Positions 1-25,487 of a DNA stretch of 25,487 bases are shown here, piece by piece; the stretch's first letter is position 1; each line of letters begins with the position of its first letter. A program made the translations under genes and the position numbers. The notes under the pieces were generated by a model. It had not been told where the DNA came from. It searched no databases and saw only the letters and a program-made list of their open reading frames with translations. The DNA comes from a virus, in IMG/VR virus record IMGVR_UViG_3300035698_000258, positions 1 through 25,487 of that record, one strand, 5' to 3'.

Positions 1-740
1 TTATTGGTGATGCTTAATTCGGCTGTTGGAATTCGGCAACCAATATCCCAAGCAGATCCAGCGCCTCGCGTCAGGTAGTCATAAAGCACCAGCGCCTGAT
101 TGTTGCTCCAAGCTGTCGCACTGGTTCTGGTATCGAGTATCTTTGCGCCTTTAATCAATGCAGTAACTGTTGGACGGCCCTGAGTGTAGATCTCGCGATC
201 AAACTCGAACCTAACAGCTATCCAAGCGCAACCTCTAAGCCGGTGATTTGTCGTCCACTGTGGAATCTCCGATACCAGAGTAGCGTTGGCTGTCTGCGCT
301 GCTGTTCCGAGACCGGTCAGGATTCTGACCTTGCCGCTATACTTTCCAGAAGTAACCGAGCCGCTGCCATCTATCGTTACGGCGACATCGTTAATAAAGA
401 ACTGCTCGAAGCTTTGGATCTCGTGCGACGCGACAACTTTGATTAAGTGAAGATATTTATTATCGGTTCCAGTGGTAAATCCAGCGACAACTGTTCCGGC
501 CAATCGAGCGTAACCGTACACTAGGATTCTTGAAGCGACCGACGATTTAAGCTCTTGCTTGAGACCGCTTTGTCGAAGCGCAGCAGAGTCAGGCTTAGGC
601 GCTAGGGCGTCCGCGACAATCGCGACACCAGCCGCAACAAAAAGCTTGCCAATAAACGTCAGCGCGTACTCGCCACCGCCAGCCATCACAAGCAATACGA
701 CCGCCGTTACTACCAGAACGGCTTTTACAAACTTAGCCAC
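1..740 (-). CDS. J-like tail hub / tip attachment protein, 5' part (cut by left edge)
   Basis: An open frame of 246 codons starts with GTG at 740 and runs off the left edge. The start is supported by AGAGAGG about 8 bases upstream and by an 8-base overlap with the stop of the peptidase gene. The N-terminus (MAKFVKAVLVVTAVVLLVMA) is hydrophobic and is followed by a second hydrophobic stretch to about residue 46. Next come a segment with VYGYARLAG and then NKYLHLIKVVASHEIQ, and later WSNNQALVLYDYLT. These match the pattern of phage tail-hub/J-family proteins, where a 'yG..R..G' strand, 'N.YLh.v...a.hei' and 'W..NpAl.l.DYLt' are conserved. J proteins form the tail tip and contact the host receptor. 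Its place after the DUF2163-like and peptidase genes fits. The receptor-binding end lies outside the window. Confidence 0.8.
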   Translation of the reverse strand, partial: MAKFVKAVLVVTAVVLLVMAGGGEYALTFIGKLFVAAGVAIVADALAPKPDSAALRQSGLKQELKSSVASRILVYGYARLAGTVVAGFTTGTDNKYLHLIKVVASHEIQSFEQFFINDVAVTIDGSGSVTSGKYSGKVRILTGLGTAAQTANATLVSEIPQWTTNHRLRGCAWIAVRFEFDREIYTQGRPTVTALIKGAKILDTRTSATAWSNNQALVLYDYLTRGAGSAWDIGCRIPTAELSITN

Positions 741-1185
741 AATGCCAACCTCTCTTGATCTCGCTCATCGGAATCTGAACAATTCCATCTGATGCGAATA
801 CGGCGGTCTCGCCAAGACAAACTCCAACCGCCCATTCCTCGATCCCAGATGGTTCGACCGATTCTGGAAGAGGCACTTTAGCCATGCAGACATCGCCTCG
901 CTGCAACAGACCTACATGGGTTGCTTTTTGGCATCCATGCTCAGACATCACGGCGTTCATTGTTCGCAATAGCGTACCCCTGCCCTTCTCCTTTAAGGTT
1001 TTGATCGCGCCAGCCGCAGACTTGTAACCTCTTAGCTTTGCTGCTAGATCGGTTCCTGTAAACGCGAGAACAAGACTGCTTGTGAACAGGCAGCAATCAT
1101 GCGTTCCAAATTTGAACGGTCGGTCTGCTGCCGCTTTGACTTCTGCTAGTAGGATCTCCGGCCATTCTGACTTACGAATTATCAC
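733..1185 (-). CDS. NlpC/P60-like tail-associated peptidase (DUF6950-like)
   Basis: This 150-residue protein contains FKFGTHDCCLF near residues 25-35 and then a TGTDLAAKLRGYKSAAGA segment. That is the pattern of small phage cysteine-peptidase-like proteins (DUF6950/NlpC-P60-like), with HDCC carrying the presumed nucleophilic cysteine. Later histidines (ATHVGLLQRGD) and the GD turn also fit the fold. Such proteins sit in the tail tip and probably cut peptidoglycan during DNA entry. The start overlaps the upstream stop by 4 bases and the stop overlaps the J-like start by 8, so translation is probably coupled. The gene is where gene transfer agents and related phages place their tail peptidase. 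The family assignment is by eye; catalytic activity is inferred. Confidence 0.75.
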   Translation of the reverse strand: MIIRKSEWPEILLAEVKAAADRPFKFGTHDCCLFTSSLVLAFTGTDLAAKLRGYKSAAGAIKTLKEKGRGTLLRTMNAVMSEHGCQKATHVGLLQRGDVCMAKVPLPESVEPSGIEEWAVGVCLGETAVFASDGIVQIPMSEIKRGWHCG

Positions 1186-1847
1186 TTCGATTCCTCTTGC
1201 TCGTCATGCGCTGTTCGTCGAGCATCCCCGCCGTTACCACTTCCGGCTTTAGGAATATTCGTGCTGGAAGCCTTGTCGCCCCAAGCGAGAACTTTGTTCT
1301 GTAATTCCATGACGAATTCTAATCCCAGATCGCCCGGATAGACTCGCTGTTGCTCTTCATCCGTTAAGAGGCTTTCGGAGGTTCGTTTAAGTAGCTGATC
1401 GCGACTCTCGCAAAGAATTTCAATCCCGCCCCGCCCATCGCCATCAACCAGATTCATTACATCCATCTGGCCGCTGAACAGAAGCACGGGATCTGGGATG
1501 ATCGCGTCGGAAGCATCCATAAACACGAGCCATACTTTTGCTGACCGGCCTTGGTAGTTTTCGCCCAGAGCATTCGCTAACAACCCGTCAGCCACGCCGC
1601 TCATTTGGAGTTTGACGCCGTTACTTGAGCCGTCAGAAGATTCTAGTATTCCGTCGACAGATCCCAAGGCTCCTATCCCTAAGTAGTCGTGCGAGGATTC
1701 AGTTGGGAGTGTGGCCGTGAACGGCCTAGTGCCTGTCCAGACATAAACAGGATCGACATCAAAGTCGAGCGCCACGAATCCAAACGACGAGTACTCGACT
1801 GAACTTGCTGCCGCCGAAACCCCAGCCGCTACCGTGCGATCAGTCAT
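1182..1847 (-). CDS. DUF2163-like tail tip / baseplate protein
   Basis: A 221-residue, beta-rich protein. The N-terminal part includes DPVYVWTGTRPFTA and DYLGIGALGSVDGI; the middle has NYQGRSAKVWLVFMD and LLFSGQMDVMNL, as expected for a hub-domain beta-sandwich. Near residues 155-192 it has RTSESLLTDEEQQRVYPGD followed by LQNKVLAWGDK. The 'Q...YPGD.g..yv..l..k...WG' pattern is typical of the C-terminus of DUF2163-type tail proteins. These link the distal tail protein to the J-like hub. The ATG at 1847 has GGAGAG 6 bases upstream. The last 25 residues are polar and low in complexity. It lies between the Dit-like and peptidase genes, the conserved order for this tail type. Confidence 0.72.
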   Translation of the reverse strand: MTDRTVAAGVSAAASSVEYSSFGFVALDFDVDPVYVWTGTRPFTATLPTESSHDYLGIGALGSVDGILESSDGSSNGVKLQMSGVADGLLANALGENYQGRSAKVWLVFMDASDAIIPDPVLLFSGQMDVMNLVDGDGRGGIEILCESRDQLLKRTSESLLTDEEQQRVYPGDLGLEFVMELQNKVLAWGDKASSTNIPKAGSGNGGDARRTAHDEQEESK

Positions 1848-1887
1848 TAAAAACTCTCCACAAAAGCGAATGCAAAGTCGTGATTAC

Positions 1888-2463
1888 CTAACTCGTTGCT
1901 TCCCAATCCACGCTAAGACCCTCGATCCTGAACGTGCCAACGGGGTTCTCGAAAACGATAGCGGTGTTATCGCCCGGAACCACATGAAGAGGCGGCATGA
2001 AGCTTACAGTCGCATTGCCCGATCCGTCCGAGTCTACTTGTTCGGTAATAACCTTTAGCTGGCCGTCGATCTGAACATGGTCGCCGGGAAGCAAAAGGCC
2101 TGTGCCGCTGTTACGCCACCCGTCAGTAGTAATCGATATTCCTGTTTGGCTCGCGCCTTTCACTAGCGGCGTGTCGCTTCCGGTGTCCGCAGATCCGAGG
2201 GGCGTTCTAATGTCTGGATCGAATCCGTAGAACGTTTTAACCGGCCCGTACATGGTCGAGAACCATGCCTTCCACTCTCGGGCCTGAGCCGAAGTCATTG
2301 GAGGGAACGTATACATACCCTCCCATCGATGCCCAGCCTTAACGTCGTGGTTCACTTGCTTGCTGATAGGAGACTCTTGGGTATCGATGTTGAACGCCAT
2401 GCCGAACCGATTGCTTTTTATCGCAGGAGTCGTCGGCAGTGTTCTTGGGTAGGTGATTGCCAT
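1888..2463 (-). CDS. Distal tail (Dit-like) / minor tail protein
   Basis: A 191-residue beta-rich protein beginning AITYPRTLPTTP, with RWEGMYTFPPMTSAQAREWKAW at about residues 47-68, then TFYGFDPDIRTPLG, a glycine-rich middle, and LLPGDHVQIDGQLKVITE. I recognise this as a common siphophage minor tail family: an N-terminal galectin-like beta domain, a helix with 'M....A..W..W', 'F...DP....PlG' and 'GD.v.i.g......'. It probably forms the ring below the tail tube that joins tube to tip. The start codon overlaps the tape-measure stop (TAATG). The position immediately after the tape measure is as expected. It may not belong to the same Pfam family (DUF2460) as the gene-transfer-agent equivalent, although it occupies the same slot. 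Confidence 0.7.
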   Translation of the reverse strand: MAITYPRTLPTTPAIKSNRFGMAFNIDTQESPISKQVNHDVKAGHRWEGMYTFPPMTSAQAREWKAWFSTMYGPVKTFYGFDPDIRTPLGSADTGSDTPLVKGASQTGISITTDGWRNSGTGLLLPGDHVQIDGQLKVITEQVDSDGSGNATVSFMPPLHVVPGDNTAIVFENPVGTFRIEGLSVDWEATS

Positions 2464-4814
2464 TATCTTCGTCCTCGTCGCTGCATCTGATCGAACACCT
2501 GACCAGACGCCATATCAGCTATGAACGGAGCGGCGTTTACGATCTCAGCTCTTACGCTATTTTTAACGTCGGTCGTGAAGGTGATGTTCTGGACTACGTT
2601 CACGCCGCTGCCTCCCATTGCTTTTTTCGTGTTCATCGCATTCGTTACGGTGGCCGGCCCGTTAGGACTGACGATCTCTGGACCACGCTCGCCAACCAGA
2701 GTCGGGCCATTGATTCGACCGCCGCCAGCCTTGCCACCCAAGAAGCTTCCAAAGAATCCAGCGGCTCCACCCGTCACGGCATTTAGGATCGGAGCGATCA
2801 CTAGCAGCCGGAGCATATGGCGCAGCACGTCCTGAAGAACCGCCCTGCCAACATCACCGAATGATCTCATCTTCAGGATAGCATCTTCCAGACCTGCGCT
2901 CAAATTGTCCTTGATCGCAGCACCGGCCTCTTTCCAGTCTTCCGATAGTTTCTTAGGGATAGACTCTCCGCCTCCTGTAGCAGCTCCAGAGCCGCCTGAG
3001 ACGAGCTGCTGCAATTTGTCGAATGCCGCCTGTGCGTCGTCGAGCAGCTGGCTACCAGCACCATCCTCACCAAAGCCGATCATCGCCTTGGCATCAGTCC
3101 ACATCTGACCCATAACCAGAGAGAAATTAGCCATATCTTTTTTAGCATCCGCGCCAGCCTTCTCTAGAACCGAAGACATCAGATCGTTAGCACCATCTTG
3201 ACCCAGCCCATCGGGAATCGATATTGCCCCGAAGAGATCGATGCCTGTCGTTTTCTTAATGCCTTCCTTTAGATAGTCTGGGATCGCGCCCATCATGTCA
3301 GCGAGCAAGGTCTTGAATGGGATCACGACCAGATCATTAAAGCCGTTTACGAACTTCATCTTAAGAACATCCAGTATTCCAGATGCCAAGCCTGTGATCG
3401 TGGTCTTGAACACGACGAACCCTGCAACAGCGGTAGCAATTCCAGCGATCAGGAGAGCAGGGCCAGATGCCATGAAAACGAATGCTGTTTTGACTAGCTT
3501 CGCTCCGGCAACAACCTTCCCGACCATAAACCCGAAAGCCAACGTCATGCCTCCTAGCCCGATAGTCATCATCCCGATAGTCATCAGGAGCGGCCCGAGA
3601 ACGATCAGCAATCCTGCTATTCCTACGATCCACGTCTTGGTCGAGCTGTCGAGGTTTTTAAAGGCGGTGGCGGCTTCTTCGATTGCCACGCTCAGGCTTT
3701 CGACTAAAGGAACGACGACAGGCAGAACGACGTCGCCAAACCTGATCATCAGAGTCTGTATTCTGGACATGGCCTGAGAGAACTTAAATCCAGACTGTTC
3801 CGCTACCGCGTTAAACGCCAGTTCCAGATCCTTAACGCCAGAACCAGCCATCTCCTTAAAGATCTCATTCGACGCTTCGGCATTCTTACCGACAATAGTG
3901 AAGACCGTTCCCAGAGCTTCGACGCTTGGAAACACCTCGCTCAATGCCGTGGCGTCACCGTCGACCGCTTTCTCAACGTCCTGCAACGCGCCAAGCAATC
4001 CTCTAGGCCCTTTCATAGTCTCGCGTAAATCGGCGGCAGATAAACCAAAACTCTCAAGCGCCTTGTCAGCAGCTGGAGTGGTTTTCTGAAGCGCGATTAG
4101 AGTGGCTCGAATAGAGTTGATTGCTGTCGGGGCTTTTACGCCGAGTCGAGTAGTGGCTGCGATTGCAGCACCTACCTCATGGAACTGCACACCCATCTCG
4201 GCGGCGACCGAAATTACATTACCGATGGATGATGCGATTGAGTCTGCTTCTGCCTTACCCAGCTTGACCGTAGCGGCCAGCAATCCAACCGACTGACCGG
4301 CTGTGATATTGGACTCTGCGTAGGCGTTCATAATTGTGGTGGCCGCATCAGCGACTGTCGCTGTATCGCCAAGACCTGCCGCAGATCCTTTAGCTGATTG
4401 CTTGAGCGTGTCCAGAGCCTCGGCTCCGTCCTGTCCGGCAGACGTAATAAAGAATAATCCCTTAGCCAGCTCGTCAGGCCCTTTGCCGACCGCTGTACCT
4501 AGCGCCAAAATATCTTCTCGCCAGCCTTGAACCTGATCCCTAGACTTGCCGACCAAGCCGACGATCTGGGAAAGAGACATATCGAAATCAGAAGAAAGCT
4601 TTCCAGCCGCGATTCCAACACCTAGAACAGGCAGTCCTATTCCAGTGCCGATCTGCCTGCCTAACTTTGTGAAGTTCTTTCCGACTCGATCTAGGGTTCT
4701 GCCGATCCGAGTAGCCATTCGCTCGGTAGCCTTGGCGGCTCTGTCTAGCTGACGCGAGAACGCAGCCATGTCGACGTAGATCTGTACTTCTATTTCACCG
4801 GCTTTCTCAACCAT
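2463..4814 (-). CDS. Tail tape measure protein (TP901-type)
   Basis: The largest gene of the window, 783 residues. The N-terminal part (about 20-55) is a basic, helical segment of ATERMATRIGRTLDRVGK type. From about residue 80 it shows the TP901 tape-measure core with FDMSLSQIVGLVGKSRDQV, LFFITSAGQDGAEALD and VLGVKAPTAINSIRATL-type helices. Residues about 380-470 hold several hydrophobic segments (IVGIAGLLIVLGPLLM and following), the candidate membrane-active part. The C-terminus has GGRINGPTLVGERGPEIV, the common tail of these proteins. It sets tail length and is threaded inside the tube with chaperone help. Its start overlaps the chaperone stop by 8 bases and its stop overlaps the Dit-like start by 1. 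At about 780 residues, the tail should be of medium length. Confidence 0.93.
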   Translation of the reverse strand: MVEKAGEIEVQIYVDMAAFSRQLDRAAKATERMATRIGRTLDRVGKNFTKLGRQIGTGIGLPVLGVGIAAGKLSSDFDMSLSQIVGLVGKSRDQVQGWREDILALGTAVGKGPDELAKGLFFITSAGQDGAEALDTLKQSAKGSAAGLGDTATVADAATTIMNAYAESNITAGQSVGLLAATVKLGKAEADSIASSIGNVISVAAEMGVQFHEVGAAIAATTRLGVKAPTAINSIRATLIALQKTTPAADKALESFGLSAADLRETMKGPRGLLGALQDVEKAVDGDATALSEVFPSVEALGTVFTIVGKNAEASNEIFKEMAGSGVKDLELAFNAVAEQSGFKFSQAMSRIQTLMIRFGDVVLPVVVPLVESLSVAIEEAATAFKNLDSSTKTWIVGIAGLLIVLGPLLMTIGMMTIGLGGMTLAFGFMVGKVVAGAKLVKTAFVFMASGPALLIAGIATAVAGFVVFKTTITGLASGILDVLKMKFVNGFNDLVVIPFKTLLADMMGAIPDYLKEGIKKTTGIDLFGAISIPDGLGQDGANDLMSSVLEKAGADAKKDMANFSLVMGQMWTDAKAMIGFGEDGAGSQLLDDAQAAFDKLQQLVSGGSGAATGGGESIPKKLSEDWKEAGAAIKDNLSAGLEDAILKMRSFGDVGRAVLQDVLRHMLRLLVIAPILNAVTGGAAGFFGSFLGGKAGGGRINGPTLVGERGPEIVSPNGPATVTNAMNTKKAMGGSGVNVVQNITFTTDVKNSVRAEIVNAAPFIADMASGQVFDQMQRRGRR

Positions 4815-4995
4815 CTAGCTTCTCCCTCAATGCGGCGAACTCTAATGAGCTTAACGGCTGTGGCGCTGCCGTCCCGTCTTCATCCTTAGTTACGTGAAAC
4901 TCGGCTAAGCCTTCTGACGCTGCTTCTAGCTCGATAATTGTTGAGCTCCAAAATACCGCAGGGCTCCAAAGGAGTTTGCCAAGCCCTAGCCGCAT
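4807..4995 (-). CDS. Tail assembly chaperone, T-like part (Phage_TAC, pfam09550-type)
   Basis: The ATG-started frame encodes 62 residues beginning MRLGLGKLLWSP, with AVFWSSTIIELEAASEG after it. This matches the small tail assembly chaperones 'fdW..lMr.GLg.L...p..FW..t..El'. The conserved part clearly begins upstream of the ATG: the same frame reads DPFDWKSIMRLGLG, with no ATG, GTG or TTG between. The frame stays open back through the -1 slippery site at 5052-5058. The full form is therefore probably made as the C-terminal part of a frameshift fusion with the upstream gene (186 residues in total). An independent start at 4995 is possible, with GGAAG 6 bases upstream. It assists tape-measure and tube assembly and overlaps the tape-measure start by 8 bases. 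Confidence 0.75.
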   Translation of the reverse strand: MRLGLGKLLWSPAVFWSSTIIELEAASEGLAEFHVTKDEDGTAAPQPLSSLEFAALREKLDG

Positions 4996-5018
4996 GATCG
5001 ACTTCCAGTCGAACGGAT

Positions 5019-5366
5019 CTACCTTTTCTTTGCTCTCGCTTTCGCTTTCGGCTTTGGGCTTTGCTGACCTCCAGCCTGAACGTTGATCGCGTCCATCGCT
5101 TTTCCAAATGCCTCTACTGCATCGAGATCAAACTGCCCGATCTCTTCATTAGAAATATCTTGACCGCCGCCTCTTATCAGAGCGCCGAGCAAGCCTATCA
5201 ATTTCTTTGTCTGAATCTTGCCTCCGGCAAATGCATCACCAAGATCGCTGATGGATTCCAGCTCGAACACTTCCTCGATCTCCGCCATCGCCCCGAGAGT
5301 CATGCACATAATGTATGTGTTGCCACCCGTCTCAAACTCAATTTCTCCGCGTCTTTTGTTTGCCAT
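5019..5366 (-). CDS. Tail assembly chaperone, G-like part (GTA gp10-type)
   Basis: A 115-residue protein: a beta-rich start (RGEIEFETGGNTYIMCMTL), then GAMAEIEEVFELESISDLGDAF, and a helical segment LIGLLGALIRGGGQDISNEEIG. The pattern 'yt.r.t..AlaelE...g..si..l...l' followed by 'l...l.al..gGg..is.e.v' is that of gene-transfer-agent gp10-type tail chaperones. The last 15 residues are a Lys/Ala/Pro tail (SPKPKAKARAKKR). That tail is encoded over the slippery site C CCA AAG, so it is the region bypassed when ribosomes shift. It lies between the tail tube and tape measure genes, the place of lambda G. AAGG lies 7-8 bases before the ATG. The 190-base gap upstream is AT-rich. Confidence 0.78.
   Translation of the reverse strand: MANKRRGEIEFETGGNTYIMCMTLGAMAEIEEVFELESISDLGDAFAGGKIQTKKLIGLLGALIRGGGQDISNEEIGQFDLDAVEAFGKAMDAINVQAGGQQSPKPKAKARAKKR
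5052..5058 (-). promoter_or_regulatory. Programmed -1 frameshift site CCCAAAG
   Basis: The minus strand reads C CCA AAG, with CCA and AAG being zero-frame codons of the G-like chaperone gene. This is the canonical X XXY YYZ heptamer, and lambda uses G GGA AAG at the same place. After a -1 slip the ribosome continues as GCC GAA AGC and so on. It stays open through the T-like frame to the stop at 4807, restoring the conserved DPFDW motif. The zero-frame stop is 33 bases downstream of the site. I saw no obvious strong downstream stem-loop by eye. Confidence 0.75.
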
Positions 5367-5392
5367 TTCGATGCCTTTTTAGTGAATTATAA

Positions 5393-5402
5393 TTATCGAT
5401 AA
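5393..5402. repeat. Palindrome TTATCGATAA, copy 1
   Basis: An exact 10-base palindrome, 27 bases upstream of the G-like chaperone start and next to the TATAAT at 5386-5391. An identical copy lies 125 bases away at the other end of the same gap. I found no third exact copy by eye. It could be an operator half or simply AT-rich sequence. Confidence 0.4.
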
Positions 5403-5517
5403 AGGTGATCTAGTTAAGTGCCCTATATCATCCAAACTAATCCTGACGTTTAAAGTGCGAGCCTATAGCTCAACACTACTTTTAATTAAACCTCTCAGAT
5501 CGGCTCAGGTTGCGCCG

Positions 5518-5527
5518 TTATCGATAA
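5518..5527. repeat. Palindrome TTATCGATAA, copy 2
   Basis: The second exact copy of the 10-base palindrome. It lies 30 bases beyond the stop of the shorter tail tube gene. Confidence 0.4.
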
Positions 5528-5556
5528 TCTCAAAGTCAAGCTTTTATTTAATCTTA

Positions 5557-5946
5557 TTACGCCGCTGCAAACGTTACCGCACCCGAACTCTCAAGAGAGA
5601 TCGAGTAAGTCACTTCACCGTTGTACTCACCGGCTTGCTCACAACTTGTCACCTGAAAAGAGCCTGTGTATGTGTCGCCAGACTCGAACTCCAGAACAAA
5701 CGAATTAAGAGACTTCGCGATGACGTAGCCGCGTACTGTCGCGAGGTTGCCATTATCAACAAAAACACCAGAGGCAGAAATAGACATACTCGTCACTCCG
5801 CCACCAGCCAACAACTCTTTCCAGCCAGCAGAGTCTTTGTTGGTGATCTCGACCTCTTCACCATTCAAGGTGAAAGCCGTAGTCCTCATTCCGGCGATTG
5901 CTGTTCCCGCCAACTTCAATACAAATGCTGAGCCTTTTTCTGCCAC
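5557..5946 (-). CDS. Major tail tube protein, short paralogue
   Basis: A 129-residue protein starting with GTG at 5946, with AAGGAG 8 bases upstream. It has AGMRTTAFTLNGEEVEITNKDSAGW at about 18-43, then SMSISASGVFVDN, LEFESGDTYTGSFQVTS and GEYNGEVTYSISLESSG. This is the Phage_tail_2/TP901-1-type tail tube pattern: 'm..t.ftlnge.vdvTnkdS.gw...l.g', a 'sisgsGvf.d' strand and 'ngev.ys.slessG' near the end. Such proteins stack as hexamers to form the tail tube. The gene directly upstream is a close paralogue with an extra inserted domain. The short form is probably the main tube subunit, because it matches the usual family length and is closest to the chaperone genes. Confidence 0.87.
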   Translation of the reverse strand: MAEKGSAFVLKLAGTAIAGMRTTAFTLNGEEVEITNKDSAGWKELLAGGGVTSMSISASGVFVDNGNLATVRGYVIAKSLNSFVLEFESGDTYTGSFQVTSCEQAGEYNGEVTYSISLESSGAVTFAAA

Positions 5947-5958
5947 GATACTTCTCCT

Positions 5959-6606
5959 TTAGGTATTATCGACTGGTGTGATGACGCCGCTGGATTCCAG
6001 AGACATGGAATAGGTAACTTCGCCATTGTGTTCGCCAGCATTCTCGACTGACAAAACTTGAAACAATCCCCAGTACTCATCGCCTGATTCAAACCGAATC
6101 GTAAACGTGTCGAGAGTTTTGGCAATCGCCTGAACCTGTAATCTTTTAGCCGCAGCATCATCCTGAAAAACTCCAGCGGCAGAGATCGACATCTTGATTA
6201 CGCCAGCGCCAGCTTTAAGAGTTTTCCATCCAGCAGAATCTTTAGTCGTAATCTCGACAGACTCACCGTCCAGAGTAAACGCGGTGGATCTCATTCCGGC
6301 AGTGGTTATGAGCTTTTGTGCGGAGTGAGTGCCTGTTCCGGTTCCAGTAAAAGAAATTGTCCCTGCTCCGGCGATGGCGTCAGCTTTTGTCGCGTGTATA
6401 GTAATCGCGTTTGCTCCGGCAACCTTTGCATAATATAAGCTGCTTGCTGCAAGTTCTGAAGGGAGTGACCCTCCTGAATTAGTAAGAATGAACGGATCTC
6501 CATTGCTCAGACCATGCGCTGTATAATTTACGTTATTAGGTGATAGCGTCACAACCGCCGCAACCTCAGTTTGCTTTAGTAAAAACTCTAAACCTTTTTC
6601 GGCCAT
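5959..6606 (-). CDS. Tail tube paralogue with inserted beta domain
   Basis: A 215-residue protein. Residues 1-12 and 104-215 match the neighbouring 129-residue tube protein (MAEKG start, GMRSTAFTLDGESVEIT, KDSAGW, MSISAAGVF, FESGDEYWGLFQV, GEHNGEVTYSMSLESSG), well over half identical by eye. The extra residues, about 19-103, form a separate module with YTAHGLSNGDPFIL, GGSLPSELAASSLYYA and FTGTGTGTHSAQ. That pattern ('H.l.nGdpv.l..sGg.lP..l...t.Yyv' then 'tgtGtgth') is a repeated surface module of phage structural proteins. It would probably decorate the tube or form its end ring. AGGGGA lies 8 bases before the ATG. Both proteins may be tube subunits in mixed rings. Confidence 0.82.
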   Translation of the reverse strand: MAEKGLEFLLKQTEVAAVVTLSPNNVNYTAHGLSNGDPFILTNSGGSLPSELAASSLYYAKVAGANAITIHATKADAIAGAGTISFTGTGTGTHSAQKLITTAGMRSTAFTLDGESVEITTKDSAGWKTLKAGAGVIKMSISAAGVFQDDAAAKRLQVQAIAKTLDTFTIRFESGDEYWGLFQVLSVENAGEHNGEVTYSMSLESSGVITPVDNT

Positions 6607-6624
6607 GATCGATCCCCTGTCAGG

Positions 6625-7041
6625 TTAGGCTGTGACGCTCAACAGCAATTCAACCGAAAGTATCCGGCCATAAACTTTGTCTTCGTCTGCGATTCTAGGC
6701 CCAGACACGCTAACGTAAATCGTCTTGAATCCCGTAACCGAAATGCTGCTTCGATGAAACAGCGTTCTGATTCTTTCAGCTAGAGCTTCGATAGTAACCG
6801 TCGATCCCGTTCGGTCGGCGTACACCCGAATGTCTCGGATGATTCTTCGGCCTGTCGTGTCTTTGCTGTCGTTAGGTGTATCTGCTATCTCGCCAGAAGT
6901 GATTATGTATGGAAGCTCGACGTCCTTGGGAACCGGCTCGTAAGTGAAGATCGCTGGACGACCATCCCAAGTTTTGACGACATCAGTAAGCGCGGTGTCA
7001 CCCGATAACAATCCGTAGAAGGCTGCGCTTAATGCACTCAC
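6625..7041 (-). CDS. Tail completion / tail terminator protein (DUF3168)
   Basis: A 138-residue protein with a GTG start that overlaps the previous stop by 4 bases. It has LYGLLSGD-type beginnings (AAFYGLLSGDTALTDVV), RPAIFTYEPVPKDVELPYIITSG at about 27-50, then DTTGRRIIRDIRVYADRTG and an AERIRTLFH segment. 'v...vP....lPyi.ig......d.k...g.....di.vws...g......la..i...L' is the DUF3168 tail-completion pattern. It caps the tail and mediates joining to the head. The position between the HK97 gp10-like gene and the tail tube genes is standard. Confidence 0.85.
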   Translation of the reverse strand: MSALSAAFYGLLSGDTALTDVVKTWDGRPAIFTYEPVPKDVELPYIITSGEIADTPNDSKDTTGRRIIRDIRVYADRTGSTVTIEALAERIRTLFHRSSISVTGFKTIYVSVSGPRIADEDKVYGRILSVELLLSVTA

Positions 7042-7436
7042 TTGGCTAAGATCCTCGTTATATCGTTTCTTCTTTGCAGTAGCGGTGGCCGTAAAAATGG
7101 TCGAGCCGCCATCCTGCTTGTTCCAAACTCCAGAGCCGATGCCTTCTTGCCCTGAGTCGATCCGTAGGTTCCAACGACCCTAGATGGCTCGGATCTTACA
7201 TCGGCAACGATACTTCGCACAAGGTCGCCCTCTACTCGCTTAGGTGGATCGCCCGGAGCCGAAGGGTTAGAGCCACGTCTGGCCTTGCCGCTGCCTGTTG
7301 TGGGCTGGCTTATATTGATAGAGACAATCACGTCGTTTCGCAGCATCTGGACGACCATACCCATATTCGTTTCGATGTCGCCGCGAACTTTGACCGCTAT
7401 TCTTCCGCCGTTCCAGATGACCTTTGGCTTCTTCAT
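7038..7436 (-). CDS. HK97 gp10-like neck / tail-joining protein
   Basis: A 132-residue basic protein. It shows VRGDIETNMGMVVQMLRNDVIVSI, then GSGKARRGSNPSAPGDPPKRVEGDLVRSI, and near the end GTYGSTQGKKASALEFGTSRMAARPFLRPPL. 'SapGepPr...G.L..Si' and 'YA..lEfGt.rm.aRPFlrPa' are the hallmarks of the HK97 gp10/minor tail family, found at the head-tail interface. The stop overlaps the next gene's GTG start by 4 bases. The start is 1 base after the head-closure gene's stop. Confidence 0.88.
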   Translation of the reverse strand: MKKPKVIWNGGRIAVKVRGDIETNMGMVVQMLRNDVIVSINISQPTTGSGKARRGSNPSAPGDPPKRVEGDLVRSIVADVRSEPSRVVGTYGSTQGKKASALEFGTSRMAARPFLRPPLLQRRNDITRILAK

Positions 7437-7437
7437 T

Positions 7438-7866
7438 TTAGTTCTTCACTTCTAGGGCTGTTAGTCTGCCCTCATCATCCTTGGTGTGGATTGTAAATCC
7501 AGCTTTAGTTTGCGCGACAAGATAGACACCATGCACTTCTGATAGCTGTAGCTTGATGTGGTGCGCTTGGGAGGGTTTCAGGGCTGCAACGACATCGAAC
7601 CTCTTGTCATCCATAAAGAGCCTGTCGTCGCGCACAATGGCTAGGGATGCTTTGACGTAAGCTACGTATTGGATCTGCTCGTCGTCGCGAGCGGCAATAA
7701 TTAGGTCTCTAGCCGAGGCAGCATAATATCGAACCGATATGCTCGGGTCGGTAGGGTGAATAGTCAGGGTCTCGATGTCTCCGCCCTGACCATCTGAAGA
7801 CCAGTTCGGAGTGGTGACAGTCGCCGTCTTGTTCAGCAGGTGGTCGCCAATCGAAGAGTCGCTCAT
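7438..7866 (-). CDS. Head closure / head-tail joining protein
   Basis: A 142-residue protein beginning SDSSIGDHLLNKTATVTTPNWSSDGQGGD, followed by SISVRYYAASARDLIIAARDDEQIQYVAYVK and RLFMDDKRFDVVAALKPSQAHHIKLQL. The layout ('l..tvtv.......d..G......' then a beta-barrel with 'v.....r.d.l.....vy.v') fits the SPP1 gp16 / phage head-tail adaptor stopper family. The protein would close the channel beneath the connector after packaging. The gene sits between connector and gp10-like genes. Start and upstream stop overlap as TAATG. The family is placed mainly by size, fold pattern and position. Confidence 0.65.
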   Translation of the reverse strand: MSDSSIGDHLLNKTATVTTPNWSSDGQGGDIETLTIHPTDPSISVRYYAASARDLIIAARDDEQIQYVAYVKASLAIVRDDRLFMDDKRFDVVAALKPSQAHHIKLQLSEVHGVYLVAQTKAGFTIHTKDDEGRLTALEVKN

Positions 7867-8729
7867 TACAGGATAACCTCGTAGCGGCTTAGGGTCTGCC
7901 TAATGTATGCTGACTCGACTCCGCCGAATGTGGCCGACCAGTCGCCGATCCGCTCTTGCTTGATTGCGCTATCCCTCTTGCGCCCCTTGAACCATGCGTT
8001 CGCGATTTCGATTGCCGCTTGCTCGATTTCGAATGGAAGCGTCTGGCACGATAGAGTGACGGTCGCTCCGGCTGCTTCTGTATTCGTCGGGGTTTCCACG
8101 ACGGTAATAACCAAGTCTGTTCGGCTTGCCACGGTGTACTCGGTGTTAAGTCCAGTTGCCGCAAAACCTCCAAACGTAACGAAGTCTCCAGCCACAAGTA
8201 GCGGCCACTTACCCGAAGTACGCGTGAAAGTTTTCGCGGATGCATCACTAGCGCAATCAACGAAAGCGTCAGCGAGTAAGATATTGTCAGATGGTAGAAG
8301 GTATCCATAAGTGTAAGTAAGGGAGTAGTCATCATCGCCAGCCTGTGGAAGGTAGTGCATTTCGATTAAAGACCGTACCGGAATGTTTTCTCTCCAGCCG
8401 TCCTCCTTGAAAACGATTCCAGCGCGGCCGTCGTCATAAATCTCATACTCGGTCGTCGCTACTGTCGCGGCGTTTAGCGTTAGAGCCCCTAGGCTGACTA
8501 TTGGAAACCGGCTCATCGCTTTTGATGTGTTGCTGTTGCCGTTAAAGGTCTCGGTTACAACTTCACGACCGAATCTGCGACGGCATCGGCTTTCGATGTT
8601 ACTCGTTACTCGCTCTATAAGGCTGGCGAGAAAAACGTCATCACTATCGCCTGGATCTATCGCCACCTTCAGATCGGCGAGAGTCACTAAGTTGCTGTTC
8701 AGTCTTTTAGTCGTAACCGTGAGGCTCAT
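7866..8729 (-). CDS. Head-tail connector (gp6 / phiE125 gp8-like) with inserted domain
   Basis: A 287-residue protein. Residues 15-60 (TLADLKVAIDPGDSDDVFLASLIERVTSNIESRCRRRFG type) give the connector pattern 'sl.e.K..l.i....dD..l..lI..a...ie...gr'. Residues about 75-145 hold PIVSLGALTLN, YEIYDDGRAGIVF and a LTYTYGYLLPSDN strand. In relatives this strand is followed almost directly by 'lP..ieqA...la..w...R.....'. Here LPFEIEQAAIEIANAWFKGRKRD appears only at residue 231, so about 80 residues (149-230) are inserted. The insert is beta-like and contains FTRTSGKWP, GDFVTFGGFAATGLNTEYTV and VTLSC. The protein forms the ring below the portal. The start overlaps the small upstream gene by 4 bases. 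Confidence 0.82.
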   Translation of the reverse strand: MSLTVTTKRLNSNLVTLADLKVAIDPGDSDDVFLASLIERVTSNIESRCRRRFGREVVTETFNGNSNTSKAMSRFPIVSLGALTLNAATVATTEYEIYDDGRAGIVFKEDGWRENIPVRSLIEMHYLPQAGDDDYSLTYTYGYLLPSDNILLADAFVDCASDASAKTFTRTSGKWPLLVAGDFVTFGGFAATGLNTEYTVASRTDLVITVVETPTNTEAAGATVTLSCQTLPFEIEQAAIEIANAWFKGRKRDSAIKQERIGDWSATFGGVESAYIRQTLSRYEVIL

Positions 8730-8851
8730 TTCGTCACCATCTTCCTGTCGTTGTCTCGGACGGATCGCCGTTTCTCGTCCTTGGTTGATGGAGCAGGTGC
8801 CGGCCTTGTATCAGGCCGGATCTGTTTGTTCGGCGCGTCTGGATTAGCCAT
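8726..8851 (-). CDS. Small basic protein, 41 residues (unknown)
   Basis: A short frame from ATG 8851 to TGA 8726 fits exactly between its neighbours. It overlaps the upstream gene's stop by 8 bases, and its own stop overlaps the connector start as ATGA. The protein starts MANPDAPNKQIRPDTRPAPA and ends in a highly charged DEKRRSVRDNDRKMVTK stretch. It is probably disordered. GAAGAG stands a few bases upstream of the start, a weak ribosome binding site. It may serve translational coupling or be a small structural factor. I recognise no family. The frame also contains a 7-bp perfect inverted repeat (8800-8806 with 8813-8819). Confidence 0.55.
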   Translation of the reverse strand: MANPDAPNKQIRPDTRPAPAPSTKDEKRRSVRDNDRKMVTK

Positions 8852-9605
8852 TGAGCTCTTCATCCAGATCTTGCGTCACCTCGATCAGCGCTTCTAGCTC
8901 GGCAACGTTGTTGTTAACTGAATCGGCAACCGAGTCGTCAGCAGAGAACTCATCAATCGCAACTTCGCGAGCCTTTCGAGATTCGATGTGCGATTCCGAT
9001 AGAGCAACCGCAGACGCCTCGGCCTCTTCAACCGCTTTTGCCGCTTCGTCGACTAGAGCCTGTCCGGCCTCTTTGTCAGAAGCTGACTTAAGGGATTTGT
9101 TCGCCTTCGTCAGGTTGCTCTTGCACTCTTTGATCTGGGCCTGAAGAACCGCAGCCGCATCGTCTTCAGCAACGCAAAGTTTCGCGTCTTCTTCGACCAG
9201 AATGTCAGGGCTGGAAGCGTTGGCTTTTAGATCTATCTCGGCAGATTCGAACGCCTCTTGGGTCAGCTGATCGGCTTCGTTCACCAGATCCTGAACCTCC
9301 TTTAGCTGCTTAGCGATCAACTGCTTGGCATCGTTGGATCGATTGATAGCGGCGATGGCCTTGGTGACTGCTCGGCCAGTATTGGTTTCGGCGTTAGCGT
9401 CACGATGCATCACAGCCTTGCCGCTGTTGATTAGCTTCGCTGCGACTGATCGAGGGAAGCGACCGATCTCTTCAGCGTTTAAGCCATTGGCGTTGACCAG
9501 AAGTCTTACCATTACTTTTTGCTCGGGCCCTTGCGCTACCGCTTCAGGCATTGACGACATACTCGCGCCCTTAGCAGAACCAGATCCAGAATTAGTGTTC
9601 GTCAT
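8844..9605 (-). CDS. Helical Ala/Glu-rich structural-module protein (unknown)
   Basis: A 253-residue protein. Residues about 30-70 form a short module (KVMVRLLVNANGLNAEEIGRFPRSVAAKLINSGKAV) that resembles small phage proteins with 'Gl...eig.fp...A..Li..GkA'. A similar logic appears in the 52-residue gene just upstream (GDSAMLDADAAAKVVKTGEA). From about residue 85 to the end the protein is almost entirely charged and alanine-rich helix (KQLIAKQLKEVQDLVNEADQ, EEAEASAVALSESHIESR), with strong coiled-coil potential and an acidic end. It may be a scaffold- or head-associated protein. The TAATG overlap with the upstream gene indicates coupled translation. No enzyme motif was seen. Confidence 0.7.
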   Translation of the reverse strand: MTNTNSGSGSAKGASMSSMPEAVAQGPEQKVMVRLLVNANGLNAEEIGRFPRSVAAKLINSGKAVMHRDANAETNTGRAVTKAIAAINRSNDAKQLIAKQLKEVQDLVNEADQLTQEAFESAEIDLKANASSPDILVEEDAKLCVAEDDAAAVLQAQIKECKSNLTKANKSLKSASDKEAGQALVDEAAKAVEEAEASAVALSESHIESRKAREVAIDEFSADDSVADSVNNNVAELEALIEVTQDLDEELNG

Positions 9606-9763
9606 TATTTGATTCCTTTCTTCTTAGTGGGTTTAGGTGCTGTCTCGTAGTGAGCCTCACCCGTCTTTACAACCTTTGCTGCGGCATCAGCATCTAGCAT
9701 CGCCGAATCACCTGCGTTCATCCCGTTAGTACAGGACTTGTCGTAAATCACTTTAACTCGCAT
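9605..9763 (-). CDS. Small protein, 52 residues (unknown phage head-module family)
   Basis: A frame from ATG 9763 to TAA 9605 begins MRVKVIYDKSCTNGMNAGDS and ends in a lysine-rich PTKKKGIK. AGGAG lies 7 bases before the start. The start overlaps the glycosyltransferase stop by 11 bases and the stop overlaps the next ATG as TAATG. This is strong evidence for a real gene. The fold looks like a single small beta module ('v.v.......G...aGd.a.ld...A..vv..GeA'), similar to the N-terminal part of the next protein. Many phages have such short proteins in head modules; no function is established that I can name. Confidence 0.72.
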   Translation of the reverse strand: MRVKVIYDKSCTNGMNAGDSAMLDADAAAKVVKTGEAHYETAPKPTKKKGIK

Positions 9764-10463
9764 CTTTCAGCTCCTGAAGCTCAGTAAACAATTGGCCGAT
9801 CCCGCCTCGATAATCCTTAGTACCTATGTGAGAGATCTCCGCGCCGGGATCGCACCAGATCTTTCCGCCTAATTCTTTCCAGCGATTGCAGAACGTCAGA
9901 TCCTCAGAAACCTCTCGACCCTCTATATTCACGACGAACTCAAATAGCCGGTAGTAGTGCAGTTTCTCGCCGCCTGAAGCCTTGGGATCTGGATGGAATA
10001 TTCTAAGCTTCTCGTAATGCATCATCATAGTTTCAAGGACTTCTCGCTTGATCATTAAGAACCCTGTTCCAATACCGCCTAGGATCTGCATCGATCCCTT
10101 GTCATCAAAGCTAACCTCGCCATCTAAAATATCAGCGGCCAGCTCGAATTCTTCTTTCTTCTTTCTTGCGACGATCCCGATCACATCCTTGTCCATAGCC
10201 AAGAGCCGGAATACATTGTTAGGCTCCCAACCGTGATCGTTATCGATGAATAGTAAGTGTGTCATTCTGGGCTGCGCCATAAACGAAGCGACCAGTCTGT
10301 TTCTGGACTGAGCGATTCCAACGCCTTTCGTGCAAAGCAAAGATGACTCTACGCCATGCTGAATTAATGCTTTGGTTGTAGCTGCGAGAGAAAAAGCATA
10401 CTGCTGTGAACAGCTTCCATCTAGCATCGGTGTTGCGATTCCGATATGTAAACCTTTAGACAT
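9753..10463 (-). CDS. Glycosyltransferase, GT-A fold (Anp1-like)
   Basis: A 236-residue protein. The N-terminus IGIATPMLDGS and a helix with SRNRLVASFM (53-62) are followed by HLLFIDNDHGWEP, whose D74-N75-D76 is the DxD-type metal/nucleotide-sugar site. GGIGTGFLMIKREV (129-142) and SEDLTFCNRWKELGGKIWCDPG with SHIG (186-214) give the usual acceptor-side acidic pair and late histidine. The pattern matches phage Anp1-like or family-2-type transferases. It probably adds a sugar to a virion protein or to modified DNA; the substrate is unknown. It sits immediately downstream of the capsid/decoration terminator, with GGAG 6 bases before its ATG. It may therefore be transcribed from a different promoter or by read-through. 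Confidence 0.85.
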   Translation of the reverse strand: MSKGLHIGIATPMLDGSCSQQYAFSLAATTKALIQHGVESSLLCTKGVGIAQSRNRLVASFMAQPRMTHLLFIDNDHGWEPNNVFRLLAMDKDVIGIVARKKKEEFELAADILDGEVSFDDKGSMQILGGIGTGFLMIKREVLETMMMHYEKLRIFHPDPKASGGEKLHYYRLFEFVVNIEGREVSEDLTFCNRWKELGGKIWCDPGAEISHIGTKDYRGGIGQLFTELQELKDAS

Positions 10464-10476
10464 AATATCTCCGATT

Positions 10477-10506
10477 AAAAAAAAGAGAGGGGAATAAACC
10501 CCTCTC
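10477..10506 (-). terminator. Intrinsic (rho-independent) terminator after the capsid genes
   Basis: On the minus strand a perfect 8-bp stem GAGAGGGG / CCCCTCTC (10499-10506 with 10485-10492) encloses a 6-base loop and is followed by eight T. It lies just beyond the stop of the decoration-like gene and before the glycosyltransferase ribosome binding site. This would end transcripts carrying the capsid and decoration genes. Confidence 0.93.
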
Positions 10507-10516
10507 GTTTCTCTTC

Positions 10517-10984
10517 TTACGCTGCGGGGTAAACCGTAGCTCCACCAAGCACCAACGAAGCATCAATCAATGCTGTATCGGTATTAGCGGCTGACAGGTT
10601 AGGAGTGATTTGCGCTCGAACATACTGACGCGCACCCCGAAGGTCGTTGTCTAGGAATACTTCAAAGCTAGACGCGGTAAGCGCCCCGCCAGCAGCATCT
10701 AAGACTGTAGCAACGGTGTAAGCCGTTCCAAAATCAGCCCAAGCCGAAGCGTCTGCACTGTCCTGTAGGTTGGCGACGACAGTCAGGGTTTCCCCTGATG
10801 CCAAAGTCGCGTTACCCACGATAGAAAGTTTAGCTGATTCAAACAGACTGCCTAATGCCGAGCGATTAACGGTAATACCCGCAATCTCCGTGGCATCGCC
10901 TGTGCCGCCAGCAACAGCGGATGTAACCGCAATTGCGTGCTTTACGAGGACTTCTTCACCAATGTCTCTGCCTTTCATACTCAT
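10517..10984 (-). CDS. Probable head decoration / capsid-associated protein
   Basis: A 155-residue beta-rich protein. Features are SLFESAKLSIVGNATLASGETLTVVANLQDSADASAWADFGTAY at about 48-90, then FLDNDLRGARQYVRAQITPNLSAANTDTALIDASLVLGGATVYP at the end. This is a recurrent phage structural family, with 'La.GktLtv..nlq.S.dg..WaDf', 'yvR..itp.ls...tDta....vlvfgG....P'. Its place directly after the major capsid gene and before a strong terminator implies high expression and a decoration role. The annotated ATG (10984) has GGAG only 3 bases away. The ATG two codons later (MKGRDIG) has a better 9-base spacing and may be the true start. Confidence 0.7.
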   Translation of the reverse strand: MSMKGRDIGEEVLVKHAIAVTSAVAGGTGDATEIAGITVNRSALGSLFESAKLSIVGNATLASGETLTVVANLQDSADASAWADFGTAYTVATVLDAAGGALTASSFEVFLDNDLRGARQYVRAQITPNLSAANTDTALIDASLVLGGATVYPAA

Positions 10985-11032
10985 TTACTCCAAATCGTCA
11001 GAGGCTCAACGCCTCGTCAGATCGTTATTTCA

Positions 11033-12328
11033 TTAAGACGAAGCGTAAGCGACAGTCGTTTTAACCGCGACAGACTCAGCGTGACGAACCACCATGTCAT
11101 GTCGTGCGATTGCTCGGATGACCAGAAGATCATTATCGAATGCTGAAACTGTAGCGCCGGCAGCATCGACGAAGCTGGCAGAATCAGAAATAGCGAAGTC
11201 GATCACCTTACGGTCGCCGATAATGACATCAGCCATATCAACAAGGTAAAGCTCAGATCCGCCACGAGTACCACCGCCCAAGTTATCAGGGATGTTATTC
11301 GTTACACCAACGCCCCAGCCATTCAGCGTACCAAGCGCAAGCTCAGGACCGAATACCAGATTGTTGTTACCGTCTACCAGATTCCACTTCATAAAAGTGT
11401 GTGAACGATTAGACATAATCCACTTGGGATTAATCATCCGAACGTTCGCGTCTGACAGCGACGTGATCATTTCAGACAGGTCGGCTCGAACCTCGGCCAG
11501 AGTCGGATCACTATCATCATCAGCGCCGTTAGAGGCTGTGACGTTAGCAGAAGCCGCCCAATAGCGAAGACCCTTGGGGCCAGAAGCCGTACCCAGACCG
11601 CGAAGGAAATTCGTGTCTTCAGTAGTAGCCATTGAAGCCGTGATGTCGCTGATCACCAACTGATCGGTAGCGCCATCGGCATCGTCTTGAAGCTCATTAG
11701 AGATCGCGACGGTTGCTCGCAATTTCTTTACTCGCAATACGAGCAATTCAAAGTTCAAGTCACTGGCTTGGTCGGCAGTGTTCTCACCGATGTAAGATGA
11801 AGTAGATCCACCTGACAAACGTGGGATTGGCTTGCTGTCAGAATTCATCGGCATGATGATCGGACCCAGAGATCGAATGACACTCTGTGTTCGAAGCAGC
11901 TCGATTAGTTCACCGGCAGGATCGCCAGAGACAGTAAAGCCACCTGCGCTGTTTCCGCCTTCAACCATAGTCTTACGACCTAGTTGCGCGAGAGCTGGCT
12001 CATCTTTGCCCCACTTGGCTTCAGCCCAAGCGCTGGCTTCTTTAGCGTTACCGCCGTTGACTGCAAATGCGCGTAATGCACGAGCGGCGGTCAAGCCTTT
12101 AACGCGATCTGCGCCACGTTCAACGATTACAGGCTGTGTGATGCTGTTAATCTTGGCGGTGATCTGGTCTTGTAGAGGCGCAATCGCTTTCGCAATCTCT
12201 GCTTCCATAAGCTCAGACAAACCAGCAAGAATGTCATCGCCTTCGGCGACGTCCTTCTCTGTACCCTTCTCTTGGGCTTCAGCAATCAAAGCCTTGAGTC
12301 GGTCCATCGTGTTACTTTTTAAAGTCAT
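11033..12328 (-). CDS. Major capsid protein, HK97 fold
   Basis: A 431-residue protein. The first ~100 residues are charged and helical (MDRLKALIAEAQEKGTEKD, LMEAEIAKAIAPLQDQITAK) and act as the delta/scaffold domain in this family. They are normally removed by the prohead protease. Around 125-160 comes GGNSAGGFTVSGDPAGELIELLRTQSVIR, then PIPRLSGGSTSSYIGE, the typical N-arm and E-loop region. KKLRATVAISNELQDDA and DTNFLRGLGTASGPKGLR follow, as do WIMSNRSHTFMKWN and IPDNLGGG and the C-terminal P/A-domain strands to IARHDMVVRHAESVAV. AGGA is about 9-10 bases before the ATG. Neighbouring protease and portal genes confirm the call. Confidence 0.95.
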   Translation of the reverse strand: MTLKSNTMDRLKALIAEAQEKGTEKDVAEGDDILAGLSELMEAEIAKAIAPLQDQITAKINSITQPVIVERGADRVKGLTAARALRAFAVNGGNAKEASAWAEAKWGKDEPALAQLGRKTMVEGGNSAGGFTVSGDPAGELIELLRTQSVIRSLGPIIMPMNSDSKPIPRLSGGSTSSYIGENTADQASDLNFELLVLRVKKLRATVAISNELQDDADGATDQLVISDITASMATTEDTNFLRGLGTASGPKGLRYWAASANVTASNGADDDSDPTLAEVRADLSEMITSLSDANVRMINPKWIMSNRSHTFMKWNLVDGNNNLVFGPELALGTLNGWGVGVTNNIPDNLGGGTRGGSELYLVDMADVIIGDRKVIDFAISDSASFVDAAGATVSAFDNDLLVIRAIARHDMVVRHAESVAVKTTVAYASS

Positions 12329-12361
12329 AATCTTGCTTCCTATTTAATCGGGTTTCACACC

Positions 12362-13828
12362 CTAGTCTTTTTCGTCAGGAAGTCGGCCTGTGATCTTGCG
12401 AATTGACTTCGCCAGACTGGAGCCGAACATCTTAACTATCTCAGCAGGATCAACCCGATGCTGTGATTCCTTTGCGTCTGCCGCGAACTCTTCAACTACC
12501 ATCATCGCGACATCACGTTCCTTTGTTAGCTGCTCGATCTGTTCGTGCAACCCCTTTACTTCAATCGCCTTGTCCTGAAACTCGACTGTTTCGGCTTCAA
12601 GCTCTTCGATCATGTCCTTGATCGACGCATCATCCACTTTATCGAACCCCTTGGCTATCAGGAGCTCGCGCACAGCCTCGATGTCCTTCTCATCGATGTC
12701 AGCCATAGCCTCTTCAGAAACCGCCTCAGAGAGATCTAAGAGAGCGTTGTGGATCTTGTCCACGCCGTCAGTTCCCAGAGCCATCACCAAGTCGAGCATC
12801 TGGCGCGCGTCAGAATGCTTAACGACAGTCTCGGCAATCACCTTCATCGTGTCGGATGGCTCGCCGTACTCTCGAAGATACTCATCAATCCTCAGCACCT
12901 CTGCCTCTGCCTCGGCTTTCTGGGCGGCGACTAACTCCGCTCGCTCGTCCTCGACAGTTTTAAGATGCTCGTTCCAGATGTGGGTCGGTACCGCAACTGG
13001 AGCCTTAGTCTCATCGGCGCTATTGCTCTCACCCCAATCAGTGACATTCCAAGTGTTAGTCTCGCGAAACTCTTTTAGCCGCGGCTCCCAGATATTGTGC
13101 TGACGGATCTCTTTAACTCTATCCTGATCGACGGCTGGCGCTGGGATCGAGATCTCGGGCTTCTTGTCGTCAGCGATCTTGAACATTCGCTCGATTGATT
13201 TACGGCTCGCGCCAACAGGTCGATTACCTTCCTTCCACTCATCGAGCAACTGCTCCGCCCAAGACTTCATGGGAGCAACGTCGATGCCGCTCTTCGCGGC
13301 AAGCATCAACGCTTCTGGATTAGCAGGAACCGGCACGGGTGAAAACTCCAGCATTTCCTGAGTCAGGAATTTGATGCCTCCCTGCTCTTCAGACCAGACT
13401 CGCTCGTCAGGCATAAAGCCGACAGAGACAGCAGACATAAACCCGCCCTGATATAGCTGATAGATCATGTGAGCGAAAGGCATAATGTCTTGTCCGACAA
13501 ACTCGGCAACAGCAATTAGATTGCCGTCCTCGACCTTTACATCAGATCCTTTCCCAATCGGTGGCGAGTGATGCTCGTGCGCCCAGAGGACGACAGGGTT
13601 CTTAAGGTAGTTGGTTAGATCCCAACCTTGGACATTGATCGTGTCATTGTCTCGGTCCTTAGATCCGTTGGAAACGATGAACCGGATTGTGGAATCGCCA
13701 ACCGCTTTAACTTCAAGAGGTATCATTCCCTTGCGAATCGCTTGGCCGACGTTTTCGTCGGTTCCCATAGATAGGTCTTTCAACAAGGCCGCTCCATACT
13801 CGCGACGTTCAAGTAGCTTGATAGTCAT
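12362..13828 (-). CDS. Prohead (HK97 family, S78) protease with long C-terminal helical extension
   Basis: A 488-residue protein. Residues about 45-175 form the S78/HK97 prohead protease domain: TIRFIVSNGSKDRDNDTINVQGWDL, VVLWAHEHHSPPIG with the catalytic histidine candidates at 84-87, the MSAVSVGF segment with catalytic serine at about 132-135, and EFSPVPVPANPEALM. It cuts the capsid delta domain and itself during head maturation. Relatives usually end at about 200 residues. Here a further ~300 residues follow, acidic and coiled-coil rich (ERAELVAAQKAEAEAEVLRI, ELEAETVEFQDKAIEVKGLHEQIEQL), plus a basic end. This extension could act as an internal scaffold. AGGAG lies 8 bases upstream of the ATG. 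Confidence 0.9.
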   Translation of the reverse strand: MTIKLLERREYGAALLKDLSMGTDENVGQAIRKGMIPLEVKAVGDSTIRFIVSNGSKDRDNDTINVQGWDLTNYLKNPVVLWAHEHHSPPIGKGSDVKVEDGNLIAVAEFVGQDIMPFAHMIYQLYQGGFMSAVSVGFMPDERVWSEEQGGIKFLTQEMLEFSPVPVPANPEALMLAAKSGIDVAPMKSWAEQLLDEWKEGNRPVGASRKSIERMFKIADDKKPEISIPAPAVDQDRVKEIRQHNIWEPRLKEFRETNTWNVTDWGESNSADETKAPVAVPTHIWNEHLKTVEDERAELVAAQKAEAEAEVLRIDEYLREYGEPSDTMKVIAETVVKHSDARQMLDLVMALGTDGVDKIHNALLDLSEAVSEEAMADIDEKDIEAVRELLIAKGFDKVDDASIKDMIEELEAETVEFQDKAIEVKGLHEQIEQLTKERDVAMMVVEEFAADAKESQHRVDPAEIVKMFGSSLAKSIRKITGRLPDEKD

Positions 13829-13830
13829 TC

Positions 13831-15906
13831 TTAATTCTCCTGCGTTAAGTTGAAGGCTCGCATTACCAGCTTCTCTTGAGCCTCGAATCCTCGAATGAAA
13901 GCGTGTTCCATGAGCCGTATGTACGGCACTCGCTCCCTGTCGAAATCTTTCGTTGAAGGAACGTTAGTGCTTGCTCCTTCTGGTGATATGACTGCCAGTA
14001 TACTGCACCGACACTCGATGTCTTCTGACGCTATTCCGAAGTCGCCCGGATAGGCCGCTTGATATCCAGCGCCAGAGCGGAATTGGTTAGCTGTATCGAC
14101 CACCTGACCATTCATAGCCTGATGGCTTTCGCGAGTATTTCCGTCGCCGACCGTCAGCCACTGCTTCTGTTTGATCCGCATCTGCTTCATGCCAGACAGA
14201 GATCCGAAGTTGGCAGCTCTAACCGATTCTGTTCTGGCTATGCGGAAGGCTCGATAGTCTTTGGCGTTGTCAAACGTTTCCGCTATCCGAGTCGACAGTT
14301 GGTCTGCGCCCTCGCCCAGAGCGTTACCTTGCGCGAGCGTTTTACGTAGATCGCTTCTTGTTGCTTCGTTGACCAAGCCAGTAATCCTGTCGCCGCTTTG
14401 CTCTGCGAGAAATCCCTCGACTGCGCTTGAAGTTATTTCAAAATCGACTCCTGTGCTGACCTGATCAACGATAGTCTGACCGAACGCCGCAACAGTCTCT
14501 CTGTTAGCAAGATTGACGCTCGGATTAAATTCATCCGCTCCCATGACCAGCAAGATCTCTTCTATCTGGTCGTCACTGATTGCCTTTACGACCGACTTGG
14601 AATCGATCATGTCGAGTATCTTACTGAACCGCTTGTCCTCTTCTGGCTCTTCTGGCTCTTCTGGAGTTGGCTCGTCTAGCACTGGAGCTGGAGCAGGAGC
14701 AGGAGCGGTCGGCTCAACGTCAACGTTACCGCCGCCGGGATCTCCGCTGTAAAGCGTGTTAAATAAGTACGGGTAGATGTCGCCAGTGCCGTTAGCAACG
14801 GGCTCCTTACCAGCCATGTCTCGGATCTCGTTTATCGTGAACGCATGAGAATGCGCCGTGACAACTTGAAGGTTGTACTCCTGATCCTCTCTAACAGGGC
14901 TCTCGTAGCTTACCGATAACCGAGTGTCGAATTGCGGTGCTAGAGAAACCGTCAGGCCGTCTTTGATGATGTCGAGGCGAGGAACGATAACGTGCTTGGT
15001 TAAAAAGAATTCTGCCGCACTAATTGTAGCGCGGTTGCTGTTCTCGATGATGCCCAGAGCCTCGGGCGGAATACCGTAAACCTGTAGCGTCACATCGCGC
15101 CAGAACTTTTGCTGCTGAACCAGATCCATCGAGCGCAAGTCAGACTGAAGATCCTTGACGCCAACCTTTCCGGGCAAGAAGAACGGCTTGAAGCGTTTGC
15201 GGAAGCCCTGCAACTTGTCGAGCCAAGACTGCTCAAGTCTTATTGCCGCTTCTTGGGTGATCGGGTTGTCTTTGTCTTCGGAGTAGATTAGCAGATCCGG
15301 TCGAGCCGAATTCATAAAGAACGACTTAACGTACTTGGACGCAAACTCGTTTGACTCGATCTCATCGCCCAGAGCTTTCGCCGGAGAGCTTGACCTGCCA
15401 TAAGGGTTTGCTGGAGAGAAGTCTCGAATATAAACAATGTCTATTGCAGGAACTCTTGTCCTAGATCCTCCAAAACTTAACTCGTACTCCCCGCCGTCGG
15501 AACTGCCCAGCTTGGGAATGTCTACGACCCAATGTGGGGGTATGGGCCATAGCTCGACTGGCATTCCGACGGCGTTCCGCTCGATCATCCAAAAGATTTC
15601 ATTCGTTAATGCGAATACAGTTCCTGACCACTTAAAAAAAGCCATGCCCGACATTGCGGGATTAGGTCGCTTCAGCAGGTCGAGCAGTGGGTGGTTTTCT
15701 ATTTCTAAGTCACCGGCCTGAATGAGCCAGTCGGTAGATCCGATGCCGTGGCCGATCTTATCGCTGATCGCCCTGACCCATGGGAATGAGTCGTAGCCTT
15801 GAAGTAGTGCTAGCGTTCCGAGCGCGGGTGTTTCTCGCTTACTTGAAAAGACTCTTGCGAACCCGTCTGGAGCCTTAATTAAATCGTTACCTTGTGAGCG
15901 AAACAT
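13831..15906 (-). CDS. Portal protein fused to MuF-type head morphogenesis domain
   Basis: A 691-residue protein. Residues about 30-390 form an HK97-type portal: WVRAISDKIG, LLKRPNPAMSG, ELWPIPPHWV, IVYIRDFSPANPYGRSS, FMNSARPDLLI, FWRDVTLQVYGIPPEALGI and VAPQFDTRL-like strands. After a Pro/Ala/Glu linker (about 395-425) come helices and a MuF-like minor head domain: RIARTESVRAANFG at about 550-563, QWLTVGDGNTRESHQAMNG, and IASEDIECRCSI at about 625-636. 'W....D..tR..H..m.G' and 'CRC' are the diagnostic MuF motifs. Usually these are two genes. The portal is the packaging motor's docking ring; the MuF part probably lies inside the head. AGGA precedes the ATG. Confidence 0.9.
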   Translation of the reverse strand: MFRSQGNDLIKAPDGFARVFSSKRETPALGTLALLQGYDSFPWVRAISDKIGHGIGSTDWLIQAGDLEIENHPLLDLLKRPNPAMSGMAFFKWSGTVFALTNEIFWMIERNAVGMPVELWPIPPHWVVDIPKLGSSDGGEYELSFGGSRTRVPAIDIVYIRDFSPANPYGRSSSPAKALGDEIESNEFASKYVKSFFMNSARPDLLIYSEDKDNPITQEAAIRLEQSWLDKLQGFRKRFKPFFLPGKVGVKDLQSDLRSMDLVQQQKFWRDVTLQVYGIPPEALGIIENSNRATISAAEFFLTKHVIVPRLDIIKDGLTVSLAPQFDTRLSVSYESPVREDQEYNLQVVTAHSHAFTINEIRDMAGKEPVANGTGDIYPYLFNTLYSGDPGGGNVDVEPTAPAPAPAPVLDEPTPEEPEEPEEDKRFSKILDMIDSKSVVKAISDDQIEEILLVMGADEFNPSVNLANRETVAAFGQTIVDQVSTGVDFEITSSAVEGFLAEQSGDRITGLVNEATRSDLRKTLAQGNALGEGADQLSTRIAETFDNAKDYRAFRIARTESVRAANFGSLSGMKQMRIKQKQWLTVGDGNTRESHQAMNGQVVDTANQFRSGAGYQAAYPGDFGIASEDIECRCSILAVISPEGASTNVPSTKDFDRERVPYIRLMEHAFIRGFEAQEKLVMRAFNLTQEN
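14641..14708. repeat. Short tandem microrepeats encoding the portal-MuF linker
   Basis: The plus strand shows a 9-base unit TTCTGGCTC repeated from 14641 (two full copies plus a partial one), then a run of CTGGAG/CAGGAG hexamers at about 14683-14706. On the minus strand these encode the EEPEEPEE-type and PAPAPAP-type low-complexity linker. Such repeats can change length by slippage. Confidence 0.6.
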
Positions 15907-15981
15907 CCGGCTAATCCTTTATTGATTGATCTTAGATAGCCGTCAAAGACGCCAGCGGAGAGGTGCGGTTTACGAATCTGT

Positions 15982-17370
15982 TCATACTAGGTCATCCCAA
16001 CTAAAAGAGACTTTACCAAGGAAAAGATGAGTAAGCGCCCATACCAGAGCGTCGAGCCTATCAGGACTTTTCTTTGAGTCAAAAGGTGTGTAAGTGGTTA
16101 GTTCATCTTCCATCTCCGCTAAGCCTTCTGCGTGTCCTATGAGGCCTTGCTCGTACAAAGCTGATACCGGCTCTGCTCGCGCATATTTGCCCCTAGATGC
16201 TCTGACCTTGAAGATCTTACCTTTGTAACCGTTTAACCGCAACAGATCCTCTACCATGTCGCCGCCTTGGTTGGTCTCTACGACTACCGCATCGCAGTCA
16301 TACTTGTCGTATAGACGGATCGCTTCCTTGACACATTCATTGGGAGAGTCTTTAAAACTGGCGTCCTCGTGAACGTAGCCCTCGAACCGCTCGTTCTGTC
16401 TGACGCCTGAATCCGTAGAGGTTTCGACCATTTCCCCGTGGTAGATCCCAGCGCAAACGAGACCCCATAAACTAGACTCTTCTTCATTGCTGGTTGCTGG
16501 ATCGATTCCTATTACGTTTCTAATCAAGACATCCGGCTCTGGTTTACCCTTCGCGGAATCGATCATACCCATATCCCAGAGCGCGCCCTCGACATCGGTT
16601 AGGAATCGACCGTGCAGGAATCGCTCGCGCTGGCGCTTGGGTAGCGATCCGAGAATCTTAAGATAGTCCTCGGGCAGGTTCGCCATGTTATCGATGGGGT
16701 TCATGAACAGATGTGCGTAGTCTGTCTCGAAATCCTCAACGTCGAGATTTTCTGGATCTTCAGGAATCTTGCCTAGAATAAATAACTGATACGACCAGTG
16801 CCTAGATGTCGGCGGATTGCAGTCAAAGAATGCGCGGAGCGGCAAGCCGGAGTTCTCGGCGAGTCGAGTCATCGCCATTGCTATGCTGTCCCACGATAGC
16901 TGCGACGACTCATTAAAATAGATCGTGCTGTACTCGGTTCCTAGAATCTTTTCCGTTCGCTCTTTGTCATCCAGACCGCCGAACCAGATCTGAGATCCAT
17001 TAGGCAATTCCACATACCAGTCTTGCCGGTTTAGACATGACGCCATCGGTGGCAGCTGGGGGAAGCACTGACTCCAAACCTTTGGCATCGTGTCGAGAAC
17101 GATTGCGTTCTTAACTGCGTTGAAGTGCTTACGCAAAACGATGTGACGCGAGTTAGGGCAGAGCGAGGCTCGCATGATGATGTTGCGGATTGTAATGAAC
17201 GTCTTGCCAGATCGAGATCCACCGACAAGCAGAACGTTCTTTATGTCGGCCTGAAGCTCGGTCGCGAGTTCTTGCTTCGGGGTTTTCTTGAACGGCAAGA
17301 TCTTAGCCGTCTTGTGAAACGGCTTTTGCTTTGCGTTGATCGATTTAAGTAATAGATTTGCCGCTGCCAT
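15982..17370 (-). CDS. Terminase large subunit
   Basis: A 462-residue protein. The N-terminal ATPase has NVLLVGGSRSGKTF (Walker A at 50-57), IVLRKHFNAVKNAI, STIYFNESSQL (Walker B plus catalytic glutamate at 148-154), LRAFFDCNPPTSRHW and the arginine-rich LPKRQRERFLHGRF. The C-terminal RNase-H-like nuclease has GIDPATSN (D290), AVVVETNQGGDMVEDLL (E365) and SPDRLDALVWAL (D437/D440), the expected metal-binding acidic residues. It translocates and cuts phage DNA during packaging. An in-frame TAA 15-17 bases before the ATG fixes the start to within a few codons. No strong ribosome binding site precedes it. The small subunit gene is not adjacent; three genes lie between. Confidence 0.95.
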   Translation of the reverse strand: MAAANLLLKSINAKQKPFHKTAKILPFKKTPKQELATELQADIKNVLLVGGSRSGKTFITIRNIIMRASLCPNSRHIVLRKHFNAVKNAIVLDTMPKVWSQCFPQLPPMASCLNRQDWYVELPNGSQIWFGGLDDKERTEKILGTEYSTIYFNESSQLSWDSIAMAMTRLAENSGLPLRAFFDCNPPTSRHWSYQLFILGKIPEDPENLDVEDFETDYAHLFMNPIDNMANLPEDYLKILGSLPKRQRERFLHGRFLTDVEGALWDMGMIDSAKGKPEPDVLIRNVIGIDPATSNEEESSLWGLVCAGIYHGEMVETSTDSGVRQNERFEGYVHEDASFKDSPNECVKEAIRLYDKYDCDAVVVETNQGGDMVEDLLRLNGYKGKIFKVRASRGKYARAEPVSALYEQGLIGHAEGLAEMEDELTTYTPFDSKKSPDRLDALVWALTHLFLGKVSFSWDDLV

Positions 17371-17479
17371 TCTTATCTCTGGTTATCGCTAATTAGTGCG
17401 CCTCTCCACCGATGGTATCAAGTCGGCTTTCAGCGGGGCGCGTCCGTACTCCAAAAAGATCCCAGTGCTATGCCAGCCG
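17371..17479 (-). other. Gap upstream of the large terminase gene
   Basis: About 110 bases between the 51-codon gene and the large terminase start. No gene-like frame, hairpin terminator or convincing promoter pair was seen on the minus strand. It could hold a packaging (cos or pac) site because of its position, but nothing in the sequence shows one. Confidence 0.3.
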
Positions 17480-17635
17480 CTAGTTACTACCAACAAGTCG
17501 AGCATCTATAACGATGGCGAAGCGACCAACGCACAACCATAAAAGCTTGCCCGAGTAATATTCATACGCACCCCAGCCAAGCCTGCCAACATGAAAAACT
17601 AAGTCACCTTTTAAATATCTAAGTATCTTTTTCAC
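17480..17635 (-). CDS. Small GTG-start protein, 51 residues (unknown)
   Basis: A frame from GTG 17635 to TAG 17480 has the strong ribosome binding site AAAGGAG 8 bases upstream. The protein reads MKKILRYLKGDLVFHVGRLG and continues WGAYEYYSGKLLWLCVGRFAIVIDARLVGSN. It is basic at the start, aromatic in the middle and fairly hydrophobic, but without a clear membrane helix. It resembles short phage proteins of unknown role. It lies alone between the BTLCP-like protease and the large terminase, and is supported mainly by its ribosome binding site and its open frame. Confidence 0.6.
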   Translation of the reverse strand: MKKILRYLKGDLVFHVGRLGWGAYEYYSGKLLWLCVGRFAIVIDARLVGSN

Positions 17636-17691
17636 TTTTCGATCTCCTTTAGCTTTTCGTTGCCGCCATTGTTATCTCATTGCCGCGATGA

Positions 17692-18126
17692 CTAGGTTAT
17701 CGCATTCCACTGGGTCGGCTTATCATAGCACGACACCCTGAGAAACCGATAATCTCGTGGACGCCTAGCGTAACTGTAAAAAGGTCTGGGCTGCGCGTTG
17801 TCGAAGATGCAGAGTACTTTGTCGATAACAGCTCCGCCGACACAGTGATCAAGAACGTCGCCGCCGGTGCTCGAAACACAGAACAGCTTAATGTCTTTGG
17901 ATCGTATGCCGAGATCCTTGTAGGCGTAATGCTGTAACGACATGGCGAAATTTTCACAGTCGCACTTGACCGTGATGTCCAAGAACGGCTTATTCACCGC
18001 TTCCTCGAACAGAGTGTAATCGTCACGCCAATGTTCGGGTACACCACGAGTCACCATGTCAGCAGTCCAGATCATCACGCTTCTGTAAAGCTTTGTTCGT
18101 TCGGCTAACGACTCGACTAGATTCAC
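17692..18126 (-). CDS. BTLCP-like (transglutaminase-fold) cysteine protease
   Basis: A 144-residue protein starting with GTG at 18126, AGGA 6-7 bases upstream, with the start overlapping the lipoprotein stop by 4 bases. VKCDCENFAMSLQHYAYKDLGI (54-74) resembles the 'GDCEDYA..K...L...G' motif of bacterial transglutaminase-like cysteine proteinases, with C57 as nucleophile. GDVLDHCVGGAVID (H94) and CIFDNA (D109) supply the histidine and aspartate of the triad. Phages of alphaproteobacteria and marine bacteria often carry such proteins, with no settled role. Possibilities are cell-envelope degradation, lysis, or processing of a virion protein. Coupling to a lipoprotein gene favours an envelope role. 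The second cysteine (C55) may be structural. Confidence 0.75.
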   Translation of the reverse strand: MNLVESLAERTKLYRSVMIWTADMVTRGVPEHWRDDYTLFEEAVNKPFLDITVKCDCENFAMSLQHYAYKDLGIRSKDIKLFCVSSTGGDVLDHCVGGAVIDKVLCIFDNAQPRPFYSYARRPRDYRFLRVSCYDKPTQWNAIT

Positions 18127-18329
18127 GGCTTATCCTCACACGCCAGCTTCTGGCTTTCAGGGATTGGGGGAAGGCACTGAATGATCTGCCCGACAGGAGC
18201 GTTAATCCGGTCGCCGACCTCTGGGCCAGACTCATCGGCGACAGCGCAACCAGCTAGAAAAACCAGCAACGACGATAACAGTATAACGACCAGAGCAAAC
18301 ACCAGAGCATCAGAAACTTCAGACTTCAT
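18123..18329 (-). CDS. Small lipoprotein (outer-membrane spanin-like candidate)
   Basis: A 68-residue protein. After a charged MKSEVSDA start comes a hydrophobic stretch (LVFALVVILLSSLLVF) and then the lipobox LAGC, with C28 as the lipidated cysteine. The mature part is only about 41 residues and contains GPEVGDRINAPVGQIIQC and PPIPES, with a second and third cysteine. Size, lipobox and proline content would suit an Rz1-like outer-membrane spanin, but no clear Rz partner is visible in the window. It could instead be a superinfection-exclusion lipoprotein. GGAG stands 6 bases before the ATG. It overlaps the small terminase gene by 11 bases and the protease start by 4. Confidence 0.65.
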   Translation of the reverse strand: MKSEVSDALVFALVVILLSSLLVFLAGCAVADESGPEVGDRINAPVGQIIQCLPPIPESQKLACEDKP

Positions 18330-18870
18330 CGCTCTCTCCCGTGTCTGCTATTAAACCCGCCAACCTAAGATCCGCGGCATCAGCATAAACCGCGATCTCG
18401 CCCTCGATATGATGATCGACTCGATCTTTCCAGTTCCCGGGATCACGGTTGTTCAGGTAATACTTCGCCGCTTGGAAGTTGCCAGCCGTTCCCATCCTGA
18501 ACACCGCATTCGTCATAGCTGCTATGCCCTGACTCTTACCCGCCGTTAGCGCTGCCTGAAATTCCTCGTTCCTATGACGGTTCGCCACCAGAGTTTTAAT
18601 GTTCACCTTCAGCGCATCTGCTATCTGCTGCTCCGTAAGCCCTTGAGCCGCAAGCGTTCTCACCTGCTCGATGTCGAGATCAATCGGCGGCCGCCCAACA
18701 GGCTTAGGCGGGGGCGCGGGTTTTTTCGGGGCTTTCGGCTTAGCTCTCGACTTCCGTTTATACGGAGCCTTTGCGGTCGCTGCCTTTGCCTTCGGCTTCG
18801 GCTTTGACGCTCCCTTTGCCTTGGCTTTTGCCTTGGCTTTTCCTGCCACTGTCTGCTTAGGGATCTTCAT
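18319..18870 (-). CDS. Terminase small subunit with histone-H1-like N-terminal tail
   Basis: A 183-residue protein. Residues 1-60 are a Lys/Ala/Pro tail (GKAKAKAKAKG, KPKPKAKAATAKAP, PKAPKKPAPPPKP), ending in an AT-hook-like GRPP. Residues about 64-96 carry a helix-turn-helix (VRTLAAQGLTEQQIADALKVNIKTL). Then AAMTNAVFRMGTAGNFQAAKYYLNNRDPGNWKD (about 116-148) matches the C-terminal part of small terminases ('al...A..Gn..AakfyLknR.p..W.D'). It would bind the packaging initiation site and regulate the large subunit. The basic tail is unusual for the family and should bind DNA non-specifically. The start overlaps the upstream stop by 4 bases. Confidence 0.78.
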   Translation of the reverse strand: MKIPKQTVAGKAKAKAKAKGASKPKPKAKAATAKAPYKRKSRAKPKAPKKPAPPPKPVGRPPIDLDIEQVRTLAAQGLTEQQIADALKVNIKTLVANRHRNEEFQAALTAGKSQGIAAMTNAVFRMGTAGNFQAAKYYLNNRDPGNWKDRVDHHIEGEIAVYADAADLRLAGLIADTGESDEV

Positions 18871-19055
18871 GGCCTCTGACCTTTTCCGGTTGGTTGGTAT
18901 GGGTTGATGGTGAGATTGTAGCCGCTCATTTCAATCGACGTAACAATCGCGAGGTGGTCTGGAAATTTGATGACTCGCTCGCCTAAACCGCCCAGATCAA
19001 ACAAACGAATCTTGCGCTTGTTGTAATCGATCATGGTGGTTAGGTCGAGAAGCAT
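18867..19055 (-). CDS. Small hypothetical protein, 62 residues
   Basis: Begins MLLDLTTMIDYNKRKIRLFD with no motif I recognise. It contains alternating hydrophobic/polar strands (HLAIVTSIEMSGYNLTINPY) and probably folds as a small beta protein. GGAGG lies 9 bases before the ATG. The stop overlaps the small terminase start by 4 bases, which supports a real, co-translated gene. Confidence 0.65.
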   Translation of the reverse strand: MLLDLTTMIDYNKRKIRLFDLGGLGERVIKFPDHLAIVTSIEMSGYNLTINPYQPTGKGQRP

Positions 19056-19056
19056 A

Positions 19057-19392
19057 TTAACCAGCCTCCAGCTCTGCTTCTGACTGGCTGTAGATCGCGC
19101 TCATTATGTAGGCGAGCTTCGACTCTGCATCGGCGTCCGTCGATTCCAGTCGCTGGATCTCGACCAGTAACTTTTGATGGATCAGCTCCCTCTTGCGAAA
19201 GACCTTGTTCACGTCCTGCAGGGCGCTGCAATGAGTAATGGAAGCCGCTCGCTCTTTCCTTACCATCTGGATATCCGACTCTAGGCCGACGACTATTCGC
19301 TTCAAGCGATCTACATCGTTACACTTTGCGCCGTGGTCAGGGAGAAACACGCCACAGCTATCACAGATCACGTTCCGGTTGTGACTACTCAT
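19057..19392 (-). CDS. Zinc-finger / coiled-coil small protein
   Basis: From the preferred ATG at 19392 (GGGG about 9 bases upstream, 8-base overlap with the ParB gene) the protein has 111 residues: MSSHNRNVICDSCGVFLPDHGAKC and on. A longer start at 19431 is possible but lies deep in the upstream gene. The CxxC plus later His and Cys near residues 10-24 could bind one zinc. The rest is a helix with heptad-like leucines and charges (DVDRLKRIVVGLESDIQMVRKER, HQKLLVEIQRLES). It may be a DNA-binding or adaptor protein for the ParB/modification cluster. Function unknown. Confidence 0.65.
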   Translation of the reverse strand: MSSHNRNVICDSCGVFLPDHGAKCNDVDRLKRIVVGLESDIQMVRKERAASITHCSALQDVNKVFRKRELIHQKLLVEIQRLESTDADAESKLAYIMSAIYSQSEAELEAG

Positions 19393-19969
19393 CTGACAAC
19401 CCCATCTGCTCGATGATGTAGGCTCGATCAACCTGATACGTCTCGCTGCAATGAGGACAACTCAATTCGAGGAAATCCACTTCTCGGGCTTCGCCTCCTG
19501 CCGAAAACTTGTTCGCCAGATCGTTACCCCTGCTTACAATCTGCTCTGCCGTTATCGCTGCAACGTTTACGCCGACTGAATCGTCGAGGATCTTGGACAG
19601 GTCCATCTTGCCGAAGTAGATCTGGAACGCATCGATGTCAATGACCTCGCGCAACTCCTGAGTAAGAGCGTCCATATCCCAATCGGCCAGCTCGCTCGTT
19701 TTGTTATCGATGATCCTAAGTCGAGTCACCTGATCGTCGGTCAGATCATCAGCAACCTTGCACGACGCCTTAGCTCTGCCCAGCTGCTTCAGCGCCTTGT
19801 AACGAGTGTGACCGACGATGATGACGTTGTTCTTGTCGAGAATCAGATCCTGATACTGATCAAACTCTTCAATCGATGCAACCACGGCAGCAATCGCTTT
19901 CTCGTTCTTACGAGGATTTCTCCAGTAAGGCTTGATCTGGGTGATCGGTATCATCTTAGACTTGTTCAT
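19385..19969 (-). CDS. ParB-domain protein with C-terminal CxxC (second ParB)
   Basis: A 194-residue protein. Residues 5-100 form a ParB/Sulfiredoxin-like domain: IPITQIKPYWRNPRKNEKAI, NNVIIVGHTRYKALKQLG with the GHTRYKA nucleotide/phosphate-binding box at about 53-59, and QVTRLRIIDNKTSELADWD. This is the version usually fused to, or encoded beside, phage DNA methyltransferases, but here no methyltransferase domain follows. Residues about 101-165 are helical. The C-terminus has LSCPHCSETYQVD, a single CxxC that could be a half zinc site completed by a partner or dimer. The start overlaps the winged-helix gene's stop as TAATG. ParB domains of this class can bind CTP or ATP; activity here is unproven. 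Confidence 0.83.
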   Translation of the reverse strand: MNKSKMIPITQIKPYWRNPRKNEKAIAAVVASIEEFDQYQDLILDKNNVIIVGHTRYKALKQLGRAKASCKVADDLTDDQVTRLRIIDNKTSELADWDMDALTQELREVIDIDAFQIYFGKMDLSKILDDSVGVNVAAITAEQIVSRGNDLANKFSAGGEAREVDFLELSCPHCSETYQVDRAYIIEQMGLSDE

Positions 19970-20193
19970 TAATTCATTCCGTTAGTTGATAGGTAGTCTT
20001 CGCCAAGAGCTGTTATCTTGTAATTGCCGCCGCTGTCTTTTGTAGCCAGACCTTTAGCAACGAGCTTTTCCATGTGCCGCTTCGTAATCGCCTGAGTCGT
20101 CCAGACCCATCCGCAGTTTAACCGCCAACCCTTGTGATGCCTCAACTGTTCAAGCACTAGGATCTGGGTCTTGCCGATTACAATAACAGTCAT
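19969..20193 (-). CDS. Small winged-helix DNA-binding protein candidate
   Basis: A 74-residue protein. The sequence TQILVLEQLRHHKGWRL, WVWTTQAITKRHMEKLVAKGLATKD, GGNYKITALGEDYL follows helix - helix - recognition helix - wing order. 'L...G.......g..Y.IT..G...L' is common to winged-helix regulators. AAGGA lies about 6 bases before the ATG. It overlaps both ParB genes (4 bases upstream, 1 downstream), so it is embedded in the same operon. It could regulate the cluster or help direct the ParB proteins to DNA. Confidence 0.65.
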   Translation of the reverse strand: MTVIVIGKTQILVLEQLRHHKGWRLNCGWVWTTQAITKRHMEKLVAKGLATKDSGGNYKITALGEDYLSTNGMN

Positions 20194-20744
20194 GTCTTTT
20201 CCTTCTGCTCCTTCCTGATCTTCAGCTGCCGATCAGTGATCCAATCCTTCTGGTACTCGACATCCTCGAACAGCTTGCTGAAGCCGGTGACGTGCTTGAG
20301 TCGAACCAGCTCGTCAACTGTCAGGCCGATCTCATTGCAAATCGCCTCGTCATCCCAGCCGTTGTCGAGCATCTGGAATACCATGCTACCCATGCCAGCA
20401 ATCGAGTGCTTGCCTCTGGCTCGATTGTGTCGAACCGTCGAAGCCATCCGATCATTGATCGACTTCTCGATGACAACAATAGGCACCTTGCCGCCTGTCG
20501 ATTTCAAGATGTCTGGGTAGTTACGAGCGGTGGTGTATCGGTGGAACCCATCAACGATAATGTACTTCTTAATCTTCTCGTCGTAGATCGTGACAATCGG
20601 CTGGGTGTAGCCGTCATGTGAGATCGAGGTGTACAGCAGCGTCATTTCATTTGTCGCCACTGAATTAGGATTGTAATCGTTGGCCTGAACCTGATCGATC
20701 GGAACCCAGAGTACCTTGTTAATCGGATGATCTTTGATCGCCAT
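20190..20744 (-). CDS. IbrB-like ParB-domain protein
   Basis: A 184-residue protein. It has VPIDQVQANDYNPNSVATNEM (14-34), then SISHDGYTQPIV, YIIVDGFHRYTTAR (61-74) with the ParB-type DGFHR box, STVRHNRARGKHSI (102-115), and a helix-turn-helix region ending in LTVDELVRLKHVTGFSKLF. 'aNdYNPN', 'VDGfHR', 'RHNrARG.H' and 'dE..RLK...G' are the signature of IbrB, partner of the PAPS-reductase-like IbrA in E. coli, where the pair activates prophage genes. Here the IbrA-like gene lies just upstream, separated by one 60-codon gene, with TAATG overlap. The biochemical function of IbrAB is unresolved as far as I know. Confidence 0.85.
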   Translation of the reverse strand: MAIKDHPINKVLWVPIDQVQANDYNPNSVATNEMTLLYTSISHDGYTQPIVTIYDEKIKKYIIVDGFHRYTTARNYPDILKSTGGKVPIVVIEKSINDRMASTVRHNRARGKHSIAGMGSMVFQMLDNGWDDEAICNEIGLTVDELVRLKHVTGFSKLFEDVEYQKDWITDRQLKIRKEQKEKT

Positions 20745-20926
20745 TAAATTTGAACCTCTAGTCTGATTACAGGGATTCCGTCCGTTCCGCTTATGCCGGT
20801 ATGGCGAACGATGTTCAAATCCAAGTGCTTAATGCAGTCGCCGCTTTCAGACCGAAGATCAAGCAGAGCGGAATTTATTTTTTCCTCGGCATCTTCAATT
20901 AACTCCCTTAACTCACTAACCGTCAT
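20744..20926 (-). CDS. Small acidic protein between IbrA- and IbrB-like genes
   Basis: A 60-residue protein starting MTVSELRELIEDAEEKINSA, an amphipathic acidic helix, followed by a beta-like end (VRHTGISGTDGIPVIRLEVQI). GGGGTGAG lies 4 bases before the ATG, which overlaps the IbrA-like stop; its own stop overlaps the IbrB-like start. It could be a small bridging subunit. I recognise no family. Confidence 0.65.
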   Translation of the reverse strand: MTVSELRELIEDAEEKINSALLDLRSESGDCIKHLDLNIVRHTGISGTDGIPVIRLEVQI

Positions 20927-22044
20927 AACTCACCCCTCTTAATTTTCTTACGAATGTCGTAAACCTGTGGCGCTGCCCACCAATTCGATATCTTAATGCC
21001 TTCCCAATCGTTCGTTAGAATCGACGTGATCGCCAGACTATAAATCCGCCTAGGGAAGTACGGCTCCAGAAAAGCGATCCTGTCGAAGTGCTTGCGGAAA
21101 CGAGCTTTCCAATCCTCATTATCGATCAGCTTGTCTAGGAGATAGTCGCGATACTCTTTCCAGTCCTTAAACATATACGGCAGATCTTTAGGGAAGTAGT
21201 CGGCGGCTCCCATCTTGCCGGCCATGTCGATTCCCTCGATTCTCTGAGTCAGCTTCACGTAGGTTTCTGGTTCAGCCTCCTGCATATAAAACAGATGCAT
21301 GATTGCGGTTTCGTGATGGACGTTCGAAACACGCATATCGCGGACGGGAATTCCGTAAGCGTATTGCACGTCGTAGATCTTGTTGTAACGCCAGTTGTTA
21401 TTGTGAATCGCCGCCCAGATATCGTAGTAACTCCAATTCCAGATCGGATACATGACGATCTTGTTCACAGATCCTTTAGGCCCGTATCGTCTGCCCCAAG
21501 TCTCTCCGCCATAGGTATGACCCTGAGTCATTCCCATCGCTCTAGATGGCGACTCTTCAGCCCTGACTCCTGCGATATAGCAAACCTTCTTGTCGGGAAA
21601 CGTCTTGGTTAAAATCGCCTCGAATAGCTTTGTAAACCTGTCCTGCTTAAACGTATTCTCTTTGATCGCTCGGTCCCACTTAGGACGCATCCACTGATCT
21701 TCTTCTTCTGGATTCCAGCAATTCAGCCAATGCTCTCCGGTTTGAGTCGATGTTGCGTTGAATAGCCGAAACGGAATCTGGTACCACATCGGTTCGACTT
21801 CTGGCTGCTCCATGATGTACGTCACCATGTCCACCGTTGCTTGCCACTCCGCCTCCTGATCTAGCCAGATGACTTTCAAGGGCAACCGACCTTTCTCTAT
21901 GGCTACCATTTTGCACAGCTCAAACACGACGGTGGAGTCTTTGCCGCCCGACACCTGAACCACGACTTCTTCAAATTCATCGAACAGCCACCGGATGCGA
22001 TCCAGCGCACCGTCGAACACGTTTTGTTTCAGGTAGAGCTTCAA
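20923..22044 (-). CDS. IbrA-like PAPS-reductase-family (PP-loop) protein
   Basis: A 373-residue protein with a TTG start (GAGGA 7 bases upstream, 4-base overlap with the oxygenase-like gene). VVVQVSGGKDSTVVFELC holds the PP-loop SGGKDST (32-38) that binds ATP. KVIWLDQEAEW, YIAGVRAEESPSR (about 162-174) and YPIWNWSYYDIWAAI complete the adenylation domain. The later part (DMRVSNVHHETAIMHL and a helical tail) resembles the DUF3440-type region of IbrA proteins. PAPS reductases proper carry an active-site ECG-x-H motif at the C-terminus, absent here, so it is unlikely to reduce PAPS. Probable chemistry is adenylation of a substrate, as in tRNA or DNA thiolation enzymes. Paired with the IbrB-like ParB gene. 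Confidence 0.87.
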   Translation of the reverse strand: MKLYLKQNVFDGALDRIRWLFDEFEEVVVQVSGGKDSTVVFELCKMVAIEKGRLPLKVIWLDQEAEWQATVDMVTYIMEQPEVEPMWYQIPFRLFNATSTQTGEHWLNCWNPEEEDQWMRPKWDRAIKENTFKQDRFTKLFEAILTKTFPDKKVCYIAGVRAEESPSRAMGMTQGHTYGGETWGRRYGPKGSVNKIVMYPIWNWSYYDIWAAIHNNNWRYNKIYDVQYAYGIPVRDMRVSNVHHETAIMHLFYMQEAEPETYVKLTQRIEGIDMAGKMGAADYFPKDLPYMFKDWKEYRDYLLDKLIDNEDWKARFRKHFDRIAFLEPYFPRRIYSLAITSILTNDWEGIKISNWWAAPQVYDIRKKIKRGEL

Positions 22045-22553
22045 GGTTTATCCTCGGCAAATGTGTGATCGTTACCCCACTTGATCAAGCGAGGAAAAAT
22101 CTGGCCTGAATCCATAGGCTCGTGGCTGTCCATCGATAATGCGACGAACATGCCGCCGTTCTTAGGCGTCGGGCTGTAAACTTCATGTGGAGAGTGCGTG
22201 TCGAGCTGATAGACCATGCCGCGAACGAGAGGTGTCTCGACCTCATCACGGCCCCGCATTATCAGTCCGTCAGTTCTCAACATGATCTGTAGCGTGTAAC
22301 GAGGGAAGCCTCGATCTTCATGCAGGCCAATCGGCTTCCTGATTCCAATGTAGTGTTCGTCAAATACTTTCGTCTTAGGAGTGCGCCCCCATGTCTGGAG
22401 TGACGCCTTGCCCGATGGGAATTTGGCTTCAGCCATTTCATCGGTTATCACTTCAAGATGACCGATAAGGACTTTACTCAGCATCCAGAATTCCATCACG
22501 GGATTCCGCCTCTGGTCCTCTTTCAACTCTGCATCCCATTTGACGAACGGCAT
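22041..22553 (-). CDS. Probable 2OG-Fe(II)-type / cupin-fold oxygenase
   Basis: A 170-residue protein. Residues 66-100 read EHYIGIRKPIGLHEDRGFPRYTLQIMLRTDGLIM; H78-x-D80 is a candidate metal-binding HxD. After a LVRGMVYQLDTHSPHEVYSP segment (109-127), H120 or H123 is the distal histidine 40-45 residues later, the normal spacing of a double-stranded beta-helix dioxygenase. The 'G..y..d....H.v' shape is that of the distal strand. No arginine follows at the usual 2-oxoglutarate-binding place. It might therefore use another co-substrate contact or be a related cupin. It lies between methyltransferase and IbrA-like genes with 1- and 4-base overlaps, which suggests a nucleic-acid hydroxylase role. 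Identity with a named family is not certain. Confidence 0.62.
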   Translation of the reverse strand: MPFVKWDAELKEDQRRNPVMEFWMLSKVLIGHLEVITDEMAEAKFPSGKASLQTWGRTPKTKVFDEHYIGIRKPIGLHEDRGFPRYTLQIMLRTDGLIMRGRDEVETPLVRGMVYQLDTHSPHEVYSPTPKNGGMFVALSMDSHEPMDSGQIFPRLIKWGNDHTFAEDKP

Positions 22554-23197
22554 TACTTGAACCTTTTAAGAGTCTTGAGAAGTCGCTTCTCGTTGAATTC
22601 ATTACCGATAAAATTACAGCCATGATTGATCGCCGCTTGAGCTGTCCAGCCCATCCCGCAACATGGATCGGCAACAACTTGTCCCGGCTTCGTTGTGACC
22701 TTGATGATCTCGTTCACAATAGGAAAGTCGTGTGTCGTGGTTAGCACTGACGGATTGAACTTATGCTTCTTGCTAGTGCCAGCAACGAAACAGATGTTCG
22801 GGGATTGCTTGGAGCCGGATGCGTAAGTCCGGTCAAAGCAGACAATGTTTTGAAGGTACTGGCTCAACATGTCACCGACCATTTCCTTCCACTGCAAACC
22901 ACTTTCCAAAAACACTAGACCGTCCACCGACGCCTCAACCAATACCCGAATTCGATTCAGCAGATCCGCGTACACCAGAGGCTCATAATCGATGTCCAGA
23001 TCAGGATTCATCTTCTTGTTCATGGTGACCCAATACTTCAAGTTGCCATCGCCCCACGGTGGATCGGAGTAGAACACGTTGATAGGTGCCGCAGCCTTGA
23101 ACGAATTCAGCACAACTTTGTGATTGATGTCAGCCTTCGTGATTCGGTGATCGCCTAGTTTAAGAATCGTATTACCGACTACTGTTTCTTCAGCCAT
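22553..23197 (-). CDS. Beta-class DNA methyltransferase, paralogue 2
   Basis: A 214-residue protein. Motif IV, FYSDPPWGDG (DPPW at 45-48), comes before motif I, VADPCCGMGWTAQAA (177-191), the order of beta-class amino-methyltransferases of adenine N6 or cytosine N4. GNEFNEKRLLKT lies at the SAM-pocket end. The region between motifs (60-175) is short, so any target-recognition part must be small or lie in a partner protein. It resembles the next gene upstream at DPPWGDG, KYW, DPCCGMG and GNEFNE, which indicates a tandem duplication followed by divergence. The 19-base overlap with that gene and the TAATG with the next support tight coupling. The base and site modified are unknown. Confidence 0.83.
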   Translation of the reverse strand: MAEETVVGNTILKLGDHRITKADINHKVVLNSFKAAAPINVFYSDPPWGDGNLKYWVTMNKKMNPDLDIDYEPLVYADLLNRIRVLVEASVDGLVFLESGLQWKEMVGDMLSQYLQNIVCFDRTYASGSKQSPNICFVAGTSKKHKFNPSVLTTTHDFPIVNEIIKVTTKPGQVVADPCCGMGWTAQAAINHGCNFIGNEFNEKRLLKTLKRFK

Positions 23198-23835
23198 TTT
23201 TCTAACCTTGTCGTTGTTTTAGTGAGTCGCGCCTCGTTGAACTCGTTGCCACGAAATGACAGGCCGATGTCCAAGCAGGCTTGAGCGGTGTATCCCATGC
23301 CGCAGCAAGGGTCGAATACAATGATCTCGGCCTTCGGGGAAATCTCTCCACTCAACTGCCGGATAATGTCAGTGCAAAACTTCTGCCCGTGGGTCGCCTG
23401 TGGAGCCACATGAGCCGTTTCATATCCGGCCTTAGTAGACGCCACGAATGTCACGGACTCGGCCATCTTCGCCCCTGAGCGATAGATCGTTTTCATTAAC
23501 CGCTTGTTGTGCAGACTAGGAAACGATTCCATCAACTGATCGCCCCATTTGACGCCGGTTTCAATTACCAGCCAGCCATCCACGTTGCCGATGACAAATC
23601 CCTTGATCCTGTCGATCAATGCTTGGTAGGAAAGTGGATCGACGACAAAGCCATTGTTCTGTTTGGCATTGAGGTTCGTCCAGTATTTCATCGAGCCATC
23701 ACCCCAAGGTGGATCGGTGTAGAGAATGTCGATCTTGTCATCACCGATAAGCGCGTCAACGGTAGGGCTTTCAATGCTAGACAGACTGATCTTGTGTGGG
23801 CCGAAAATTTGAACCGCGTTGCGTGGCATCGACAT
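23179..23835 (-). CDS. Beta-class DNA methyltransferase, paralogue 1
   Basis: A 218-residue protein. It has LYTDPPWGDGSMKYW (DPPW at 41-44), a middle with VDGWLVIETGVKWGDQL and SVTFVAST, and VFDPCCGMGYTAQACLDIG (D175 to G181), then GNEFNEARLTKT and a basic helix LEKWLKKQ. Both catalytic and SAM-binding motifs look intact, so this copy is probably active. It is closest to the adjacent downstream gene. Either one protects phage DNA from host restriction, or both form a heterodimer or act at successive steps. AGGAAG is about 9 bases before the ATG, which overlaps the upstream stop as TAATG. Confidence 0.84.
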   Translation of the reverse strand: MSMPRNAVQIFGPHKISLSSIESPTVDALIGDDKIDILYTDPPWGDGSMKYWTNLNAKQNNGFVVDPLSYQALIDRIKGFVIGNVDGWLVIETGVKWGDQLMESFPSLHNKRLMKTIYRSGAKMAESVTFVASTKAGYETAHVAPQATHGQKFCTDIIRQLSGEISPKAEIIVFDPCCGMGYTAQACLDIGLSFRGNEFNEARLTKTTTRLEKWLKKQ

Positions 23836-24128
23836 TAAGGTTTCTTCCTGTCTAGTCCGTAGTCTTTTGCGATGGTCGCGTAAGTTAGACCGGCCTCAAG
23901 TTTGAACGCCTCGATCCGTTCGCACCGAGCGGCTCGCGATTCGGTCGTCCAAGTGTAAGTGTAATTTTTAGCGCCTGGCACTTTCGATCTCAGTTCAATC
24001 TGGATCTCGCCAGTAAGAGCGCATCGACGGCGGAAGTCTGGCAGCGCCAGTTTCTTTCCCTTGTCGTCGAGGTGATGCACAGTCGGCATTGGCTCCCATT
24101 CATGCTTCTGTTTTTTTGGTGCGCCCAT
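23835..24128 (-). CDS. Small protein with C-terminal helix-turn-helix candidate
   Basis: From the preferred ATG at 24128 (AGGA 10 bases upstream) this is 97 residues. A longer start at 24239 gives 134 residues but would overlap the upstream gene by 77 bases and has no ribosome binding site. The sequence has MGAPKKQKHEWEPMPTVHHLDD, RRRCALTGEIQIELRSK, then YTYTWTTESRAARCERIEAF. It ends in LEAGLTYATIAKDYGLDRKKP, a likely helix-turn-helix. It lies directly before the methyltransferase pair, with TAATG overlap, so it may be a regulator or specificity factor for it. No family recognised. Confidence 0.62.
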   Translation of the reverse strand: MGAPKKQKHEWEPMPTVHHLDDKGKKLALPDFRRRCALTGEIQIELRSKVPGAKNYTYTWTTESRAARCERIEAFKLEAGLTYATIAKDYGLDRKKP

Positions 24129-24162
24129 ATCAATCATTTCCTGCCATAGTTGTAATTCGGTT

Positions 24163-24360
24163 TTAGCCGCGGATCGAAACCCACGCCTGAAGCTTTCCGT
24201 CGAAGCGATGTTGCTTGAGGAATTCCTTTTCGTGGGCATCTTTTAATTTTTTAATCTTGGCTTTGAAGTCGGCGTCAGACGGCATCCACATTGGATAGAG
24301 CTGCATACCTTCTTTGCGAAGCTTTGCGGTGTACTTCTGGTTAGGCGTCTGATCAGTCAT
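24163..24360 (-). CDS. Small basic protein, ribbon-helix-helix-like candidate
   Basis: A 65-residue protein with AGGA 7 bases before the ATG. KYTAKLRKEGMQLYPMWMPSDADFKAKIKKL resembles short regulators that read 'ryr..l...Gl....vwvP.e....ik.la', a ribbon-helix-helix-type layout with one strand and two helices. It is strongly basic overall. The likely role is DNA binding or transcription control of the operon that follows. The fold is inferred by eye only. Confidence 0.62.
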   Translation of the reverse strand: MTDQTPNQKYTAKLRKEGMQLYPMWMPSDADFKAKIKKLKDAHEKEFLKQHRFDGKLQAWVSIRG

Positions 24361-24396
24361 TTCGCGATCCTATATAAGAGATCGAGATCCGTCAAC

Positions 24397-25266
24397 CTAA
24401 TCTATTACGCCATCCCAATCCGACTCGAGTGCCACTGGCGGAATTCCGGTACTAGATGTTTCATCAATATCGAGCGCGTTCTGGATCGCTGGATCGTCTA
24501 GCAGGTCGATTGGCGCTGCTTCCTGAGTTACCGGCTCTGGCTCAATGCCGCCTGCTGACTTCTCGACTTTAAGCTGCTTGATCGTCGCTTCAAGCTCGTC
24601 CATAAATTTTACAAATTCAACCAGCGATTCCTCGAACCAGACTCGATCCCTATAAATCCGCTCGTTCTGTGACCACGGAACAACGTTGGCCGGCGATCCA
24701 TCTGGAAGAGTCTCATCACTCATCAACTGCTGGCCGACCACAAAGAAATCCCAGTGGGGGACGTCGAATACTTCCATCGATAATTGACACTGGCACCAGT
24801 AATGGTAGACGGCCTCTTTGCATGGAAACCACGCCTCGGGTCCGCGCTTGGACATGCGGAATTGCTTTTTGACTTCAAGACCGGATTCTAGGATCGGCCT
24901 CCCGCCGTGATGAGGCCGGTAGATTAACTTGTCTGGCGAAGCGCCTATGAATGGAATTTCGGGGTGCTGCTGGTACTCTGTCGAGACACCATCAATCACC
25001 TTGCCGGAATTGTCGGCGTAGTACAGGTCGCTGAAACCCAGAACAAACGGCTTGCTCATTTCTATGACTGCCGGCTCCCACGCTATGCCCTCTTCCATTG
25101 CGACGTTAGACGGCCTTGGGCCGATGCCGTAAACCTTCTCGAAGGCTTTCTGTTCAAGGTAGTCTTTTCTGCTCGTCCACGGTGATCGGTCTAATACCGC
25201 AGCGCATCCACTAGCCGTTATTGCCGTAGCTCGGATGCGATTCCATTCCGCTGATCTTTGTAACAT
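24397..25266 (-). CDS. YqaJ-type (lambda exonuclease family) nuclease
   Basis: A 289-residue protein. SAEWNRIRATAITASGCAAVLDRSPW (5-30) matches the YqaJ start 'R...W...R...iTaS..a..lg.s'. EEGIAWEPAVIE (about 58-69) supplies the first acidic residue, IGASPDKLIY (about 107-116) the aspartate of the PD-(D/E)xK site, and LEVKKQFRM the ExK. AVYHYWCQCQLSMEVF provides the later helix with the conserved tyrosine and glutamine. It would resect DNA ends 5' to 3' for single-strand-annealing recombination. The last 60 residues are acidic (PEPVTQEAAPIDLLDD) and probably disordered. GGAGA is 6 bases before the ATG. No annealing-protein gene is visible; it may lie beyond the right edge. Confidence 0.88.
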   Translation of the reverse strand: MLQRSAEWNRIRATAITASGCAAVLDRSPWTSRKDYLEQKAFEKVYGIGPRPSNVAMEEGIAWEPAVIEMSKPFVLGFSDLYYADNSGKVIDGVSTEYQQHPEIPFIGASPDKLIYRPHHGGRPILESGLEVKKQFRMSKRGPEAWFPCKEAVYHYWCQCQLSMEVFDVPHWDFFVVGQQLMSDETLPDGSPANVVPWSQNERIYRDRVWFEESLVEFVKFMDELEATIKQLKVEKSAGGIEPEPVTQEAAPIDLLDDPAIQNALDIDETSSTGIPPVALESDWDGVID

Positions 25267-25487
25267 CTGGTTCTCCGGTTGTCGGTGGTTTTTCGTATTG
25301 CTCCATTTCGGGGTAGCCCGATTTCTTGTTTAAAACTTTCACCATCTTAAACTTTAGCAAGTCATTCGCTCGCCTATCCACGGTCCTAATGTACTCTCGA
25401 TCCTCCATCAACAACTCGCCTGACGGAGACACCGGAGATCCTTCGTGCTGATAGAAGAACAGCGGCAACTCCTCTAGCTTAAATAAA
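25211..25487 (-). CDS. Hypothetical protein, 5' end cut by right edge
   Basis: The frame is open from the right edge to a stop at 25211. A TTG at 25468 could start an 85-residue protein, but its GGAG is directly adjacent, so there is no usable spacing. The reading LFKLEELPLFFYQHEGSP continues from the edge, so the real start probably lies outside. Visible features are LPLFFYQHEG, a basic DRRANDLLKFKMVKVLNKK segment and a polar end. It overlaps the exonuclease gene by 56 bases. No family recognised. Confidence 0.55.
   Translation of the reverse strand, partial: LFKLEELPLFFYQHEGSPVSPSGELLMEDREYIRTVDRRANDLLKFKMVKVLNKKSGYPEMEQYEKPPTTGEPDVTKISGMESHPSYGNNG

Follow-up and report, generated by a model that had tools for sequence, protein, structure and literature searches.

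What is the function of a run of overlapping phage genes whose end is followed by the terminase genes? Such a run occupies positions 19057-24360 on the minus strand of the window, the whole stretch of 25,487 nucleotides analyzed here from IMG/VR virus record IMGVR_UViG_3300035698_000258 (Table 1). The initial annotation suggested a tightly packed operon for a system that would mark phage DNA and read or load along it, perhaps as anti-defence or as a gene-expression switch. The packing was borne out, with every listed open reading frame present on the minus strand. Successive overlaps in the order of transcription comprise 77, 1, 19, 1, 4, 4, 1, 4, 1, and 47 bases, followed by a 1-base gap. Both large overlaps (77 and 47 bases) vary with the choice of start codon; the ATG at 19392 as start of the CxxC gene reduces the overlap from 47 to 8 bases. 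Promoters and terminators in the window were not in excess over shuffled sequences. A promoter-like site ahead of the 65-aa gene (24395-24367) is weak and not above chance.

Table 1. Genes of the cassette and of the adjoining packaging region, in window positions.
Feature	Position	Strand	Properties
65-aa protein	24163..24360	-	operon head
134-aa protein	23835..24239	-	operon head; start uncertain
Methylase A	23179..23835	-	218 aa; DPPWGDG...DPCCGMGYTAQ; beta-class N6/N4-type
Methylase B	22553..23197	-	214 aa; paralogue of A; same motifs intact
Probable AspH-like Fe(II)/2-oxoglutarate oxygenase	22041..22553	-	170 aa; predicted double-stranded beta-helix; invariant HxD...H
IbrA-like PP-loop ATP pyrophosphatase ('PAPS reductase'/DUF3440)	20923..22044	-	373 aa; SGGKDST and DQE motifs
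Small 60-aa protein	20744..20926	-	no relatives found
IbrB-like ParB/Srx-domain protein	20190..20744	-	184 aa; invariant DGFHR and R-x-N-x-A-R-G-x-H
Winged-helix candidate	19969..20193	-	74 aa; phrog_14896, phrog_2440
ParB2, second ParB/Srx-domain protein	19385..19969	-	C-terminal CPxC, zinc-like
CxxC/coiled-coil protein	19057..19431	-	TTG start, ATG at 19392 possible; no relatives found
62-aa ORF	18867..19055		between module and terminase small subunit-like gene
Terminase small subunit-like	18319..18870	-	after module
Terminase large subunit	15982..17370	-	downstream anchor common to most related loci

Two methyltransferases had been named in the operon, and both are supported by PF01555 matches (5.7e-9 and 2.2e-3, the second below the cut-off of Pfam) and by intact DPPWGDG and DPCCGMG motifs. 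The DPPW motif IV precedes an FxGxG-like motif I, the order of the beta class, and DPPW is kept in 35/35 members of the methylase family. Solved relatives include CcrM and DpnA. Judged by their length of 214-218 aa, the proteins appear too small to offer more than little room for a large target-recognition domain. Methylases A and B are 36% identical, and the window is alone among 185 records in having two methylases in one locus; a one-clade test for their tandem duplication yielded p 0.53. The oxygenase-like enzyme had no family match as a single query. A family alignment used instead recovered 35 oxygenase loci, which ruled out an isolated oddity of the window. The residues H78-x-D80...H123 are invariant across 26 aligned members. 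A confident structure model (pLDDT 93) resembles cupins as well as AspH/proline hydroxylases, with modest TM-scores, and plain cupins score equally. The predicted fold together with the metal triad suggests that the protein is probably an AspH-like Fe(II)/2-oxoglutarate oxygenase. The PP-loop enzyme was identified as IbrA by matches to PF01507 (4.5e-14), DUF3440 (1.3e-6), and phrog_2302 (1e-77); it carries the arrangement typical of IbrA, a PF01507 PP-loop domain with SGGKDS followed by DUF3440. The ATP-pyrophosphatase motifs are retained in IbrA, with SGGKDS present in 99-100% of the proteins. Sequence searches returned no solved structure of a close relative for either IbrA or IbrB.

The two ParB-domain proteins belong to separate families, phrog_2159 (4.8e-71) and phrog_620 (7e-43), and are different as proposed. 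The ParB-domain protein neighbouring IbrA represents the phrog_2159/IbrB family, and one 60-aa ORF separates the two genes in the window. Both cysteines of the CPxC motif in ParB2 are kept in 99-100% of 74 relatives. The winged-helix protein remains a candidate, strengthened by its phrog_2440 match (1.8e-5). Less came of the small proteins. The 134-aa and 65-aa proteins, proposed as DNA-binding candidates, matched no family convincingly and have no counterpart in about 185 loci, and the proposal found no support. In the CxxC zinc/coiled-coil protein the CxxC motif is visible, but no family could be assigned. Relatives of the 65-, 134-, and 60-aa, winged-helix, and CxxC genes were absent from the related loci.

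The same neighbourhood occurs in more than 100 viral contigs, reached from separate starts with the methylase, the oxygenase, and IbrB. Among public loci chosen by similarity to module genes, IbrA was present in 24/26 methylase-picked loci (the remaining two being contigs that end just past the methylase), in all 32 oxygenase-picked loci (32/32), and in 77 of the 80 picked by IbrB. A near-constant core comprises ParB2, the small protein c2, IbrA, and IbrB, followed by the terminase; ParB2 and IbrB are the most constant partners. The confidently predicted fold of c2 (pLDDT 94) matched nothing in the PDB at E below 0.001. The cassette lies just ahead of the DNA-packaging genes in many unrelated phages. 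Because the gene set recurs, a chance grouping of the window genes is excluded, and individually scattered genes with no association are not what the search recovered. IbrA, IbrB, and ParB2 persist in relatives whose methylase is missing or swapped for glycosyltransferases; the core is therefore not an accessory of the methylase. The earlier view of more than a lone restriction-escape methylase thus holds for a phage-borne core linked to packaging genes. Distantly related versions were found in cultured phages infecting Actinobacteria, Firmicutes, and Bacteroidetes. Microbacterium phage Hendrix encodes a c8-type and a second glycosyltransferase, a c2-fused methyltransferase, an N-acyltransferase, IbrA, and IbrB. 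Other cultured relatives are Arthrobacter phage Laroye, Bacillus phage 031MP002, Mycobacterium phage Athena, and Faecalibacterium phage Taranis. An amidoligase/GGACT pair was observed near several loci, and an SNF2-type helicase lies ahead of IbrA in one Streptococcus phage.

The core is accompanied by a slot with exchangeable contents: methylases, glycosyltransferases (glycosyltransferase-like phrog_854, 2.4e-11), the oxygenase, an acetyltransferase (GNAT, PF00583), or an AdoMet decarboxylase (PF02675, 2.6e-21). Where a labelled gene immediately precedes IbrA, the median overlap between the two is 4 bases. On an 84-row IbrA tree, a quick tree with many weak forks, the presence of the methylase required 20 changes for 21 carriers and that of the glycosyltransferase 20 changes for 28 carriers. 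Slot turnover is almost at the maximum that this tree permits. Methylase and glycosyltransferase occurred together in 1/26 dereplicated IbrB-picked loci (Fisher p=0.014); this tendency to mutual exclusion fits alternative decorators. The window variant is unusual in combining two methylases with the oxygenase and in having neither c2 nor a recognised glycosyltransferase. A constant supply of decarboxylated SAM from the AdoMet decarboxylase to a DPPW methylase was considered and rejected: the decarboxylase lies in the module in 26/28 loci, only 18 with a recognised methylase. A glycosyltransferase replaces the methylase in some AdoMet decarboxylase loci.

The general mark of DNA hypermodification, a DNA-acting core clustered with group-transfer decorating enzymes in phage genomes, is found in this cassette. 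The best reading, which agrees with the earlier idea of an anti-defence mark, is that the cassette probably modifies the bases of phage DNA chemically after replication, before or during packaging, and that the modified DNA would escape restriction. Initially, IbrB and ParB2, both with a ParB/Srx fold, would bind DNA, use nucleotide, and open bases to IbrA, as has been proposed for DpdB and DndB. IbrA would then turn ATP into AMP and pyrophosphate, thereby activating either a carbonyl of the base or a carboxylate attached to it. An amine or another nucleophile may be joined to the activated group without iron-sulphur chemistry. Finally, the Fe/2OG oxygenase would hydroxylate and the two DPPW methylases would methylate in the window, and glycosyl-, acetyl-, or other transferases would decorate instead in sister phages. 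Loci with IbrA-IbrB and without decorators in E. coli, Streptococcus, and Lactobacillus count against the decorating model; only a core activity can operate there. The model also leaves the 65-, 134-, and 60-aa, winged-helix, and CxxC genes of the window without a role. To our knowledge, no modified nucleoside has been described from any phage with the cassette. In the literature covered, which is incomplete and leaves a prior mention possible, no report was found that ties IbrA/IbrB, or a PAPS reductase with ParB, to DNA modification.

The wider proposition is evenly balanced: IbrA-IbrB, with or without ParB2 and c2, may form the core of a hitherto undescribed class of DNA hypermodification in phages, with a cysteine-independent PP-loop writer and a fast-swapping slot directed against restriction, and many viral 'cysH' genes may belong to it. 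If so, a gene often reported as core viral sulphur metabolism (e.g. PMC9301287) would encode a DNA-modifying enzyme in this large class. The long-unexplained IbrA/IbrB pair, found in roughly one in three complete E. coli genomes, would gain a testable biochemical role, and the swappable slot would amount to a list of candidates for new DNA bases and new enzymes.

Other explanations were weighed as well. As a true PAPS reductase (viral cysH), IbrA would raise the sulphite output of the host, in line with automatic annotation, with PF01507, and with viromics papers that count cysH among the core metabolic genes of viruses (PMC9301287; PMC8725595). The C-terminal catalytic motif of CysH, CGLH, is missing from 159/159 IbrA proteins, and the ParB partners and the terminase neighbourhood are constant, which renders such a helper function extremely improbable. 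A minimal DNA phosphorothioation, with IbrA as DndC/SspD-like sulphur transferase and IbrB as DndB-like partner, is suggested by weak IbrA matches to DndC (2e-7) and BrxP (4e-9) and by the membership of DndB in the ParB superfamily (PMC10853773). DndC, however, is described as having a 4Fe-4S cluster on three cysteines and a Cys dyad (PMC10853773), whereas a conserved iron-sulphur Cys set was not detected in IbrA: no alignment column exceeds 71% Cys, CxxC occurs in 1/159 proteins, and 61/159, among them the window IbrA with three, have fewer than four cysteines. A desulfurase or a DndD/E-like gene was not recognised by PADLOC among ten operon proteins, and phosphorothioation is highly unlikely. 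Since IbrA lacks both CGLH and conserved Fe-S cysteines, the two sulphur functions were rejected on cysteine evidence. The gene widely taken for viral sulphur metabolism probably has another role.

An expression switch, in which IbrA/IbrB, together with ParB2 and the winged-helix protein, co-activate transcription of phage genes and the methylases tune promoters, gains from the description of IbrA/B as prophage-gene co-activators (PMC4490671; database record notes) and from the winged-helix candidate within the operon. It leaves the intact ATP-pyrophosphatase motif unexplained, as well as the swapped glycosyltransferases, acetyltransferases, AdoMet decarboxylase, and oxygenase, and is unlikely as the main function. 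Both functions are compatible, because modified DNA could itself change expression. The enzyme types in the slot (glycosyltransferase, acetyltransferase, oxygenase, ligase) also make small molecules or decorate proteins, and the substrates of the glycosyltransferases could instead be virion proteins or a small molecule. A target other than phage DNA, such as virion proteins, tRNA, or a small nucleotide blocking host defence, would also suit the amidoligase/GGACT pair. The DPPW methylases are DNA-type enzymes, the most constant partners are two ParB-domain proteins, and the SNF2-type helicase points to DNA as well; a non-DNA target has a rather low probability. Ordinary anti-restriction methylation would require nothing beyond two methylases, whose catalytic motifs are intact, amid unrelated late genes, and lone phage methylases are common. 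The retention of IbrA, IbrB, and ParB2 where the methylase is absent or replaced makes this very improbable.

The proposed DNA hypermodification by the cassette has partial counterparts among known systems. Synechococcus phage S-B43 forms hypermodified 5-carboxymethylcytosine by CmoA/CmoX/CmoY, encoded in a cluster with an ATP-dependent AMP-forming ligase (homologous to asparagine synthetase), often next to a ParBc-domain protein (PMC12783734). Both phage clusters combine a DNA methyltransferase-like enzyme, an ATP-dependent ligase (here a predicted function of IbrA), and a ParBc neighbour, with a handle and variable decoration. Neither CmoA (Cx-SAM synthase) nor the C5-methylase CmoX was recognised among the window operon proteins; IbrA belongs to PF01507/DUF3440 and is not an asparagine synthetase homologue, and the present loci have DPPW (N6/N4) methylases, two ParB proteins, exchangeable glycosyltransferases, GNAT, and the 2OG oxygenase. 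Dnd/Ssp systems likewise pair a PP-loop enzyme of the PAPS-reductase superfamily with a ParB-superfamily protein, and that pair acts on DNA. They differ in the Cys/Fe-S set, in the decorating enzymes of the cassette, and in DndA, DndD, and DndE, which were absent from the PADLOC scan of ten operon proteins. In the Dpd system, which inserts 7-deazaguanine into DNA, the base-modifying DpdA is similarly partnered by a ParB-like ATPase, DpdB (PMC12839542). No TGT/DpdA-like or preQ0-pathway protein was recognised in the window, and its IbrB had no DpdB match in PADLOC. Mom-type modification of phage Mu is comparable in its late timing before packaging and in the GNAT-fold protein, which occupies the slot of some sister loci but is absent from the window. 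A further counterpart is the IbrA/IbrB pair of E. coli prophages and of Streptococcus, Lactobacillus, and Flavobacterium phages, a homologous core in fixed proximity that usually lacks decorating enzymes, c2, and ParB2. This pair is present in 1918/5426 complete E. coli genomes.

The window is an entire tailed-phage record (25,487 bp). Its terminase, portal, protease, capsid, tape-measure and nuclease genes all lie on the minus strand, and the cluster sits between the YqaJ-type recombination nuclease and the terminase. In order of transcription, it encodes two unknown proteins (65 and 134 aa), methylase A, methylase B, a 170-aa oxygenase-like protein, a PP-loop protein, a 60-aa protein, an IbrB-like ParB protein, a winged-helix candidate, a second ParB protein (ParB2, with a C-terminal CPxC) and a CxxC/coiled-coil protein. 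Genes overlap by 1, 19, 1, 4, 4, 1, 4 and 1 bases; two further, larger overlaps vary in size with the start codon chosen. Gene order and junctions thus confirm the tightly overlapping cluster described in the initial annotation.

Both methylases, A and B, are beta-class enzymes of small size that carry DPPWGDG and DPCCGMG; DPPW is kept in 35/35 family members. The PP-loop protein (PF01507 and DUF3440) is IbrA-like. Of the ParB proteins, one falls in family phrog_2159 and the other in phrog_620. As a single query, the 170-aa protein hit no profile, but its alignment with 25 relatives reveals H78-x-D80 and H123 as invariant. The predicted structure is a double-stranded beta-helix (pLDDT 93, pTM 0.88). 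In the PDB it is matched best by plain cupins and by AspH-type and proline-hydroxylase-type Fe/2OG enzymes (E 4e-4 to 1e-3, probability ~1.0, modest TM-scores); the protein is most likely a putative oxygenase.

A first search from methylase B yielded two relatives, on contigs also carrying IbrA, IbrB and ParB2 adjoining terminase genes. Recurrence of the gene set elsewhere, a check proposed in the initial annotation, was found by four alignment searches, using the methylase (26 loci), IbrB (552 relatives, 80 kept), the oxygenase (35 loci, 32 of them new locus records) and an AdoMet decarboxylase (28 loci). IbrA occurred in 24/26 methylase-picked loci (the remaining two contigs stop right after the methylase), 77/80 IbrB-picked, 32/32 oxygenase-picked and 23/28 decarboxylase-picked loci; these frequencies are not population estimates, because loci were chosen by similarity to module members. 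Some genes were missed, since annotation relied on profiles built from the same locus sets and on simple gene calling. The usual order is ParB2, c2, slot, IbrA, IbrB, (ParB2), terminase, and the labelled gene before IbrA overlaps it by a median of 4 bases. Adjoining terminases span several families (clusters c5, c7, c16 and c23); the module is therefore not confined to one phage lineage. The neighbourhood also lies on two MAG contigs, from Burkholderiales (L123) and Anaeromyxobacter (L124), that look like prophages. In many phages, a GGACT (gamma-glutamyl cyclotransferase-like) and Amidoligase_2 pair lies on the opposite strand just upstream of the module.

Features of the window and of compared loci (L-numbers), with the occupants of the interchangeable slot
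Feature	Position	Strand	Remark
Terminase, portal, protease, capsid, tape-measure genes	2.4-18.9 kb	minus	window
IbrA	20923-22044	minus	window
YqaJ-type recombination nuclease	24397-25266	minus	window
c2	L003:7075-7356		over 100 other loci
GGACT + Amidoligase_2 pair	L003:5298-6904		likewise L057, L059, L069, L076, L095, others
c15 beside DPPW methylase	L017:8638-9228		motif IV SEIAW
AdoMet decarboxylase beyond module	L176:4001-4372, L177:4001-4372		viral contigs of ~90 kb
ibrA-ibrB pair	L186:5001-6856		E. coli G1/2
SNF2-type helicase gene	L113:3761-4999		Streptococcus phage CHPC1148
Similar-looking gene	L110:4145-5356		Flavobacterium FCL-2
IbrB-cupin fusion	L111:6302-7201		Mycobacterium phage Gaia
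Slot: c8			glycosyltransferase-like, phrog_854 2.4e-11
Slot: c15			second methylase-like family
Slot: c17			GNAT, PF00583
Slot: c13			AdoMet decarboxylase, PF02675
Slot: c45			window's oxygenase family
Slot: further			other glycosyltransferase-like proteins; HNH-like protein (by eye)

The DPPW methylase is one occupant of the slot. On a quick IbrA tree of 84 dereplicated rows, with many weak forks and some truncated rows, presence changed at least 20 times for the methylase (21 carriers), at least 20 for the glycosyltransferase (28) and at least 15 for the oxygenase (19). Methylase and glycosyltransferase tend toward mutual exclusion (p=0.014; dereplicated IbrB-picked loci: both 1, methylase only 9, glycosyltransferase only 10, neither 6). 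Cluster c8 was present in 29/32 oxygenase-picked loci, nearly always directly preceding the oxygenase. No glycosyltransferase was recognised in the window cluster, which is also without c2. Two DPPW methylases occur in the window alone among 185 records. In L017, a c15 protein whose motif IV is degenerate (SEIAW in place of DPPW/EPPY) comes immediately after an intact DPPW methylase, which suggests an active/inactive pair. Phage AdoMet decarboxylases of the slot's decarboxylase family also occur outside the module, adjoining a SET-domain protein in two contigs.

The PP-loop motif is 99-100% conserved among 73 aligned IbrA proteins, where the highest cysteine column reaches at most 71%. CGLH was found in 0/159 full-length IbrA proteins, the window's included, and CxxC in 1/159; 61/159 have fewer than four cysteines, among them the window's with three. 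CysH requires the CGLH cysteine. DndC has a cysteine dyad in addition to its 4Fe-4S centre (PMC10853773). Because the required cysteines are absent, with neither CGLH nor a conserved cysteine set, IbrA was rejected as CysH and as DndC, at least by those mechanisms. Where PP-loop enzymes lack such cysteines, as TilS and asparagine synthetase do, their typical chemistry is adenylation of a carbonyl or carboxylate, which is then replaced by an amine. As viral 'PAPS reductase/cysH' proteins of the IbrA class have no CGLH, tallies that treat cysH as a core sulphur gene of viruses probably run too high, and many viral 'PAPS reductases' are likely up for reinterpretation.

The best-supported reading of the cassette is DNA-base hypermodification late in infection, a known kind of phage DNA modification, here with its own core. 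IbrB and ParB2 would provide access to DNA, IbrA may activate the base or a base-linked group, and slot enzymes would add or trim decorations, presumably hydroxylation and methylation in the window. Two published precedents fit. In phage CmoX/CmoY, glycine is joined to carboxymethylcytosine by a homologue of asparagine synthetase, and ParBc proteins of unknown role are frequent neighbours (PMC12783734). The other is DpdB, a ParB-like ATPase that takes part in inserting 7-deazaguanine (PMC12839542). Fast decorator exchange is an expected outcome if phage DNA is under pressure from restriction. The proposal that the operon marks phage DNA and reads or loads along it is partly supported: conserved neighbourhood, families, motifs, slot swapping and terminase proximity favour DNA modification, with the ParB proteins as putative DNA-access factors. 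An earlier description of the module as a DNA-modification system was not found in the literature covered, which was incomplete.

After the ParB proteins, the most frequent partner is c2, a protein of ~90 aa with the pattern FAKTMP..PH.Y...YW.M...INR. Its model is confident (pLDDT 94) and matched no PDB fold with E < 0.001. Some loci have it joined to a SAM methyltransferase in one protein (L002, Hendrix).

Microbacterium phage Hendrix encodes a c8-type glycosyltransferase, a second annotated glucosyltransferase, the methyltransferase-c2 fusion and an N-acyltransferase; decorators and IbrA lie at one genome end, IbrB at the opposite end. Genes 1-6 of Mycobacterium phage Athena include ParB, IbrA, IbrB and terminase, and Arthrobacter phage Laroye has ParB, IbrA, IbrB, methyltransferase, HTH and terminase. 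Related gene sets occur in Bacillus 031MP002 and Faecalibacterium Taranis. Neither the DPPW methylase family nor the oxygenase family was matched in these cultured isolates. IbrA-IbrB without decorators occurs in Streptococcus, Lactobacillus and Escherichia phages and, by DNA match to the pair, in 1918/5426 complete E. coli genomes, sometimes plasmid-borne. In the decorator-free locus of Streptococcus phage CHPC1148, an SNF2-type helicase gene directly overlaps ibrA, and a similar-looking gene adjoins the pair in Flavobacterium FCL-2. IbrB of Mycobacterium phage Gaia is annotated as a fusion with an ectoine-synthase-like cupin, paralleling the cupin-fold oxygenase that adjoins IbrA in the window.
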